Assembly: GCF_003367905.1 (NCBI RefSeq)
Contig: NZ_CP029462.1
Location: forward strand, 2,232,001-2,296,000
Source of the DNA: Megasphaera stantonii
Lineage (GTDB): Bacteria > Bacillota > Negativicutes > Veillonellales > Megasphaeraceae
Length of the DNA stretch: 64,000 bases
Reading direction: 5' to 3'
A model generated the notes under the pieces. It did no database searches, was not told the origin of the DNA, and saw only the letters and a list, made by a program, of their open reading frames with translations. A program made the position numbers and the translations under genes. Below, one piece after another: positions 1 through 64,000 of this stretch (position 1 is the first letter of the stretch; every line of letters starts with the position of its first letter).

Positions 1-1
1 A

Positions 2-1654
2 TACGGCGAAGAAGCCCTGTATGTTCTGACAGAGGAGCCGTACCGCATGATTGCCGAAATAGACGGCATCGGCTTTAAAACGGCCGACCAGATTGCCTTG
101 GCGTACGGCATGGACCCGCAGTCGCCGGAGCGGCTGGCGGCGGGCTTGACGTATGTCCTTCAAGACATGACACAGAACGGCCACGTATGTATTCCCGATA
201 GGGAGCTCGTCTACCGGGCGTCCCTCATCTTGCGGGCGGAACAGCTGATGCTGCGGGATGTGCTGACTGAAGCGCTCGCCATGGGGCAGCTTTGTGCCGA
301 TGACTACGGCGGCGAGACCTATGTGTATACGCTGCAGGCCTATGAAGAAGAACGGGGCGTTGCCGAGCGGATACGGGAAATGGCCGCGTATACGCCGCCT
401 AAGCCGCGGCGGCATGTGGAATTGTTTTTAGACCGCTGGCAGGAGTCGTGCCAGTTCCAGCTGGCCGAGGGGCAGCGCGAAGCCGTATCCCAATCCCTGC
501 AGTCGGGAATGCTGGTCATTACCGGCGGCCCGGGGACCGGCAAGACGACGGTCGTGCAGGCAATCATCCGCCTGGCCGAGCAGGAAGGGCTGCGCATCGT
601 CTTGTGCGCGCCTACGGGGCGGGCGGCGAAGCGCCTGGCCGAAACGACGGAGCGCAAGGCTAAGACGATTCACCGCCTTCTCGTGCCGGAAGGCTTTGCC
701 GGCGGCCGACAGGTCTTCGAATACAACGAAACGAAGCAGCTGCCCGCCGATTTGGTCATCGTCGACGAAGTTTCCATGCTGGATATGGAAATGCTGTATC
801 ACTTGCTGCAGGCACTGAGCCCGCGCTGCCGGTGCATCCTCGTCGGCGACGCCGATCAGCTGCCGTCGGTCGGAGCCGGCGCCGTCCTTCACGATATTAT
901 TCAGTCCGAAATACTCCCCGTCGTGCGGCTGCAGACGATTTTCCGCCAAAAAGAAGGGGGCCGCATCGTGACGAACGCCCATCTCATCAACGGCGGCCGC
1001 CTGCCCGTAGTCAATGAAGACGAGGAATTCCGCTTTGTGGAAATTGAACGGGAAGAGCAGGGAGCGGACGTGATCTGCCGGCTGTACGCGGCAGAAACGG
1101 CGGAGGCCGGCGACAAGTTCGCCGTACAGGTGCTGTCGCCGATGTATAAAAATCCCTGCGGCGTCGACAACTTAAACGCCGTCATCCAGTCCGCCGTCAA
1201 CGGGCCCCAAAAAGGAAAAGGCGAGCATAAGGCGGGAAAGGTGACCTTCCGTACAGGCGATAAGGTCATGCAGAAGCAGAACAACTATGACAAGGGCGTA
1301 TTTAACGGCGACATCGGTGAGATTTTTGCCGTGCAGGACGACATCGTGTACGTGCGCTATCCGGAGCAGGACATCAAGTACGAAGGGCAGGAAATCGATG
1401 AAATTACCCTGGCCTATGCCATAACGGTTCATAAGAGCCAGGGGAGCGAGTACCATACGGTTATCATGACGCTCGTCAACAGCCATGGCATCATGCTGCA
1501 GCGGAACTTGCTGTATACGGCGGTTACGAGGGCCAAGGGCAAGGTCATCCTTGTCGGTACGAAAGCGGCCCTGCGCACGGCCGTTCAAAACGTGCGGACG
1601 AGCCGGCGTTTTACCTTGCTGGCTCAGCGGCTGAGGGAGGAAGAAATATGCTGA
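2..1654 (+). CDS. recD2: RecD2-type ATP-dependent DNA helicase (5' end cut by window)
   Basis: This is the C-terminal three quarters of a RecD2/TraA-family 5'-3' superfamily 1B DNA helicase; full-length members are about 740 residues, so some 190 are missing. The frame is already open at base 2 and continues without a start codon, so the real start lies left of the window. The visible part begins in the helix-hairpin-helix region (DGIGFKTAD near bases 62-88). It then shows Walker A (GGPGTGKTT, bases 524-550), Walker B (DEVSML, about 764-781) and the C-terminal VHKSQGSEY motif near base 1430. RecD2 acts in DNA repair and recombination without RecBC. Its stop overlaps the comF start by seven bases, so the two are probably co-transcribed and translationally coupled. 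Confidence 0.95.
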   Translation, partial: YGEEALYVLTEEPYRMIAEIDGIGFKTADQIALAYGMDPQSPERLAAGLTYVLQDMTQNGHVCIPDRELVYRASLILRAEQLMLRDVLTEALAMGQLCADDYGGETYVYTLQAYEEERGVAERIREMAAYTPPKPRRHVELFLDRWQESCQFQLAEGQREAVSQSLQSGMLVITGGPGTGKTTVVQAIIRLAEQEGLRIVLCAPTGRAAKRLAETTERKAKTIHRLLVPEGFAGGRQVFEYNETKQLPADLVIVDEVSMLDMEMLYHLLQALSPRCRCILVGDADQLPSVGAGAVLHDIIQSEILPVVRLQTIFRQKEGGRIVTNAHLINGGRLPVVNEDEEFRFVEIEREEQGADVICRLYAAETAEAGDKFAVQVLSPMYKNPCGVDNLNAVIQSAVNGPQKGKGEHKAGKVTFRTGDKVMQKQNNYDKGVFNGDIGEIFAVQDDIVYVRYPEQDIKYEGQEIDEITLAYAITVHKSQGSEYHTVIMTLVNSHGIMLQRNLLYTAVTRAKGKVILVGTKAALRTAVQNVRTSRRFTLLAQRLREEEIC

Positions 1655-2289
1655 AGGAATGGCTGCTGAACCTGTTGTATCCGCCGCGCTGTCCTGGCTG
1701 CGGCGCTGCCGTAAGCCGTCATGGCCAATGGTGCTCTTCCTGTTTCGGGGCAGTCTGGCGTCCGCGCCGGCTCGCGCGGAAACGGGAAAGCCGCCTGACC
1801 GCCTGTTACTGCCTGTGCGATTACCGCGGGCCTGTCCGGACGATGCTGCAGCGGCTTAAATATGACGGGGCCGTGCGCTACGAACAGGCTGCGGAAGAGC
1901 TGCTGACGCAGTTTCCCTGGCCGGAGCGGCTGGGGCATATCGACTGCGTCGTGCCGGTGCCCCTGGTTCCAGAAAAAGAGCGCAAGCGGGGGTTCAACCA
2001 GTCGGAAGTATTGTTCCGCTCCTGGGCGGAACGGCGCTGGCCATGGAAAGACGGCCTGCAACGCGTCCGTTCGACTCAGGCCCAGTGGCATCTGGACAAG
2101 GCGGACCGTGCTGACAACGTAAAACGAGCCTTTGAAGTCAAAGGCTCGTTTGAGGTACGGGGAAAGCATATTCTGTTGGTCGACGACATTTATACGACGG
2201 GGACGACGATGGAAGCCTGCGCCTACGCGCTGCACAAAAAAGGCGCTGCCAGCGTGACGGGGTTCGTCGTTGCCAGCGGCACCTTATAA
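1648..2289 (+). CDS. comF: ComF family phosphoribosyltransferase-like protein
   Basis: The 213-residue product has the ComF layout: an N-terminal zinc ribbon (CPGCG near residue 14 and a second CxxC about 15 residues on) followed by a type I phosphoribosyltransferase fold with the PRPP-binding stretch LLVDDIYTTGTT near residue 175. ComF is needed for DNA uptake during transformation in several Firmicutes and interacts with the DprA/PriA machinery; the substrate of its transferase-like domain is not settled. The start overlaps the recD2 stop, and the pair of a helicase and a DNA-uptake factor suggests a DNA-processing unit. It ends tail-to-tail with the downstream minus-strand gene, sharing six bases, with no terminator hairpin between them. 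Confidence 0.9.
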   Translation: MLKEWLLNLLYPPRCPGCGAAVSRHGQWCSSCFGAVWRPRRLARKRESRLTACYCLCDYRGPVRTMLQRLKYDGAVRYEQAAEELLTQFPWPERLGHIDCVVPVPLVPEKERKRGFNQSEVLFRSWAERRWPWKDGLQRVRSTQAQWHLDKADRADNVKRAFEVKGSFEVRGKHILLVDDIYTTGTTMEACAYALHKKGAASVTGFVVASGTL

Positions 2290-2901
2290 TTGACCTAACG
2301 TTTCAATAAATGCCTTGACGACTTCCGGGTCGAAGAGAATGCCTGAAGCGCTGAACATTTCGCGGACGGCCTGCTGCTTCGTCTTGGCCCAGAGCTCTGT
2401 CGACGGGTTGATGATGCGGTCGTAATAGTCTGCGACCGCGATGATGCGGGCGCCGAAGGGAATATTGGCCCCGCGCAGGTGCTTGGGAAATCCCGAGCCG
2501 TCCCACCGTTCGTGGTGATAGCGGATATACGGCACGATATCCTGACAGCAGGGAATGTTTTCCAGCATGTTGCCGCCCGCCGCGGCGTGGCGCTTGTACT
2601 GGGCGTTTTCCCGGCGGTTGAGATAGGGGATTTTTGCCAGCAGCGTATTGGAAACGAAGAGAAGGCCGACGTCGTGCAGAAGGGCTGCGTGCTTGATCTG
2701 CTCAATTTCACTTTTGGGAAGAGCCAGCTTGGCGGCGATGCTGACGCTGTAGTTGGCAACCTGAAGGGAGTGCATATACAGCCGTTGGTTCTTCAGTTGT
2801 ATGAATTTGAGCAGCTCCGCCGTAATCGTGTCGAGGGAATTCATTTCCTCTATCCCGATGCCGGCGGCCTGTTTCAGCGATACCATGTACATGACGGACA
2901 A
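2284..2901 (-). CDS. Stand-alone HD-GYP-like phosphohydrolase
   Basis: The 205-residue protein carries an HD signature (HAALLHDVG near residue 85) and, further on, HHERWDGSGFP, which is the HD-GYP signature with Phe in place of Tyr. HD-GYP proteins hydrolyse cyclic di-GMP or related cyclic dinucleotides in the cytosol. There is no receiver or sensor domain, only a short N-terminal helix-rich segment, so how activity would be controlled is not visible. The longest frame starts at a TTG with a GAAAGG site just upstream; in-frame ATGs at about 2892 and 2886 are alternatives. It lies 20 bases downstream of the SpeD-like gene on the same strand and is likely co-transcribed with it. The family is clear; the substrate is inference. 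Confidence 0.8.
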   Translation of the reverse strand: MSVMYMVSLKQAAGIGIEEMNSLDTITAELLKFIQLKNQRLYMHSLQVANYSVSIAAKLALPKSEIEQIKHAALLHDVGLLFVSNTLLAKIPYLNRRENAQYKRHAAAGGNMLENIPCCQDIVPYIRYHHERWDGSGFPKHLRGANIPFGARIIAVADYYDRIINPSTELWAKTKQQAVREMFSASGILFDPEVVKAFIETLGQL

Positions 2902-2921
2902 AACCTTTCTTCAATACTATA

Positions 2922-3428
2922 TTACTTCTTTTTTATGCGCCGGGAACGGCGCATTTTTTGCGGATGGCGCAGGATATTAAACATCCTGGCGCTCGTTTTT
3001 TTGATGCGAGAGCCCGTATTCTTCATGCGGCGGACCGTCGTAATCTTCGATTTGCGGGCAGGCCGCATGTCGCGGAGCGAGCCGAAGTCGCCGCGGCGGA
3101 TGCTCGTAGCTTTGATGCGGTCGGAGCCTAAGATGACCTTCAGCGTGCTCATGACGTGGCTGGCGTTGAGGTCGTTGTTGAAGCTGTAAATGTCGACGGC
3201 GACGTAAGCCAGCTGGGGATAAATGTGGATGCAGAGATGGGCGTTTTTCGACACGCCGATACAGACGAGCTCCTCCGCGTCGTCATGGTACAGCGTGATG
3301 CCCTCAATAGGCATGCCGACAGGCTCGAAGGCCTTTTTTACCAGATTCTGCAGCTCGTCGCTCGTCGTTAGTTCTGCCTTGCAGTTGTAAAAGTCTATCA
3401 GTAAATGTTTTCCTAATGTATTAGCCAT
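2922..3428 (-). CDS. S-adenosylmethionine decarboxylase-like protein lacking catalytic residues
   Basis: The first 115 residues align without gaps to bacterial AdoMet decarboxylase (SpeD/SpeH): the HLxIHxxP core is present as HLCIHIYP at residues 64-71. Active enzymes self-cleave at Glu62-Ser63, the Ser becoming the pyruvoyl cofactor, and use Cys83 as proton donor. Here the equivalent residues are Asn62, Ala63 and Phe83, so self-processing and decarboxylation should be impossible; His68 is kept. The last 50 or so residues form an added tail very rich in Arg and Lys. The protein is therefore more likely a structural or regulatory relative than an enzyme. The ATG at 3428 has a GGTGG site seven bases upstream and a good promoter behind it. 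Confidence 0.85.
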   Translation of the reverse strand: MANTLGKHLLIDFYNCKAELTTSDELQNLVKKAFEPVGMPIEGITLYHDDAEELVCIGVSKNAHLCIHIYPQLAYVAVDIYSFNNDLNASHVMSTLKVILGSDRIKATSIRRGDFGSLRDMRPARKSKITTVRRMKNTGSRIKKTSARMFNILRHPQKMRRSRRIKKK

Positions 3429-3458
3429 GAATTTCCACCCGTTAGTTTAGTACAGCTC

Positions 3459-3487
3459 ATTATATACTGTTTTTTCCGCCTTGTAAA
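3459..3487 (-). promoter_or_regulatory. Sigma-A-type promoter of the SpeD-like/HD-GYP unit
   Basis: On the minus strand TTTACA (3482-3487) is followed after 17 bases by a perfect TATAAT (3459-3464), about 30 bases before the ATG of the SpeD-like gene. Confidence 0.7.
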
Positions 3488-3493
3488 CGCAGT

Positions 3494-3507
3494 TTTCCAA
3501 ATGGAAA
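3494..3507. repeat. Short palindrome, possible operator
   Basis: TTTCCA-AA-TGGAAA is a perfect six-base inverted repeat lying just upstream of the -35 box of the SpeD-like gene, in the 309-base divergent region (3429-3737) shared with nadA. Its position would suit a regulator; no known regulator is recognised. The rest of this region is AT-rich and holds two CGTAAAA copies near 3543 and 3553 but no gene. Confidence 0.3.
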
Positions 3508-3674
3508 TAAGGACGGAGATACTATAAGTATTTTCTATTATCGTAAAATATACGTAAAAATGCGACCTCCAGAGCTATCGGGCAAGATATGTCCGCGGTT
3601 AACATATCAAAATGTCATAAAACTATGCTGAATATGCCTTCTGTTTTACGGCAAAAGAAATATCGCCCATTGTC

Positions 3675-3704
3675 TTGTCAGCTGTAAATGCTTGATGCTA
3701 TAAT
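3675..3704 (+). promoter_or_regulatory. Promoter of nadABC
   Basis: TTGTCA (3675-3680) and TATAAT (3699-3704) are separated by 18 bases and lie about 33 bases before the chosen nadA start. A NiaR-type NAD repressor could act here, but I cannot define an operator. Confidence 0.7.
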
Positions 3705-3737
3705 AGCAGGTAAACGATGAAGAGAAAGGGGATTGCA

Positions 3738-4646
3738 ATGGAATTGATTGAAAAGGAAATTGCCCGGCTGAAAGAGGAGCGACGCGCCGTCATATTGGCT
3801 CACTACTACGTGCCCGACGACGTACAGCGCGTCGCCGATTACGTCGGCGATTCTTTTTACTTGAGCAAGAAGGCAAAAGAGACTGACGCCCAGACGATCG
3901 TGTTCGCCGGCGTACGTTTCATGGGAGAAAGCGCAAAAATCCTCAATCCGCAGAAACGGGTCCTCATGCCGGACAGCACGGCCGATTGCCCTATGGCGCA
4001 CATGGTCACGGCGAAGGCCGTAGAAGACATGCGCCGGCAGTACGACGACCTGGCTGTCGTATGCTACGTGAACTCCACGGCGGAGATTAAGACGCACAGC
4101 GACGTGTGCGTTACGTCGTCCAATGCGGTGCACATCGTCAAAAAGCTGCCGCAGCGCAATATATTCTTTATTCCCGATAAAAACCTGGGGCATTACGTGA
4201 GCACGCAGGTTCCGGAAAAGCATATCCTGTGCAATGACGGCTACTGTCCCCGGCACAACGGCGTCCGCCCGGACGTCGTACGGGCCTGCAAGGAACAGCA
4301 TCCCAAGGCCCTGTTTTTGGTTCATCCCGAATGCCCGGAAGAAGTTTTGGCCTTAGCTGATTACATCGGCAGTACGGCCGGCATTATCGAGTATGCCGGA
4401 AAAGCCGGAGCCGACGAATTCATTATCGGGACCGAGGACGGCGTTATGTACGAATTGACGAAGCGGTATCCGGAAAAGACGTTTTATTCCGTCATGGAAG
4501 GCCGGGTCTGCGAAGATATGAAGAAAGTGACGCTGGAAAAGGTACTGCAGTGCCTGCGCGACGGGACGGGAGAAATTACCGTGTCCGACGAAGTGCGGGA
4601 AAAAGCGCTTCGTTCGCTGGACCGTATGCTGGAATTAGCTGAATAA
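3738..4646 (+). CDS. nadA: Quinolinate synthase NadA
   Basis: NadA condenses iminoaspartate with dihydroxyacetone phosphate to quinolinate in de novo NAD synthesis, using a [4Fe-4S] cluster. The 302-residue product has the family hallmarks: AHYYVPDDVQ near the N-terminus, CYVNSTAEIK with the first cluster Cys, HPECP with the second, and a third Cys in VCEDMKKVTLEKVL near the C-terminus. An upstream in-frame ATG at 3717 exists, but AAAGGGG (3725-3731) sits six bases before the ATG at 3738, which favours the shorter start. It is the first gene of nadA-nadB-nadC, 26 bases ahead of nadB. Confidence 0.95.
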   Translation: MELIEKEIARLKEERRAVILAHYYVPDDVQRVADYVGDSFYLSKKAKETDAQTIVFAGVRFMGESAKILNPQKRVLMPDSTADCPMAHMVTAKAVEDMRRQYDDLAVVCYVNSTAEIKTHSDVCVTSSNAVHIVKKLPQRNIFFIPDKNLGHYVSTQVPEKHILCNDGYCPRHNGVRPDVVRACKEQHPKALFLVHPECPEEVLALADYIGSTAGIIEYAGKAGADEFIIGTEDGVMYELTKRYPEKTFYSVMEGRVCEDMKKVTLEKVLQCLRDGTGEITVSDEVREKALRSLDRMLELAE

Positions 4647-4672
4647 GGCGATTTGATAAAGAGGGAATAGGT

Positions 4673-5983
4673 ATGAAGATAATAAATACGGACGTGCTGA
4701 TCGTAGGGACCGGCGCCAGCGGGCTCTTTGCGGCGCTCCACCTGCCGACGGACAAGCAGGTGCTGATGATTACGAAAGACCAGACAGAAAACAGCGATTC
4801 CTATTTGGCTCAGGGCGGCATCTGCGTGCTGCGCGACGAAGACGATTATGACAGCTTCATGGAAGATACGCTGAAAGCCGGCCATTATGAAAACCGGCGC
4901 GAGTCTGTCGACATCATGATTCGTTCCTCGCGCAGCGTCATCGACCAGCTTATCCGCTGGGGCGTGGATTTCGCCATGAAGGACGGGCAGCTGGATTACA
5001 CGCGGGAAGGATGTCATTCCAAAGCGCGGATTCTTTACCATGAAGACGTGACGGGGAAAGAAATTACCAGCAAGCTGCTGGCCGCCGTGCGCGGCCTGCC
5101 GAATGTGACGATTCTGGAATATACGACGATGATCGATTTGGTAGCCAAGGATAACCGGTGTCTCGGCATTATCGCCCGGGATGAAGCAGGCGGATACATG
5201 GCCATTGAAGCTGCCAAGACGATATTAGCCAGCGGCGGCGTAGGCGGATTGTACGAAAGGTCTACGAATTTTCCCCACCTGACGGGCGACGCCATTGCCA
5301 TTGCCCGCCGGCACGGCATCGCTCTGGAGCATATCGACTACGTGCAGATTCACCCGACGTCGCTGTATACGACTCATCCCGGCCGAAGCTTTTTGATTTC
5401 CGAATCTGTCCGCGGCGAGGGGGCCAGGCTGTACGGCAAGGACGGCCGGCGGTTTGCCAGCGAGGTGCTGCCCCGCGACGTGATGACGGCGGAAATCCGC
5501 AAGCAAATGGCCAAAGACGGCATGCCCTACGTATGGCTGGACATGACGGTCCTCGGAAAAGACACGATTTTCCGCCATTTCCCCAATATCTATCAGAAAT
5601 GCCTGGAAGAGGGCTTCGACGTAACGAAGGACTGGATTCCCGTCGTACCGGCCCAGCATTACTTCATGGGCGGCATCCACGTCGACTCTTTCAGCAAGAC
5701 GACGATGGACGGATTATACGCCGTTGGTGAAACGAGCTGCAACGGCGTGCATGGTAAAAACCGCCTGGCCAGCAACTCACTGCTGGAAAGCCTGGTCTTT
5801 GCCGAACGGGCGGCCGGGCAGGTCAGCCAGCAGATACGGCGTCCGGCGGCGCGTCCAGAGGGAGAATTTGAATGGCTCGGCGAACGGGCTGTTCAGGCGC
5901 TGAAAAAGGAAGAACGTACGCTGGCGGCGCAGTATAAGGCCGAAGTATTACAAGAAATGGAACGGGAGCGGAGCGCACAATGA
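4673..5983 (+). CDS. nadB: L-aspartate oxidase NadB
   Basis: NadB oxidises L-aspartate to iminoaspartate with FAD, feeding NadA. The N-terminal dinucleotide-binding motif (GTGASGLFAALH), the SYLAQGG stretch, the HPTSLY substrate-site motif, RGEGARLYG and the closing NRLASNSLLESLVF are all present. At 436 residues it is about 100 shorter than the E. coli enzyme because most of the C-terminal helical domain is absent, a form also seen in other anaerobic Firmicutes. In anaerobes fumarate usually replaces oxygen as acceptor (family knowledge). Its TGA overlaps the nadC ATG (ATGA), so translation of the two is coupled. Confidence 0.93.
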   Translation: MKIINTDVLIVGTGASGLFAALHLPTDKQVLMITKDQTENSDSYLAQGGICVLRDEDDYDSFMEDTLKAGHYENRRESVDIMIRSSRSVIDQLIRWGVDFAMKDGQLDYTREGCHSKARILYHEDVTGKEITSKLLAAVRGLPNVTILEYTTMIDLVAKDNRCLGIIARDEAGGYMAIEAAKTILASGGVGGLYERSTNFPHLTGDAIAIARRHGIALEHIDYVQIHPTSLYTTHPGRSFLISESVRGEGARLYGKDGRRFASEVLPRDVMTAEIRKQMAKDGMPYVWLDMTVLGKDTIFRHFPNIYQKCLEEGFDVTKDWIPVVPAQHYFMGGIHVDSFSKTTMDGLYAVGETSCNGVHGKNRLASNSLLESLVFAERAAGQVSQQIRRPAARPEGEFEWLGERAVQALKKEERTLAAQYKAEVLQEMERERSAQ

Positions 5984-6840
5984 ACGAACTGAATTCGATT
6001 ACGATGAAGCTGCATGTAGATCCGATATTGATGATGGCACTGCAGGAAGATATCAGCAGTGAGGACGTGTCGACGAACGCCGTCATGCCCGAAGCCTGCC
6101 TGGGCGAAGTAGAGCTGCTCAGCAAGGCCGACGGCGTCATCGCTGGCTTGCCGGTCTTTGCCAGAGTGTTTACGCTGCTGGATGAAGAGACGGACTTTAC
6201 CTTTTATGTCAAAGACGGCGATAGGGTGTCCAAGGGGCAGAAGCTGGCCGTCATCCGCGGCGATATCCGGGCGCTGCTGTCGGGCGAACGGGTGGCGCTC
6301 AACTACCTGCAGCGCCTGAGCGGCGTGGCTACGTACACAAACCGGGTCGTCAAGCTGCTGGAAGGAAGCGGTATTAAGCTCCTCGACACGCGCAAGACGA
6401 CGCCGAATATGCGGCTTTTGGAAAAATACGCCGTTACCGTCGGCGGCGGCTGCAACCACCGCTACAATTTGTCCGACGGCATTTTGCTGAAGGACAATCA
6501 CATCGGCGCGGCCGGTTCGGTGGCGAAAGCCGTCGCCATGGCCAAGGCCTACGCACCCTTCGTCCGCAAGATAGAAGTGGAAACGGAAACCCTCGACATG
6601 GTGCGCGAAGCCGTCGAAGCCGGCGCCGATATTATCATGTTCGACAACATGACGCACGATATGATGAAGGAAGCTGTGGCTATCATCAACGGCCGGGCGG
6701 AAACGGAATGCTCGGGCAACGTAACAGAAGAAAACATCAGCAAGCTGAAGGATGTAGGCGTAGATTATATTTCCAGCGGAGCCTTGACCCATTCTGCGCC
6801 GATTTTGGATTTGTCCTTAAAGCATCTTCATCGCCTGTAA
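5980..6840 (+). CDS. nadC: Nicotinate-nucleotide pyrophosphorylase (quinolinate phosphoribosyltransferase)
   Basis: NadC converts quinolinate and PRPP to nicotinate mononucleotide, CO2 and pyrophosphate. The 286-residue protein contains the typical active-site run LLDTRKTTP, the CNHRYNLSDG loop, LKDNHI, and EVETET followed by the MFDNM strand of the alpha/beta barrel. Length matches the family. It begins within the nadB stop codon and is the last gene of the NAD operon, followed by a strong terminator. Confidence 0.96.
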   Translation: MNELNSITMKLHVDPILMMALQEDISSEDVSTNAVMPEACLGEVELLSKADGVIAGLPVFARVFTLLDEETDFTFYVKDGDRVSKGQKLAVIRGDIRALLSGERVALNYLQRLSGVATYTNRVVKLLEGSGIKLLDTRKTTPNMRLLEKYAVTVGGGCNHRYNLSDGILLKDNHIGAAGSVAKAVAMAKAYAPFVRKIEVETETLDMVREAVEAGADIIMFDNMTHDMMKEAVAIINGRAETECSGNVTEENISKLKDVGVDYISSGALTHSAPILDLSLKHLHRL

Positions 6841-6859
6841 TTTCATTTGCATAGTAAAA

Positions 6860-6895
6860 CAGCGTCTCGGCGAAAGGAGCGGAGACGCTGTTTTT
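6860..6895 (+). terminator. Rho-independent terminator of nadABC
   Basis: CAGCGTCTC (6860-6868) pairs perfectly with GAGACGCTG (6882-6890), followed by five T. It lies 19 bases after the nadC stop. Confidence 0.9.
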
Positions 6896-6905
6896 GTGTG
6901 CCGGC

Positions 6906-7484
6906 CTATTTTCTCTTATCGGCATTCCAATCCAGTATAATGCCCGTGTCCGGGTCGATTTCAAATTCGTAATACATCGTGCCGGTGAAAAGCCGTCCTT
7001 CATAGCGCGGCGCACCGTCGTCGGACTCGCGCCAGATCTGCACGTCCTGCGGCGAAGCGCCGGGAACCTTGGATAAGACGATGTCCTTCGCTTCGTCTAT
7101 GGAAACGGGATGCCTGTCCTGACGGCGGGCCCATTCGTCCTTGACTTCGTAATCGGAGCCGACGATGTCTCCGCTGCGTATGTCGATTTCAAAATCGTAG
7201 TCGCCGTAATCCGTTTCAAATTCCACGTCGTATACGGGAATGGAGGCGTCCCTGTCGCGGTCTATTTTTACGTTGTACGCCTGATTCGCAGAAACACCGG
7301 CATGGTCCAAGGCGATGGACAGGGCGTCATCGGTGCTGATGTCGGCGGCGCGCTGTTGCTGCGATGCGGGAGCTGGCTGCTCTGCCGGCTTTGCCGCCGC
7401 AGATTCCGCCGTCTGGCCGCAGCCGCTCAGGGAGAGCAGGGCGGCCAAGGCCAGGAGACAGCAGGCAATAGTGCTTCGATTCAT
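6906..7484 (-). CDS. PepSY-domain lipoprotein
   Basis: The 192-residue protein starts with a lipoprotein signal peptide ending in LSGC, then an Ala/Gln/Pro-rich linker and two PepSY repeats, each with the D-ALSIALDHAG or DEAKDIVLSKVPG start and the YDVEFETDYGDYDFEID or YYEFEIDPDTGIIL strands. PepSY domains bind and inhibit proteases or occur as small envelope modules; no target can be named. Two ATGs lie close together; GGAGGA directly touches the first (7490) but is six bases from the second (7484), which I chose. The gene stands alone, between the nadC and clpB terminators. Confidence 0.85.
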   Translation of the reverse strand: MNRSTIACCLLALAALLSLSGCGQTAESAAAKPAEQPAPASQQQRAADISTDDALSIALDHAGVSANQAYNVKIDRDRDASIPVYDVEFETDYGDYDFEIDIRSGDIVGSDYEVKDEWARRQDRHPVSIDEAKDIVLSKVPGASPQDVQIWRESDDGAPRYEGRLFTGTMYYEFEIDPDTGIILDWNADKRK

Positions 7485-7514
7485 GATCATTCCTCCTCGT
7501 CAACATATACTTTT

Positions 7515-7542
7515 ATTATAGCCCTATAGGGAAAAAAGACAA
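7515..7542 (-). promoter_or_regulatory. Promoter of the PepSY lipoprotein gene
   Basis: On the minus strand TTGTCT (7537-7542) is followed after 16 bases by TATAAT (7515-7520). Confidence 0.55.
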
Positions 7543-7554
7543 TGCGTATACAGC

Positions 7555-7591
7555 AAAAGGCCGCAGCATCGGTTAGGGTGCTGCGGCCTTT
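7555..7591 (-). terminator. Terminator downstream of clpB
   Basis: A perfect 13-base inverted repeat (7556-7568 and 7579-7591, core AAAGGCCGCAGCA) follows the clpB stop; on the minus strand it ends in a short T run. Confidence 0.8.
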
Positions 7592-7607
7592 CTTGTCCTA
7601 GTCTTAG

Positions 7608-10199
7608 TTAGTTGTCTTCGTGGCGGCGCATAGGCGTGAAGGTAAATTCACTGCCGTCGAAACCGATGGCGACGGTATCGCCTTCGCGTACTGTACCGGC
7701 GATAATGTCGTGGCTCAGCGCCGTTTCTACCGTATGGGTAATGAGGCGGCGGAGAGGACGGGCGCCGAACTGCGGGTTGAATCCCTGATCGCCCAGGGCC
7801 TGCAGCGCTTCATCGCTCCACGTAAGGTGAATCTTAACCTGCTTTTCCAGCCGTTCGCCCAGGCGTTCCAGAAGGATGGAGGCGATATCTTTGACCTGTT
7901 CTTTCTGCAGGGCCTTGAAGACGACGATGTCGTCGACACGGTTGAGAAATTCCGGGCGGAAATACTGTTTCAGCAAGTCGCGGACCTTTTTGTCGGCTTC
8001 TTCAAAATTCTGCGATTCGAGGATTTCATGAGAGCCTAAGTTGCTGGTCATGATGATGATGGTGTTCTTGAAGTTGACGACCCGGCCCTTGCCGTCAGTC
8101 AGCCGGCCATCGTCGAGAATCTGCAGGAGGACGTTGAAGATGTCTGGATGGGCCTTTTCGATTTCGTCGAGGAGGATGACGCTGTAGGGACGGCGGCGGA
8201 CGGCTTCGGTCAGCTGGCCGCCTTCATCGTAGCCGACGTATCCCGGAGGCGCCCCGATGAGGCGGGACACGGTGTGTTTTTCCATGTATTCGGACATATC
8301 GATGCGGATGATGTTCCGTTCGTCGTCAAAGAGGGCTTCGGCCAGGGTTTTGGCAAGTTCGGTCTTGCCGACGCCTGTCGGGCCGAGGAAGATGAACGAG
8401 CCGATGGGGCGGTTCGGATCCTTGATGCCGGCGCGGGCCCGCATGATGGCGTCGCTGACGACCTGGACGGCCGCATCCTGGCCGACGACTCGTTTATGAA
8501 GGGTTTCGTCGAGGTGGAGCAGTTTTTCCCGTTCGCCGGTGAGCATCTTGGTGACGGGGATGCCTGTCCAGCGGCTGACGACCTGGGCGATGTCTTCTTC
8601 ACCAACCTCTTCTTTTAAGAGCTGCGAATCCTGATGTTCTGCCAAATAGGCTTCCTGGTCCTTTAGCTTTTGTTCCAGTTCAGGCAGCTTGCCGTATTTT
8701 AATTCCGACGCCTTGGCGTAATCGTAGTTGTGTTCCGCTTGTTCCATCTGGCCTCTGACGGAATCGATTTCCTTTTTGATGGCCTGCGTGCGGAGGATGG
8801 ACTGTTTTTCTTCATCCCACTGGGCTTTGAGCTGGCTTTCTTTTTCTTTCAGTTCGTCTTTTGTTTCGACGATTTTGGCCAGCCGTTCTTTTGAAGCTTC
8901 GTCCGTTTCTTTCGTGAGCGATTGTTCTTCAATTTCCAGCTGCATGATCTTATGGCGCAATTCGTCGATAGGCGTCGGCATCGATTCGATTTCCGTGCGC
9001 AGCTTGGCGGCGGCTTCGTCGACTAAGTCGATGGCCTTATCGGGGAGGAAGCGGTCGGAAATGTAGCGGTCCGACAGTACGGCGGCGGCTACGAGGGCCT
9101 TGTCGCGGATGCGGACGCCGTGATGGATTTCATACCGTTCTTTCAGGCCGCGGAGGATAGTAATCGTGTCTTCTACGTTCGGCTGGTCGACCATGACGGG
9201 CTGGAAGCGCCGTTCCAGGGCGGCGTCCTTTTCGATATACTTCTGGTATTCGTTCAGCGTCGTCGCGCCGATGCAGCGCAGGTCGCCGCGGGCCAGCATC
9301 GGTTTCAAGATGTTGCCGGCGTCCATGGAGCCTTCAGACGCGCCGGCTCCTACGACCGTATGGATTTCATCGATGAACAGGAGAATCTGGCCGTCCGATT
9401 TGGCGATTTCGTTTAAGACCGATTTGAGCCGTTCTTCGAATTCGCCGCGGTATTTGGCCCCGGCAATCAGAGAACCCATGTCGAGGGAGTAAAGCGTCTT
9501 ATTTTTCAGCGATTCCGGTACGTCGCCGCTGACGATGCGGCGGGCCAGCCCTTCGACGATAGCCGTTTTGCCGACGCCCGGTTCGCCGATGAGGACAGGG
9601 TTGTTTTTGCGGCGGCGCGACAAGATTTCGACAGTACGGCGGATTTCGTCGTCGCGGCCGATGACCGGGTCCAGCTTGTTCTGGCGTGCGGCCGCCGTCA
9701 AGTCGCGGCCGTATTTTTCCAGGGCCTTATAGTTGCCTTCGGGGTTGTCCGTATTGACGTTGCTCTTGCGGTTGGCCTTAACGGCGGTCATAATGTTGTT
9801 TTTCGTCAGGCCGAATTCGCGGCACAAGGACTGCATATCGTCGCTGCTTTCTTCGACGATGCCCATGAGGAGATGTTCCGTGCTGATATAGTCGTCGTGC
9901 ATGGATTCCGCCAGCTGCTGGGCTTTGCCTATGACCCGGACCATTTCCGTCGACATGGACATTTGGCTTTGTCCTTTGACGGAGGGAATCTTTTTCAGCA
10001 TTTGTTCCAAACGGGCCTGTAGCATGGGCAAATCCGTATGGCATTCGGAGAAAATCGTGGAGAGAAGACCTTCCGGTTCCTTTACGAGCCCCATGAGCAT
10101 GTGGACGGAAGAAATTTCCTGATTATAGTGCAACGCGGCGATTTGCTGGGCTGACTGAAACGCGTCGATTACTTTCTGCGTGTATTTTTCGTTTCCCAT
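7608..10199 (-). CDS. clpB: ATP-dependent disaggregase ClpB
   Basis: ClpB is the Hsp100 hexamer that pulls proteins out of aggregates with DnaK. The 863-residue protein has the Clp N-domain (residues 1-145), a first AAA+ module with Walker A GEPGVGKT near 204, a long charged coiled-coil middle domain (about 405-525) that distinguishes ClpB from ClpA/ClpC, and a second AAA+ module with GPTGVGKTE near 605. No ClpP-binding loop is expected. The ATG has an AAGGAGGT site eight bases upstream. The promoter lies in the gap to the divergent Sel1 gene; no CIRCE element is visible there. Confidence 0.97.
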
Positions 10200-10273
10200 A
10201 ATAAGACCTCCTTATATTACAGGCGATTCATAACGTAATATGGTGTGCGAGTATTTGTATATGCTCAAGTATC

Positions 10274-10301
10274 ATTATACCTATAAAAGTCAAAAAGTCA
10301 A
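10274..10301 (-). promoter_or_regulatory. clpB promoter with overlapping AGTCAA direct repeats
   Basis: On the minus strand TTGACT (10296-10301) and TATAAT (10274-10279) are 16 bases apart. On the plus strand AGTCAA occurs twice, at 10288-10293 and 10296-10301, one copy being the -35 box. This resembles CtsR half sites (GTCAAA) but the eight-base period is shorter than the usual ten. Confidence 0.65.
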
Positions 10302-10334
10302 TAGAACAAAAGATAAAAACGAAGAAGATCTATC

Positions 10335-10363
10335 TTGACAATAAAAAATCCCTTCCGTACAAT
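10335..10363 (+). promoter_or_regulatory. Promoter of the Sel1-repeat gene
   Basis: A perfect TTGACA (10335-10340) and TACAAT (10358-10363) are 17 bases apart, 31 bases before the start codon. Confidence 0.8.
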
Positions 10364-10393
10364 GCCAATAGGATGATAAAGAAGGGGTAGTAT

Positions 10394-11200
10394 ATGAAAG
10401 AAGAAAATCTCTTGACCTTGGAAAAGCAGGCCTTTCAGGGAGACGTGGAAGCGCAGTGCCGCCTTGGCGACGTATATTTTTTCGATGGCGATGAAGACGA
10501 CTTAGCTCGGTCTGTCTATTGGTACGGCATGGCGGCCCGCCGCGGTTGGGCCGAAGGACAGTATAACCTGGCTTATCAATACGAACAGGGATTAGGCGTG
10601 CCGCAGGACTACGAACGGGCCGGCAGCTGGTATAAGAAGGCGGCTCTGCAGGGACATGGGCCGGCGGCTAATAATTTGGGACATTTATATGAAATCGGCT
10701 GCGGCGTGCCCCAAGATTATAGGGAGGCCCTGTTTTGGTACGAACAGGCCGGACGGAGCGGCGACGCCGACGGGCAGTGCAACGCCGGCATCATGTATCA
10801 ATTTGGCTATACCGGCGAGGCCGATTACGAGCAGGCAGCCTATTGGTATGCCCAGGGCGCAGCTCAGGGCAATTTTATTGCCCAAAATAATTTAGGATAT
10901 TTGTATGAAATGGGAAAGGGCGTCGAAAAGGACGAGGCGAGGGCGGCAGCCCTATATGAGCAGGCGGCCTTTGCCGGCGACGGGCCGGCGCAGAATAATT
11001 TAGGCCAGCTGTACCGCGACGGCCGCGGCGTCGCTCAGGATTTGCAGCAGGCGGCGTATTGGTTTGCCTTATCGGCTGCCAGCGGCTATACGGAGGGAAT
11101 CAAGAATTATATACATGCCTTGGAGCATGGCGAAGGCGTGCGGCAGGATACGCAACAGGCCGCCTATTGGCAGAGTATGCTCCATGATTTAGAAAAATAG
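10394..11200 (+). CDS. Sel1-repeat (TPR-like) protein
   Basis: The 268-residue product is made almost entirely of about seven Sel1-like repeats of 36 residues, with the recurring pattern A-NNLG-LYE-G-GV-QDY--A--WY--AA--G. Such solenoids are protein-protein interaction scaffolds. There is no signal peptide or membrane segment, so it should be cytosolic, unlike many secreted Sel1 proteins. An AAGGGG site precedes the ATG by about eight bases and the gene has its own strong promoter. It stands alone between clpB (divergent) and gltS (convergent); its partner is unknown. Confidence 0.9.
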   Translation: MKEENLLTLEKQAFQGDVEAQCRLGDVYFFDGDEDDLARSVYWYGMAARRGWAEGQYNLAYQYEQGLGVPQDYERAGSWYKKAALQGHGPAANNLGHLYEIGCGVPQDYREALFWYEQAGRSGDADGQCNAGIMYQFGYTGEADYEQAAYWYAQGAAQGNFIAQNNLGYLYEMGKGVEKDEARAAALYEQAAFAGDGPAQNNLGQLYRDGRGVAQDLQQAAYWFALSAASGYTEGIKNYIHALEHGEGVRQDTQQAAYWQSMLHDLEK

Positions 11201-11291
11201 TAAGCGGTCTGTGCTGAATTTAAACTATACAATGCCGCTATTAAGAGAATCATGCCTACGGCAGTGTTAAGGAAAATAAATATAAAATAAT

Positions 11292-11336
11292 AACAGGCTG
11301 ATGCAGAGAATCTATGGATGCTGCATCAGCCTGTTT
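11292..11336. terminator. Shared terminator between the Sel1 gene and gltS
   Basis: A perfect 15-base inverted repeat (11292-11306 and 11321-11335, core AACAGGCTGATGCAG) lies between two convergent genes. It ends in only three T on the plus strand and an AT-rich tail on the minus strand, and probably serves both. Confidence 0.75.
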
Positions 11337-11345
11337 GTCATTACA

Positions 11346-12614
11346 TTAAATTAAGATGTTGATGAATAGCATGAGAATCGACGCGTTGACCGGGTCGATG
11401 ATGAGCGAACCGATGAGGGGGATGACGAAGAATGCCGTCGGCGCCGGACCGAAGAGCTCCGTCATAGCCGTCATATTGGCGATGGCGTTCGGCGTTGCGC
11501 CGAGGCCAAAGCCGCAGACGCCTGACGACATGACGGCCGCTTCATAGTTCCGGCCCATAGTGCGGTAGACGATGAAGTAGGCGAACAGGGCCATGAAGAC
11601 GGTCTGCGTCAGCAGGAGGACGATCATCGGAAGGGCCAGCGCGCCGAGCTGCCATAGTTTCAGGCTCATGAGGACGCAGGTCAGGAAAATGGTCAGCCCT
11701 AAGTTGCCGAGTACCTCGCTTTCCCGCTGGTATACGGGATAGACGTGGGTGAAGTCGGCAATATTCCGGATGACGGCGGCGACGAGCATAGAGCCGATGT
11801 AGGCCGGGAAGACGAGGCCGACGCTGACGAAGAAATTGCTGACTAACGTGCCCAGGCCCATAGCTAAAAAGAGGTGGGCCATGGCGTTCATGAAGCGGTG
11901 ATTGTTAATCGTCTGGCCTGATTTTTGTTCCTGCTCGATGGCTTCATGGGCTTTTTCTTTATCAGCTGCGGCGGCTTCCAGCTTTTCTACTTCCGGCTGC
12001 GCCGCGGCCGGGTCGAGGCGTTCTGCAGCGGCGCTGCTGTGCAGGTCGAATTTATGGACGAGGCGTTCGCCGACTGGGCCGCCGATGATGCCGCCGGCGA
12101 CGAGACCGAAGGTAGCTGCGGCGACGGAAATAGTCGTGCCGTTTTCAAGGCCTATTTTTTCCAGAACCGGGCCGAAGGCCGCCGACGTAGCGTGGCCGCC
12201 GACGAGGGGAATCGAACCTGTCGCAAGCCCCATGAGGGGATTCAAATCGAAGACGCTGGTCAATCCTACGCCGATGATATTTTGGCAGAGAATCAAAACT
12301 GTCGTGATTACGGCCATCTTGAATACGAGGACGCCGCCTCGCTTGATCAGGCTTAGGCTGGCCGTGTAGCCGACGCTCGTAAAGAAAAGCATCATGCAGA
12401 TATTCTGCATCGTCGTGTCCTGCTCATACGTCCAGATTCCGTTCGTGTACAAGACGCAGTTGAGGATTGCAAATAAGATGCCGCCGACTACCGGAGCCGG
12501 AATACAATACTTGCGGAGAAAGCCCAGCTTGACGCGCAGAAACACGCCGACGTAATATACGATGATGGCGGCCGCCAAGGTTTGATAAATATTTAGATTT
12601 AACGATATCCCCAT
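11346..12614 (-). CDS. gltS: Sodium/glutamate symporter GltS
   Basis: The product belongs to the ESS family of Na+-coupled glutamate carriers in the inner membrane. About ten hydrophobic segments are visible, with the two duplicated glycine-rich stretches of the family (PLVGGHATSAAFGP and GVCGFGLGATPNA). At 422 residues it is slightly longer than E. coli GltS because an Ala/Glu/Lys-rich soluble insertion occupies roughly residues 190-235, between the two membrane halves. A GGAAGGGG site precedes the ATG. It is a single gene, with no glutamate-metabolism neighbours. Confidence 0.92.
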   Translation of the reverse strand: MGISLNLNIYQTLAAAIIVYYVGVFLRVKLGFLRKYCIPAPVVGGILFAILNCVLYTNGIWTYEQDTTMQNICMMLFFTSVGYTASLSLIKRGGVLVFKMAVITTVLILCQNIIGVGLTSVFDLNPLMGLATGSIPLVGGHATSAAFGPVLEKIGLENGTTISVAAATFGLVAGGIIGGPVGERLVHKFDLHSSAAAERLDPAAAQPEVEKLEAAAADKEKAHEAIEQEQKSGQTINNHRFMNAMAHLFLAMGLGTLVSNFFVSVGLVFPAYIGSMLVAAVIRNIADFTHVYPVYQRESEVLGNLGLTIFLTCVLMSLKLWQLGALALPMIVLLLTQTVFMALFAYFIVYRTMGRNYEAAVMSSGVCGFGLGATPNAIANMTAMTELFGPAPTAFFVIPLIGSLIIDPVNASILMLFINILI

Positions 12615-12751
12615 GCTGCAAAACCCCTTCCAATTCCCTGATTATAAAATTTGATTTTGGGATATGAAATAAAAATAATAACATAGTACATCATAGCAAA
12701 TTTTTGCAGAATATACAAATATTAATGCGGACTGCATGGGAAGAAAAAAGA

Positions 12752-13969
12752 TTACTGGCGAAATATGGACTTTTTCATGGAAGGCGAGGCGTAATAATCT
12801 TTCAGGCCGCCGCGGCCGGACGGCGAGCGGAAGCACAGGGATTGTATATCGGTGCTCCGCATATCGTACTGGATCATTCGCTGCCCGAAGGGCGAAAGGC
12901 GGTTCAGGCCTGTCCGCAGCCTCGTAATGATGGGGATTTCTTTTTTCGCTTCCTTTAAGACGGACGCGCCGAGGGGCGACAAGGCCAATACACGGCCGTA
13001 TTGGGGCCCTTCGAGGTAGGCTTTTTCCATATCGGCGCGGCTTACGGCAAGGGCCGTATAGGCTCCCATGCGGCGCAGGCGGCTGTAGGCGTAGCGCTTC
13101 GTCTTCAAGGCGTCGAGCGCTTCCGGCCAGGACGTCGATTGCAGAAGGCAGCGTTGCCAGCGGTTTTCCAGGCCCTCCGAAAAGGCCGGCAAGGCGAGGA
13201 GTTCCTGCGGCGAGAGGAGGCGGCTGCGGTACAGGATGCAGTCGCCGTAGCGGCTGTAGTCGGCGTATTGGCCCTGAGAAAGGAGACGGCCTATGTCGGC
13301 CAGCTCCTTTGCTGGAAGATACGGCGCGGCATCTTCAAGGCGGCCGGCCTGCAGCTCGCGGCGAATCGCCGAGGCGCTGGCAAAGGGGCCGGTTAAGTCT
13401 GCTCCGTCATGTTTTCCTTGCCGGAGAATGGGGACGAATTCGAAAGACGGCGCGTAGCGATGAATCGCCTTGACGTATTCCAGGGCCAGCAGGGCGTTCG
13501 GCTCGCCGAGGAGCGCCGCCGTTTCCGGCGTAGTCTGACTGGCCGTGGCCTGGCTGACGTACTGGCCGTAGGTCAGCCCTGTTTGGCCGGGGCGGAAATC
13601 GTCGAGGACTGCAAGGGACGCCTGGGCGAGGCGATGAAAATCGTCGGCCGTACCGTCTTCTACGCCGCAGGACAGATGGGTACAGCCGAGGCGGGCCGCC
13701 AGCCGGACGGCGCCGGCGGCAAAGCCTTCGGCGCTGGACAAGGCGTAGAGGGCCGGCAGCTCGACAACGCAGTCGGCGCCGCCGTCCAATGCCCAGGACG
13801 CCCGGGTCCATTTATCGAATAAGGCCGGCTCGCCGCGCTGGACGAAAGAGCCGCTCATGACGACGACGATCGGCGCGCTGCTGCCGAAACGGCTGCGCAG
13901 GGTGCGAAGCATATAGTGATGGCCGTTGTGAAAGGGATTGTATTCTGCAATGACGGCAATGCGGTTCAT
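12752..13969 (-). CDS. tmcAL: tRNA(Met) cytidine acetate ligase TmcAL
   Basis: TmcAL (formerly YlbM) makes N4-acetylcytidine at the wobble position of elongator tRNA-Met, activating acetate with ATP rather than using acetyl-CoA. The 405-residue protein starts with the nucleotidyltransferase signature AEYNPFHNGHHYML, followed by MSGSFVQRGEPAL and DKWTRASWAL, all typical of the family. An AAAGGAG site lies eight bases before the ATG. It is divergent from a lipoprotein gene and acetate kinase; since acetate is its substrate, the location next to ackA is suggestive, though the two are on opposite strands. Confidence 0.92.
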   Translation of the reverse strand: MNRIAVIAEYNPFHNGHHYMLRTLRSRFGSSAPIVVVMSGSFVQRGEPALFDKWTRASWALDGGADCVVELPALYALSSAEGFAAGAVRLAARLGCTHLSCGVEDGTADDFHRLAQASLAVLDDFRPGQTGLTYGQYVSQATASQTTPETAALLGEPNALLALEYVKAIHRYAPSFEFVPILRQGKHDGADLTGPFASASAIRRELQAGRLEDAAPYLPAKELADIGRLLSQGQYADYSRYGDCILYRSRLLSPQELLALPAFSEGLENRWQRCLLQSTSWPEALDALKTKRYAYSRLRRMGAYTALAVSRADMEKAYLEGPQYGRVLALSPLGASVLKEAKKEIPIITRLRTGLNRLSPFGQRMIQYDMRSTDIQSLCFRSPSGRGGLKDYYASPSMKKSIFRQ

Positions 13970-14013
13970 AATAGTCTCCTTTATCTGACGTTTGAGTTTC
14001 TAATGTATTGTTT

Positions 14014-14019
14014 ATTATA
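14014..14019 (-). promoter_or_regulatory. Likely -10 box of tmcAL
   Basis: A perfect TATAAT on the minus strand, about 45 bases before the tmcAL start; no convincing -35 box. Confidence 0.4.
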
Positions 14020-14147
14020 TACTACGATGAAGGGCGATTGAAATAAAAAATAGAGTAGAATAATATGGCTAATATGCTTGTATAAAAGGCATGACAGGAA
14101 TTCATGATTGTCCTCATATTTCCCTTTTTATCAAAAGCGGAATATGC

Positions 14148-14153
14148 TATAAT
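14148..14153 (+). promoter_or_regulatory. Likely -10 box of the lipoprotein-ackA unit
   Basis: A perfect TATAAT about 40 bases before the lipoprotein start; the -35 region is a T run without a clear hexamer. The rest of 13970-14191 is AT-rich and holds no gene. Confidence 0.45.
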
Positions 14154-14191
14154 GAACGTAGTCTGGAGAAAGCATAAAATTAGGTGGTTGT

Positions 14192-14731
14192 ATGATGAAA
14201 CGATGGAAAACCTTATCTGTTGCGGCGATGACGGCGGCGGCAATGCTTCTGGCCGGCTGCGGCGGCGCTACGATGATGGAGGAATACAGCTTTGGATACG
14301 CCCAGCTGAAGGCCGGCGATTCGGAAGTATATCTCCTGAGTCCCTTTGATTTAGCCCATGTCAGACGGCAGGGCAGCGGCGCCATGATGTATGTCAACAA
14401 CGACAAGCACCTGAATCTGATCGTGATGTCGGAGCCTGCCGGTGAAATGACGCCGCAGATGGCAGCCGAGCGCGACGTGGCCATGCTGGAACAGACGCCG
14501 GATATTTCGGATCTGCAAACGAAGATCACTCCGACGACAGCCGGCGGAAGACCGGCCGTGAAAGGGGAGTATACGTACCGCGAACCCCTGAACGGCCAAG
14601 TATCCGATCTCGTCGTACAGAGTCTCTTCTTTGAAGATAACGGTCAAATTTGGCACGTCATGTACATGTACCGTCAAGGCGACGGCATGGGACAGGAAGT
14701 GACCGAGTATATTTTTGGCCAAATAAAATAA
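14192..14731 (+). CDS. Putative lipoprotein of unknown function
   Basis: The protein of 178-179 residues has a clear lipoprotein signal: Lys/Arg at the N-terminus, an Ala-rich hydrophobic core and the lipobox LAGC at about residues 21-24. The mature part is hydrophilic and predicted extracytoplasmic; I do not recognise the family. It contains a segment resembling stress-type or photosystem-like folds (TPTTAGGRPAVKGEY), but I would not assign it on that. Two adjacent ATGs are possible: AGGTGG is four bases from the first and seven from the second (14195). It lies 28 bases ahead of ackA and is probably transcribed with it. Confidence 0.8.
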   Translation: MMKRWKTLSVAAMTAAAMLLAGCGGATMMEEYSFGYAQLKAGDSEVYLLSPFDLAHVRRQGSGAMMYVNNDKHLNLIVMSEPAGEMTPQMAAERDVAMLEQTPDISDLQTKITPTTAGGRPAVKGEYTYREPLNGQVSDLVVQSLFFEDNGQIWHVMYMYRQGDGMGQEVTEYIFGQIK

Positions 14732-14759
14732 TTACAGAAAATGAAAGAGGGTAAATTGC

Positions 14760-15956
14760 ATGATCGTATTGGTTGTAAACTGCGGAAGCTCGTCCTTGAA
14801 ATACCAGTTGGTAAACATGGACAATGAAGAAGTCATGGCAAAAGGGGTTGTCGAAAAAATCGGCTTGTCCGATTCTTTGCTGACCCATAAATGGAATGGC
14901 CAGAAAAAAGAAATCCAGCAGTCTATTCCGGATCACCAAGTTGCTGTTAAGCTCGTATTGGATATTTTGACAGACGCAGAATGCGGCGTCATCAAATCGA
15001 TGGATGAAATTGATGCCGTAGGCCACCGTGTCGTTCACGGCGGCGAAGAATTCGCCTGCTCGACGCTGATTACGGACGAAGTCATGAAAGCCCTGGAAAA
15101 ATGCTCCGCTATGGCTCCGCTCCACAATCCGCCCAACATCATCGGCATCAACGCCTGCAAAGCTATTATGCCGAACGTTCCTCAGGTCGGCGTATTCGAT
15201 ACGGCCTTCCATCAGACGATGCCGGCGAAAGCTTTCATGTATGGCCTCCCGTATGAATTATACAAAGAAGACGGCATCCGCCGCTATGGCTTCCACGGCA
15301 CGAGCCATCGCTATGTAGCCGGCCAGGTTGCGAAAGTAATGGGCGTACCTGTCGAAAAACTGCGCATCATCAACTGCCACTTGGGCAACGGCTCTTCCCT
15401 GGCAGCTATCAAATACGGCAAATGCGTCGACACGACGATGGGCTTTACTCCCCTGGCAGGCGTACTCATGGGCACGCGCTGCGGCGATATCGACCCGGCT
15501 ATCGTCCTCAACGTCATGGATAAGCACAACTTGTCCACGAAGGAAATGGACGCTCTCATGAACAAAAAATCCGGCGTTCTCGGCATTTCCGGCGTTTCCA
15601 GCGACTTCCGCGATCTCGGCGACGCAGCGTCCCAGGGCAACGAACGGGCTCAGCTGGCGCTCGACATGTTCCACTATCAGGTTCGTAAATTGATCGGCGC
15701 GTTGGCTGTTGCCATGGAAGGCGTCGACGTCATTACCTTTACGGCCGGCGTAGGCGAAAACGGCATTGAAGACCGCGCCGCTATCTGCCAGGGCTTGGAA
15801 TTCCTGGGCGCTAAATTGGATCCCGAACGGAACAATGTCCGCGGCAAAGACACGCTGATCAGCACGGACGATTCTACTGTCAAGATGTACGTCATCCCGA
15901 CGAACGAAGAAATCATGATTGCCCGCGATACGAAAGACATCGTATCGAACCTCTAA
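14760..15956 (+). CDS. ackA: Acetate kinase
   Basis: AckA interconverts acetyl phosphate + ADP and acetate + ATP, the substrate-level phosphorylation step of acetate-forming fermentation. The 398-residue product matches family length and shows NCGSSSLKY at the N-terminus, the APLHNPPN motif, [19 protein letters not shown] and the [13 protein letters not shown] loop. An AGAGGG site precedes the ATG. Phosphotransacetylase is not in the window. Codon choice is noticeably more uniform than in neighbours, as expected of a highly expressed gene. A bulged terminator follows. Confidence 0.97.
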
Positions 15957-16022
15957 TAGGGTATATCTGGCGTCGGCCGGAAGGCGCGTCTGCTGCATGT
16001 AGTTTTTAACGCAACGTAAAAC

Positions 16023-16084
16023 AGGGGCTGGGAGCAGGGTAGAGGGAGTTAGATTCCCCTATGTTGCTCCAGCCCCTATTTTTA
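16023..16084 (+). terminator. Terminator of ackA
   Basis: AGGGGCTGGGAGCA (16023-16036) pairs with TGCTCCAGCCCCT (16065-16077) with one bulged G, enclosing a smaller AGGGGAA-like pairing, and ends in five T. Confidence 0.75.
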
Positions 16085-16097
16085 ATGAGGTGACACG

Positions 16098-16787
16098 ATG
16101 AAGCTGTTATACTGGGACATAGACGGCACGCTGCTGAATACGGGCAGGGCCGGATTATACGCTATAGAAGAAGTCTTCCATACCATGCAGGGCGAAGACG
16201 CGGCGGTGCCGCCTATTTCTGCCGGCGGCCGGACGGACAATTACATCTGCCAGCAGCTGCTGTATAAAGCGACGGGCCGCATGCCGACAGATGAAGAAGT
16301 GAGCTGGTTTTGCCGGGAATATGAAAAGAAGCTGATGAAATGGCTTAAAGTCAAGCGGGAAGAAAGCGTGATCTTTGAGCCCGTCCGCGATATTTTGGCT
16401 TTTTTTGCCGACCGGCCGCCCTTTAAGCAGCTGCTTCTTACGGGAAACAGCGTCCACGGCGCGCGCATGAAGCTGGATTTTTTCGGCTTGTCGTCCTATT
16501 TTGATTTCGACCATTCCGGCTTTGCCTGCAATTTTTACTATCGCGACGATTTAGCGCGCCACGCCTATGGGCTGGCTAAGGACGCCTGGGGCGACGCGGT
16601 GGAAGAAATGTATGTCATCGGCGACACGCCCTATGATATCCAGTGCGGCAAGGCCATCGGCGCGAAGACTATATCCGTCGCGACAGGCCATTATTCCTGT
16701 GAACAGCTGGCTCATCATGAACCGTGGAAGCTCTTGCAGACGCTTCCAGGGCCGGAAGAGTTTTTAGACCTTCTCGAATCGGAATAG
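16098..16787 (+). CDS. HAD-superfamily hydrolase, phosphoglycolate-phosphatase-like
   Basis: The 229-residue protein has HAD motif I (WDIDGTLL, residues 5-12), motif II (LLTGNS), and the C-terminal IGDTPYDIQCGKAIG of motif IV, with a helical cap between motifs I and II. The closest described relatives are phosphoglycolate and beta-phosphoglucomutase-type phosphatases, but the substrate cannot be read from sequence. GAGGTG lies six bases before the ATG. No promoter is obvious after the ackA terminator, so it may rely on read-through or a weak start within the terminator region. It is ten bases ahead of radA. Confidence 0.85.
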   Translation: MKLLYWDIDGTLLNTGRAGLYAIEEVFHTMQGEDAAVPPISAGGRTDNYICQQLLYKATGRMPTDEEVSWFCREYEKKLMKWLKVKREESVIFEPVRDILAFFADRPPFKQLLLTGNSVHGARMKLDFFGLSSYFDFDHSGFACNFYYRDDLARHAYGLAKDAWGDAVEEMYVIGDTPYDIQCGKAIGAKTISVATGHYSCEQLAHHEPWKLLQTLPGPEEFLDLLESE

Positions 16788-16797
16788 GAGGACGCTG

Positions 16798-18174
16798 ATG
16801 GCTAAAACGAAGATCCGATACGTATGCGCTAACTGCGGCAGCGTGTCCAGCCGCTGGCTGGGCCGGTGCCCCCAGTGCGGAGAATGGAATACGATGATGG
16901 AAGAACAGGCTGTGCCTGAACCGCCTAAAGGCGTCGGCGCGCGGCAGGGCAAGGGGGCGAAGCCGGCCTTGCTGCAGGATATCGCCATGGAACAGATGAG
17001 CCGCGTCCGGACGGGCATCGGCGAATTGGACCGCGTGCTGGGCGGCGGCATCGTGCCGGGAGCGCTGATCTTGCTGAGCGGCGACCCCGGTATCGGCAAA
17101 TCGACCTTGGTGCTGCAGATTGCCGATGCCGTGTGCCGCCATGCCGGCGCGGTGCTGTACGGCTCCGGCGAAGAATCGGCCGGACAGATTAAGGTGCGGG
17201 CGGAACGATTGGGAATTACGGCTTCCAATCTCATCATACAGGCCGATACGTCTCTCGACGCCGTACTGCAGGAAGCAAAGCGACGCCGTCCGGTGCTGCT
17301 GATCATCGATTCTATCCAGACGATGTACAGCAGCGACGCCGACGGCATGCCGGGCAGCATGACTCAGATACGGGAAAGCACGCGGCGTCTCATGGAATTT
17401 GCCAAGACGGAGTCCATTTCGGTCATCGTCATAGGCCATGTCACGAAGGAAGGGGCGATTGCCGGACCGCGCATGATGGAACATATGGTAGACGTCGTCC
17501 TGTATTTTGAAGGCGAGCGGAATTATCAGTTCCGCGTGCTGCGGGGAATCAAAAATCGCTTTGGGTCGACGAACGAAACGGGATTGTTTACGATGGAAGA
17601 AACGGGGTTGTCCGAATTGACTAATCCGTCGCAAATGCTCCTGGCCGAGCGGTCGGCAAATCAAGCCGGCTCGGCTGTCGCCGCCGTCATGGACGGCATG
17701 CGGCCCCTTTTAGGGGAGATTCAAGCCCTGACAACGCATTCCGTTTTTGCCGTCCCGCGCCGCACGGCGTCGGGCATGGACTATAACCGGCTGATTATTC
17801 TGCTGGCCGTGCTGGAAAAGCGCGTCGGCCTGTCTTTGGGCACGCAGGACGTGTATATCAACAGCGTCGGCGGCCTGCGCGTCACGGAAACTGCCGCCGA
17901 TTTAGCCGTCGTGCTGGCCGTTTTTTCCAGCCTGCGCGACGTGCCGATGGACAGCCGAACCGTCGTCATGGGTGAAGTAGGCCTGACCGGCGACATACGG
18001 CGCGTGCCCCATGCCTTGCGGCGCATCAAGGAAGGCGTGAAGATGGGGTTCCAGACCTTTATCATTCCCAAGGGAAATCTGGATGAAATCAAGGAAGGAG
18101 CTTTCCCGCAATGCCGGATTATCGGGGCGGCGACGCTGCGCGACGCGATACAGGCGGCGTTTACAGCGACGTAG
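16798..18174 (+). CDS. radA: DNA repair protein RadA
   Basis: RadA (Sms) is a RecA-like, DnaB-type branch migration helicase used in recombinational repair and transformation. The 458-residue protein has the N-terminal zinc finger (CANCG near residue 10 and CPQCG about 17 further on), a RecA-type ATPase core with Walker A GDPGIGKST near 95, the RadA-specific KNRFG motif near 251, and a C-terminal Lon-protease-like domain. Start ATG follows GGAGGACGCTG. In Bacillus the next genes are disA and yacL; here yacL follows after 172 bases and disA is absent. Confidence 0.96.
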   Translation: MAKTKIRYVCANCGSVSSRWLGRCPQCGEWNTMMEEQAVPEPPKGVGARQGKGAKPALLQDIAMEQMSRVRTGIGELDRVLGGGIVPGALILLSGDPGIGKSTLVLQIADAVCRHAGAVLYGSGEESAGQIKVRAERLGITASNLIIQADTSLDAVLQEAKRRRPVLLIIDSIQTMYSSDADGMPGSMTQIRESTRRLMEFAKTESISVIVIGHVTKEGAIAGPRMMEHMVDVVLYFEGERNYQFRVLRGIKNRFGSTNETGLFTMEETGLSELTNPSQMLLAERSANQAGSAVAAVMDGMRPLLGEIQALTTHSVFAVPRRTASGMDYNRLIILLAVLEKRVGLSLGTQDVYINSVGGLRVTETAADLAVVLAVFSSLRDVPMDSRTVVMGEVGLTGDIRRVPHALRRIKEGVKMGFQTFIIPKGNLDEIKEGAFPQCRIIGAATLRDAIQAAFTAT

Positions 18175-18346
18175 AAGCCTGCACAACCCATTCGCTGGGC
18201 CAAGAGAGGGGCTTCGTCGGGAAAAGTTTATCCTTTTGTAAAAAAATTGTGATGTCCCTGTTATTTTTGTGGTTTATTATTAAAAAGTGTGATATAGTTA
18301 TGTAGTTATCGTAAATCATACACGGTGAAAAAGGAGGTGCGGCACA

Positions 18347-19540
18347 ATGGATGTGGAACGTACGACTGGTACGAACGAAAAGGGAAAGGAACGGCGTACA
18401 AAGAAATTTAACGGCGGCAAGATTACCGATAATATCATGAGAGGCGTTATCATGCTGATCATGGCCGTGGTCTGCGTCATGATTTCCGATCAAATTATCG
18501 CGACGCCTTACTTCAGCGCGGAAATTGAAGTGAGATTTTTTCACGGCAGCGTTTTCGGCATTACGCTGCTTACCGTTATCGCTTATATCATAGGCGTCGT
18601 CCTGGGGGTAGCGATTGGCTATCTCATTTCTCCCTTTGTCCTTCATTTGATTTGGAAGATCATTCACCGTATCGAATCGGGAATGAGCGATTTCGAAAGC
18701 CAGGACCTGATAGTCGGAACGCTGGGTTTGCTTTTTGGACTTATCATTGCTAATTTAATTGGGCTGGCGTTTGCCCGACTGCCTATTATCGGCGCTTACG
18801 GTCCTATCGTGTTCAGCATCGTGTTCGGATATGCCGGCATGAGCATTGCTATCCGCAAACGGGCTGATATTTTGGGGCTAGTCGGTTCTATCCGCCTGGG
18901 AAAACAGAATAAAGAGCCGAACGTCAAGCGCCAGCACAATGAGTTTTCCGGAAAGCTTCTCGATACCAGCTCGATTATCGACGGCCGCATTGCGGAAATC
19001 TGCAGCACCGGATTTCTGGAAGGGCCGCTGCTGGTTCCGGTCTTCGTCCTGGAAGAGCTTCAGCTCATCGCCGATTCGTCGGATTTGCTCAAGCGGAATA
19101 AAGGACGCCGGGGCCTCGATATTTTGAAGCAGATGCAGGAAGACAACTACGTCGAAGTCAGGGTTATCAACGATGATTTCAGCGATGTCCAGGGCGTCGA
19201 CTCCAAGCTCGTGCGGCTGGGCCGTCAGATCAACGCCAAGGTCGTGACGAACGATTACAATCTCAATAAGGTAGCCGCCCTGCAGGGCGTCGTCGTCCTG
19301 AATATCAACGATTTGGCCAACGCGCTGAAACCGGCCCGTATTCCCGGAGAGCAGATGGAAGTCTATATCGTAAAGGCCGGGAAGGAAGAAAATCAGGGCG
19401 TAGCATACCTGGACGACGGCACGATGATCGTCGTTGAAAATGGCCATAAATATATCGGCAAAAACGTTCCTGTCACAGTGACGTCGGTGCTGCAGACGTC
19501 GGCAGGCCGGATGATTTTTGTAAAAATTACGGATGAGTAG
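18347..19540 (+). CDS. yacL: PIN/TRAM-domain membrane protein (YacL family)
   Basis: The 397-residue protein has an N-terminal membrane region with about four hydrophobic helices (residues 30-180), a PIN ribonuclease-like domain beginning at LLDTSSIIDGR near residue 204 and carrying the conserved acidic residues (VDSKLVRLG, VTNDYNLNK), and a C-terminal TRAM RNA-binding domain. The activity of YacL proteins is not established; an RNA-cleaving role at the membrane is inferred from the domains. AAGGAGGTG lies eight bases before the ATG. The upstream gap (18175-18346) is AT-rich and may hold its promoter, but I see no clear pair of boxes. The ispDF start abuts its stop codon. Confidence 0.9.
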   Translation: MDVERTTGTNEKGKERRTKKFNGGKITDNIMRGVIMLIMAVVCVMISDQIIATPYFSAEIEVRFFHGSVFGITLLTVIAYIIGVVLGVAIGYLISPFVLHLIWKIIHRIESGMSDFESQDLIVGTLGLLFGLIIANLIGLAFARLPIIGAYGPIVFSIVFGYAGMSIAIRKRADILGLVGSIRLGKQNKEPNVKRQHNEFSGKLLDTSSIIDGRIAEICSTGFLEGPLLVPVFVLEELQLIADSSDLLKRNKGRRGLDILKQMQEDNYVEVRVINDDFSDVQGVDSKLVRLGRQINAKVVTNDYNLNKVAALQGVVVLNINDLANALKPARIPGEQMEVYIVKAGKEENQGVAYLDDGTMIVVENGHKYIGKNVPVTVTSVLQTSAGRMIFVKITDE

Positions 19541-19549
19541 GTGAATTTT

Positions 19550-20731
19550 TTGAAAGTATCTGTTATCGTCGTAGCCGCCGGTTCAGGCCGGCGTTTTGGA
19601 TATGAGCGGAATAAGCTCTTTTATCCATTATGCGGCAAACCGGTGCTGGCGCATACGCTGATGCACGTTTTTTCGGCTTCGTCCGTCGACGAGGTCGTTA
19701 TCGTCAATGCCGAACGGGATCATGAGGATATCGTATCCATCGTCGAGTCTCTCCACCCATCCATGCCGGTGCGGTATGCCTTAGGCGGAGCGGAGAGGGA
19801 AGATTCCGTGTACAATGGGTTAATGGCGACGAGCCGCGACGCCGATGTCGTCATGGTTCACGACGGCTCGCGTCCTTTTGCCGGGCCGGAATGGTACGAC
19901 AACGCCGTCGGGGTTATGGCCAAAGCCAAGGCTGCCGTTTACGCCATTCCCGTCAAGGATACGGTAAAGGAACGGGAAATTGCCGGCGGACAGGGGCTGC
20001 AGACGGTGCGGACCCTGGACCGGAGCCGGCTTATTGCTGTGCAGACGCCGCAGATATTTCACCGCGACGTATTGATACAGGCTCACGAGTACGCTAAAGA
20101 GCACCATATCAGCGGAACAGACGACGCGTCTTTAGTGGAAGCTTTGGGAGAAAAGCTCTTTATTTTGCAGGGCGACGAGCGGAATCACAAGGTTACGACG
20201 ATGGATGACGTGCCTATTCTGGAATTTTATATGAACGGCCCGACGGAACACCGCGTCGGCAGCGGCTACGACGTCCATCCCCTGGCGGAAGGGCGGAAGC
20301 TCGTATTGGGCGGCGTAGAAATCCCTTTTGAACGGGGACTGGCCGGCCATTCCGACGCCGACGTGCTCGTTCATGCCGTGATGGACGCCTTGCTCGGAGC
20401 GGCAGGACTGAAGGATATTGGCACGTATTTTCCCGATTCAGACGCAAAGTTTAAGAATATATCCAGCCTGCTGCTGCTGGAAAAAGTGCGGCAAATCCTG
20501 ATTGAAAACAGCTGCCGGGTTATCAACGTCGACGTGACGCTGATGGCGCAGCGGCCAAAGATCAAAGATTACGTGCCGCGCATGATTGAAAATATTGCCG
20601 GAGCTCTTCAGATAGACGAAGCTGCCGTGTCGGTCAAGGCGACGACGACGGAACGGCTCGGCTTTGTCGGCAAGGAAGAGGGCATGGCCGCCCAGGCTGC
20701 GGCGATGGTCCTGAAATATAGAAATAAATAG
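19550..20731 (+). CDS. ispDF: Fused IspD-IspF isoprenoid enzyme
   Basis: This single chain joins two non-consecutive steps of the MEP pathway. Residues 1-225 are IspD (2-C-methyl-D-erythritol 4-phosphate cytidylyltransferase) with VIVVAAGSGRRFG at the N-terminus and MVHDGSRPF near 103. Residues from about 233 on are IspF (MEcPP synthase) with GSGYDVHPL, the GHSDADVLVHA metal site and the family C-terminal TTERLGF. A GTG at 19541 directly after the yacL stop is possible, but AGGTGA spanning that stop is five bases from the TTG at 19550, giving the usual IspD N-terminus. IspE is the intermediate step and lies elsewhere. Confidence 0.95.
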   Translation: MKVSVIVVAAGSGRRFGYERNKLFYPLCGKPVLAHTLMHVFSASSVDEVVIVNAERDHEDIVSIVESLHPSMPVRYALGGAEREDSVYNGLMATSRDADVVMVHDGSRPFAGPEWYDNAVGVMAKAKAAVYAIPVKDTVKEREIAGGQGLQTVRTLDRSRLIAVQTPQIFHRDVLIQAHEYAKEHHISGTDDASLVEALGEKLFILQGDERNHKVTTMDDVPILEFYMNGPTEHRVGSGYDVHPLAEGRKLVLGGVEIPFERGLAGHSDADVLVHAVMDALLGAAGLKDIGTYFPDSDAKFKNISSLLLLEKVRQILIENSCRVINVDVTLMAQRPKIKDYVPRMIENIAGALQIDEAAVSVKATTTERLGFVGKEEGMAAQAAAMVLKYRNK

Positions 20732-20753
20732 CATTTTATGGGAGGAATTGTTC

Positions 20754-22217
20754 ATGACACAAGAAGTTCGCGTTCGTTTTGCGCCGAGCCCGACAGGCCC
20801 GTTCCATATCGGCGGTGCTCGTTCGGCGCTGTTCAACTATTTGATGGCTAAGCATACGAACGGCAAATTCGTAGTACGCATTGAAGATACAGACAGAAAG
20901 CGTTCGACCAGCGAGTCGGAAGAAAATATCAAGGAAGCCTTGAAATGGCTGGGCATTACGTGGGATGAAGGCATCGACGTCGGCGGCCCGGACGGACCGT
21001 ACCGTCAGACGGACCGCCTGCCGATTTATCAGAAATATACGGAAAAACTGCTGGCCGAAGGAAAGGCCTACTATTGCTTCTGCACGCCTGAAGAATTGGA
21101 AGCGGAAAAGCAGGAACAGATGAACCGCGGCGAAACGCCTGTATACAGCGGAAAATGCCGCAATCTGCCGAAGGAAACGGTAGAGCAGTATTTAAAAGAA
21201 GGCCGTCCCTACGTCATCCGCGTCGTGACGCCGAAGGATGAAACGCTGGAATTCGATGACCTCGTCCGCGGCCATGTGGCCTTTGATTCCAATAAGGTCG
21301 GCGATTTCGTCATCGTCAAGTCCGACGGTATTCCCGTCTACAATTACTGCGTCGTCATCGATGACGCCCTCATGCGGATTACCCACGTCATCCGGGCGGA
21401 AGAACATTTGTCTAATACGCCGCGCCAGCTCGTCCTGTACCATGCCCTGGGATTCCCCGTGCCGACCTTCGCCCACGTATCGTTGATTTTAGGGGCCGAT
21501 AAGAAAAAGATGAGCAAACGTCACGGCGCTACGTCGGTGCAGCAGTACCGCGATATGGGCTATCTGCCTGACGCGCTGGTCAATTTCCTGGCCCTTCTCG
21601 GCTGGACGCCGGACAGCGATCAGGAAATCTTCAGCCGTGAAGAACTGAATCAGCAGTTCTCCTTAGACCGCGTAGCGAAGAATCCGGCCGTATTCGACAT
21701 CGAAAAGCTGAATTGGATTAATTTCCATTATATGAAGCAGCTCACCGCCGATCAGCTGCTGGCCCTCTGCCTGCCCCATCTCCAGCAGGCCGGCTATGCC
21801 TCGCAGGAACCGGACGCCGCTGAGCTGTCCTGGCTGAAGGACGTCGTTTGGGCGATGCGCGAGCACGTCCAGTACGGCGCGCAGATCGTCGATGCCGTCC
21901 AGGTATTCTTTACGGAAGACTATGCTCCGGAAAATGAAGAAACGGCGGCCGTATTGAAGGAAGAAACGGCTCCGGCTGTGCTGACTATGTTCCGCGATGA
22001 GCTGGCGGCTCTGGACGAAGTAACGGCCGACACGGTACAGCCCTTGTTCAAGAAGATTCAAAAGGGCCTGAAGGTCAAGGGCAAATTCGTATACATGCCT
22101 ATCCGCGTCGCCATTACCGGCGTGATGCACGGCCCGGACCTCAACGTCATCGTCGCCCTCATGGGCCGCGATAAAGTGTTGAGCCGGTTGGAGCAGAGCG
22201 GTTTGCTGAACCAATAA
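20754..22217 (+). CDS. gltX: Glutamyl-tRNA synthetase
   Basis: GltX charges tRNA-Glu (and possibly tRNA-Gln if an amidotransferase is present). The 487-residue class I synthetase shows FAPSPTGPFHIGG (HIGH motif) at residues 8-20 and KMSKRHG (KMSKS motif) near 251, followed by the alpha-helical anticodon-binding region. GGGAGGAA sits eight bases before the ATG at 20754; a TTG six bases upstream is too close to it. It is 22 bases after ispDF, continuing the conserved Firmicute gene order, and is followed by a separate promoter and T-box leader for cysS. Confidence 0.96.
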   Translation: MTQEVRVRFAPSPTGPFHIGGARSALFNYLMAKHTNGKFVVRIEDTDRKRSTSESEENIKEALKWLGITWDEGIDVGGPDGPYRQTDRLPIYQKYTEKLLAEGKAYYCFCTPEELEAEKQEQMNRGETPVYSGKCRNLPKETVEQYLKEGRPYVIRVVTPKDETLEFDDLVRGHVAFDSNKVGDFVIVKSDGIPVYNYCVVIDDALMRITHVIRAEEHLSNTPRQLVLYHALGFPVPTFAHVSLILGADKKKMSKRHGATSVQQYRDMGYLPDALVNFLALLGWTPDSDQEIFSREELNQQFSLDRVAKNPAVFDIEKLNWINFHYMKQLTADQLLALCLPHLQQAGYASQEPDAAELSWLKDVVWAMREHVQYGAQIVDAVQVFFTEDYAPENEETAAVLKEETAPAVLTMFRDELAALDEVTADTVQPLFKKIQKGLKVKGKFVYMPIRVAITGVMHGPDLNVIVALMGRDKVLSRLEQSGLLNQ

Positions 22218-22221
22218 GGGC

Positions 22222-22250
22222 TTGACAGATTAGGGAATATTCGCTAATAT
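22222..22250 (+). promoter_or_regulatory. Promoter of the cysS T-box transcript
   Basis: TTGACA (22222-22227) and TAATAT (22245-22250) are exactly 17 bases apart, just after the gltX stop. Confidence 0.75.
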
Positions 22251-22291
22251 AAGTAGCACATAGTAATAAATAATGTATATCTAAATGCAAT

Positions 22292-22510
22292 GACCAAAAT
22301 GATTTGCAGACGAGCGCTACAGAGAGAACGGGCCTGGGCTGAGAACCTGTTTAGATGGCAGAAGCTGCAAAGATGCCTTTGCGAGCAGATCAGGTGAAGC
22401 TAGTAATCTGGTCCGGATGCACCCGTTATGTGCTTTGAGATTATGGCGATGCCATAAAAACAGAGTGGAACCACGGGCCACCGTCTCTGTAAAGGGATGG
22501 CGGCCTTTTT
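22292..22510 (+). promoter_or_regulatory. T-box leader (tRNA-Cys sensing) of cysS
   Basis: The 314-base gap before cysS holds a T-box riboswitch. Stem I is closed by GACCA (22292-22296) and TGGTC (22409-22413) and contains the AGAGAG...GGGC and CTGAGAACC elements of its distal part. The T-box sequence is AGAGTGGAACCACGG (22462-22476), a variant of the AGGGTGGNACCGCG consensus. The overlapping terminator stem (22475-22505) ends in five T. The variable base of TGGN is A, which would pair with the U73 discriminator of tRNA-Cys. TGC at 22366-22368 is my best candidate for the specifier codon. Uncharged tRNA-Cys would stabilise the antiterminator and allow cysS-mrnC-rlmB-rae1-sigH expression. Confidence 0.88.
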
Positions 22511-22531
22511 GTATTATCAAGGAGGTTTACC

Positions 22532-23977
22532 ATGAGAGAATTAAAAGTATATAATACGCTGACTCGTAAAAAAGAAACGTTTACGCCCGTCACGCCGGGA
22601 CAGGTCAAGATGTACGTCTGCGGCATCACGCCGTACAATCATTCCCATATGGGCAACGCCCGTCCCTTCGTCACCTGGGACGTCATCAAGCGCTACCTGG
22701 AACACCTGGGCTATGAAGTAACGCATATTCAGAACTTTACCGACGTAGACGATAAGATCATCAATGCGGCTAACGGCGAAGGCGTAACGTGGGATACGAT
22801 TTCCAACCGTTATATTGCGTCGTACTTCGACGTCATGGACAAGCTCCATGTCCGCCGGGCCGACAAATACCCCCGCGTATCGGAGCATATGGAAGAAATC
22901 ATCCACATGATTGAAGTGCTCATTGAAAAGGGTTTCGCATACGTCATCGACAACGACGTATATTACAGCGTGGAAAAATTTGCCGGCTACGGCAAACTGA
23001 GCGGCCGCAGCCTCGACGACATGATGGCCGGCGCCCGCATCGAAGTAGACGACCGCAAGCACAATCCTATGGACTTCGCTTTGTGGAAAGGCGCTAAGCC
23101 GGGCGAACCGTCTTGGGAAAGCCCCTGGGGACCGGGCCGCCCGGGCTGGCATATCGAATGCTCGGCTATGAGCAATAAATATCTCGGCGATACCTTTGAT
23201 TTCCACGGCGGCGGCAGCGATTTGATTTTCCCGCACCATGAAAATGAAATCGCCCAGTCCGAAGCGTATACGGGCAAGAAGCCTATGGTCCGTTACTGGC
23301 TCCACAACGGCTTCATTACGATCAATTCGGAAAAAATGAGCAAATCCCTGAACAACTTCTTCCTGGTCAAGGATGTATTGGAACATTATAATCCGGACGC
23401 CCTGCGGTTCTTCCTCATTTCCAACCATTACCGCAGCCCCCTCGACTTCAGCGACGAACGGCTTGAAGAAATGACTCGCAGCCTGGAACGCCTCGGCACG
23501 TCGATTGACAACGTGCTGGAGCTGCTCGACATGCCGGCCGGCGCGAAGTCGGAAGAAGCGGCACAGCTCATGGCTGACGCCAAGGCCAACGAAGAAGCCT
23601 TTGAAGAAGCGATGTGCGACGATTTCAACACGGCTCTGGCCAGCGCGGCGATGTTCGATTTGGCGAAGAAGGTCAACATCTATAAAGATGCCGTCGTCAA
23701 CAACGGCGTGCCCGTCGATTCGTCCGTCGTATCGGAAGTAAAGCGCATCTTCAAGACGATGACCGACATCCTCGGCATTTTGGAAGAACGGTGGAGCGGC
23801 CAGAAAGGCAGCGCCAGCAGCAAGGATTACAACGACCTGATGGACGCGATTCTGGAAATCCGCCAGGAATGCCGGGCGCAGAAGCAGTATGCTTTGGCCG
23901 ACGCCATTCGCGATAAGCTGGCGGCCTTGGGTATTACGATTGAAGATTCTCCTCAGGGAGCGCGTTGGAAAAAGTGA
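22532..23977 (+). CDS. cysS: Cysteinyl-tRNA synthetase
   Basis: The 481-residue class I synthetase has the zinc ligand Cys in [10 protein letters not shown] (residue 28 region), the HSHMGN HIGH-type motif, ECSAMS with the second zinc Cys, and KMSKSLNNF near residue 267. An AAGGAGG site is eight bases before the ATG. Expression is under the T-box immediately upstream. Unlike Bacillus there is no cysE between gltX and cysS. Its 3' end overlaps mrnC by 13 bases. Confidence 0.97.
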
Positions 23978-24459
23978 AATTTAAACAGCTTCAAGCCTTA
24001 AAAGGACGAGCCTATGCGGCCTTTGCCAAAGGCGAGCGGCTGGAGGTGCCCGAACAGGACGCCTCGCGGCTCGACCCGATTTCCCTGGCCTTTGTCGGCG
24101 ACGCATATTACGCCCTGTATCTGCGGCGGCGTTTAGTACAGACGGGCATTCCAAACGTGCAGGTCCTGCACCTGCTGGCTTCGGAATTCGTATCGGCTAA
24201 GGCCCAGGCTTATGTGTACCGTCATATCAAGGAGACGCTGGATGAGACGGAATCCTCCGTCTGCCAGCGGGCCCGCAACGCCTATTCGCAGGCGCCGAAG
24301 AGCGCGTCCGTCGCCGAGTATCACGACAGTACGGCGCTGGAAGCCCTGGTGGGATACTTGATTATGGCGGAGAAAGCCGGCCGCCTCGACGGGCTTATGG
24401 ATGAAATATACAGGTTTACGAAAGAATATTGTGCAATAAAACATGGAGAAAAGGTGTAA
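23965..24459 (+). CDS. mrnC: Mini-ribonuclease III
   Basis: MrnC is a double-strand-specific RNase made of the RNase III catalytic domain without a dsRNA-binding domain; in Bacillus it matures 23S rRNA. The 164-residue protein shows LDPISLAFVGDAYYALYLR (the conserved first acidic motif) and HDSTALEALVGYL, matching the family. The TTG at 23965, inside the end of cysS, has GGGAG four bases upstream; a GTG nine bases further on is less well placed. The overlap with cysS implies translational coupling. Confidence 0.92.
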   Translation: MEKVKFKQLQALKGRAYAAFAKGERLEVPEQDASRLDPISLAFVGDAYYALYLRRRLVQTGIPNVQVLHLLASEFVSAKAQAYVYRHIKETLDETESSVCQRARNAYSQAPKSASVAEYHDSTALEALVGYLIMAEKAGRLDGLMDEIYRFTKEYCAIKHGEKV

Positions 24460-24461
24460 CC

Positions 24462-25211
24462 ATGAGCGACGAAAGCATCATTGTCGGACGCAACAGCGTG
24501 ACGGAAGCGCTGCGTGCCGGCCGGTCCATTACAAAACTATATATAGCTGCCGGAAATGACGCGCCGCCGCTGCTGCGTATCCAGGAGCTGGCCCGCGAGA
24601 AGGATATTCTCATAGAACGCGCGCCGGTCAAGATCTTGAATCATCTGGCGCCGGGGAGCCGCCATCAGGGCGTCGTCGCCTTCGCCGCTCCCGTGGCCTA
24701 TGCCGATTTGACCGACGTGCTTGCCGACGTGGAAGCGTCGGGACGAACGCCGTTTCTGGTGCTGCTGGACGGTATTGAAGACGTGCACAACGTAGGCGCT
24801 ATTATCCGCACGGCCGAATGCGCCGGCGTCGACGCCGTCCTCCTGCCGAAGCGGCGCAGCGCACCGATTAACGAAACCGTCGGCAAGACGTCTGCCGGCG
24901 CCGTCGAGTATATGCCTATCGTGCAGATCGGCAACACGACGCAGACCTTGAAGAAATTGCAGAAGCGGGGCTTTTGGGTTATCGGCGCCGATATGGACGG
25001 CAGCGTCGATTATTTTCACAGCTCTCTGACCGAGCCTATCGTCCTGGTCATCGGCGGCGAAGGCCGGGGCATATCCCATCTGGTAAAGGAAACATGCGAC
25101 GTTCTCGTGCAGATTCCCATGTTCGGCCAGGTTAATTCCCTCAATGCTTCCGTGGCGGCGGCCCTTTTGATGTATGAAGCCGTGCGCCAGCGGCAGGCGG
25201 TGGCGAAATGA
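24462..25211 (+). CDS. rlmB: 23S rRNA 2'-O-ribose methyltransferase RlmB-like (SpoU family)
   Basis: The 249-residue protein has a short N-terminal substrate-binding domain (GRNSVTEALRAGR) and a SPOUT knotted methyltransferase domain with the three SpoU motifs: DVHNVGAIIRTAECAGVDAV, GGEGRGIS and the C-terminal MFGQVNSLNASVAAALL. The E. coli homologue methylates G2251 of 23S rRNA. The frame extends upstream to 24429, but AAAGGTG before the ATG at 24462, two bases after the mrnC stop, marks the real start. It overlaps rae1 as ATGA. Confidence 0.9.
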   Translation: MSDESIIVGRNSVTEALRAGRSITKLYIAAGNDAPPLLRIQELAREKDILIERAPVKILNHLAPGSRHQGVVAFAAPVAYADLTDVLADVEASGRTPFLVLLDGIEDVHNVGAIIRTAECAGVDAVLLPKRRSAPINETVGKTSAGAVEYMPIVQIGNTTQTLKKLQKRGFWVIGADMDGSVDYFHSSLTEPIVLVIGGEGRGISHLVKETCDVLVQIPMFGQVNSLNASVAAALLMYEAVRQRQAVAK

Positions 25212-25735
25212 AGGATTTGCTGATCGTCGACGGGTACAATATCATTTTTGCCTGGGACGAGCTGAAAAAGCTGGCAGCCCAATCGCTGGACCACGCACGG
25301 GAGAAGCTGACGGATATCCTTGTGAGCTACGGCAAGGCTAAGGGATATAAATTAGTCCTCGTCTTCGACGCGATGTACACGGACGAGGCGGAAAAAAGCA
25401 TGAAAATCGGCAGGGACTGCGAAGTCATCTTTACGGATAAAGAGGAAACGGCGGACAGCCGCATCGAACGGCTGGTCTACGAGCACCGCAACGACAAGCG
25501 CATCATTTACGTCGCTACGTCCGACAGCTCGGAACAGACGCAGGTGCTGGGCACCGGCGCGTACCGCATGCCGGCGAGAGAGCTTGCCGAGGACGTAGAG
25601 CGGACGCGGAAGGAAACGGCGGCCTACGACCACCGCAACGTATTGAAGCACGGCGGCCAGCGCAACGAAGTCGTGTACCGCGTGCAGGACGAAGACGTGC
25701 TGAGAAAATTAGAAAAAATTCGCAGATCGAAATAG
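25208..25735 (+). CDS. rae1: NYN-domain endoribonuclease, Rae1/YacP family
   Basis: The 175-residue protein is a PIN-like NYN nuclease: LLIVDGYNIIFAW at the N-terminus carries the first catalytic Asp, with further acidic residues in LVFDAMY and TADSRIERLV. Bacillus Rae1 enters the ribosomal A site and cuts certain mRNAs during translation. The position between rlmB and sigH is the same as in Bacillus. Start overlaps the rlmB stop; it lies 12 bases before sigH. Confidence 0.9.
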   Translation: MKDLLIVDGYNIIFAWDELKKLAAQSLDHAREKLTDILVSYGKAKGYKLVLVFDAMYTDEAEKSMKIGRDCEVIFTDKEETADSRIERLVYEHRNDKRIIYVATSDSSEQTQVLGTGAYRMPARELAEDVERTRKETAAYDHRNVLKHGGQRNEVVYRVQDEDVLRKLEKIRRSK

Positions 25736-25747
25736 TAGAGGTATAAT

Positions 25748-26437
25748 ATGCAGGCAGAAATGCGAGAGGAATTTCCCCGGTCGGACAGATTTGAAGGGAT
25801 GAGCGACGAAGAAATCGTTCAACTGGCGCAGCAGGAACAGGACGGCGAGGCGATGGATTACATCGTCAATAAGTACCGTAACTTTGTGAAATCCAAAGCG
25901 CGGGCCTATTTTCTCGTCGGCGCCGACCGCGACGACATCATTCAGGAAGGCATGATAGGCCTGTATAAAGCGACGAGGGACTTTCGCGGCGACAAGCTGG
26001 CCTCGTTCCGGGCCTTTGCCGAGCTGTGCGTTACGCGGCAGATCATTACGGCTATCAAGACGGCGACGAGGCAGAAGCATATTCCCCTCAACTCGTACGT
26101 ATCCTTGAATAAGCCGATTTATGAAGATGAATCGGATCGGACGCTGCAGGATATTCTGTCGGGAATCCGCGTCAGCGACCCGGAAGAGCTCGTCATCAGC
26201 CGGGAGGAATTTGCCGACATCGAGCTGAAGATGAACGAAATCCTGAGCGACCTAGAATGGCAGGTGCTGACGGCCTATCTGGAAGGGAAGTCCTACAACG
26301 AGATGTCCAAAGAACTGCATCGCCACGTAAAATCCATCGACAACGCCCTGCAGCGCGTCAAGCGCAAGCTGGAACGTTATTTGGAAAACCGGGATGGAGA
26401 AAATAAATCAGAACCTATTGATAGAAAAGGCAAATGA
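25748..26437 (+). CDS. sigH: RNA polymerase sigma factor SigH-like
   Basis: A 229-residue sigma-70 family factor with region 2 (DYIVNKYRNFVKSKARAYF, then DRDDIIQEGMIGLYKA, the core-binding part) and region 4 (LEWQVLTAYLEGKSYNEMSKELHRHVKSIDNALQRVKRKL). Sequence and gene order point to the Spo0H/SigH group, which in Bacillus controls early sporulation and competence. In a non-sporulating or undetermined Negativicute its regulon is unknown; comF and radA in the same window make competence an open possibility. An AGAGGT site precedes the ATG at 25748. The promoter of the next gene lies inside its 3' end. Confidence 0.9.
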   Translation: MQAEMREEFPRSDRFEGMSDEEIVQLAQQEQDGEAMDYIVNKYRNFVKSKARAYFLVGADRDDIIQEGMIGLYKATRDFRGDKLASFRAFAELCVTRQIITAIKTATRQKHIPLNSYVSLNKPIYEDESDRTLQDILSGIRVSDPEELVISREEFADIELKMNEILSDLEWQVLTAYLEGKSYNEMSKELHRHVKSIDNALQRVKRKLERYLENRDGENKSEPIDRKGK

Positions 26438-26446
26438 GTGTACAAT
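26418..26446 (+). promoter_or_regulatory. Promoter of secG inside the 3' end of sigH
   Basis: TTGATA (26418-26423) and TACAAT (26441-26446) are 17 bases apart. Confidence 0.65.
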
Positions 26447-26481
26447 AGTATCGTTAAGCATGTGTTGTAAGGAGGATTAGC

Positions 26482-26718
26482 GTGATTACTGTATTGGAAA
26501 TCTTAGTTGTCATCTTGTCTCTGATTCTTATCGGCGTTGTCGTAGCCCAAAAAAGCAAGACTCAAGGCATGGGCGCCGGCTTCGGCGGAGGCGCGGAAGA
26601 CCTGTTTGGCAGCAGAGCCCGCGGTATGGACGCATTGCTGTCTAAAGTAACTATCGTCGTATCTATTGCCTTTGCAATCGTGACATTGATTTTAGGCAGA
26701 TTGCTGAATACATTTTAA
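26482..26718 (+). CDS. secG: Protein translocase subunit SecG
   Basis: The 78-residue protein has the SecG layout of two transmembrane helices (about residues 2-20 and 52-72) separated by a short loop rich in Gly and Ser, with the family motif VVAQKSKTQGMGAGFGGG. SecG supports SecYE during export. The start is a GTG eight bases after AAGGAGGA. In Bacillus this site after sigH holds secE; here it is secG followed by rnr and smpB, an arrangement also common for secG-rnr-smpB elsewhere. Confidence 0.92.
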   Translation: MITVLEILVVILSLILIGVVVAQKSKTQGMGAGFGGGAEDLFGSRARGMDALLSKVTIVVSIAFAIVTLILGRLLNTF

Positions 26719-26729
26719 TGAACGTTATG

Positions 26730-26756
26730 GCCTGCGGCGTCGTCGCAGGCTTTTTT
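26730..26756 (+). terminator. Terminator between secG and rnr
   Basis: GCCTGCG (26730-26736) pairs with CGCAGGC (26744-26750), followed by six T, 11 bases after the secG stop. It lies before the chosen rnr start and may act as an attenuator between the two genes. Confidence 0.8.
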
Positions 26757-26798
26757 CATATGCAGACGAACGACAGAGAAAGGGAATGTATAAAGAGT

Positions 26799-29123
26799 AT
26801 GAATTTGAAGTTGTCCCATGATATAATGGATATATGTAATATGGAACCGGACGGCGTTACCGTGGAGGACTGCGCCGAGCGGCTGCGTCTGGCTGGCGGG
26901 GAGCTGTCCGAACTGTTTGAAACTTTTGAAGAGATGATAAGGAGGGGGAGTCTCGTGAGAATATCCGAAGAACGCTACGGCGCATCTAAGCGGGCTCAGG
27001 AAATCGTAGGCATATACAAGGGATATACGCCTACCTTTGGATTTGTCCTCTGCGAAAATATGCAGGACGATATTTACATTGCCGAGCAGTACCGGCATAC
27101 GGCCATGAATAACGACAAGGTAGCCGTGCGCATTATTCAGAGCGGCAGCGGCCGCCATAAAACGGAAGGGGAAATTATCCGCATTGTCGAGCGGGCGAAT
27201 AAGACCCTGGTCGGGACGTTCGAGCGGGAAAAGCAATGTGGCTTCGTCCGTCCTGACGACGAACGGATCCGGGAGGATATCTATATTCCCCTGGATAAAA
27301 CGGCCGGCGCCCGCAGCAGCGCCCGCGTCCTCGTGACCATTACGAAATGGCCCGAAGAGGGCCGCAAGGCCGAAGGCGAAGTGACGGAAATACTGGGATA
27401 TGACGGCGACAAGGACTTGGATATTAAAGTCATCATGGCTCGTCATGGATTGCCCTTTGCCTTTCCCGACGACGTATTGAAGGAGGCCGACTCCATCGAC
27501 CGGACTGTCGTATTGGAAGACGGCCGCCGCGATTACCGCCATCGCCAGCTCATTACGATTGACGGCGAAGACGCCAAGGATTTGGACGACGCCATCGATG
27601 TGGAACGCCTGTCCAACGGCAATTACCGCTTAGGCGTATACATTGCCGACGTAAGCTATTACGTGCGGCCCCGCACGCTGCTCGACGCCGAAGCGTACGA
27701 ACGCGGCACGAGCGTATACCTCGTCGACAGGGTCATTCCGATGCTGCCGACGGTTCTTTCCAACGATATGTGCAGCCTCAATGCCGGCCAGGACCGCTAT
27801 TCCATGACCTGCGTAATGGAAATCGACAAGGAAGGCAAGGTCGTCAAGGCCGACATCGGACCGGCCGTCATCCGCGTAAAGCGGCGCTGTAACTATAAAG
27901 AAGTCAAAAAAGCTTTAGTTGACGATATTATCCCCGACGACTTGCAGCCCTTTATGCCCATGCTGCGGGACCTGCAGGACGTAGCGCAGATTTTGAAGCA
28001 GATGCGGCTGCGCCGCGGCGCCATCGATTTCGATTTTCCCGAATACAAGATTATCCTCGACGAAGAAGGCAAGCCCTTGCGGCTGGAAAAGAGAGAGCGG
28101 ACGATTGCCGAGCAAATCGTAGAAGAATGCATGCTCATCGCCAACGAGACTGTCGCCGCCTATTTGAGAGACAGCGAAAATCCGGCCGTATACCGGGTGC
28201 ATGAAACGCCCGAGCCGGAACGGCTGGAGATGATGCGCATCGTGCTGGCCAGCTTTGATTTGCCTGTGCCGTCAGGCGACGACGTGAAGCCCGCCGATTT
28301 TCAAAAGCTGCTGAAGCAGTCCAAGGGGACGAGCGCCGAACTCGTCGTGCAGACCATTGCCCTGCGCTCCATGCAGCAGGCCCGGTATTCGACGAATAAC
28401 GCCGGCCACTTCGGCTTGGCTTCGGAGTGCTACACCCATTTTACATCGCCTATCCGCCGCTATCCCGACTTGATGGTGCACCGGCTGATCCGGCAGAATA
28501 AAAAAAGAGGCAAGCTGACTCAGGAAGAAGCGCAGCAGTCCTTGGCATACCATACGATTGCTGCCGATCAGGCCAGCTCCCGCGAACGCATTGCCGTCGA
28601 GGCCGAACGGGAAACAGACGATTTAAAGAAGGCCCAGTACATGGTTCCCTTTATCGGTCAGCCCTATGAGGCTCATATTACGGGGATTACGTCCTTCGGC
28701 CTGTTTGTCGGCCTGGAAAACGGCATTGAAGGATTGGTTCACATTTCCCTGCTGACCGACGATATTTACGAGTTCGACGAAGGGACGTATACGATGCGGG
28801 GACAGCATGGCGGGCGCGTATATCATCTGGGCGACATGATGGAAGTGACGCTGGCGAAGGTCAACGTCGAGAAATGTGAAATCGATTTTGTTCCCGGCAA
28901 GGTAGAATCGCTGGAGGATTTGCGGCAGCTCATGGCGGCCGGCGCCGAACGGCGGCACAGGAAGAACGGCAGCCGGAGCGGTAAGCAGGAAGTGACGAAG
29001 CGAAACTGGTTTGCCGACGCTGCAGATTCCCAGAAAGGGAAGAAAAAGAAGAAGGACAAAAAAGGCAAGAAAAAGGGCAAGAAGGATAAAAAACGCAAGG
29101 GCAAGAAGTCCAGGAAAAAATAG
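26799..29123 (+). CDS. rnr: Ribonuclease R
   Basis: RNase R is a processive 3'-5' exoribonuclease that degrades structured RNA and works with SmpB/tmRNA. The 774-residue protein has an N-terminal winged-helix/cold-shock region, the RNB catalytic domain with DGEDAKDLDDAID near residue 257, an S1 domain (ITSFGLFVGLENGIEGLVHIS), and a C-terminal tail of about 30 residues that is nearly all Lys. The frame is open further upstream to 26718 but that part crosses the secG terminator and has no ribosome site; the ATG at 26799 gives the usual N-terminus, though its ribosome site (AAAGAG) is poor. Followed by smpB after 12 bases. Confidence 0.93.
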   Translation: MNLKLSHDIMDICNMEPDGVTVEDCAERLRLAGGELSELFETFEEMIRRGSLVRISEERYGASKRAQEIVGIYKGYTPTFGFVLCENMQDDIYIAEQYRHTAMNNDKVAVRIIQSGSGRHKTEGEIIRIVERANKTLVGTFEREKQCGFVRPDDERIREDIYIPLDKTAGARSSARVLVTITKWPEEGRKAEGEVTEILGYDGDKDLDIKVIMARHGLPFAFPDDVLKEADSIDRTVVLEDGRRDYRHRQLITIDGEDAKDLDDAIDVERLSNGNYRLGVYIADVSYYVRPRTLLDAEAYERGTSVYLVDRVIPMLPTVLSNDMCSLNAGQDRYSMTCVMEIDKEGKVVKADIGPAVIRVKRRCNYKEVKKALVDDIIPDDLQPFMPMLRDLQDVAQILKQMRLRRGAIDFDFPEYKIILDEEGKPLRLEKRERTIAEQIVEECMLIANETVAAYLRDSENPAVYRVHETPEPERLEMMRIVLASFDLPVPSGDDVKPADFQKLLKQSKGTSAELVVQTIALRSMQQARYSTNNAGHFGLASECYTHFTSPIRRYPDLMVHRLIRQNKKRGKLTQEEAQQSLAYHTIAADQASSRERIAVEAERETDDLKKAQYMVPFIGQPYEAHITGITSFGLFVGLENGIEGLVHISLLTDDIYEFDEGTYTMRGQHGGRVYHLGDMMEVTLAKVNVEKCEIDFVPGKVESLEDLRQLMAAGAERRHRKNGSRSGKQEVTKRNWFADAADSQKGKKKKKDKKGKKKGKKDKKRKGKKSRKK

Positions 29124-29135
29124 GAGGAACTGCCA

Positions 29136-29603
29136 GTGGCACAATCACCGAGTGGCGTAAAATATATTACGGACAACCGCAAAGCGCGCCACGATTATTT
29201 TATTCATGAAACCTACGAAGCGGGAATCGCCTTGACGGGAACGGAAGTGAAATCCCTGCGGCAGGGGAAGGTCAACCTGAAGGACAGCTTTTGCCGCATT
29301 GAAAACGGCGAGGTGTTTCTGGTCGGCATGCACATCAGCCCCTACGACCAGGGAAACCGCTTCAACCACGACCCGCTGCGGACGCGGAAGCTCCTGCTTC
29401 ATAAGTATGAAATACTCAAGCTGTTAGGGCGTATTAAAGAAAAGGGATATACCTTGATTCCCCTGAACTTATATTTCAAAAAGGGCAAGGTCAAAGCGAC
29501 GATCGCCTTGACGACAGGGAAGAAGCTGTATGACAAACGGCAGGCTCTGGCCGAAAAGGAAGCGAAGCGGGATATTGAACGGCGCATGAAAGAACGCCGC
29601 TGA
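29136..29603 (+). CDS. smpB: SsrA-binding protein SmpB
   Basis: SmpB delivers tmRNA to stalled ribosomes. The 155-residue protein has the family motifs: [36 protein letters not shown] and the basic C-terminal tail [17 protein letters not shown]. The start is a GTG following AGGAGGAACTGCCA. It closes the secG-rnr-smpB unit. No tmRNA gene was found in the 240 bases downstream. Confidence 0.97.
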
Positions 29604-29617
29604 TATGAAATCAAACG

Positions 29618-29656
29618 AAACCTCTGAATGGCAATGGATGCCGTTCAGAGGTTTTT
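29618..29656 (+). terminator. Terminator of secG-rnr-smpB
   Basis: AAACCTCTGAATGG (29618-29631) pairs with CCGTTCAGAGGTTT (29641-29654) and runs into five T, 15 bases after the smpB stop. Confidence 0.9.
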
Positions 29657-29701
29657 CCATTTCTTCTTAGATTTACGATTTCAGCTATGTGTTTCTAAAA
29701 C

Positions 29702-29748
29702 ATGCAAATAAATGCTGCTAAATGCAATTATTTACAGAGAATTTGCAA
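29702..29748 (+). repeat. Three ATGCAA-like repeats spaced about 20 bases upstream of phnD
   Basis: ATGCAA at 29702 and 29722, and TTGCAA at 29743, are spaced 20 and 21 bases, about two helical turns. They lie 100-145 bases before phnD in an otherwise featureless AT-rich gap and could be operator half sites. Confidence 0.3.
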
Positions 29749-29847
29749 TATATTTTCTGGAACTACATATAGATGCCGTAGGATATAGGTATAGCAAGAC
29801 ATTATATGGAAAGCATCATATTGTCGTACACACAGGAGGAAATGGAT

Positions 29848-30774
29848 ATGAATATGAAACGGTGGATGAAAGGCATAAGCGTATCTTTAATGCTGGTAGC
29901 TGCAGCCGCAAGCTTCGGCGGCTGCGGAAGCGCCGGAGGCGGCAGCGGGCAGCAGCCCTTTACGATCGCCTACGCGCCGAACGAATCGACGGAGCAGAGC
30001 GCCGACGCCCGCAGCGCCTTATCGGCAGATTTAGGCAAAGCATTGGGACGGGAAGTAAAGGAAATCAGCGCGTCCGACTACAACGGCATCATTGAAGCCT
30101 TGCGGACGAAAAAGGCCGATATGGCTTATTTGGGAGCGGAGGGCATCTCCCTGGCAAATCAGCGCTTAGACGGCAACGTAGACGTCATCGTCATGAAGGC
30201 TCCCGACGGCGACAAGGCGAAGGCCCTGTATCATTCCGTCTTCATTACGAGGGCAGACCGCTCGGATATCAATTCTCTTCAGGACGTAAAGGGCAAGAAG
30301 ATGGCCTTTGTCGATCCGGGCTCCACGTCGGGCAATCTTATTCCGACGAGCATGATTATGAAAGCGTTCCCGAATGAAAATCTGGACAGCGAAACGCTGC
30401 ACATGAATGAAAAATTCTTCGCTTCGGCAATGTATGCCGGCAAGCATCAGGCCAGCATCCAGGCCGTCGCTAAGGGCGATGTAGATGTAGCTGCTGTATC
30501 AGATCAGATTCTGCAGGCTGAAATTAACAGTGGCAACGTTAAGGCCGGCGATATTAAGGTGATTGCGACCTCTGACCCAATTCCTTCGGAAGGCATGATT
30601 ATCCGCGCCGATATGGATCAAAATCTGCGCAAGACACTGACTGATTTCCTCCTGCAGTACAATAACGAGGACTATTTTACGAAGGTCATTAAGGTGAAGG
30701 GCGCGCGCTTTGTCGAAGCTTCCAAGGCTGACTACCAGCCCATCATCGAGCTGAACCTGCTCCTCAACACGTAA
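29848..30774 (+). CDS. phnD: Phosphonate-type ABC transporter substrate-binding lipoprotein PhnD
   Basis: The 308-residue protein begins with a signal peptide and lipobox (SFGGC) and continues as a type II periplasmic-binding fold of the PhnD/PtxB family: SADLGKALG, DYNGIIEALRTKKADMAYLG and DVKGKKMAFVDPGSTSGNLIP are characteristic. Family members bind phosphonates, phosphite or related oxyanions. AGGAGG is eight bases from the ATG at 29848; in-frame ATGs six bases on either side fit less well. First gene of phnD-phnC-phnE-phnE-alcohol dehydrogenase. The ligand cannot be deduced from the sequence. Confidence 0.9.
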   Translation: MNMKRWMKGISVSLMLVAAAASFGGCGSAGGGSGQQPFTIAYAPNESTEQSADARSALSADLGKALGREVKEISASDYNGIIEALRTKKADMAYLGAEGISLANQRLDGNVDVIVMKAPDGDKAKALYHSVFITRADRSDINSLQDVKGKKMAFVDPGSTSGNLIPTSMIMKAFPNENLDSETLHMNEKFFASAMYAGKHQASIQAVAKGDVDVAAVSDQILQAEINSGNVKAGDIKVIATSDPIPSEGMIIRADMDQNLRKTLTDFLLQYNNEDYFTKVIKVKGARFVEASKADYQPIIELNLLLNT

Positions 30775-30788
30775 GGAGGACGGACAGC

Positions 30789-31580
30789 ATGAATGGGACA
30801 GAACAGCCCGTCGTCGTATTTGAGCATGTCTGCAAGCGCTATGGAAACGGCACGCTGGGACTAAACGATGTCACCTTTTCCGTATATCCGGGAGAATTTA
30901 TCGCCGTCATCGGCCCGTCCGGTGCTGGCAAATCGACGCTCCTTCGCTCTATCAATAAGCTGCACAATGTTACAGAAGGGCGCATACTTATCGGCGGCGA
31001 GGATATTTCTAAAGCTAAGGGCAGCCATTTGCGGACGTTGCGGCGGAAAATAGGCATGATTTTCCAGAACTACAACCTGGTATACCGCTTATCGGTGCTG
31101 CAGAACGTGCTCCACGGCCGTCTGGGCTACATGGGCTCTTTGCAGGGGATGATAGGACGGTACCGGGAAGAAGATAAGGAAAAGGCCGTAGAATTATTGA
31201 AAGAAATCGACATGGGCGATTTCCTCAATACGCGGGCCGCCGACCTGTCGGGCGGCCAGAAGCAGCGCGTCGGCATTGCCCGGGCGTTTATGCAGGAGCC
31301 GCAGATTCTTCTCTGCGACGAGCCCATTGCTTCCCTGGATCCGTCGAGCGCTAAAATCATCATGGATATGATTTATTCCATGGCCTCGCGCCGCCGCATC
31401 GCCTGTCTGGTCAACCTGCATCAGATCGACGTGGCTAAGGCCTATGCGACCCGCGTCATCGGTCTGCGGAAGGGAAGAATCGTCTTTGACGGCCCGCCGG
31501 GCGATATGGGTGACGACGTGATTCAGGCTATTTACGGCGTATCGGCCGACGAACTTGCGATAAAGGAACGAAACCTATGA
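30789..31580 (+). CDS. phnC: Phosphonate-type ABC transporter ATPase PhnC
   Basis: The 263-residue ATPase has Walker A GPSGAGKST near residue 42, the Q-loop (FQNYNLVYRLSVLQNVLHGRLG, the typical PhnC run), signature LSGGQKQRV near 154 and Walker B ILLCDEPIASLD. It powers import through the two PhnE permeases. AAGGAGG precedes the ATG. Its stop overlaps the start of the first phnE. Confidence 0.95.
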   Translation: MNGTEQPVVVFEHVCKRYGNGTLGLNDVTFSVYPGEFIAVIGPSGAGKSTLLRSINKLHNVTEGRILIGGEDISKAKGSHLRTLRRKIGMIFQNYNLVYRLSVLQNVLHGRLGYMGSLQGMIGRYREEDKEKAVELLKEIDMGDFLNTRAADLSGGQKQRVGIARAFMQEPQILLCDEPIASLDPSSAKIIMDMIYSMASRRRIACLVNLHQIDVAKAYATRVIGLRKGRIVFDGPPGDMGDDVIQAIYGVSADELAIKERNL

Positions 31581-32350
31581 AACAGAACGAATCTCATGTA
31601 ATCTATACGATGACCGGGCTCATGGCGGCGGCCTTTATCGCTGCCACGGCCTATACCGGCTTTAACCCGGCAGAAATCATACCGCAGCTGGGCGAGGGGT
31701 GGAAGTTCTTTACGGAAGACTTTCTGCCGCCGCAGGTATCGTTCAGCGAAGCCGTCATGGAATGTATTGCCGTGACGATTTCCCTGGCCATATCGTCAGC
31801 CTTTGTCGCGGCAGTGCTGGCCGTCGTGGCCGCCGTATTCGGCAGCGAAAAGACGTCGCCGTCCCGGTACGTTGCCGGCGTCATCCGCGGCACGGCTACC
31901 TTCCTGCGCAACATTCCGACCCTTGTCTGGGCTTTTATCCTCTTTTCCTCCCTGGGCGTCGGCACGAGCGTAGGGTTTATCGCCCTGGTCATTACCAGCT
32001 TCGCCTTTATGACCCGCACATTTATCGAGGTTATTGACGAAATTCCTCAGGACACGTTAGAATGTATGGAAGCCGTAGGTGCTGATTTCTGGCAGCGCAT
32101 GTTCCAGTGCGTGATTCCCTGCTGCATAGCCGGCTTTATTTCATGGTTTCTCTATTGTCTGGAAGTCAATATCCGCGCCTCGACCATCGTCGGCATGGTA
32201 GGAGGCGGCGGCAGCGGCATGGTCCTGCTTTCGTATCTGAAAGCCTTTAAATATCCGCAGGCTGCCGGCATCATCTTGATGATTGCGGCTATTGTCATCT
32301 TGGTAGATATCATGACGGGATGCTTGCGAAAGAGAGTGATGAATCCATGA
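31577..32350 (+). CDS. phnE: Phosphonate-type ABC transporter permease PhnE (first copy)
   Basis: A 257-residue integral membrane protein with about six transmembrane helices and the EAA-type loop (EVIDEIPQDTLECMEAVGADFWQRMFQCVIP) that docks on PhnC. It starts inside the phnC stop codon (ATGA) and ends inside the start of the second permease in the same way, so the four transporter genes are tightly coupled. Confidence 0.93.
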   Translation: MKQNESHVIYTMTGLMAAAFIAATAYTGFNPAEIIPQLGEGWKFFTEDFLPPQVSFSEAVMECIAVTISLAISSAFVAAVLAVVAAVFGSEKTSPSRYVAGVIRGTATFLRNIPTLVWAFILFSSLGVGTSVGFIALVITSFAFMTRTFIEVIDEIPQDTLECMEAVGADFWQRMFQCVIPCCIAGFISWFLYCLEVNIRASTIVGMVGGGGSGMVLLSYLKAFKYPQAAGIILMIAAIVILVDIMTGCLRKRVMNP

Positions 32351-33186
32351 ATATAGAAGAAGTTACGGCTGTAGATTCGGCCGTGAGGCCCGAGAAGAAT
32401 GGGAAGAAAAAGATAGATGTCGGCGTCCGCGGGGGAGATCATTTCATCGCCCTGTTCCTGGCCGGTACGACGGCAGCCGCCGCGGCGTCTCTGTACATGC
32501 TGCATATTGACTGGCTGCAGCTGGCGGAACGTTCCTCCGGCATCGTTGAAATTTTTTGGAAAATGGCTCATATGACGACGGACAGCGTCGACTTTACCCT
32601 TCTTTCCTTCGCCGACACCTTTTCCATTATGGTGCTGGCTACGGTGTACAGCATATTCCTCGGCCTCGTCTTCGGACTGCTGGCTGCGGAAAACGTCGTC
32701 GGCAGCAGAATCGCCGCCGGGGCGGTCAAGGCCTTCTTTACCTTTTTGCGGGCTGTGCCGACGCCCGTATGGGTTCTGCTGATGCTGGTCTGCTTTGGAT
32801 TCGGCCCCGTAGCAGGCGTTACGGGCTTATCGATTCACACGGTGGCCTTTTTTACGCGGGCCTTTTCCCAGGCCTTTGAAGACGTGCCGCAGGATACGAT
32901 AGACGGCTTGGCGGCCTTAGGCGCGACGCGCTGGCAGATTATCTGCTGCGGCTTGCTGCCCAGTGCCGTTACGCAGCTCGTCGCCTGGATTGCCCTGCGG
33001 TTTGAAATCAATTTTGCCGAATGCGCGATTCTGGGGATGGTGGGAGCCGGCGGCATCGGCTTCGCTATTTCTACGAGCATACAAAACTATCAGTATGGAC
33101 AAGCGGGACTCGCCGTTTTTCTGGTATTCGCCTTCGCTTTTTGCTTAGAACGTGGCTTTTTGCTCGTCAAGCGGTCCATGCAGTAA
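32347..33186 (+). CDS. phnE: Phosphonate-type ABC transporter permease PhnE (second copy)
   Basis: A 279-residue second permease, clearly homologous to the first: the EAA loop reads AFEDVPQDTIDGLAALGATRWQIICCGLLP. It has a charged N-terminal extension of about 40 residues before the first helix. An upstream ATG at 32320 is in frame but the ATGA overlap at 32347 with the preceding stop is the more likely start. Two PhnE genes usually form a heterodimeric channel. Confidence 0.92.
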   Translation: MNIEEVTAVDSAVRPEKNGKKKIDVGVRGGDHFIALFLAGTTAAAAASLYMLHIDWLQLAERSSGIVEIFWKMAHMTTDSVDFTLLSFADTFSIMVLATVYSIFLGLVFGLLAAENVVGSRIAAGAVKAFFTFLRAVPTPVWVLLMLVCFGFGPVAGVTGLSIHTVAFFTRAFSQAFEDVPQDTIDGLAALGATRWQIICCGLLPSAVTQLVAWIALRFEINFAECAILGMVGAGGIGFAISTSIQNYQYGQAGLAVFLVFAFAFCLERGFLLVKRSMQ

Positions 33187-33200
33187 AAGGAGTGGTAACG

Positions 33201-34331
33201 TTGGAATTTTATAATCCTGTACGCATCCTTGCCGGACATGACGGCTTGGAAAAGCTGGCTCTTTACTTGGAGGAAACGAGCCGGGAGAAGAAGATTCTCC
33301 TGCTGACCCGCGGCATGGATTTTTCTCAAAGTCCTGCCGGACAGGCTTTGCGGAAGGCCTTAGCGGGGCGCGACGTCCGGGAAGAGGAGCTGACGCTTTC
33401 CAATCCCGACGTGGCCGATATGGCCGCGATGCTGGAACGGGTGGGCGGCGAACCGTACGGCCTCATCCTCGCCGTCGGCGGCGGCAGCGTCATGGATACG
33501 GCGAAGACGCTGGCCCTGGCGATTCCTGCCGGCATTCGTGGGACCGAAGGGCTGCGGGCCTTTATCGCCGCAGAGGCGTATGAAGCGGTGCAGCCTATTC
33601 CCTGGATCGGCGTGCCGACGACGTCCGGCACGGGTTCGGAAGTGACGCCGTGGGCGACCGTATGGGATCGGGAACGGGAATGTAAGATGTCTTGCAGCTA
33701 TAGTCATAACTTTGCGGCCCTGGCCGTCGTCGACCCCGTATGCACGGCGACATGTCCCGCAGCGCTGACGATATCGTCGGCGCTGGACGCCTTGTGCCAC
33801 AGTACGGAGTCCTTCTGGGCCTGCCGGACGAATGAAGTATCCCAGACCTTTGCCTTATTATCCATCGGCCTCATTCGCCGCCATTTAGAGGACTTGGCGG
33901 CCCATCCGGACGACGCGGAGCTGCGCCTGCTCATCGGCAAGGCCAGCTTATATGCCGGACTGGCTTTCAGCAATACGAAGACGACAGTCTGCCATTCCGT
34001 ATCGTACCCCATGACGGAAAGATTCGGCGTGCCTCATGGCACGGCGGCGGCTTTGACGCTGGGCGATTTCATGGATTTCAATAAGGCGGCGATTCCTCGC
34101 TATGCTGAGCTGCTGGAAGCGTATCAATGCGCTTCGGCGGCAGAGGTCAAAGACTGGGTATTCCATATGCTGTCTCTCGGCGGCTTTGCTCTTCGCCTGC
34201 GGGACTACGGCATCGGCAGCGGCGATATTTCTTACATCGTCGTTCACGCTTTCACCAAGGGCCGGGCGGACAACAATCCCGTCGCCGTACAGCCCGAAGA
34301 TGTGCAGGCTGTACTGGAACGTATTTTTTAA
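33201..34331 (+). CDS. Iron-containing alcohol dehydrogenase (phosphonoacetaldehyde-reductase-like)
   Basis: The 376-residue protein is a group III (iron-type) alcohol dehydrogenase: the NAD-binding GGGSVMDTAK, the PTTSGTGSEVTPWA stretch, and metal ligands in DALCHSTESF, TTVCHSVSYP and GVPHGTAAA. An in-frame ATG exists upstream inside phnE, but AAAAGGAGTGG ends four bases before the TTG at 33201, giving the usual start. Placement 14 bases after a phosphonate-type transporter suggests it reduces an aldehyde derived from the imported compound; relatives in phosphonate metabolism reduce phosphonoacetaldehyde. That specificity is inference, as is the direction of the reaction. Confidence 0.85.
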   Translation: MEFYNPVRILAGHDGLEKLALYLEETSREKKILLLTRGMDFSQSPAGQALRKALAGRDVREEELTLSNPDVADMAAMLERVGGEPYGLILAVGGGSVMDTAKTLALAIPAGIRGTEGLRAFIAAEAYEAVQPIPWIGVPTTSGTGSEVTPWATVWDRERECKMSCSYSHNFAALAVVDPVCTATCPAALTISSALDALCHSTESFWACRTNEVSQTFALLSIGLIRRHLEDLAAHPDDAELRLLIGKASLYAGLAFSNTKTTVCHSVSYPMTERFGVPHGTAAALTLGDFMDFNKAAIPRYAELLEAYQCASAAEVKDWVFHMLSLGGFALRLRDYGIGSGDISYIVVHAFTKGRADNNPVAVQPEDVQAVLERIF

Positions 34332-34341
34332 TCGCGACGAT

Positions 34342-34395
34342 GAAAAAAGCTTGAAACAAAGGGACTTTTTAGAGTCCCATGTTTCAAGCTTTTTC
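34342..34395. terminator. Bidirectional terminator after the phn operon
   Basis: A long hairpin with GAAAAAAGCTTGAAACA (34342-34358) matching TGTTTCAAGCTTTTTC (34380-34395) and an inner GGGACT/AGTCCC stem lies between convergent genes, with A/T runs at both ends. Confidence 0.85.
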
Positions 34396-34406
34396 GTTTG
34401 CAGCGA

Positions 34407-34868
34407 TTAATATATGGTCATATTCTTTTCTTTGTACTGTTCAAAGATCTTGATGGCCTCTTCGCGGCCCATCTGCCGCAAGGCCAGCGTATCTTCGTCG
34501 GCGCAGCCCCGCTTGATGAAATCGTAAATGAAGTCGTCGCGGAAGCCGATGGCGGCGGCGTCTTTGGCGCTGTTGCCGTAATACACCGTTTTAATATTCG
34601 CCCAGATGATGGCCGAAAGGCACATGGGGCAGGGTTCGGCCGACGTGTAGAGCTCGCAGCCCGATAAGTCGTACGTGCCGAGATTGCGGCAGGCGTCGCG
34701 GATGGCCTGTATTTCGCCGTGACAGGTCGGGTCGTTGTTTTTCAATACTTCGTTATGGCCGCGTCCGACGATGACGCCGTCCTTGACGACGACGGCGCCG
34801 AAAGGTCCGCCGTGGCCTGTTTCTAAGTTTTTTGCCGATTCGCTAATGGCTTCGTCCATGAAATTCAT
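34407..34868 (-). CDS. guaD: Nucleoside/guanine deaminase, GuaD-like
   Basis: The 153-residue cytidine-deaminase-fold protein has the zinc site CHGEIQA and PCPMC. Its pattern GGPFGAVVVKDG, NDPTCHGEIQAIR and YTSAEPCPMCLSAI is close to Bacillus guanine deaminase GuaD, which converts guanine to xanthine; the C-terminal FIYDFIKRG also fits GuaD. The usual H-A-E reads H-G-E here, which keeps ligand and catalytic Glu. A relation to tRNA adenosine deaminase TadA is less likely. The GGAGGAAT site precedes the ATG. It is a single gene converging with the phn operon. Confidence 0.82.
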   Translation of the reverse strand: MNFMDEAISESAKNLETGHGGPFGAVVVKDGVIVGRGHNEVLKNNDPTCHGEIQAIRDACRNLGTYDLSGCELYTSAEPCPMCLSAIIWANIKTVYYGNSAKDAAAIGFRDDFIYDFIKRGCADEDTLALRQMGREEAIKIFEQYKEKNMTIY

Positions 34869-35061
34869 CGTATATCATTCCTCCGTGATTTGCAGATTTC
34901 TTTTTACGCCTCGCATATTATACCATAGGCAGGCGGGAAAACGAAATGGTTTGGGCTGCCGGCCTTGTTTTGTATGAATGAATAGATAATCAAAACGATA
35001 AATGATATAATAAGAGAGATATTTTGTATTATGTGTGCTACAGAAATTTAGGAGGACTACT

Positions 35062-35466
35062 ATGAAGTGCCGCTATTGCGATAGAGAAGCCGTCTATGAC
35101 GACGGCATGTGCGAATCGTGCCATCGCTTGTACCAGCAGTACGAGCAGGCCGAAGCCAAGGTTATGTCGGATCACGAACGGGACAGCTTCCGCGGGCAGA
35201 CGATTGAGGAAGATGGTACGGTACGGGACGAACAGAAAGCCTATGAGGAACAGATGCGCGAACAGCAGCGCCGCCGTTCAGGCGTGCGCATCATCACGTC
35301 GGGATTGTCCTGGCGCGTCAAGCTGGCCCTGGGCTTTATCGTATTCTGCATCGTCGCCGTCATCATCAGCGCCCTTGGCTTTATCATCATGGCGATGCCC
35401 TATTTGCTGGGTGCGCTGGTCATTTATTTTGTATATAACATCGTCAAGGCGTTTCTGCATCGGTAA
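35062..35466 (+). CDS. Small zinc-ribbon membrane protein of unknown function
   Basis: The 134-residue protein starts with two CxxC pairs (CRYCDREAVYDDGMCESC, residues 3-20), continues with a charged, probably helical region rich in Glu, Gln and Arg (about 25-80), and ends with two hydrophobic stretches (about 87-110 and 112-128) that should anchor it in the membrane with the zinc ribbon in the cytosol. I do not recognise the family. AGGAGG is six bases before the ATG. A TATAAT at 35006-35011 may be its -10 box. It lies 12 bases before polA and is probably co-transcribed. Confidence 0.8.
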   Translation: MKCRYCDREAVYDDGMCESCHRLYQQYEQAEAKVMSDHERDSFRGQTIEEDGTVRDEQKAYEEQMREQQRRRSGVRIITSGLSWRVKLALGFIVFCIVAVIISALGFIIMAMPYLLGALVIYFVYNIVKAFLHR

Positions 35467-35478
35467 GAGGAGGCTGAC

Positions 35479-38055
35479 ATGAAGGAAACATTGTTGATTA
35501 TAGATGGAAGCAGCCTGTTATACCGGGCCTTTTACGCCATCCCTTCCCTGACGGACAGCCAGGGCCGGCCGACGAACGCCGTGTACGGCTTTTTGAACAT
35601 GCTGCTTAAATTGTACGAGCAGCTGGAGCCCCATTACGTAGCCGTAGCCTTTGACAAGGACAAGCATACCTTCCGAAACGACTTGTACGACGGCTATAAG
35701 GCGACGCGCAAGCCGGCGCCCGACGACCTGCGGCCCCAGTTCCCCTTGATACGGGAAGTGCTGGAATGCCTGGGCATTCATGTCCTGGAGCTGGAAGGCT
35801 ATGAAGGCGACGACATTATCGGCACCGTTGCCCGGCAGATGGAAGCGAAGGATTTTCACATTGACATCGTGACGGGAGACCGCGACGCGCTGCAGCTCGT
35901 CGATGAAAACGTCACGGTCCATTTGACGAAAAAGGGCATTACAAATATGCTGGCCGTTACGCCCGACGTCATGGAGGCGGAATACGGCTACGCGCCGTCC
36001 CAGGTCGTCGACATGAAGGCCCTCATGGGTGATACGGCCGACAATATTCCCGGCGTTCCCGGCGTCGGAGAAAAGACGGCGGCGAAGCTCATCGCTCAAT
36101 TTCAGCATGTAGAGACACTGTACGACCGTATCGGCGAAGTGAAAGGCAAGAAATTGCAGGAAAAGCTAGCCGACAACAAGGACAAAGCCTTTTTGTCCAA
36201 GGAACTGGCGACGATCTGCTGCAGCGTGCCCGTCGAGTATAGTCTGGACATGTTCCTGCCGCAGCCGCGCAAGGAAGACGTATCCGCCTTGTTCCGCAGC
36301 CTGGGCTTTAAAAACATGCTGGCCCGGTTTGCTGCCTTCGACCGCTTTGCATCCTTAGCCGACGAGGAAACGGCACAGGACGTGTCCCTGCAGCTGCTGG
36401 AAGACTTACAGCTCCAGGACTTGGCCGGCCAGATCGTCGCCGTAGAAGGCGTGTATGAACCGGCTGCGCCCCTGCCTGTGCTGAAGGCCTTAGCCATTGC
36501 GGGAAATCAGGGCGTCTTCGTCGTGCCGGCAGGACGGGAAGGAGAGTATCTCTGTGCTTTGGCAGATGCGGCCTTAGTCGTCACGTCGCAGGGCAAGCAG
36601 CTCGTCAAGGCGGCGTCGCCCTATACGGACAAGCGCCTGCCCTTGGCGGATATCATACTGGCAGCGTATTTGCTGGATCCGACGCGGACCGCCTATGGCC
36701 TGGCGTATTTATCGGAAAAATTTGCCGTGCCTTTGCAGGAAAGCGGCGACGAAGCCTTGCGCCTGGCCGGCGACGCGCAGTTTTCCTTCGACGTCTGGCC
36801 CAAGGCGGCAGAAGCCTTGGAGCAGGCCGGCTTGACGACCTTGTACGATACGATTGAAATTCCCTTGATTCATACGCTGGCCGTCATGGAAATGAACGGC
36901 TTTACCGTCGATACGGAACGGCTCATGGATATGGAACGGGAGCTGTCGCTGGAAGCGGACAAGCTGGAAGAGGAAATTTACGACGATGCCGGCGAGACCT
37001 TCAACATCAATTCGACGAAGCAGCTCGGCGTCATCTTATTTGAAAAGCTGGGATTGCCGGTTATCAAGAAGACGAAGACAGGCTATTCGACAGATTCGGC
37101 CGTACTGGAAGCCCTCATGGACCAGCATCCCATGATCCCGAAAATACTGCAGTTCCGGGCTTTGAAAAAGCTGATTTCCACCTATCTGGACGGCTTGGAA
37201 CCCTTGATTTCCCGGGAAACGGGCCGCATTTACACGTCCTTTAACCAGATGGTCACAGCGACGGGCCGCCTGAGCAGCTCGGACCCGAACTTGCAGAACA
37301 TTCCTATCCGAACCGAGCAGGGACGCAAAATCCGCTCCTTATTCGTGCCGGGCGAAGGATACGACTACATCGTATCCGGCGACTACTCGCAGATCGAGCT
37401 GCGCCTTCTGGCTCATTTGTCCCAGGACCCGACGATGATCGACGGCTTCAAGAAAAATCAGGACATCCATCGCCGCACGGCGTCGGAAGTCTTCGGCATT
37501 CCCTGGGACGAGGTCACGCCGGAGCAGCGCTCCCATGCCAAAGCCGTCAATTTCGGCATTATTTACGGCATCAGCGACTTCGGACTGGCCCGCAATATTT
37601 CGATTTCCCGTCAGCAGGCCAAGGAATATATCGATTCCTATTTCGCCCGCTACAGCACGATTCACGCTTACATGGACAAGCTCGTGGCGGAAGCCCGCGA
37701 AACGGGGATGGCCAAGACCATGTTCGGACGCATCCGCACGCTGACAGATATTAACAGCAAGAACTTTACGCGCCGTTCCTTTGCCGAGCGGACGGCGATG
37801 AACACGCCTATCCAGGGCAGCGCCGCCGATATCATCAAGCTGGCCATGAACGCCGTTCAGGACGAATTGGAACGCCGCAGCTTGCGAAGCCGCCTTCTCG
37901 TGCAGGTTCACGACGAGCTCGTCCTGGAAGTGCCGGCTGACGAGCGGGAAGAAGTGGAAACGCTGCTGAAGGATACGATGGAACACATCGTGACCTTGTC
38001 GGTGCCCCTGGTCGTCGATATTCACTGCGGCCGGAACTGGGAAGAAGCAAAATAG
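35479..38055 (+). CDS. polA: DNA polymerase I
   Basis: The 858-residue protein has a 5'-3' exonuclease domain (residues 1-290; LLIIDGSSLLYRAFYA, YEGDDIIGT, the GVPGVGEKTA hairpin), a middle domain, and a family A polymerase domain with motif A DYSQIELR near 635, motif B KAVNFGIIYG and motif C VHDELVLEVP near 810. The middle domain lacks the DxE/Dx residues of an active 3'-5' exonuclease, as in Bacillus and Taq Pol I, so proofreading is not expected. It heads polA-mutM-coaE-transglycosylase; the mutM start is 10 bases downstream. Confidence 0.97.
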   Translation: MKETLLIIDGSSLLYRAFYAIPSLTDSQGRPTNAVYGFLNMLLKLYEQLEPHYVAVAFDKDKHTFRNDLYDGYKATRKPAPDDLRPQFPLIREVLECLGIHVLELEGYEGDDIIGTVARQMEAKDFHIDIVTGDRDALQLVDENVTVHLTKKGITNMLAVTPDVMEAEYGYAPSQVVDMKALMGDTADNIPGVPGVGEKTAAKLIAQFQHVETLYDRIGEVKGKKLQEKLADNKDKAFLSKELATICCSVPVEYSLDMFLPQPRKEDVSALFRSLGFKNMLARFAAFDRFASLADEETAQDVSLQLLEDLQLQDLAGQIVAVEGVYEPAAPLPVLKALAIAGNQGVFVVPAGREGEYLCALADAALVVTSQGKQLVKAASPYTDKRLPLADIILAAYLLDPTRTAYGLAYLSEKFAVPLQESGDEALRLAGDAQFSFDVWPKAAEALEQAGLTTLYDTIEIPLIHTLAVMEMNGFTVDTERLMDMERELSLEADKLEEEIYDDAGETFNINSTKQLGVILFEKLGLPVIKKTKTGYSTDSAVLEALMDQHPMIPKILQFRALKKLISTYLDGLEPLISRETGRIYTSFNQMVTATGRLSSSDPNLQNIPIRTEQGRKIRSLFVPGEGYDYIVSGDYSQIELRLLAHLSQDPTMIDGFKKNQDIHRRTASEVFGIPWDEVTPEQRSHAKAVNFGIIYGISDFGLARNISISRQQAKEYIDSYFARYSTIHAYMDKLVAEARETGMAKTMFGRIRTLTDINSKNFTRRSFAERTAMNTPIQGSAADIIKLAMNAVQDELERRSLRSRLLVQVHDELVLEVPADEREEVETLLKDTMEHIVTLSVPLVVDIHCGRNWEEAK

Positions 38056-38065
38056 GAGGAGTTAT

Positions 38066-38884
38066 ATGCCTGAATTGCCGGAAGTAGAATCGGTGCGCGC
38101 CTATATTGAAGCGCACGCAGTGGGAAAACGGATTGAAGACGTACGGCTCTTGCTGCCGCGCCTGGTGAAAAACACGACGCCTGAAGAATTTTGCCGCCTA
38201 TTGACGGGACAGACGATATCAGCTGTCAGCCGTAAGGGAAAATATTTGCTCCTTCGCTGCAGCGGCGGTCCGTCTCTGCTCGTGCACTTGCGCATGACCG
38301 GCAGCCTCATCTATCAGGAGGAGTACGAAGAAATACGAGGACAGCGCATTATTTTCGCATTAAATGAAGGATATATCCTGTATCGCGACGTCCGCACCCT
38401 CGGGTGCCTGTGGCTCGTGCCGCCGGAGGGGCCGACGGGAATTTCCGGCTACGATTCGCTGGGACCTGACGGCAACAGCGACAAATTTACTCTTTCCTAT
38501 TTGCAGGAGGCCCTCCAGTCGTCGAAGCGTTCCGTCAAATCCTTTTTGCTCGATCAGACCTGCGTAGCCGGCTTGGGCAATATTTACGCCGACGAGGCGC
38601 TGTTCCTTGCCGGCGTCAGGCCCCAGCGCCGCTGCTGTGATATAAGTCCCGACGAATGCCGCAGACTCCACGAGGCCATTGGGGTCGTGCTGCGGCAGGG
38701 ATTGGCCCATGGCGGCACGACGATACGCGACTTTATCAGTGGCAATGGCCAGGAAGGGTCGAACCAGGCCTTTTTGCAGGTATACGGCAAAGAAGGGACG
38801 CCGTGCCCGCGCTGCGGCCATACGATTATCTATACGAAGTTTGCCGGCAGGGGAACGCATTATTGCCCTCACTGCCAGGTGTAA
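38066..38884 (+). CDS. mutM: Formamidopyrimidine-DNA glycosylase
   Basis: MutM (Fpg) removes 8-oxoguanine and formamidopyrimidines. The 272-residue protein begins MPELPEVE, placing the catalytic Pro2 and Glu3, has the conserved Lys in SRKGKYLLL, the H2TH-type region GLGNIYADEALF, and a C-terminal zinc finger (CPRCGHTIIYTKFAGRGTHYC-PHC). AGGAGG precedes the ATG. The gene order polA-mutM-coaE is conserved in many Firmicutes. Confidence 0.97.
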   Translation: MPELPEVESVRAYIEAHAVGKRIEDVRLLLPRLVKNTTPEEFCRLLTGQTISAVSRKGKYLLLRCSGGPSLLVHLRMTGSLIYQEEYEEIRGQRIIFALNEGYILYRDVRTLGCLWLVPPEGPTGISGYDSLGPDGNSDKFTLSYLQEALQSSKRSVKSFLLDQTCVAGLGNIYADEALFLAGVRPQRRCCDISPDECRRLHEAIGVVLRQGLAHGGTTIRDFISGNGQEGSNQAFLQVYGKEGTPCPRCGHTIIYTKFAGRGTHYCPHCQV

Positions 38885-38897
38885 GGAGGAACTTGTC

Positions 38898-39509
38898 ATG
38901 TATCGCATTGGATTGACCGGCGGGATTGCGTCGGGAAAAAGTACGGTCGTATCGATGCTGCGGGAGCTCGGCGCGTCCGTCGTGGACTGCGACGTCCTGG
39001 CGCGCGATGTCGTGCGGCCCGGCACGAAGGGGCTGGCTGCCGTAGCGGCGGCCTTCGGCCCGAAAGCAATAAGAGAAGACGGGACGATGGACCGGGCCTA
39101 TATCGGCGGCGTCGTGTTCAACGACGCTGAACGCAAGGCGGAACTGGAAGGCATTTTATTTCCCTTGATTTACGAGCGAATCGACGAAGAACTCCGGCGC
39201 ATAGATGAAGGGGAGAAGAAATCCTTCGTTTTTCTTGACATGCCCTTATTATTTGAGATAGAATATCAAGCGTATGTCGATGAAGTATGGCTCGTATGCG
39301 TAGATGGGCCGACGCAGCTGGAACGGCTCATGGCCCGGAATCATTTTTCACGGGAAGAAGCGGAGGCCCGCATTCGTGCGCAGATGCCTGCAGAGAAAAA
39401 ACGCGCCCTGTCGCAGGTCGTCATCGACAACAACGGCGCCTTAGCTCAAACGGAAGAACAGGTGCGGGCGCAGTGGGCGCTGCTGATGGATAGAATTCAA
39501 AGAGGATAG
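38898..39509 (+). CDS. coaE: Dephospho-CoA kinase
   Basis: CoaE phosphorylates dephospho-CoA in the last step of CoA synthesis. The 203-residue protein has the P-loop TGGIASGKST at residues 7-16, VDCDVLARDVV and the lid motif RLMARNHFSREEAEARI. The open frame extends far upstream within mutM, but AAGGAGGAACTTGTC before the ATG at 38898 fixes the start. Ten bases separate it from the transglycosylase gene. Confidence 0.96.
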   Translation: MYRIGLTGGIASGKSTVVSMLRELGASVVDCDVLARDVVRPGTKGLAAVAAAFGPKAIREDGTMDRAYIGGVVFNDAERKAELEGILFPLIYERIDEELRRIDEGEKKSFVFLDMPLLFEIEYQAYVDEVWLVCVDGPTQLERLMARNHFSREEAEARIRAQMPAEKKRALSQVVIDNNGALAQTEEQVRAQWALLMDRIQRG

Positions 39510-39518
39510 GAGACTGCG

Positions 39519-40094
39519 TTGAGACGGAAGACCCAGACAAAAGATAAAATTATCATAGCAGTAGTGCTGGCGTGTTTTTCAGCGACCTATTTCTGCTCGT
39601 GGAAAGACGACGTGCTGCGGAAATTCGTCTATCCTCTTCAGTACGACTACATGGTGCGCCAATATTCGTATGAAGACGGCGTCAGCCCCGCCTTGGTCGC
39701 GGCGGTGATTCTCGTGGAGAGCAAGTTCAACGAAGACGCCTTTTCCCATCGCGGCGCTTCGGGGCTGATGCAGATCATGCCGGAAACGGGCGAATGGATT
39801 GCCGGAGAAATGGGAATCGAAAATTTTACGCCGGACCAATTGACAAATGTGCAGACAAATATTAAAATGGGTACGTGGTATCTGGCCTATCTTCTGCATG
39901 AGTATGACGGCAATAAGGTATTGGCCCTGGCTGCGTATAACGCCGGCCGCGGACACGTCGACTCCTGGATGGAAGAATATGGTTGGGAAAAAAATTTTTC
40001 AGAAATTGAAAAAATACCCTTTACAGAAACGCGAGAATATGTTAAGATAGTTTTGTTGAATGAACAGCAATACAAACATCTTTACAAGTTTTAA
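39519..40094 (+). CDS. Membrane-anchored lytic transglycosylase (SLT domain)
   Basis: The 191-residue protein has one N-terminal membrane segment (IIIAVVLACFSATYF) and a soluble SLT domain of the goose-lysozyme/Slt type, with the catalytic Glu in AVILVESKFN, then HRGASGLMQIMPET and ALAAYNAGRGHVDSW. It cleaves peptidoglycan outside the membrane. The start is a TTG with TAGGAG five bases upstream. It is the last gene of the polA-mutM-coaE unit, with tRNA-Leu eight bases downstream. Confidence 0.92.
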   Translation: MRRKTQTKDKIIIAVVLACFSATYFCSWKDDVLRKFVYPLQYDYMVRQYSYEDGVSPALVAAVILVESKFNEDAFSHRGASGLMQIMPETGEWIAGEMGIENFTPDQLTNVQTNIKMGTWYLAYLLHEYDGNKVLALAAYNAGRGHVDSWMEEYGWEKNFSEIEKIPFTETREYVKIVLLNEQQYKHLYKF

Positions 40095-40102
40095 TTGACT
40101 AT

Positions 40103-40188
40103 GCGGTTGTGGCGGAATGGCAGACGCGCTGTCTTCAGGCGGCAGTAATCTTTCGATTGTGTGGGTTCAACTCCCACCAACCGCACCA
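40103..40188 (+). tRNA. tRNA-Leu (anticodon CAG)
   Basis: An 86-base tRNA with CCA encoded. The acceptor stem pairs GCGGTTG with CAACCGC. The anticodon stem CTGTC/GGCAG encloses a seven-base loop with CAG. There is a long variable arm (AATC/GATT) as expected for leucine, and the T arm is GTGGG-TTCAACT-CCCAC. It reads CUG codons. A run of seven T directly follows. Confidence 0.95.
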
Positions 40189-40200
40189 TTTTTTTCTCTT

Positions 40201-40881
40201 ATGGATGAAGCATTGATTGAAACATTCAAACAATGGAATATTGCATCTATTCTCCCACTTCAGGTGGGAGATTTTCAGTTATTGACGGAATATCGCATGG
40301 TGCAGGAAAACGGCGGCGATAAAGAGTACCTGCTGTTTGCCTATTGCAACGCCGACAATAACTGGTCTGTACGGGCGATATTCAATCCCGATTCGGAAGA
40401 GTTTTCCGTCCGCACGGACATCGGTATGCTGGAGTTTGCCCTGATCGAGTTTATTACCAGCGATTTCGCCATGTTCCGGGCGATGGTGGAAGACCGGCTG
40501 GCCCGGATCATCCGCGACTACTATGTAGAGCCGAGCCGTAATTTCAGCGTCATACTGAAGAACAAGGGCCTGCCCGACGTAGACTGGGATGAGTTCCTTC
40601 CGGCAGAATACGGCGGATTCCGCTGCCTCATCCGGCCGAATCAGGCCGTGCGGATTATTAACGGCTCTTACATGATTCTTTCCTATTACCAGAAAGAGTC
40701 GCGAAGCGGCTTGTCCGTCATGTACAACGTCCTCCGCGACGATTTTTTTGCAGAGCGGCGGATTCATAACTTTCCAAATTTGGTTCATGATTTTGACGGC
40801 TCGTCCCTGGAGGGACTGAAACGGGCGCTGCAGCAGCGTCTGCTGCCGGTGCTGGACTCTATTTCGGCCGATATATCCTGA
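40201..40881 (+). CDS. Protein of unknown function
   Basis: The frame could encode up to 226 residues from the ATG at 40201. I do not recognise the family. It is a soluble alpha/beta-looking protein with no signal peptide, containing ADNNWSVRAIFNPDSEEF, RDYYVEPSRNFSVILKNKG and a C-terminal RALQQRLLPVLDSI helix. The start is uncertain: 40201 has no ribosome site, and a perfect hairpin with a T run lies inside the first 25 codons (40251-40275). A TTG at 40282, 11 bases after GGTGGGAG, or the ATG at 40297 are alternatives. It is a single gene between tRNA-Leu and the rimP promoter. Confidence 0.7.
   Translation: MDEALIETFKQWNIASILPLQVGDFQLLTEYRMVQENGGDKEYLLFAYCNADNNWSVRAIFNPDSEEFSVRTDIGMLEFALIEFITSDFAMFRAMVEDRLARIIRDYYVEPSRNFSVILKNKGLPDVDWDEFLPAEYGGFRCLIRPNQAVRIINGSYMILSYYQKESRSGLSVMYNVLRDDFFAERRIHNFPNLVHDFDGSSLEGLKRALQQRLLPVLDSISADIS
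40251..40275 (+). terminator. Hairpin with T run, likely terminator or attenuator after tRNA-Leu
   Basis: TCTCCCAC (40251-40258) pairs perfectly with GTGGGAGA (40264-40271), loop TTCAG, followed by four T. It overlaps the possible N-terminal codons of the next gene. Confidence 0.6.
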
Positions 40882-40896
40882 TTTGCCCTTGCGGCG

Positions 40897-40925
40897 TTGT
40901 CAGAAGGCGGCTGAAGTGGTATACT
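40897..40925 (+). promoter_or_regulatory. Promoter of the rimP-nusA-infB operon
   Basis: TTGTCA (40897-40902) and TATACT (40920-40925) are 17 bases apart, about 85 bases before rimP. Confidence 0.7.
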
Positions 40926-40951
40926 AAACGTAATTTAGATTCTTTTATGTG

Positions 40952-40973
40952 AGAGTGGGTGCGAGCCCACTCT
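40952..40973 (+). promoter_or_regulatory. Leader hairpin upstream of rimP
   Basis: AGAGTGGG (40952-40959) pairs perfectly with CCCACTCT (40966-40973) over a six-base loop, about 40 bases before rimP and about 20 bases into the transcript. Similar short leader hairpins precede rimP/nusA operons in other Firmicutes, where NusA autocontrol is suspected. The T run is weak, so a leaky attenuator is more likely than a full terminator. Confidence 0.6.
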
Positions 40974-41010
40974 TAACTTTTACCTGTATGAATTTTTAGA
41001 AGGATAGCTG

Positions 41011-41481
41011 GTGAATGGCATGAAGCGTGAACATATTGAAACAATGATTTCTCAGGAAGTAGAACGGATTATCAGCGGCACGGATTTGGAATTGGTCGAC
41101 GTCGAATATGTCCGCGAAAAAAACTGGTACCTCCGCGTATTTATCGACAAAGAAGGGGGCGTCGATCTGGAGGACTGTCAGGCTGTCAGCGAAAAGCTGA
41201 GCAAAGTCCTCGATGAAAAGGACCCTATACAAGAAAATTATCTGCTGGAAGTATCGTCTCCGGGACTGGACCGCATCTTGAAAAAGGATAAGGATTTTGT
41301 CCGCTACGCCGGCAGAACCGTGGATATTCACTTTTTCCAGCCCTACAACGGCAAAAAAGACCTGGTAGCCGATTTGGTAGGGAAAGGCGAAGACGGCAAG
41401 CTGACCGTCCGGGTCGATGGAAATGAAGAGATATTAGATATGAAAACTATATCGCAGGTTCGTCTGCATATTGATTTTTAA
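41011..41481 (+). CDS. rimP: Ribosome maturation factor RimP
   Basis: RimP assists 30S subunit assembly. The 156-residue protein has the family motifs ELVDVEYVREKNWYLRVFID and LEVSSPGLDR with a C-terminal Sm-like domain. Two starts are possible: the GTG at 41011 with AAGGA six bases upstream, or the ATG at 41020 with GGTGA five bases upstream. It opens the conserved operon rimP-nusA-rnpM-ylxQ-infB-rbfA-nrnA-truB-ribF. Confidence 0.95.
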   Translation: MNGMKREHIETMISQEVERIISGTDLELVDVEYVREKNWYLRVFIDKEGGVDLEDCQAVSEKLSKVLDEKDPIQENYLLEVSSPGLDRILKKDKDFVRYAGRTVDIHFFQPYNGKKDLVADLVGKGEDGKLTVRVDGNEEILDMKTISQVRLHIDF

Positions 41482-41495
41482 TGGAGGGTGTAACC

Positions 41496-42635
41496 GTGAA
41501 TAAGGAATTGCTCAATGCTATTGCGTTTTTGTCTAAAGAAAAAGGGGTTTCGACAGACGTCATCTGCGACTCCCTGGAAGCCGTGCTGATTACGGCCTAT
41601 AAGAAGGAGCCGGAAGCCAACCCCCTGGCCGACGTAGAGCTGAATCGGGAAACGGGCGATTACCGCATCGTAGCGGCGAAAACCGTCGTGGAAGACGTCG
41701 TCAACGACCATGGGGAAATCTCCCTGGCAGACGCCCGCAAGCTGAACCCGGAATACGAAGTCGGAGACGTAGTCAACGTCGACGTAACGCCGTCCAACTT
41801 CGGCCGCATCGCCGCCCAGGCGGCCAAGCAGGTCATGATCCAGCGCCTCCGCGAAGCGGAACGGAGCATCGTCTACGACGAATTTTACAATCGTACGGAC
41901 GACATCATTACCGGCTTGATTCAGCGGATTGAAAACAAGAACGTCTATGTCGACTTGGGCAAGGCCGAAGCAATTCTGCCGGCGTCGGAACAGATTCCGA
42001 CGGAAACCTATACGGTCGGCCAGCGCATCAAATGCTACGTCGTGGAAGTGCGCAAGACGACGAAGGGCGCGCAGATCCTCGTATCGCGTACCCATCCCGG
42101 CTTGTTGAAGCGGCTCTTTGAGCTGGAAGTGCCGGAAATCTACGAAGGCGTGGTGGAACTGAAATCTGTAGCCCGCGAACCGGGCCGCCGTTCCAAGATC
42201 GCCGTGTATTCCCGCGATGAAAACGTCGATTCCGTCGGCGCCTGCGTCGGCCCGAAAGGGAGCCGCGTGCAGAATATCGTGACGGAACTGCAGAACGAAA
42301 AAATCGATATCGTCAAATGGGACGAAGACCCGGCCGTGTACATCGCCAACGCCCTGAGCCCGGCCCAGGTCGTTTCCGTTACCGTCGACGAAGGGGAAAA
42401 AGCGTCGAGCGTCGTCGTTCCCGATTATCAGCTGTCCCTGGCTATCGGCAAGGCCGGCCAGAACGCCCGCTTGGCGGCTAAGCTGACAAATTGGAAGATC
42501 GATATTAAGAGCGAAAGCCAGGCCGCTGCTCTGGCAAGCGAAGGAGTATCTTCCGCCGATGAAGAAGAGGAACAGGAAGACATCCTGAGCGAATTGGATA
42601 TGCCGGCGGCTGAAGACGGACAAGGCGAAGCCTGA
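41496..42635 (+). CDS. nusA: Transcription termination/antitermination factor NusA
   Basis: NusA binds RNA polymerase and modulates pausing, termination and antitermination. The 379-residue protein has the N-terminal polymerase-binding domain, an S1 domain (about residues 135-200), and two KH domains (VGACVGPKGSRVQNI and LAIGKAGQNARLAAKLT). It lacks the acidic repeats of the E. coli protein, as usual in Firmicutes, ending in a short Glu-rich tail. The frame is open to an ATG at 41481, but GGAGG five to eight bases before the GTG at 41496 marks the start. Confidence 0.97.
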   Translation: MNKELLNAIAFLSKEKGVSTDVICDSLEAVLITAYKKEPEANPLADVELNRETGDYRIVAAKTVVEDVVNDHGEISLADARKLNPEYEVGDVVNVDVTPSNFGRIAAQAAKQVMIQRLREAERSIVYDEFYNRTDDIITGLIQRIENKNVYVDLGKAEAILPASEQIPTETYTVGQRIKCYVVEVRKTTKGAQILVSRTHPGLLKRLFELEVPEIYEGVVELKSVAREPGRRSKIAVYSRDENVDSVGACVGPKGSRVQNIVTELQNEKIDIVKWDEDPAVYIANALSPAQVVSVTVDEGEKASSVVVPDYQLSLAIGKAGQNARLAAKLTNWKIDIKSESQAAALASEGVSSADEEEEQEDILSELDMPAAEDGQGEA

Positions 42636-42645
42636 GGAGGTATAG

Positions 42646-42906
42646 ATGAAAAAGAAAAAAATACCTCTGCGCGTCTGTGCTGGCTGTCAGGAACAGAAGA
42701 GCAAGAAGGAAATGATCCGCGTCGTCCGCACGCCGGAAGGCGCCGTGGAAATCGACAAGACCGGCAAAAAATCCGGGCGGGGCGTGTATATCTGTCAGAA
42801 TTCGGCCTGCCTGGAAAAAGCGTATAAAGAACATCGTCTGGAACGGTCTTTAAAAACGAAGGTGTCCGACGAAATTTATGAAAGCCTGCGGCAGGAATTG
42901 TCATGA
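42646..42906 (+). CDS. rnpM: RNase P modulator RnpM (YlxR family)
   Basis: An 86-residue basic protein of the YlxR family: RVCAGCQEQKSKKEMIRVVR and GRGVYICQNSACLEKA are diagnostic. In Bacillus YlxR binds the RNase P RNA and lowers its activity, hence the name RnpM. It lies between nusA and ylxQ and overlaps ylxQ by four bases (ATGA). Confidence 0.93.
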   Translation: MKKKKIPLRVCAGCQEQKSKKEMIRVVRTPEGAVEIDKTGKKSGRGVYICQNSACLEKAYKEHRLERSLKTKVSDEIYESLRQELS

Positions 42907-43232
42907 CCGCGCAGGAACGGATCGGCAATCTGCTTGGCCTTGCCTGCCGGGCCCGCAAGACGATTTGCGGCGATTTCGCGGCGGAGAAGCATTTGAAGAA
43001 CCATACAGTTCCCATGCTGTTTTTGGCAGCAGACGGCGGAGTCGACAACGTGGAAAAGTACCGCCGCCTGGCAGCGCGCAAGGGGATTGCCGTTGTAGAT
43101 ATATTGACGAAGGAAGAGCTGGGCAGGGCCGTCGGAAAGATGCAGAACGTCGTCGTCCTGCTGACGGACGCCGGCTTTGCCAAGGCTGTAGATAAAGTGT
43201 TGAGAACGACTGAAAAGGGGGTAACTAGATGA
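42903..43232 (+). CDS. ylxQ: L7Ae-family K-turn-binding protein YlxQ
   Basis: A 109-residue L7Ae/L30e-fold protein ([25 protein letters not shown] at the N-terminus, [18 protein letters not shown] near the end). Members bind kink-turn RNAs; the biological target of YlxQ is not settled. Start and stop both overlap neighbours as ATGA, linking it to rnpM and infB. Confidence 0.9.
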
Positions 43233-45721
43233 CAAAACGTGTATACGAAGTTGCAAAAGAATATGGCGTATCCGCCAAAAACGTCATCAAAGTATTAGGC
43301 GATCATAATATCAAGGCTGGTAATTTTACGGGCATCGACGATTCGATGAGAGCCATATTAGATAAATCCTTTAAGGAACCCAAGAAGGCTGAAAAGCCGG
43401 CAGAACAAAAAAAAGGAATGGAAGGAACTGGCCGCAAAGTGAACGATAACAACCGCGCTAAGCAAGCGAAACCGCAGGAAGGACAAAAACAAGGAAATTC
43501 CCATAAGCAAAATCGTCCTGAACAGGGAAACAACGCCAAAAAGCAGGCTCAGCCGGCGCGGAACGGCAATAAAAATCAGCAGAGCGGTTCATCCGGCCAG
43601 AATCATCAGAACAATCGCGGCCAGGACAACAAGAAAAACGCCGGACAACAGAACGCAAAGTCGTCCGGCAATCAGAACAACCGTCAGAATGGGAATCAGC
43701 AAAATAAGCAGAACCAGCAGAACAACGGCGGCAAGCGGACGAAGTTCTTCGGCCGTTCTTCGCAAAACGGCGACGAAGGGCAGAATGCCGGCCGCAGCGA
43801 CAATAAGAAAAATAAGCGCAACCAGAATAACAATAACCCCAACGGCAAAAACAACAGACCTCACACACTTTTATCTAACGTGTTGAACAAAGGCAAAAAT
43901 AAAAATAACAAGAACAACAAGAAGCAGGGCGGCCATCACGATATGGGCGGCGGCGAACCGGCGAAGAAAAAGAATTACCCCACGTCTATCGAGCTGCCGG
44001 AAACGATTATCGTCAAGGATTTCGCGGAAAAGCTGGGCCGCGAAGTCGGCGAAGTCATTAAAAAGCTGCTCATGGGCGGCATTATGGCGACGATCAATCA
44101 GGAAATCGACTTTGAAACGGCTTCTTTGATTGCCGACGAATTCGGCGTAACCGTTACGCAGGAAGCGCCTCCGGAAGATCCGACGGAAATCGAAGAAATC
44201 GTCGACGCGCCGGAAACGCTGAAGGTCCGTCCGCCTGTCGTTACGATTATGGGCCACGTCGACCACGGCAAGACGAGCCTCCTCGACGCGATTCGCCAGA
44301 CGAACGTGACGAGCCACGAAGCTGGCGGCATTACGCAGCATATCGGTGCTTACCAGGTACGCTACAACGGCAAGAAGATTACCTTCATGGATACGCCGGG
44401 TCACGAAGCCTTTACGGCTATGCGCGCCCGCGGCGCCCAGGTTACGGATATCGCCGTCCTCGTCGTCGCGGCGGACGACGGCGTTATGCCGCAGACGGTC
44501 GAATCCATTAACCACGCCAAATCGGCCGGCGTTCCCATCATCGTCGCCATCAACAAAATCGATAAGGAAAGCGCCAATCCGGAACACGTCATGCAGCAGC
44601 TGACGGAATACGGCTTGATCAGCGAAGAATGGGGCGGCGACACGATTATGGTTCCCGTGTCGGCTCATAAGAAAATCGGCCTCGACGACTTGCTGGAAAA
44701 CATCCTCGTCCTGGCAGAAGTTTCCGAATTGAAGGCCAACCCGAACCGTCCGGCCCAGGGCGTCGTCATCGAAGCGAAGCTCGACAAGGGCCGCGGCCCC
44801 GTCGCGTCCGTCCTGATCCAGAAGGGCACGCTCCACGTCGGCGACACGATTATCGTCGGTCCCTGCTTCGGCAAGGTCCGCGCCATGAACAACGAACGGG
44901 GCGAACGGGTTAAGAAAGCCGAACCGTCTATCCCTGTGGAAATCCTCGGCCTCAACGACGTGCCCGAAGCCGGCGATATCCTCGACGTGACCGATGAAAA
45001 GACGGCCCGCAGCGTAGCGGAAAAACGAATGGAAAAGAAACGTTCGTCGGCCCTCCACGTCAATGCGAAGGTAACTCTCGACGATTTGTTCAACCAGATT
45101 CAGCAGGGCGAATTGAAAGAACTGCCCCTCATCATTAAGGGGGACGTACAGGGTTCTGTCGAAGCCTTGAGCCAGTCCCTGCTCAACATTAAGAGCGACG
45201 AAGTGCGCATCGCCATCGTCCATGCCGGCGTCGGCGCTATTTCCGAATCGGATATCATGCTGGCCTCGGCATCCAACGCCATCATCATCGGCTTCAACGT
45301 CCGCCCGGACGCGGCGGCCCGCAAGGCGGCGGAACACGACAACGTCGACATGCGCATGTACCGCGTTATTTACGACGCCATCAACGACGTGGAAGCGGCT
45401 ATCAAAGGGATGCTGGAAAAGAAATATGAAGAACACATTATCGGCCGCGCCGAAGTCCGCAAGGTCATTACGACGCCGAAGGTCATCGTCGGCGGTTCCT
45501 ACGTCAAGGAAGGCAAGATTACGAACAACGCTAAGATCCGCCTGATCCGCAACGGCATCGTCATTCATGACGGCGAAATCGACGGACTGCGCCGCTTTAA
45601 AGACGACGTCAAGGAAGTGGCTTCCGGATACGAATGCGGCATTACCCTTGAAAAATACCGCGACATCAAGGAAGGCGACGAAATCGAAGCCTATGAAATG
45701 GTGGAAGTCGCGCCGGAATAA
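43229..45721 (+). CDS. infB: Translation initiation factor IF-2
   Basis: IF-2 is the GTPase that places fMet-tRNA on the 30S subunit and promotes subunit joining. The 830-residue protein has an N-terminal IF2_N helix bundle ([19 protein letters not shown]), a long low-complexity linker (about residues 50-245) dominated by Asn, Gln, Lys and Gly, a second IF2_N-like segment, the G domain with GHVDHGKT near 341, DTPGHEAF and NKIDK, and two beta-barrel domains. Length is normal; the Asn/Gln-rich linker is unusually biased. Start overlaps the ylxQ stop. Confidence 0.97.
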
Positions 45722-45739
45722 TAAAGTGAGGAAATACAT

Positions 45740-46087
45740 ATGGGAGAATTGCGAGTCCGCAAAATACAAGAATTCATCAAGCAGGAAGTTTCCAACATCC
45801 TGCTTCGTGAATTAAAAGATCCGCGCCTCGGCTTCGTCACTGTGACGGACGCGCGGATTACCGGCGATTTGCGCGAAGCGACGGTATACGTCAGCCTCTT
45901 TGGCAAGGCTGAGGAAAAAGAAAATACCCTGAAAGCGCTGAAAAACGCGACGGGCTATATCCGCACGGAAGTGGGCCGCCGCTTGGGCATACGCTATTCG
46001 CCGACTATTGAATTTAAAGAAGATACGTCTCTCGATTACGGCATGAAAATCGATAAAATACTTCGTGATATAGAAAAAAAGGACTGA
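45740..46087 (+). CDS. rbfA: 30S ribosome-binding factor RbfA
   Basis: RbfA binds immature 30S subunits and is needed for 16S rRNA 5' end maturation and cold growth. The 115-residue protein shows RVRKIQEFIKQEVSNIL, KDPRLGFVTVTD and the C-terminal YSPTIEFKEDTSLDYG, covering the whole family. GTGAGG precedes the ATG. Confidence 0.96.
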   Translation: MGELRVRKIQEFIKQEVSNILLRELKDPRLGFVTVTDARITGDLREATVYVSLFGKAEEKENTLKALKNATGYIRTEVGRRLGIRYSPTIEFKEDTSLDYGMKIDKILRDIEKKD

Positions 46088-46092
46088 GTTTC

Positions 46093-47037
46093 ATGAATTG
46101 TTCATCTCAGGAAGTACGCCGTATTCTGGAACAGCATGACCGCATCGTGCTGACTGCTCACGTCAGCCCCGATGGCGACGCTATAGGCAGCCTGCTGGCG
46201 ATGCAGGAATGGCTGGAAGGCCTGGGCAAGGAGGTTGTCGTGGCCGTGGACGACGACATAGACGACAAGTTTTTCTTTCTGCCGCTGGCGGAACAGATAC
46301 GGCGTCCCGACCAGGTACAGACCGACGCGTCATGGCTGACCGTCGTGCTCGATGCGACCGGCATGGATCGCATCGGCGCGGCTGATGCCTTGGCGAAGGG
46401 GAAGGTCCTGAATATTGACCATCATATTTCCAACCTCCATTTTGCCGATTGGGAATACGTGCGGACGGACTGCGCTGCAACGGGCGAGATTTTAACCGAA
46501 CTGTTGGCAGACTGGCAGGCCGAATTTTCGCCGTCTATGGCAAACGCCTTGTACATGGCCATCGCGACGGACTGCGGGTTCTTTAAATTCAGCAATACGA
46601 CGGGCCATACCTTGCGGATGGCGGCGCTGCTGGTCGAAGCCGGTGCGCAGCCGAACGTCGTTTCCGAGCATTTGGAAGCCCGGTCTTTGGCAAAGCTTCA
46701 GGCCTTGTCGGAGGTGCTGCGCCATATTGAATTGTTCGGTGAGGGACAGGTTGCCTGTCTTTCGTTTACGCCGGAATTGCTGCAGTATACGGGCGAGCAT
46801 ACGGGAAGCTATATCGACTACATCCGCACGATTCAGGGCGTCGACGTGGCTTTTACGGTAAAGTACGTTGGTCCGGAAGAAACGCGGGTCAGCCTGCGGT
46901 CTAAGCGAGCCGACGTCAACGCCGTCGCTTCCGTGTTCGGCGGCGGCGGCCACGTGCGGGCAGCAGGCTGCACCGTGGCGGCGCCGCTGGAAGAAGCAAA
47001 AAAAATGATAGTGAAGGAACTTTTAAAAGTAAAATGA
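46093..47037 (+). CDS. nrnA: Bifunctional oligoribonuclease/PAP phosphatase NrnA (DHH family)
   Basis: The 314-residue protein has the DHH/DHHA1 layout: HVSPDGDAIGS near residue 27, the DHH motif (NIDHHISN) near 108, and the C-terminal GGGGHVRAAGC substrate motif. Bacillus NrnA degrades nanoRNA and dephosphorylates pAp; other relatives cleave pGpG or pApA. Five bases separate it from rbfA, and its stop overlaps truB as ATGA, the standard Firmicute order. Confidence 0.93.
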   Translation: MNCSSQEVRRILEQHDRIVLTAHVSPDGDAIGSLLAMQEWLEGLGKEVVVAVDDDIDDKFFFLPLAEQIRRPDQVQTDASWLTVVLDATGMDRIGAADALAKGKVLNIDHHISNLHFADWEYVRTDCAATGEILTELLADWQAEFSPSMANALYMAIATDCGFFKFSNTTGHTLRMAALLVEAGAQPNVVSEHLEARSLAKLQALSEVLRHIELFGEGQVACLSFTPELLQYTGEHTGSYIDYIRTIQGVDVAFTVKYVGPEETRVSLRSKRADVNAVASVFGGGGHVRAAGCTVAAPLEEAKKMIVKELLKVK

Positions 47038-47915
47038 TAAATGGAATCGTCAATGTATTAAAAGCGACAGGAATGTCGAGCCATGACGTAATCGGCCAGA
47101 TGCGCCGCATATACGGGATGAAGAAGATTGGCCACGCCGGAACGCTGGACCCTTTGGCTGCCGGCGTGCTTCCCGTGTATCTGGGTCAGGCGACGCGGCT
47201 GATTGAATATGGAGACAACGGGATAAAGACATATCATGCAGAGTTTGCTTTAGGCTTTGCTACGGATACGGAGGACAGCACCGGCGAAGTCGTCGCCAGC
47301 GCTGCTGTCCCCGATTTGTCTGCTGAGGATATATCCTCCGTGCTGGCGTCGTTCTGCGGCGATATCGAGCAGACTCCGTCCCGTTATTCCGCCATCAATG
47401 TTAATGGCGTCAAAGCGTATAAGCTGGCCAGACAAAACGCTGATTTTACATTGCCGGGCAGGCGGGTCACGATATATGAGATCCGCCTTTTGTCGTATCA
47501 AAACGGACGGGGCGTCATTGCCGTGACATGCTCTAAGGGGACCTATATCCGCTCGCTCATCCGCGATGTCGGCGAAGCGCTGGGGACTTATGCCTGCATG
47601 ACTTATCTCGTCCGCGTCCGGGCCGGCGTTTTTGATATTGCACAGGCAGCTTCGCTGGAAGAATTGGAAGCCGATCCGCAGGCCTATATCCTGCCTGCCG
47701 ACATGGCGATTCAAGACCTTCCTAAGGCGGTTTGTACGGCGGAAAAGTGTGCCCGCCTCCTGCAGGGCCGCGCGGTGCCCTTTGCCGGCAAGGGGCTCGC
47801 CCATGGCGACGTGCTGCGGGTCTATACGCCGGAACGAAAATTGGCCGGCATTGCTCATTTCGATAAAGAACATCATGTCATACGTCCGCATAAGATGTTT
47901 GCCGACGTACTGTGA
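47034..47915 (+). CDS. truB: tRNA pseudouridine55 synthase TruB
   Basis: TruB makes pseudouridine 55 in the T loop of tRNAs. The 293-residue protein has the catalytic Asp in GHAGTLDPLAAGVLP (residue 39), the RYSAINVNGVKAYKLAR motif, SKGTYIRSLIRD and a C-terminal PUA-like segment. It starts inside the nrnA stop codon and lies 12 bases before ribF. Confidence 0.96.
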   Translation: MINGIVNVLKATGMSSHDVIGQMRRIYGMKKIGHAGTLDPLAAGVLPVYLGQATRLIEYGDNGIKTYHAEFALGFATDTEDSTGEVVASAAVPDLSAEDISSVLASFCGDIEQTPSRYSAINVNGVKAYKLARQNADFTLPGRRVTIYEIRLLSYQNGRGVIAVTCSKGTYIRSLIRDVGEALGTYACMTYLVRVRAGVFDIAQAASLEELEADPQAYILPADMAIQDLPKAVCTAEKCARLLQGRAVPFAGKGLAHGDVLRVYTPERKLAGIAHFDKEHHVIRPHKMFADVL

Positions 47916-47927
47916 GGTAATTATACG

Positions 47928-48863
47928 ATGCAACTATTCCATTCCTTTCAGGAAGTAACGAATTGCCAAGGCGCCGTCGTTGCGCTGGGGACCTTTGACG
48001 GCGTGCATCTGGGCCATCAGAAGGTCATGCGTACGGCTATCGACAAGGCGGCGGAAACGGGCGGCAAATCTGTTGTCGTCACCTTCGCAGCCCATCCTCT
48101 TTCCGTGTTGTGCCCGGAAAAAGAGCCGATACGGCTGGCTACGGTCGAGCAGAAAATCCAATATATTGCCGGCGTCGGCATCGACGCCCTGGTGCTGCTG
48201 CCTATGACCCGGCATCTTCTCGACGAAACGCCGGAGGAATTTTGCCGGCAGCTGCTGGAATATCTCTGCCCGGCGGCTATCGTCGTAGGGGAGAACTTTA
48301 CGTACGGCGCAAAAGCCGCGGGGAATACACAGACGCTGCGCGAATTCATGGCGGGACATCATATTCCCGTCATGGCTTTGACCCTGCTGGAACGGCCGGG
48401 CCGGTCCACGCCGATCAGCAGCACGGTCATTCGCCGCCTGGTCACGATGGGCCATATGGAAACGGCTGAAGCCCTGCTGGGGCATCCCTTCGCCCTGCAG
48501 GGGAAGGTCGTACAGGGCGACCGCCGGGGGCGGCTGATCGGGTTTCCAACGGCTAATATGCTGATACCGCCGCAGATGGCCGTGCCGCCTGACGGCGTAT
48601 ATATAACGGAAGTAGAATGGCAGGGGCAGCTGCTGCCGGCCATGACGAATATCGGCGCCAATCCGACCTTTGCCCACCAATACCGCCGCATAGAAACGCA
48701 CATCCTGCAATGGAGCGGCGATATGTACGACGAGGACATCGTCGTTCGCTTCAGGAAGCGGCTGCGCCCGGAAATCCGTTTTGACAGCAAAGAAGAGCTC
48801 ATAGGGCAGATGGAAGAAGATAAACGTAAAACTTTAATCTATTTCTCATCTAACGATAATTGA
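47928..48863 (+). CDS. ribF: Bifunctional riboflavin kinase/FAD synthetase
   Basis: RibF phosphorylates riboflavin to FMN and adenylates it to FAD. The 311-residue protein joins an N-terminal nucleotidyltransferase domain (LGTFDGVHLGHQKVM near residue 21, SSTVIRRLV) to a C-terminal flavokinase domain (GRLIGFPTANM, GVYITEVEW, ETHILQW). Length fits. It is the last gene of the rimP operon; no strong terminator hairpin follows before the next promoter. Confidence 0.95.
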   Translation: MQLFHSFQEVTNCQGAVVALGTFDGVHLGHQKVMRTAIDKAAETGGKSVVVTFAAHPLSVLCPEKEPIRLATVEQKIQYIAGVGIDALVLLPMTRHLLDETPEEFCRQLLEYLCPAAIVVGENFTYGAKAAGNTQTLREFMAGHHIPVMALTLLERPGRSTPISSTVIRRLVTMGHMETAEALLGHPFALQGKVVQGDRRGRLIGFPTANMLIPPQMAVPPDGVYITEVEWQGQLLPAMTNIGANPTFAHQYRRIETHILQWSGDMYDEDIVVRFRKRLRPEIRFDSKEELIGQMEEDKRKTLIYFSSNDN

Positions 48864-48888
48864 AAGAAACTCATATTAATGATATAAT
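48860..48888 (+). promoter_or_regulatory. Promoter of the aminotransferase gene
   Basis: TTGAAA (48860-48865) and TATAAT (48883-48888) are 17 bases apart, overlapping the ribF stop. Confidence 0.75.
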
Positions 48889-48937
48889 AATGACATAGGG
48901 AAACAGGGGACATTTAATCATTAAGGAGTGATTGGTA

Positions 48938-50125
48938 ATGAAATTTTCAGACCTCGCTATGGGCTTAAAGGCTTCGGAAATCCGTGAATTGCTTAAGTTG
49001 ACGACTATGCCGGAAGTAATTTCCTTCGCCGGCGGCTTGCCTGCGCCGGAATTATTCCCGCTGGAAGAATTGAAGAAAGTCGACGTAGAAATTTTGAGCA
49101 AAGAAGGCCAGCTGGCTGTACAGTACGGAACGACGGAAGGCTACCTGCCTCTCCGCGAAAAAATTGCCGCTCGCATGAAAAAGGCTTTCCAAGTCGACTG
49201 CACGCCCGAAGAAATCGTCATTACTTCAGGTTCTCAGCAGGGCCTGTCCTTATTGGCGCAGATTTTCCTCAATAAAGACGACGTCATTTTAGTAGAAAGC
49301 CCGACGTATTTAGGCGCTATCAACGCCTTTAAGCTGTGCGATCCGAAATTCGTCGAAGTTCCGACGGATGAAAAAGGCATCATTCCGGAAGAATTGGAAA
49401 AGATTTTGGCCGAATACGGCGACCGCGTCCGCTTGATGTACGTTATTCCTGAATTCCAGAACCCGACGGGCATTACGTGGCCTATGGAACGCCGCAAAGC
49501 CTTTATGGATATCGTCAACAAGTACGATTTCCCCGTCATTGAAGACGATCCGTACGGCGAACTCCGTTATGACGGCGACGTCGTACCGTCCTTGAAATCC
49601 ATGGATACGAAAGGCAATATCATCTTCCTGGGCTCCTTCTCGAAGATCTTTATGCCTGGTCTGCGCGTAGCCTGGATGGTTGCCGATCCCGTTATCATTG
49701 ACAAGGTTGTCAAATTGAAACAGGCCGTCGATCTCCAGTCTTCGTCCTTTGCACAGCGTCAGGCGTCGTACTTCATCGATATGTTCGATTTGGATGCTCA
49801 CGTTGAAAAGATCAAAGCTCTCTATGGCAAACGCCGTACCCTCATGTATGATTCCATGAAGGAATATTTCCCCGAAGGCGTTACCTTTACGTATCCTGAA
49901 GGCGGCTTATTCACTTGGGTAACCTTGCCTGAAAACATGGATGCAAAAGAAATTATGCCGAAGGTATTGGAAAAGAACGTTGCGTACGTTCCGGGCGGCC
50001 CGTTCTATCCGAACGGCGGCAATGCAAACCACTTCCGCCTCAACTATTCCAACATGCCGGAAGACCGCATTGTAGAAGGCATTAAACGCTTAGGCGCAGT
50101 ATTGAAAGAAGAAATGGGCAAATAA
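48938..50125 (+). CDS. PLP-dependent class I/II aminotransferase (2-aminoadipate aminotransferase-like)
   Basis: The 395-residue fold type I aminotransferase starts FSDLAMGLKASEIREL and contains FAGGLPAPELFP, the TSGSQQGL cofactor loop, PEFQNPTG, EDDPYGELRY and the PLP lysine in GSFSKIFMPGLR near residue 235. This pattern fits the LysN/ARO8/PatA-like group, which act on aromatic, branched or 2-aminoadipate substrates; the true substrate is unknown. AAGGAG is nine bases before the ATG. It stands alone with its own promoter and terminator. Confidence 0.9.
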   Translation: MKFSDLAMGLKASEIRELLKLTTMPEVISFAGGLPAPELFPLEELKKVDVEILSKEGQLAVQYGTTEGYLPLREKIAARMKKAFQVDCTPEEIVITSGSQQGLSLLAQIFLNKDDVILVESPTYLGAINAFKLCDPKFVEVPTDEKGIIPEELEKILAEYGDRVRLMYVIPEFQNPTGITWPMERRKAFMDIVNKYDFPVIEDDPYGELRYDGDVVPSLKSMDTKGNIIFLGSFSKIFMPGLRVAWMVADPVIIDKVVKLKQAVDLQSSSFAQRQASYFIDMFDLDAHVEKIKALYGKRRTLMYDSMKEYFPEGVTFTYPEGGLFTWVTLPENMDAKEIMPKVLEKNVAYVPGGPFYPNGGNANHFRLNYSNMPEDRIVEGIKRLGAVLKEEMGK

Positions 50126-50174
50126 GTTGCGCCCTGAAAGAAACGCGATGCGTCACGAAAGCGTGTAGACTGAC

Positions 50175-50221
50175 AAAAGGCTTATAGGGCCTGCACGTAT
50201 GCAGGTCTTGTAAGCCTTTTT
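50175..50221 (+). terminator. Terminator of the aminotransferase gene
   Basis: AAAAGGCTTA (50175-50184) pairs with TAAGCCTTTT (50211-50220), enclosing CCTGC/GCAGG, and ends in five T. Confidence 0.85.
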
Positions 50222-50273
50222 GATGTTTTGCAGTATGGGACGTGGGTATGTATACGGTATGCGCATATTTTGT

Positions 50274-50302
50274 TTGACTTGTTTGTATAATCATTGTAAA
50301 AT
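50274..50302 (+). promoter_or_regulatory. Promoter of the transketolase unit
   Basis: TTGACT (50274-50279) and TAAAAT (50297-50302) are 17 bases apart, giving an untranslated leader of about 165 bases. Confidence 0.6.
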
Positions 50303-50308
50303 GATAAT

Positions 50309-50473
50309 GCACGTATATTGATTTGGCTCAAGCTGAATCTGCATTTTTTTGTTGCAGGCGCATTCGTATCATAGTGAGCTGAATAAGCGATACGATGCGT
50401 TTTTTATATGAAAGACGAGTATCGCCTCGTTGCGCTGCAACGGCGACACTACGTGTATAGTTTGGAGGCCTTA
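50309..50473 (+). promoter_or_regulatory. Structured leader of the transketolase genes with internal terminator
   Basis: The leader contains a terminator-like hairpin: CGCATTCGTATC (50359-50370) pairs with GATACGATGCG (50389-50399), one bulge, followed by six T (50400-50405). The same right arm can instead pair with a downstream segment, GCGATAC (50387-50393) with GTATCGC (50419-50425). A second hairpin (TCGCC...GTTGC with GCAACGGCGA, about 50422-50446) precedes the ribosome site. AGCTGAAT occurs twice, near 50329 and 50377. I recognise no known riboswitch class. Confidence 0.5.
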
Positions 50474-50479
50474 TTGATA

Positions 50480-51298
50480 ATGGATCAGCTTCAGCAGTTA
50501 TGCAGACAAGTTCGAAAGGACGTCGTCGAGGCTATTTATTTAGCCGGCTCCGGCCATCCCGGAAGCTCTCTGTCGGCTGTGGAGATTCTGGTAACGCTGT
50601 ATTTCACCGACTTGCTTCGGTGTATTCCGCAGCAGCCGAAATATGAGGGGAGAGATCGGTTTATCTTATCGAAAGGCCACGCGGCTCCGGCATATTACAG
50701 CGTATTGGCCCATAAGGGATTTTTCCCCTTAGACTGGCTGCCGACGCTGCGTTCTTTAGGCAGCCCGCTGCAGGGACATCCGAATATGGTCAAGCTGCCT
50801 TGTCTTGATTGCGCCGTCGGGTCCTTGGGACAGGGATTGTCCATTGCCAACGGCATAGCCTGGGCTTTGAAATACCGTCATGAAACGCCTCATGTGTTCT
50901 GCCTTATCGGCGACGGCGAACAACAGGAAGGGCAGATTTGGGAAGCGGCGGCCTTTGCAGCCCATCATCATCTGGACAATGTCTGCCTTATCGTAGACTG
51001 CAACGGCATGCAGCTTGTCGATTCGCTGAAAACAATCAAGGATTTACAGCCCTTTGACACCAAGTGGAAAAGCTTTGGCTGGAATGTCATGACTGTTGAT
51101 GGACACGATATAGATAAACTCTATCAAGTATTATCGGAAGCCAAGGCGCATACAGGCTGTCCGACTGTCGTCCTGGCCCAGACCGTAAAGGGAAAAGGCG
51201 TGTCATACATGGAAAACCAGGCCGACTGGCACGGCACGGCGCCGAATAAAGAGCAATATGCGGCCGCCATGAAGGAATTATCTCAGGAGGTGCTGTAA
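50480..51298 (+). CDS. tktA: Transketolase, N-terminal subunit
   Basis: The 272-residue protein is the thiamine-diphosphate-binding half of a split transketolase: AGSGHPGSSLSAVEIL at the N-terminus, SKGHAAPAYY, and the ThDP motif GDGEQQEGQIWEAA followed by CNGMQ. The enzyme shuffles two-carbon units in the non-oxidative pentose phosphate pathway. Start is uncertain between the TTG at 50474 (five bases after GGAGG) and the ATG at 50480 (11 bases). The frame is open back to 50408 but that part is the structured leader. The stop shares one base with the start of the C-terminal subunit. Confidence 0.92.
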   Translation: MDQLQQLCRQVRKDVVEAIYLAGSGHPGSSLSAVEILVTLYFTDLLRCIPQQPKYEGRDRFILSKGHAAPAYYSVLAHKGFFPLDWLPTLRSLGSPLQGHPNMVKLPCLDCAVGSLGQGLSIANGIAWALKYRHETPHVFCLIGDGEQQEGQIWEAAAFAAHHHLDNVCLIVDCNGMQLVDSLKTIKDLQPFDTKWKSFGWNVMTVDGHDIDKLYQVLSEAKAHTGCPTVVLAQTVKGKGVSYMENQADWHGTAPNKEQYAAAMKELSQEVL

Positions 51299-52233
51299 TG
51301 GAGTGTATACCTATGCGCGACGGCTACGGAAAAGCCTTGCTGGAATTATGCCGCCTTCACGATAACGTCATCGTCATGGATGCCGATGTGGCAAAATCGA
51401 CGCGCACCGACTGGGTGCGTACAGCCTATCCGCAAAAATATTTGAACGTAGGCATTTCGGAACAGGATTTAGTCGGCACGGCTGCCGGCATGTCCCTGAC
51501 GGGGTTCGTTCCCTTCGTGTCTACGTACGGCGTGTTTCTGACCGGAAGGGCGTGGGAACAAATCCGCAATACAGTCGGGTATAATCGCCTGAACGTCAAG
51601 CTGGGAGGCGCTCACGCCGGTATTTCCGTAGGCCCCGACGGCGGCACCCATCAAGCCCTGGAAGACGTGGCCCTCATGCGGACGATTCCCAATATTATGG
51701 TCGTCGTTCCTTGCGATTATAAGGAAACGTATAAGGCGACGATGGCCGTGTACGATATGACCGGGCCTTCGTATATCCGTTTCAGCCGTAATCCCGTGCC
51801 CGTCGTTACCGACGACGACACGCCTTTTACGATCGGTAAGGCTTCTATCTTCCGTAAAGGAAGGGACGTCACGATTTTTGCCAACGGCATCATGGTGCAT
51901 CAAAGCCTGGAAGCGGCGAAGACCTTGGCCAGTGAAGGCGTTTCCGTGCAAGTCGTCAACGTTCATACGGTTAAGCCGTTAGATGAAGACTGCATCGTAT
52001 CCTGCGCCGCTGCGACGGGAGCCGTCGTCGTATGTGAAGAACACCAGCGTATCGGCGGTCTGGGAAGCGCTGTATGCGAATGCCTGGCTCAGCGCTGCTG
52101 CGTGCCTGTCGAATTGGTTGGCATTCGCGACCGGTTCGGCGAATCGGGCCGGCCGAATGAATTGCTGGAGGCCTACGGCTTAGGTCCCAGCCACGTGGCA
52201 GAGGCTGTCAGGGCCGTATTGAAACGAAAATAG
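51298..52233 (+). CDS. tktB: Transketolase, C-terminal subunit
   Basis: The 311-residue protein carries the pyrimidine-binding and C-terminal domains: VMDADVAKSTRTDWVRTAYPQKYLNVGISEQDLVGTAAGMS, the GGAHAGISVGPDGGTHQ stretch and a final domain with VCEEHQRIGGLGSAV. It is translated from an ATG overlapping the stop of the N-terminal subunit (TAATG) after AGGAGG. Such split enzymes are common in anaerobic Firmicutes; a DXS or sulfoacetaldehyde-type function is not suggested. Confidence 0.93.
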   Translation: MECIPMRDGYGKALLELCRLHDNVIVMDADVAKSTRTDWVRTAYPQKYLNVGISEQDLVGTAAGMSLTGFVPFVSTYGVFLTGRAWEQIRNTVGYNRLNVKLGGAHAGISVGPDGGTHQALEDVALMRTIPNIMVVVPCDYKETYKATMAVYDMTGPSYIRFSRNPVPVVTDDDTPFTIGKASIFRKGRDVTIFANGIMVHQSLEAAKTLASEGVSVQVVNVHTVKPLDEDCIVSCAAATGAVVVCEEHQRIGGLGSAVCECLAQRCCVPVELVGIRDRFGESGRPNELLEAYGLGPSHVAEAVRAVLKRK

Positions 52234-52235
52234 AG

Positions 52236-52279
52236 AAAAGCTGTCATGACGGATTGGTTTCAAGTCATGACAGCTTTTT
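52236..52279. terminator. Bidirectional terminator after transketolase
   Basis: AAAAGCTGTCATGAC (52236-52250) pairs perfectly with GTCATGACAGCTTTT (52264-52278), with T runs on both strands, between convergent genes. Confidence 0.88.
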
Positions 52280-52280
52280 A

Positions 52281-53183
52281 TTAATAGGATAGATTTTTTC
52301 TGAACTGCAGAATCGCCCGGCTGGGAATTTGCGCGGAGAAGATGCCGATAGTCATGAGGACGCAGCCCATGAACTCGCGCATGCTCATCCATTCGCCGAG
52401 CAGGAGCACGCCGGCCAGCGCGCCGAAGATCATTTCGAAACTGCAGAGGAGAGACGCTTCCGTCGGCGGAACTTTGCGCTGGGCGACGATTTGCAAGGTA
52501 TAGCCGACGCCGCTGGATAAAATGCCGCAATAGATGATGGGCACCGCCGAGGCGACGATCATGGCCAGGGTCAGCGTTTCTCCGTAAAAGGGCATAGCGA
52601 TAAAGTTGTAGCAGCCGCAGGCGACAAATTGGCCAACGGCCAGCTTGATGCCGGAAAAATACGGTACGAATCGATCGATGAATAAAATATGCAGGGACCA
52701 GAAGACGACGCCGATGAGATTCAGCAGGTCGCCGAAGTTGATGGCCTCGCCGCCGCCGTGGAAAGCCAGAAGATACAGTCCCGATACGGCGATAAGGCAG
52801 CCGAGGATATGGGCCAGGCGCAGCGTATTTTTCATCAGCAAGCCGATCAGGGGGACGGCTACGATATACAGGGATGTGATGAACCCAGCTTTGCCGGCTG
52901 TAGTATAAATGAGTCCAACCTGCTGAAAGGAAGAGCCGGAAAACAGGAAAAATCCCAGAATTGCGCTGGCCGTCACGATGGTCAGCCCCTTAGGCGGAGC
53001 TGCGTATGTTTCCTCGTCCTTGTGGCGGTTCATATACAGTACGGGAAAGAGGGACAGCGCGCCCAGCCAGAACCGGAGGCCGTTAAAGGCGAAAGGGCCG
53101 ATCGTTTCCATACCCGTGCGCTGGGCTACGAAGGCGCAGCCCCAGACGAGGGCTGTGAGTAAAAGCATAAGTCGATATTTCAC
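52281..53183 (-). CDS. EamA/DMT-family transporter
   Basis: The 300-residue protein has ten hydrophobic segments forming two EamA halves (ALVWGCAFVAQRTGM opening the first, LNLIGVVFWSLHILFIDRFVPYF opening the second). Family members export amino acids, nucleobases or other metabolites; the substrate is not predictable. The frame is open upstream, but AAAGGAG nine bases before the GTG at 53183 gives the usual N-terminus (KYRLMLLLTALVWG). A TATAAT on the minus strand at 53226-53231 is a likely -10 box. It is divergent from pncB. Confidence 0.9.
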   Translation of the reverse strand: MKYRLMLLLTALVWGCAFVAQRTGMETIGPFAFNGLRFWLGALSLFPVLYMNRHKDEETYAAPPKGLTIVTASAILGFFLFSGSSFQQVGLIYTTAGKAGFITSLYIVAVPLIGLLMKNTLRLAHILGCLIAVSGLYLLAFHGGGEAINFGDLLNLIGVVFWSLHILFIDRFVPYFSGIKLAVGQFVACGCYNFIAMPFYGETLTLAMIVASAVPIIYCGILSSGVGYTLQIVAQRKVPPTEASLLCSFEMIFGALAGVLLLGEWMSMREFMGCVLMTIGIFSAQIPSRAILQFRKNLSY

Positions 53184-53307
53184 GTGCTGATGCTCCTTTC
53201 GTATAAAAATATGCAGAACGAATTTATTATACCATGAAACCTGCAGCGAATACAGGGGCTGCCGCAGTGCCGGCAGAACTGGCCAGGCAACGAATGGCAA
53301 AATTTCA

Positions 53308-53337
53308 TTGCTCCTATTCATTCATATGATGTATAAT
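53308..53337 (+). promoter_or_regulatory. Promoter of pncB
   Basis: TTGCTC (53308-53313) and TATAAT (53332-53337) are 18 bases apart, about 30 bases before the pncB start. Confidence 0.6.
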
Positions 53338-53367
53338 ATACGTAGAATTAATTTGGAGGCGAGCGTA

Positions 53368-54819
53368 TTGTATACTAATGCATTGCTGACGGACCTGTAT
53401 CAGCTGACGATGATGCAGGGGCTGTTTTTAGAAGGCAAACACGAGCAGTACTGCGTGTTTGACCGGTATTACCGGAGCAATCCGTTCAACGGCGGCTATA
53501 CTGTCGTCGCCGGATTGGAACACTTGATTGACTATGTTTCCCGCATCCATTTCAGCGATGACGACATAGACTACTTGAAAAAGACGGGAATTTTCTGCGA
53601 TGAATTTCTTGAATATCTGCGGACCTGGTCCTTTACCGGCGACATCTACGCCATGCCGGAAGGCACCGTGGCTTTTCCGCAGGAAGTGCTCCTGCGCGTT
53701 CATGCCAAAAAAGACGAATGCCTGCTCTTAGAAACGTGCATGTCCATGATCATGAACCATGAAAGCCTCATTGCCACGAAGGCCCGCCGCGTCCGTACCG
53801 TCGCCGGCAAAGACGCATTGATGGAGTTCGGCCTGCGCCGGGCGCAGGGAGAATCGGCCGGCGTATACGGCGCCCGTTCGGCGATGATCGGCGGCTTCAA
53901 CGGCACGAGCAACGTGCTGGCCGGCGCATTGTTCCACATCCCTATTCTGGGGACGATGGCCCACAGCTGGGTTATGAGCTTTCCGACGGAGCTGGAAGCG
54001 TTCCGCGCCTACGCCCGGCAGTATCCGAACAACCTCATCCTGCTGGTCGATACGTACAATACTCTCAAGCAGGGCGTGCCCGACGCCATTACGGTTTTCC
54101 AGGAAATGAAGGAAGCCGGTACGCTGCCTAAGTCTTACGGCATCCGCTTGGACAGCGGCGACTTGGCCTACCTGTCGAAAGAAGCCCGCCGAATGTTTGA
54201 AGAAGCCGGCTTCGGCGACGCCGTGATCGCCGCGTCGAACGATTTGGATGAAACTCTTATTTCCGAATTGAAGATTCAGGGCTGCGCCATCAATTCGTGG
54301 GGCGTCGGCACCAATCTGATTACGGCGAAGGGCAGCCCGTCTCTGGGCGGCGTATTCAAGCTCGTCGGCCAATACGACGGCGATGTCTTCGTACCGAAAA
54401 TCAAGATGAGCGATAACGCCGAAAAAATTTCGAACCCGGGGATTAAAAACGTCCTGCGCATTTATGATAAGAAGACGGGTAAGATGAAAGCGGACATCAT
54501 CGCCTTGGAAGGAGAAACGATTGATCCGACGCAGGACCTGCATTTGACCAGCGACAAAGCGCCGTGGCGGTCGCGGCTGATTCCGGCTAATTCCTTTGAA
54601 GTCAAGACGATGCTCCGGCCGATTTTCCTGAAAGGGAAGCTGGTCTACGACCTGCCGTCCTTGTCGGATATCATCGCCTATGCGGACGAACAGATGGACA
54701 GCCTGTGGCCTGAATACCAGCGCCTCGTCAACCCGGAAGAAATGTGGGTACAGCGCAGCGCTAAGGTTTCGGCATTGCGGGAAAAGGTTTTGAAAGAAGA
54801 ATCGCTGCATTTCTTTTAA
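53368..54819 (+). CDS. pncB: Nicotinate phosphoribosyltransferase
   Basis: PncB converts nicotinate and PRPP, with ATP hydrolysis, to nicotinate mononucleotide for NAD salvage. The 483-residue protein shows LLTDLYQLTMMQG at the N-terminus, the DTYNTLKQG strand, YGIRLDSGDLAYLS and GVGTNL, all typical. The start is a TTG eight bases after GGAGG; longer versions of the frame would run through the promoter. Salvage here complements nadABC at 3.7-6.8 kb. It stands alone with its own terminator. Confidence 0.94.
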   Translation: MYTNALLTDLYQLTMMQGLFLEGKHEQYCVFDRYYRSNPFNGGYTVVAGLEHLIDYVSRIHFSDDDIDYLKKTGIFCDEFLEYLRTWSFTGDIYAMPEGTVAFPQEVLLRVHAKKDECLLLETCMSMIMNHESLIATKARRVRTVAGKDALMEFGLRRAQGESAGVYGARSAMIGGFNGTSNVLAGALFHIPILGTMAHSWVMSFPTELEAFRAYARQYPNNLILLVDTYNTLKQGVPDAITVFQEMKEAGTLPKSYGIRLDSGDLAYLSKEARRMFEEAGFGDAVIAASNDLDETLISELKIQGCAINSWGVGTNLITAKGSPSLGGVFKLVGQYDGDVFVPKIKMSDNAEKISNPGIKNVLRIYDKKTGKMKADIIALEGETIDPTQDLHLTSDKAPWRSRLIPANSFEVKTMLRPIFLKGKLVYDLPSLSDIIAYADEQMDSLWPEYQRLVNPEEMWVQRSAKVSALREKVLKEESLHFF

Positions 54820-54833
54820 GCAGCATGAATAGG

Positions 54834-54874
54834 ACACTGCATATTCCGGCCAACGGGATGTGCAGTGTTTTTTT
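54834..54874 (+). terminator. Terminator of pncB
   Basis: ACACTGCATATTCC (54834-54847) pairs with GGGATGTGCAGTGT (54855-54868), near-perfect, ending in eight T. Confidence 0.9.
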
Positions 54875-54901
54875 ATGGCATAGGCGGACTCTTGCGTACT
54901 A

Positions 54902-54910
54902 TGATATAAT
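54902..54910 (+). promoter_or_regulatory. Extended -10 promoter of the DraG-like gene
   Basis: TGATATAAT (TGN plus TATAAT) lies about 45 bases before the start; no -35 hexamer is seen, as is usual for extended -10 promoters. Confidence 0.5.
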
Positions 54911-54955
54911 ACATCATATATGCGTTTCTTGTAGTTGAAATAAGAAGGTGGACGA

Positions 54956-55750
54956 ATGAAAGGGACGATTTTGGGCGATATTGTCGGTTCGCCTTATGAA
55001 TTTTGCGCAAGTCCGGTTAAGACGAAGGATTTCATCTGGTTTGCCGAGGGCTCGCGGTTTACGGACGATACGGTGACGACTGTGGCCGTCGCGGCGGCCT
55101 TAGCTGAAGGAAAGGAATCGCGCTGCGGGTATATCAAGCCGCTGCGGCGGCAGCTGAAATACTGGTGCCGCCGATACCCAAACGCCGGATTTGGCCGGCA
55201 GTTTGCCTGCTGGTTTTCGTCGGACGACAGCGCGCCGTACGGAAGTTATGGCAACGGCGCGGCCATGCGCGTAGCGCCTGCCGCCTGGGTCGGCCGTTCG
55301 TTGGACGAGGCGCAGGCCCTGGCGGAAATTACGGCCCTCGTCACTCACGATCATCCCGAAGCCGTTCAGGGAGCCGTCGCCGTGGCGTCCGCCATATATT
55401 TAGCCCGCACCGGAAGCAGTAAAGACGATATCCGCGCCTATATGAGGAAGTATTTTTATCCCTTGACGGCATCTCTCGATGAAATACGGCCTGGATATGC
55501 CTTTACCTGCCGGACGGCGGACAGCGTGCCGGAAGCGATTGAAGCGTTTTTGGAAAGCGATAGTCTGCAGGACGCTATTGGCAATGCCGTGTCCCTAGGA
55601 GGCGATACGGATACGCAGGCGGCTATTGCCGGGTCCATTGCCGAGGCGTTTTACGGCGTGCCCGACTGGCTGTGGCAGAAGGCTTGTTCCTATTTGCCGA
55701 AGGATATGCTGGCTGCTGCAGTGAATTTTGAAAGGCAATATATGAAGTAA
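54956..55750 (+). CDS. ADP-ribosylglycohydrolase family protein (DraG-like)
   Basis: The 264-residue all-helical protein has the metal-binding signatures of the family: GDIVGSPYE at the N-terminus, RFTDDTVTT, the GSYGNGAAMRVAP loop, THDHPEA and GGDTDTQAAI near the C-terminus. These residues hold the two Mg ions of ADP-ribose hydrolases. There is no nitrogenase or visible ADP-ribosyltransferase partner in the window, so the role may be general removal of ADP-ribose from proteins, nucleic acids or small molecules. AAGGTGG precedes the ATG. It lies 11 bases before larE. Confidence 0.9.
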   Translation: MKGTILGDIVGSPYEFCASPVKTKDFIWFAEGSRFTDDTVTTVAVAAALAEGKESRCGYIKPLRRQLKYWCRRYPNAGFGRQFACWFSSDDSAPYGSYGNGAAMRVAPAAWVGRSLDEAQALAEITALVTHDHPEAVQGAVAVASAIYLARTGSSKDDIRAYMRKYFYPLTASLDEIRPGYAFTCRTADSVPEAIEAFLESDSLQDAIGNAVSLGGDTDTQAAIAGSIAEAFYGVPDWLWQKACSYLPKDMLAAAVNFERQYMK

Positions 55751-55761
55751 GGAGCAATACC

Positions 55762-56592
55762 ATGGCCAACAAAGAACTTTTAACGAAATATGAAAGGCTA
55801 CGTTCCGTCGTCGCCGATATGGGCAGCGTCGTCGTCGGGTTTTCCGGCGGCGTAGACAGCACCTTTTTGACCTATGTCGCCTGGGACGTATTGGGAGATA
55901 GGGCCTTGGCCGTAACGGCCGTGTCGCCGACCTTGCCTGAAGGGGAAGAGCGCGCAGCCTGCCAGCTGGCGGCGCAAATGGGAGTCGCCCATGTTGTCAT
56001 GCCGTCGCAGGAGTTTGAAAATGAGGAATTTGTCAAAAATCAGCCGGACCGCTGCTATATCTGCAAGAAAATACGCTTTACTGCCCTGGCGGCTTTGGCA
56101 AAGGAGAGCCGGTACCGGTGGGTCGCCGACGGCAGCAACGTCGACGACTTAGGCGATTACCGTCCCGGCATGAAGGCTCTGAAAGAAATGGCCGACGTCG
56201 TGCGCAGTCCCATGGTGGAAACGGGTATGACGAAAGGGGACATACGGGAGCTTTCGAAACTACTCGGCCTGCCGACGTGGGACAAGCAGAGCGCGGCCTG
56301 CCTGGCCAGCCGGATTCCCTACGGCGTGCCCTTGTCGCCCCAGCGTCTGCGCCAGGTCGACCAAGCCGAGGCGTACATCGCTCCCTTTGTGAAGGGGTCA
56401 TTGCGCGTGCGTCACCACGGCGACGTCGCCCGCATCGAAGTGGGACGAGACGAAATCCCGTCCGTGCTGCAGCATGGAGAGGAAATCGTCCAGGCCCTGC
56501 GCGGCTATGGATTTACTTACGTGACTGTCGATTTAGGCGGATACGCCATGGGAAGCTTAAACGAAGGAATCGAGACGAGGGAGGAAACATAA
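55762..56592 (+). CDS. larE: ATP-dependent sacrificial sulfur transferase LarE
   Basis: LarE activates a pyridinium dinucleotide substrate and donates sulfur from its own Cys (or a 4Fe-4S cluster in some homologues) to make the nickel-pincer cofactor of lactate racemase. The 276-residue protein has the PP-loop VGFSGGVDSTF near residue 27, DRCYICKK, and the motif SAACLASRIPYG with Cys180, which matches the sacrificial cysteine of the Lactiplantibacillus enzyme. DRCYICKK adds a CxxC-like pair, which leaves open the cluster-dependent type. No larA, larB or larC is nearby. It ends directly against nth. Confidence 0.88.
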   Translation: MANKELLTKYERLRSVVADMGSVVVGFSGGVDSTFLTYVAWDVLGDRALAVTAVSPTLPEGEERAACQLAAQMGVAHVVMPSQEFENEEFVKNQPDRCYICKKIRFTALAALAKESRYRWVADGSNVDDLGDYRPGMKALKEMADVVRSPMVETGMTKGDIRELSKLLGLPTWDKQSAACLASRIPYGVPLSPQRLRQVDQAEAYIAPFVKGSLRVRHHGDVARIEVGRDEIPSVLQHGEEIVQALRGYGFTYVTVDLGGYAMGSLNEGIETREET

Positions 56593-57246
56593 ATGGCAAT
56601 TACGAAGAAAATAAAGCAGGAAATGCTGCAGCGGTTTCAGGATCAGTACGGCATCATGAAGCCGGCCCTGCATTATACGACGCCTTTCGAGCTCATGATA
56701 GCCGTCATCTTATCGGCTCAGTGTACGGACGAACGGGTAAACATCGTCACGGCCGGCATGTTTCCGGAATATAACACGCCGGAAAAGATGCTGACCCTGG
56801 GCCTGGAAGGGCTGGAAGAAAAAATACGCACCTGCGGCCTGTATCACAGCAAGGCCAAGAACATCTTAGCCAACTGCGCTATCTTGTGCGAACAGTACGG
56901 CGGCGAAGTGCCCCAGACCTTTGACGAACTGGTCAAGCTGCCCGGCGTAGGGCGCAAGACGGCAAATGTATTGGTCAGCATCTTATTCGATACGCCGGCC
57001 ATCGCCGTCGACACGCACGTATTTCGCGTGTCCAACCGCCTGCAGCTGGCCGAGGGAAAGACGCCTCTGGAAGTCGAGAAGGGCTTGCAGAAAGCCATTC
57101 CCGAAGAATGGTGGAGCCGTGCCCATCACTGGCTCATCTGGCACGGCCGCCGCGTATGCAAGGCCCGCAAGCCGGCCTGCGACGACTGCTTCCTGGCCGA
57201 CCTGTGCCCTGCCTCGTCAATTGACAAAAAAGCTAAAACTCGGTAA
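56593..57246 (+). CDS. nth: Endonuclease III
   Basis: Nth is a bifunctional glycosylase/AP lyase for oxidised pyrimidines. The 217-residue protein has the helix-hairpin-helix LPGVGRKTANV near residue 117 with the catalytic Lys, the catalytic Asp in VDTHVFR, and the C-terminal [4Fe-4S] ligands in the C-x6-C-x2-C-x5-C spacing (CKARKPACDDCFLADLC). The ATG directly follows the larE stop, so it is in the same transcript. Confidence 0.96.
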   Translation: MAITKKIKQEMLQRFQDQYGIMKPALHYTTPFELMIAVILSAQCTDERVNIVTAGMFPEYNTPEKMLTLGLEGLEEKIRTCGLYHSKAKNILANCAILCEQYGGEVPQTFDELVKLPGVGRKTANVLVSILFDTPAIAVDTHVFRVSNRLQLAEGKTPLEVEKGLQKAIPEEWWSRAHHWLIWHGRRVCKARKPACDDCFLADLCPASSIDKKAKTR

Positions 57247-57301
57247 GATAGAACATGCTTAGGCTACAGCCATTTTAATAATGGGGGAGGGTTCATTCAA
57301 T

Positions 57302-57697
57302 ATGGATTTAAAATACGTAAAGGGCAGCTATATGGATGAAATCATGTGTGAAGGCAAGCCGGTCTTGTTCATGCTGGAAGGGCTGGAAGAAGGCCGGGAC
57401 GAAGAAGCTCGCCGCTATGGCGAACACGTATGGGAATGGATTTTGGCGCACCGCTCCCGCGTTATGGCCCACGCGCCCCTCATCGCTAATTTTAAAAATA
57501 AGAAATGGCGGGCTGACGGAGAGCCCGAAGTATCGGCAGAGGAAATATGCGGCTACCTGCAGCGCATCAATTCCGTGTACGTGACCTATAACGGCGGTTT
57601 TGATATCTTCTTCGATACGAACAACGTATTTGAAGAACGGTCCATCGTCGTTTCTATGGGCAAAAACTTCGTCTTTAAAGGCGTTAAGCTCCTTTAA
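57302..57697 (+). CDS. Protein of unknown function, possibly DUF2262-like
   Basis: A 131-residue soluble protein without signal peptide or membrane segment. The C-terminal part, YNGGFDIFFDTNNVFEERSIVVSM, resembles the DUF2262 pattern of a hydrophobic strand, an acidic DxNN-F stretch and a further strand; I consider this weak. The middle holds a Trp-rich helix (YGEHVWEWILAHRSRV). A long GGGGGAGGG site lies ten bases before the ATG; a 21-base longer start at 57281 would include that site. It follows nth after 55 bases and precedes the scfA promoter. Confidence 0.7.
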   Translation: MDLKYVKGSYMDEIMCEGKPVLFMLEGLEEGRDEEARRYGEHVWEWILAHRSRVMAHAPLIANFKNKKWRADGEPEVSAEEICGYLQRINSVYVTYNGGFDIFFDTNNVFEERSIVVSMGKNFVFKGVKLL

Positions 57698-57701
57698 TAT
57701 A

Positions 57702-57730
57702 TTGTCGAAATACGAGTGATGTGATACAAT
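57702..57730 (+). promoter_or_regulatory. Promoter of scfA-scfB
   Basis: TTGTCG (57702-57707) and TACAAT (57725-57730) are 17 bases apart, about 31 bases before scfA. Confidence 0.7.
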
Positions 57731-57761
57731 AAAAACAGTCTTGACAGTGAGGTGAAAGATA

Positions 57762-57902
57762 ATGGCAAAACATATCATTACGATTAATACGGAATCGATT
57801 CAGAAAACGACGCAGCATGCTGGCTGCAGCGAATGTCAGACTTCTTGTCAGTCCGCTTGCAAAACGTCCTGCACCGTAGGCAATCAGGTCTGCACGAAAT
57901 AA
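57762..57902 (+). CDS. scfA: Six-cysteine peptide SCIFF (radical-SAM-modified precursor)
   Basis: A 46-residue peptide with the SCIFF consensus: a short leader (KHIITINTESIQKT) and a core with six Cys at residues 22, 25, 29, 33, 37 and 44, including the hallmark CQTSCQSACKTSCTVGNQ. The spacing is C-x2-C-x3-C-x3-C-x3-C-x6-C. In Clostridia the partner radical-SAM enzyme forms a Cys-to-Thr thioether crosslink in this core; the final role of the peptide is unknown despite near-universal conservation. GAGGTGA precedes the ATG, and the gene has its own promoter. scfB follows 66 bases downstream, after a hairpin. Confidence 0.95.
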   Translation: MAKHIITINTESIQKTTQHAGCSECQTSCQSACKTSCTVGNQVCTK

Positions 57903-57923
57903 TCAACATTGTTTATGAGGACG

Positions 57924-57945
57924 CCCTTTACCGTCAGGTAAAGGG
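57924..57945 (+). terminator. Hairpin between scfA and scfB
   Basis: CCCTTTACC (57924-57932) pairs perfectly with GGTAAAGGG (57937-57945) over a four-base loop, followed by TATTCTTGTTG. The T tract is imperfect, so it may be a partial terminator or a 3' stabiliser of the scfA message. Confidence 0.6.
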
Positions 57946-57968
57946 TATTCTTGTTGTATGGAGGAATA

Positions 57969-59402
57969 ATGACTACGATAAAACCGATGATTCACAAGTA
58001 TTGTCAAAACGGCACGTACATGTTGCTGGACGTCAACAGCGGCATTATCAATGTAATAGATAAGATGACATACGACATTCTCGACGTATACGACGGAACG
58101 AATAAGGACGCCGTATACGAGGCTTTCGCCGGCGCGTATGCCAGGGAAGACATAGCGGAGACGCTGGGCGAACTGGACGAGCTCATCGAAAAGGAGTTGC
58201 TCTTTGCGCCTATGGCCGAAGACTTCCAGGTCGTCGCCGAAGAAGAGCCTATTGTAAAATCCCTGTGCTTGAATATTGCCCACGACTGCAACCTGCGCTG
58301 TAAATATTGCTTCGCGTCGCAGGGCGACTACGACACGCATAAGCGGGAGCTCATGAGCTTCGACGTCGCGAAACGGGCCGTCGACCTGCTTATCCGCAGT
58401 ACCGAAGGGAAGCGGCAGCACTGTGAAATCGACTTTTTCGGCGGAGAACCGCTCATGAATTTCGACGTCGTCAAGCAGACGATCGAATACATCCGCGAGC
58501 AGGAAAAAATCCACGACAAAGTCTTTAAGCTGTCTCTGACGACGAACGGCATGCTGCTGGACCCGGCCAAGGTCAAGTACCTGACGGAAAATCATATCAG
58601 CCTGATCCTGAGCCTCGACGGCCATCCGGAAGTGCACAACCGCATGCGCCCCGACGCCGGCGGCCGCGGCTCCTATGATTCGTGCGCTAAAAATCTCGTC
58701 TACGCGGCGGAGCACCGCGACGGTGAAGAATACTACGTCCGCGGCACTTATACGAAATACAACCTGGACTTTGCCAAAGACGTGGAACACATGGCCGATT
58801 TAGGCTTTGAAGGACTGTCTATGGAACCTGTCGTAGGCGACGATTTGTCCTACGCCATTACGGAAGACGATTTGCCCCGCATTTATGAAGAATACGACCG
58901 CCTGACAGATTTATATTTGCAGCGCATGGATGAAGGCCGCCCCTTTATCTACTACCACTTCATCATGGACTTGTACCGCGGGCCCTGTATTGCCAAGCGC
59001 CTCCGAGGCTGCGGCGCCGGCCATGAGTACATGTGCGTCGTGCCGAACGGCGATATATATCCCTGCCACCAGTTTGTAGGCCAGGACGAGTACGTCATCG
59101 GCAATGTATATGACGGCGTTACGGATACAAAGCTGCCGCCCTTGTTCCGCGATATGCACGTCCTCAACAAGCCGATTTGCTGCGACTGCTGGGCAAAATT
59201 CTTCTGCAGCGGCGGCTGCCATGCCAACAATATCAAATACGGCGGAGATATCAAAACGCCGTATGCCCTGAGCTGCAAGATTCAAAAGAAGCGCATTGAA
59301 TGTGCCATGTACATCCAGGCCGTATTAGCCATGCGCGGCCAAAAGGTTCGCTTATTTGGCGACGACCGGGATGACTGCGAAGGATGCGGCGCCTGTGAAT
59401 AA
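57969..59402 (+). CDS. scfB: SCIFF maturase, radical SAM/SPASM enzyme
   Basis: ScfB installs the thioether crosslink in ScfA. The 477-residue protein has an N-terminal peptide-recognition (RRE-like) region of about 95 residues, the radical SAM motif C-NLR-C-KY-C at residues 107-114, and a C-terminal SPASM domain with many Cys (CGAGHEYMC, YPCHQ, CCDCWAKFFCSGGC, CKIQKKRIEC) for two auxiliary [4Fe-4S] clusters. It ends in CEGCGACE. The frame is open 18 bases upstream, but GGAGG four to five bases before the ATG at 57969 fixes the start. The final eight bases overlap a small membrane ORF. Confidence 0.95.
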   Translation: MTTIKPMIHKYCQNGTYMLLDVNSGIINVIDKMTYDILDVYDGTNKDAVYEAFAGAYAREDIAETLGELDELIEKELLFAPMAEDFQVVAEEEPIVKSLCLNIAHDCNLRCKYCFASQGDYDTHKRELMSFDVAKRAVDLLIRSTEGKRQHCEIDFFGGEPLMNFDVVKQTIEYIREQEKIHDKVFKLSLTTNGMLLDPAKVKYLTENHISLILSLDGHPEVHNRMRPDAGGRGSYDSCAKNLVYAAEHRDGEEYYVRGTYTKYNLDFAKDVEHMADLGFEGLSMEPVVGDDLSYAITEDDLPRIYEEYDRLTDLYLQRMDEGRPFIYYHFIMDLYRGPCIAKRLRGCGAGHEYMCVVPNGDIYPCHQFVGQDEYVIGNVYDGVTDTKLPPLFRDMHVLNKPICCDCWAKFFCSGGCHANNIKYGGDIKTPYALSCKIQKKRIECAMYIQAVLAMRGQKVRLFGDDRDDCEGCGACE

Positions 59403-59586
59403 GCTGAAACGAGGCTTGGTGCTCGTCGTATTTCTCTATCTCCTGTATGCGATTGCTAAAGAAGGGCCGACGACGGAATTGGTCGGACTGCTCTTGCTGC
59501 TGGCTTTTGTCTTTGTCATGCAGTGGTGGATGAAGAGCGACCTTCGCAGGCGAATGAAAGAAAAACAAAAAGATAACATACCATAG
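59395..59586 (+). CDS. Small membrane protein overlapping the end of scfB
   Basis: A predicted 63-residue protein from a GTG that overlaps the scfB stop by eight bases. It has two hydrophobic helices (LVLVVFLYLLYAIA, about residues 7-20, and LVGLLLLLAFVFVMQWWM, about 29-47) and a strongly basic C-terminal tail (DLRRRMKEKQK), typical of a small inner-membrane protein with a cytosolic tail. GAAGGA lies about nine bases upstream, inside scfB. Earlier in-frame starts at 59356 and 59371 are possible. I do not recognise the family. Its overlap with scfB and the terminator right after it place it in the scf transcript. Confidence 0.65.
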   Translation: MNKLKRGLVLVVFLYLLYAIAKEGPTTELVGLLLLLAFVFVMQWWMKSDLRRRMKEKQKDNIP

Positions 59587-59600
59587 GATGTCCGTATGTG

Positions 59601-59638
59601 ACGCGCAGGAAGAACGCCGATTTTTCCTGCGCGTTTTT
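59601..59638 (+). terminator. Terminator of the scf unit
   Basis: ACGCGCAGGAA (59601-59611) pairs perfectly with TTCCTGCGCGT (59624-59634), ending in five T. Confidence 0.9.
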
Positions 59639-59711
59639 GTATTCGGAAAGAACGGCGCATTTCTTGAAAGTGGATATAGAAAATAAAATATAAAAAAGTC
59701 TACTGATTTTG

Positions 59712-59740
59712 TTGACTTTATGATAAAACAGGAGTATGCT
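59712..59740 (+). promoter_or_regulatory. Promoter of sufCBDS
   Basis: TTGACT (59712-59717) and TATGCT (59735-59740) are 17 bases apart. The leader of about 80 bases contains an imperfect hairpin (AAAAGTGCA near 59754 with TGTACTTTT near 59771) without a strong T run. No IscR- or SufR-type site was recognised. Confidence 0.65.
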
Positions 59741-59828
59741 ATGGATGTAAGCAAAAGTGCATCGTAAAGGTGTACTTTTAATTTGGAGTAATTGTATATT
59801 ATTTATAGACGCGCAGGAGTGAAGCATT

Positions 59829-60563
59829 ATGGCAGAATTATTAAACATAGAAGGGCTGAAAGTAGAAGTTGAAGGAAAGGAAATCTTAAAGGGATTGGAT
59901 TTAACCGTTCGTGCCGGCGAAGTTCACGTCATCATGGGAACGAACGGCGCAGGGAAATCGACGTTGTTCAACGCCGTCATGGGGCATCCGAAGTATACCG
60001 TTACAGGCGGCAGTATTTTCTTCGAAGGAAAGGATATTACGCGCATGCCCGTAGACGAACGGGCTAAGGCGGGAATTTTCATGGCTTTCCAGGCGCCCAT
60101 TGCCGTGCAGGGAATTTCTGTGGAGAACTTTACCCGCAGCGCTAAGAGCACGATAAGCGGCGAAACGCAGCGCATCATGCCTTTCCGTAAAAAGCTGAAA
60201 GCGCAGATGGAAGAACTGAAAATGGACAGCTCTTATGCTTCCCGCTACGTCAACGACGGATTTTCCGGCGGCGAACGAAAGAAGACGGAAATCCTTCAAA
60301 TGTGCATGCTGGAACCGAAGCTGGCCATGCTGGATGAAATCGACTCGGGTCTTGATGTCGATGCCGTCCGCGTCGTGTCGCAGACCGTGGCGAAATACCA
60401 CGACGAGGGGAATGCTCTCATGGTTATTACGCATCACAGTGAAATTTTGCAGGGCCTTCAGCCGGACGTGGTTCATGTCCTTATCGACGGAAAAATCGTC
60501 AAGTCCGGCGGTCCGGAATTGATCCAAGTCATCGAGGAAAAAGGCTACGACAGCTTTAGATAA
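59829..60563 (+). CDS. sufC: Fe-S cluster assembly ATPase SufC
   Basis: SufC is the ABC-type ATPase of the SufBCD scaffold that assembles Fe-S clusters. The 244-residue protein has Walker A GTNGAGKST near residue 38, the SufC-specific FMAFQAPIAVQGISVENF, the signature FSGGERKKTEILQM and Walker B LAMLDEIDSGLDVDAV. An AGGAG site precedes the ATG. It heads sufC-sufB-sufD-sufS, the order usual in Firmicutes apart from sufB's place. Confidence 0.97.
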   Translation: MAELLNIEGLKVEVEGKEILKGLDLTVRAGEVHVIMGTNGAGKSTLFNAVMGHPKYTVTGGSIFFEGKDITRMPVDERAKAGIFMAFQAPIAVQGISVENFTRSAKSTISGETQRIMPFRKKLKAQMEELKMDSSYASRYVNDGFSGGERKKTEILQMCMLEPKLAMLDEIDSGLDVDAVRVVSQTVAKYHDEGNALMVITHHSEILQGLQPDVVHVLIDGKIVKSGGPELIQVIEEKGYDSFR

Positions 60564-60585
60564 AGAGAAAGGCAGGTACCATGTC

Positions 60586-62031
60586 ATGACTACTATGGCT
60601 AATGCGGCGGAACAGAAGCGGAAAGACGAACGCAGGACGATCGAAGCGTTTTCTGATTTCAGCAATATATATAACTTTAAAAAGGACTTTACCTATTCCT
60701 ATAAAACCCAGGCCGGCTTGACGGAAGACATCGTCCGGACTATTTCGGCAGAAAAAAAAGAACCGAAATGGATGCTCGATTTCCGTTTGAAATCGCTGGA
60801 TATTTTTCACCATCTGGAATATCCTGTTTGGGGTCCCGATATCAGCGAACTCCATATGGACGACATCGTTACCTATGTCCGGCCCAATACGCAGATGAAA
60901 GCCAGCTGGGACGACGTGCCCGACGACATCAAGGACACCTTCGACCGACTGGGGATTCCCGAGGCGGAAAAGACGTCCCTGGCCGGCGTAGGAGCCCAGT
61001 ACGATTCGGAAGTCGTATACCACAGCATTCAGGAAGAGCTGGTGCAGCAGGGCGTCATCTACACGGACTTTGAAACGGCACTGCGGGAATACGGGGATAT
61101 CATTCAGGCTCATTTCATGAAGCTCGTGCCGCCGACGGATCATAAATTTGCCGCTCTCCACGGCGCCGTCTGGTCTGGCGGCTCCTATGTATACGTGCCG
61201 GCCGGTGTAGACGTATCCATTCCGCTGCAGAGCTATTTTCGCTTGAACGCGCCTGGAGCCGGCCAGTTTGAGCATACGCTGATTATTGTGGAAAACGGCG
61301 CGAAGGTGCATTTCATTGAAGGCTGTTCCGCGCCGAAATACAACGTAGCCAATCTCCACGCCGGCTGTGTCGAATTGTTTGTCGGCGACGACGCAACGCT
61401 GACCTACTCGACTATAGAAAACTGGTCGAAGAATATGTATAACTTAAATACGAAACGGGCGATTGTCGGCCGAAACGGCACGATCAACTGGGTGACAGGG
61501 TCCTTTGGTTCCCATACATCCTGCCTGTACCCCATGAGTATCCTGCAGGGAGAAGGGGCGCACTGCGAATTTACAGGCGTTACCTTTGCCGGGAAAGGGC
61601 AGTATCTCGATACGGGATCGAAAGTAGTCCATAACGCGCCGAAGACGACGAGCAATATCAATTCCAAATCCATCAGCAAGGACGGTGGTGTCTGCATATA
61701 CCGCGGCAGCGTCGTCATCAATCCCCGTGCCGAGGGGGCGAAGGCCAACGTCAGCTGCGAATCGCTGATGCTGGATGAAGAATCGCAGTCCGATACGATT
61801 CCGGCAATTGTCGTCAAGAATGACAATGTTGACCTTGGACATGAAGCGTCTATCGGCCGCATTTCCGACGAAGCTGTTTTCTATCTCATGAGCCGCGGCC
61901 TCAGCGAAGACGAAGCCAGGGCGATGCTGGTCAAGGGCTTCGTAGAACCCGTATCCAAAGCTCTTCCGCTGGAATACGCCGTAGAGATGAATAATCTGAT
62001 TAACCTCGAATTAAAAGGGTCTTTGACCTAA
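60586..62031 (+). CDS. sufB: Fe-S cluster scaffold protein SufB
   Basis: SufB is the main scaffold of the SufBCD complex. The 481-residue protein has the long N-terminal helical region, GVWSGGSYVYVPAGVDVSIPLQSYFRLN, the right-handed beta-helix core, KVHFIEGCSAPKYNVANLHAGCVE, and the C-terminal motif SDEAVFYLMSRGLSEDEARAMLVKGF shared with SufD. Start is an ATG 22 bases after sufC; a second ATG nine bases later is possible. The ribosome site is modest (GGCAGG). Confidence 0.96.
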   Translation: MTTMANAAEQKRKDERRTIEAFSDFSNIYNFKKDFTYSYKTQAGLTEDIVRTISAEKKEPKWMLDFRLKSLDIFHHLEYPVWGPDISELHMDDIVTYVRPNTQMKASWDDVPDDIKDTFDRLGIPEAEKTSLAGVGAQYDSEVVYHSIQEELVQQGVIYTDFETALREYGDIIQAHFMKLVPPTDHKFAALHGAVWSGGSYVYVPAGVDVSIPLQSYFRLNAPGAGQFEHTLIIVENGAKVHFIEGCSAPKYNVANLHAGCVELFVGDDATLTYSTIENWSKNMYNLNTKRAIVGRNGTINWVTGSFGSHTSCLYPMSILQGEGAHCEFTGVTFAGKGQYLDTGSKVVHNAPKTTSNINSKSISKDGGVCIYRGSVVINPRAEGAKANVSCESLMLDEESQSDTIPAIVVKNDNVDLGHEASIGRISDEAVFYLMSRGLSEDEARAMLVKGFVEPVSKALPLEYAVEMNNLINLELKGSLT

Positions 62032-62046
62032 GGAGGGGAGATATAC

Positions 62047-63138
62047 ATGAACGCAAAGACAAAACCTGTGATACAACTATATAATGAGCTTCCCCGGCCT
62101 ACATTTCGGACAATAAAAGTCAATAACTTGGAGCTTGAACCTCTGCCGGAACGGCCATCGGGCAGATATACGCCGCAGCATCAGTGTGAAGGGGACGTTT
62201 CCCTGTATTTTTATCAGGGAAACGGCATGCCCGACCTGGGAGAGTTTCAAGGGGCCAATGCCGAAGCGCTGGAACGGGCCCTGCGCCATGCCGATAAGGG
62301 ATGCGCCATTGAAGCCGAAGCGGGAGCCAAGGGGACGGCCCGCTTAGTATATGAAGTAAACGACGACCATCCGACGTTGAACCGGCAGCTTCGCATTACG
62401 GCCGGAGCTGGCAGCGACGTAACAGTATATTTAGTATTTGAAGGCGGCGCCGCTGGCGGCGAGGTAAACTTCCTGCATTACATCCGTGCAGAGGCAGGCG
62501 CTCATGTCAAAATCGTGAAGGTACAGCTTCACGAAGGCAATGTCCGCCACATCGAGCACCGGTATGCCGAAACTGCCGAAGGCAGTTCCGTCGAATACGT
62601 CAGCGCCGAGCTGGGGGCAAAGGAAGCCGTCGTATATTACAAAACGGATCTCCTGTACGATGAAAGCTCCTTTGACAGCAAAAGCTTGTATTTAGGCAAA
62701 GATAAGCAAATCGTCGATTTTTCCTACTGGATTCCCATGCAGGGCAAAAAGACGAAAGCCGACGTCGCCATAGCGGGGGCTTTGCAGGACGAAGCGAAAA
62801 AAGCTTTTCGCGGCACTATCGATTTCCTGCGGGGAAGCAAAAAGGCCGTCGGGTCTGAAGCCGATACGTGCATTCTCCTGAGTCCTAAAGTCCATTCGAT
62901 TTCCGTGCCCCTACTGCTGTGCAAGGAGGACGACGTCGTCGGCAATCATGCTTCCAGCGCCGGGCAGATTGACGAGGACACGCTGTTTTATCTCATGAGC
63001 CGCGGCTTCGACTATCAAGGCGCCCAGGCGATTATCGTCGAGTCCCATATCCGTCCTGTTGTCGACGCCTTAGGCGACGGCGCGCTGGCGGAGCGGGTGC
63101 TCCAAACCGTGCGAGAACGGATGAATTCCCAAGGATAG
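62047..63138 (+). CDS. sufD: Fe-S cluster assembly protein SufD
   Basis: The 363-residue protein is a shorter, diverged relative of SufB with the shared C-terminal block DEDTLFYLMSRGFDYQGAQAIIVESHIRPVVDAL and the LLCKEDDVVGNHASSAGQID stretch. It forms the SufBC2D complex. AAGGAGGGGAG precedes the ATG, 15 bases after sufB. Sequence conservation outside the C-terminal third is low, as is common for SufD. Confidence 0.93.
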   Translation: MNAKTKPVIQLYNELPRPTFRTIKVNNLELEPLPERPSGRYTPQHQCEGDVSLYFYQGNGMPDLGEFQGANAEALERALRHADKGCAIEAEAGAKGTARLVYEVNDDHPTLNRQLRITAGAGSDVTVYLVFEGGAAGGEVNFLHYIRAEAGAHVKIVKVQLHEGNVRHIEHRYAETAEGSSVEYVSAELGAKEAVVYYKTDLLYDESSFDSKSLYLGKDKQIVDFSYWIPMQGKKTKADVAIAGALQDEAKKAFRGTIDFLRGSKKAVGSEADTCILLSPKVHSISVPLLLCKEDDVVGNHASSAGQIDEDTLFYLMSRGFDYQGAQAIIVESHIRPVVDALGDGALAERVLQTVRERMNSQG

Positions 63139-63151
63139 AAAGGTGATAGCT

Positions 63152-64000
63152 ATGCTGAATGTACGCAATGATTTTCCCATTTTAACGAAACGGCACAACG
63201 GCCATCAGCTCGTGTATCTCGACAACGCGGCGACGACGCAGAAACCGCGGCAGGTCATTCAGGCCGTCGTCGATTTTTTAGAAAACCATAACGGCAACCC
63301 CCATCGCGGCGCTCATATCCTCAGCGTCGAAGCGTCTGAAGCCTATGATCAGGCGCGGGAAGCCGTGCGCCGGTTCATCAACGCCCGCAGCGGCGAAGAA
63401 GTCATTTTCGTACGCAATGCGACGGAAGGGATGAATCTCATCGCTCGGAGTTACGGCGAAACGCACTTGCAAAAGGGAGATAAAATTATCATCCCTATTT
63501 CAGAGCACCATGCCAACCTCGTGACATGGCAGCGGGTCTGCCGTGCGACCGGCGCGGAGCTGGTATATATGTATCTCGACGAAACAGGTCATTTTACGGA
63601 AGACGATTTGGCTAAGATTGATACATCTGCTAAAATCGTAGCCTTCGCCGGCGTCAGCAATGTGTTGGGCATGAAGGTGCCGGCTGAAAAAATCATTGAA
63701 CGAGCCCACGCTGTTGGAGCCGTCGTCGTGTATGACGGCGCGCAGGCGGTGCCGCATATGAAAGTCGACGTACAGGCGCTGGACTGTGATTTCATGGTTT
63801 TTTCCGGACACAAGATGCTCGGCTCTGCCGGTACGGGCGTCGTCTACGGCAAAAAAGAACTTCTTAATGACATGGAACCCTTCCTGCTGGGCGGGGACAT
63901 GATCGAATATGTACAGGAACAAACGACGACCTTCAACGTATTGCCTTTTAAATTTGAAGCCGGCACGGAAAACGTCGAAGGCGCCGTGGCCCTCCATGCG
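63152..64000 (+). CDS. sufS: Cysteine desulfurase SufS (3' end cut by window)
   Basis: SufS takes sulfur from cysteine for Suf assembly. The 283 visible codons run to the last base without a stop; full-length members have about 405 residues, so roughly 120 are missing, including the catalytic Cys. Visible features are LDNAATTQKP near residue 23, PHRGAHILS, RNATEGMNL, the SEHHANLV loop, VYDGAQAVPHM and the PLP lysine in FSGHKMLG (Lys221). AAGGTGA precedes the ATG by six bases, 13 bases after sufD. A SufU-type partner would be expected next. Confidence 0.96.
   Translation, partial: MLNVRNDFPILTKRHNGHQLVYLDNAATTQKPRQVIQAVVDFLENHNGNPHRGAHILSVEASEAYDQAREAVRRFINARSGEEVIFVRNATEGMNLIARSYGETHLQKGDKIIIPISEHHANLVTWQRVCRATGAELVYMYLDETGHFTEDDLAKIDTSAKIVAFAGVSNVLGMKVPAEKIIERAHAVGAVVVYDGAQAVPHMKVDVQALDCDFMVFSGHKMLGSAGTGVVYGKKELLNDMEPFLLGGDMIEYVQEQTTTFNVLPFKFEAGTENVEGAVALHA

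Follow-up and report, generated by a model that had tools for sequence, protein, structure and literature searches.

The gene at 2922..3428 of the window (the whole stretch of 64,000 nucleotides analysed here; minus strand, stop codon included, ATG start) encodes a tailed SpeD-like protein of 168 amino acids, which is almost certainly not a pyruvoyl decarboxylase. From comparison of its relatives we consider it very probable that binding which depends on the basic C-terminal tail is the conserved function of this protein. That the partner of the tail is nucleic acid is a more tentative proposal. Thus the protein may be a SpeD-derived pseudoenzyme of Negativicutes acting through its tail, with nucleic acid the target that we would name first, though we hold this whole reading with less than even confidence.

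The SpeD-like core, its active-site positions and the tail

The SpeD-fold core (residues 4-116; 3081..3419, minus strand) is recognised by Pfam, by phmmer and in a structure model. Residues 8-113 align with the full Pfam profile of AdoMet_dc (PF02675; positions 1-107 of 107; 72.5 bits, E 4e-20), and the score against the NCBI equivalog TIGR03330, which describes the Bacillus-type enzyme, is 54.8 bits, below the cut-off of 75.65. The earlier note had placed Asn62-Ala63 where active enzymes have Glu-Ser and Phe83 where they have the catalytic Cys, with His68 and the core fold retained, and on each of these points we agree with it: phmmer aligns the processing Ser of the Thermotoga maritima AdoMetDC with Ala63, so that residues 62-64 (3237..3245, minus strand) read Asn-Ala-His at the Glu-Ser-His processing site; Phe83 (3180..3182, minus strand) stands in the position of the catalytic Cys83; and residue 68 is His. 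The alignment, which had been called gap-free, has a one-residue gap near residue 26 and none around the active site. The top phmmer match is 1tmi, which itself has Ala at the processing position and is titled 'S63A non-processing mutant'. Sequencing error as a cause of these changes was rejected, as the 16 genomes of the same (Megasphaera) family yield 14 distinct tailed sequences, none with Glu62 or Cys83. Without the serine that becomes the pyruvoyl group, the window protein cannot make the cofactor.

The tail proper (residues 117-168; 2925..3080, minus strand), delimited by composition, by a model of linker and tail and by the structure model, has 21 Lys/Arg and one Asp/Glu among its 52 residues, a net charge of +20, which bears out the earlier description of an Arg/Lys-rich tail of about 50 residues. 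The core is acidic, with 14 Asp/Glu against 10 Lys/Arg in residues 1-116. Across the junction runs a conserved linker, IKATSIRRGDFGSLRDMRPA (residues 105-124; 3057..3116, minus strand), which is marked out by conservation and by pN/pS. The protein has each of the features that define the tailed clade: Asp12, no Trp70, the linker RGDFG..DM[K/R]P and a basic tail. With class 1b SpeD (TIGR03330; T. maritima TM0655, 1tlu/1vr7/1tmi) it shares the fold, the core length, His64, His68, Asp79 and Arg112-Gly113, but it lacks Ser63 and Cys83, has Tyr for Trp70 and Asp12 for Glu, and adds the 52-residue basic tail.

An AlphaFold model, built from six sequences and with a pTM of 0.55, gives a fair core, with pLDDT values of 74-84 in ten-residue blocks from 11 to 100; residues 116-146 and 160-168 fall below 50 and a helix is predicted at 138-154, a tail structure which, in a model of this kind, is no evidence. 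Foldseek with the core model finds bacterial AdoMetDC first (E about 1e-7 to 2iii, 1vr7 and 1tmi), next human spermine synthase, and then human AdoMetDC and the trypanosome AdoMetDC/prozyme at E about 1e-3. Matches to ribosomal proteins are weak (E about 0.02) and are no evidence of function.

Conservation, spread and descent of the tailed family

From the fetched loci we assembled 148 distinct sequences, 126 tailed and 22 tail-less, excluding two fragments of a single frameshifted gene. The linker follows the pattern T-x-x-x-R-G-D-F-G-x-x-x-D-M-[K/R]-P, in which R112 and P123 are present in all 126 tailed sequences, T108 in 124, and D120 and G113 in 119 each. Within the core, Cys16 and Asp79 are each found in 125 tailed sequences, His64 in 123, His68 in 122 and Cys83 in 71; with His64, His68 and Cys83 retained to this extent, drift in the core is evidently restrained, and a chemical or ligand-related role may survive there. 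Position 12 is Asp in every tailed protein and Glu in every tail-less one, whereas Trp70 is in none of the tailed and in all 22 tail-less SpeD. Other positions invariant in the 22 tail-less proteins have drifted in the tailed set, which keeps Glu62 in 52, Glu72 in 55 and Phe49 in 32 of its members. Position 63 is Gly in 60, Ser in 38, Ala in nine, Cys in seven, Phe in six, Thr in five and Val in one; this rules out Ala63 as a signature of the clade, for which, along with the tail, it had been a candidate, and it is the linker RGDFG..DM[K/R]P and the tail that mark the clade. The Ser63-His68-Cys83 triad is complete in 22 tailed sequences and incomplete in 104.

Net charge across the tailed set averages +10.9 in the tail (range +6 to +21) and -3.8 in the core. 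Within the Megasphaera family (12 sequences) mean pN rises from 0.046 in residues 105-124 through 0.160 in 125-152 and 0.248 in 1-104 to 0.379 in 153-168; the linker has a pN/pS of 0.06, but pS is near saturation in every region of this set, so that only the comparison of pN counts. Constraint is strongest on the linker, then on the tail as far as residue 152, and residues 153-168 are the least constrained.

A homologue of the window protein is present in 58 of 60 genomes searched (the window genome included) and in all 52 of the near-complete ones. A family model built on a 14-row alignment has matches in 283 of 300 Negativicutes genomes, among them 223 of the 227 that are near-complete, and in 92 of 97 genera. 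Since the model also picks up tail-less SpeD, at about 1e-20, a few of the 283 could be tail-less; where four tail-less sequences of the class were read (L089-L092), each genome also carries a tailed one. Four of the 227 near-complete class genomes have no match to the family model, and G073, G152 and G200 have no AdoMet_dc protein whatsoever (among the 150 class genomes considered below), so the tailed protein is not indispensable. In one genome (G139, family f14) the tailed gene, L107, is split across two reading frames.

A search of 398 genomes from the phylum matched every one of the 14 Negativicutes across the tail, at E 2e-34 or better; the best match from elsewhere has E 4e-25, and among the matches listed the outsiders end at model position 125 or before, except for five whose alignments continue across stop codons. 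A model restricted to linker and tail, searched against 299 Bacillota genomes, finds one match in each of the 10 Negativicutes and, in the other 289, just two matches at E about 1e-3 with internal stops. The tail was not found on any other protein in these 299 genomes, nor on SpeD outside the Negativicutes. Viral contigs gave 25 pattern matches, of which none was confirmed as a relative, and plasmids gave four matches, all ending at query residue 113 or earlier, and no tailed relative. The class-wide matches and the linker-and-tail model together substantiate a real clade with a conserved basic tail.

A tree was computed for 108 tailed and 18 tail-less proteins from residues 4-124, leaving out positions 62, 63 and 83. 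A branch with an SH-aLRT of 100 separates the tailed proteins from the others, and the linker columns, being included, help to unite them. The triad needs eight changes on this tree; counted as losses only, these are one large loss that spans 81 tailed rows (among them Veillonellales f1-f4, f18 and the Selenomonas family f14) and seven smaller losses in f8, f12, f13, f26 (three) and f29, although, with few columns for 126 rows, many inner forks and the place of the triad losses are unsure. With the root placed between the tailed and the tail-less group, gain of the tail would come first, as all 22 triad-bearing members are tailed, and catalysis was probably lost repeatedly after that gain. Some tailed members may still be enzymes, since one of those with the triad scores 145.9 bits against TIGR03330 and so passes its cut-off. 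Thus the idea that this is a non-enzymatic branch suits the window protein, which has neither Ser63 nor Cys83, but does not extend to the whole clade, part of which keeps the triad.

Polyamine genes and gene neighbourhood

A second AdoMet_dc gene lies at C1:72134-72478 of the window genome, which is a single contig of 2.65 Mb. The product of this second gene, of 268 amino acids, scores 439 bits to the E. coli-type model TIGR03331 (cut-off 255.8) and reads DKSHLTVH...STCG, in which Ser, His and Cys are apparently present by eye; speE is also found. The search for an active speD, which the earlier note had proposed, thus turned up a separate, active-looking E. coli-type SpeD, and the cell does not have to rely on the window gene for this enzyme.

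Among 150 genomes of the class that are at least 95% complete, at least two AdoMet_dc matches occur in 110, one in 37 and none in three. Each of these 37 genomes matches the tailed model; none of them has an E. coli-type SpeD (the control search was positive in both of two genomes known to have one), and in the 26 whose tailed sequence was read there is no Ser63. The gene speE is absent from 19 of the 150, 18 of them among the 37; the remaining genome, G200, lacks AdoMet_dc. The tailed protein is the sole SpeD homologue in 37 of 150 genomes, 18 of these without speE, and its role is thus uncoupled from spermidine synthesis.

A different 19 of the 150 genomes have speE but, besides the tailed protein, no SpeD of either type to account for their decarboxylated AdoMet (for example G069, G089, G098, G116, G124, G137, G143, G193 and G001); in G073 and G152, both near-complete, speE is present and an AdoMet_dc protein, tailed or tail-less, is absent. 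In Veillonella parvula, Vpar_0438 is annotated as a SAM decarboxylase proenzyme and may be the tailed protein or a true SpeD; the accessible part of one study gives it a fold change of -18 on coaggregation with Streptococcus gordonii (PMC6529473).

Downstream of the window gene by 20 bp lies a gene for an HD-GYP-type phosphodiesterase (2284..2901, minus strand; HD_5 PF13487, 123 bits), with which it is probably co-transcribed. This pairing, to which the earlier note drew attention, is a trait of the Megasphaera family, where the HD-GYP gene directly follows the tailed gene in all 16 genomes (76-92% identity, leaving aside the window's copy). Among the remaining loci examined, often with no more than 1.5 kb of flank, none has it alongside. 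The operon was therefore set aside as a pointer to function: among the loci examined its linkage is confined to that family, and it is no guide to what is conserved. Within the family the HD-GYP protein varies less than the SpeD-like protein encoded beside it (57-72% identity). The HD-GYP protein of the window reads HHERWDGSGFP where the usual GYP form would be expected.

Longer flanks were available for 20 loci, two from f14, two from Veillonellales and 16 from other families, with f18 not included. In all 16 of the last group (L069-L078 and L080-L085) a flavodiiron gene (ODP plus flavodoxin) and/or an NMO/FabK-like gene lies divergently upstream; ctsR lies within 5 kb in 12 of them, and rubrerythrin or carbonic anhydrase is on the opposite side in 11. 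This oxygen and heat stress neighbourhood is absent from the two f14 and two Veillonellales loci, and no conserved operon partner was seen in the loci examined. Homologues of recD2 and/or comF lie near the tailed gene in the window (47-2289) and in L096-L099, L101, L104, L105 and L108, in an arrangement that differs between the Megasphaera family and the f18, f30 and f35 loci.

The proposed role of the tail and its possible partners

We propose that the acidic folded core, with its class 1b SpeD fold, would serve as a stable platform, presumably a dimer by homology, from which a flexible basic tail with a predicted amphipathic helix would fold upon a polyanion, for which RNA, the ribosome and DNA are the likeliest candidates. 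Nucleic acid is our first choice because of the high charge of the tail (+20 in the window protein) on an acidic core. The old pocket might still sense a ligand, the other role that the earlier note had suggested. A fuller history, which we offer as a speculation more doubtful than the choice of partner, is that a polyamine enzyme in the ancestor of the Negativicutes acquired a polycationic tail and with it an additional task on one of these nucleic acid partners. That task would then have become the conserved one, while the pyruvoyl site was discarded repeatedly, eight times on our tree.

The amphipathic pattern of the tail, which suits a membrane just as well, makes this the main rival partner: the tail would be a basic amphipathic anchor on the inner membrane or anionic lipid, while the core binds an envelope or polyamine-peptidoglycan partner. 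In tail helices such as PLRRVRNTGAKVLKFLSR, basic residues alternate with hydrophobic ones, and the hydrophobic moment of the tail has a median shuffle p of 0.04, falling below 0.05 in 52% of the 126 sequences. This reading is also favoured by the confinement of the family to the two-membraned Negativicutes, whose outer membrane is, in the accessible text of one report, tethered to polyamine-modified peptidoglycan (PMC10628300). We nevertheless think it unlikely, because the best 18-residue stretch of the tail has a low mean hydrophobicity (-0.31), 21 of the 52 residues of the window tail are Lys or Arg, and no envelope gene recurs nearby in the loci inspected, save mreBCD by eye in one Selenomonas locus (L079). 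Improbable to a greater degree is a part in stress proteolysis, as an adaptor or substrate whose Arg-rich tail is read by the McsB-ClpC system; the nearness of ctsR and of the flavodiiron and/or NMO/FabK-like genes in the 16 loci would fit this, as would mcsA and mcsB, recognisable by eye in L073, but the linkage is missing from the f14 and Veillonellales loci (f18 lying outside the 20-locus set) and the tailed gene is oriented away from the ctsR side.

If the protein were still an enzyme with another substrate or chemistry, the triad-bearing members would be pyruvoyl decarboxylases and the rest would work differently; the 22 intact triads, the one score above the TIGR03330 cut-off and the 19 genomes with speE and no other SpeD are in favour, but position 63 is Gly or Ala in 69 of the 126, neither of which can yield a pyruvoyl group, and Glu62, Glu72 and Phe49 have drifted where tail-less SpeD keeps them, which leaves this reading very unlikely. 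We give marginally less credit to a prozyme-like role, in which an inactive SpeD would bind the cell's active E. coli-type SpeD and control its activity. The window genome has a candidate partner, and speE, and the trypanosome prozyme is a precedent in the available portion of its report (PMC5201418), but the tail is left unexplained and the 37 genomes whose only SpeD is the tailed one hold no partner, which rejects this as the general role. Scarcely credible, finally, is a decaying remnant without function: the drift of position 63, the split L107 and the four near-complete genomes without a match are what decay would give, but 283 of 300 class genomes match and the linker and tail are strongly constrained.

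The window protein has partial counterparts among known proteins. The N-terminal domain of human spermine synthase (3c6k) is an inactive AdoMetDC fold without pyruvoyl chemistry of its own. The same holds for the trypanosome prozyme (PMC5201418) and, among the degraded SpeD domains of Lentisphaerota fusions, for the C-terminal SpeD of a Victivallis fusion, as far as the available parts of these sources go (PMC10407285). These proteins are partnered with, or fused to, an active polyamine enzyme, whereas the window-type protein is free-standing, tailed, nearly class-wide in Negativicutes and present where other SpeD is absent. Ornithine and arginine decarboxylases have also evolved from SpeD, and resemble our case in being SpeD homologues from genomes that either carry a normal SpeD as well or lack spermidine synthase; in the accessible text of that paper S63, H68 and C83 are essential for self-processing and expected to be conserved in these decarboxylases (PMC10407285), while the window protein lacks Ser63 and Cys83 and has a tail. 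The word 'Negativicutes' was not found in the text of PMC10407285. In the one open-access library searched, a scope that excludes most subscription journals, we found neither literature on a tailed SpeD clade nor a free-standing, tailed, nearly class-wide bacterial SpeD pseudoenzyme.

The name 'adenosylmethionine decarboxylase', which the Pfam match suggests, would be a misnomer for the window protein and for the majority of the tailed copies read (the 104 of 126 without a full triad), and such misnaming would mislead the reconstruction of polyamine pathways; the conserved tailed protein probably does a job other than polyamine chemistry. If our reading is true, the class presents a graded series from tailed intact enzyme to tailed pseudoenzyme, in which the tail is what persists, and this nearly universal protein of Negativicutes would be a testable case of an enzyme turned binding protein. 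On the fuller history offered above it would be an unrecognised housekeeping factor, and the intermediates that have both triad and tail would let the change from enzyme to binder be replayed.
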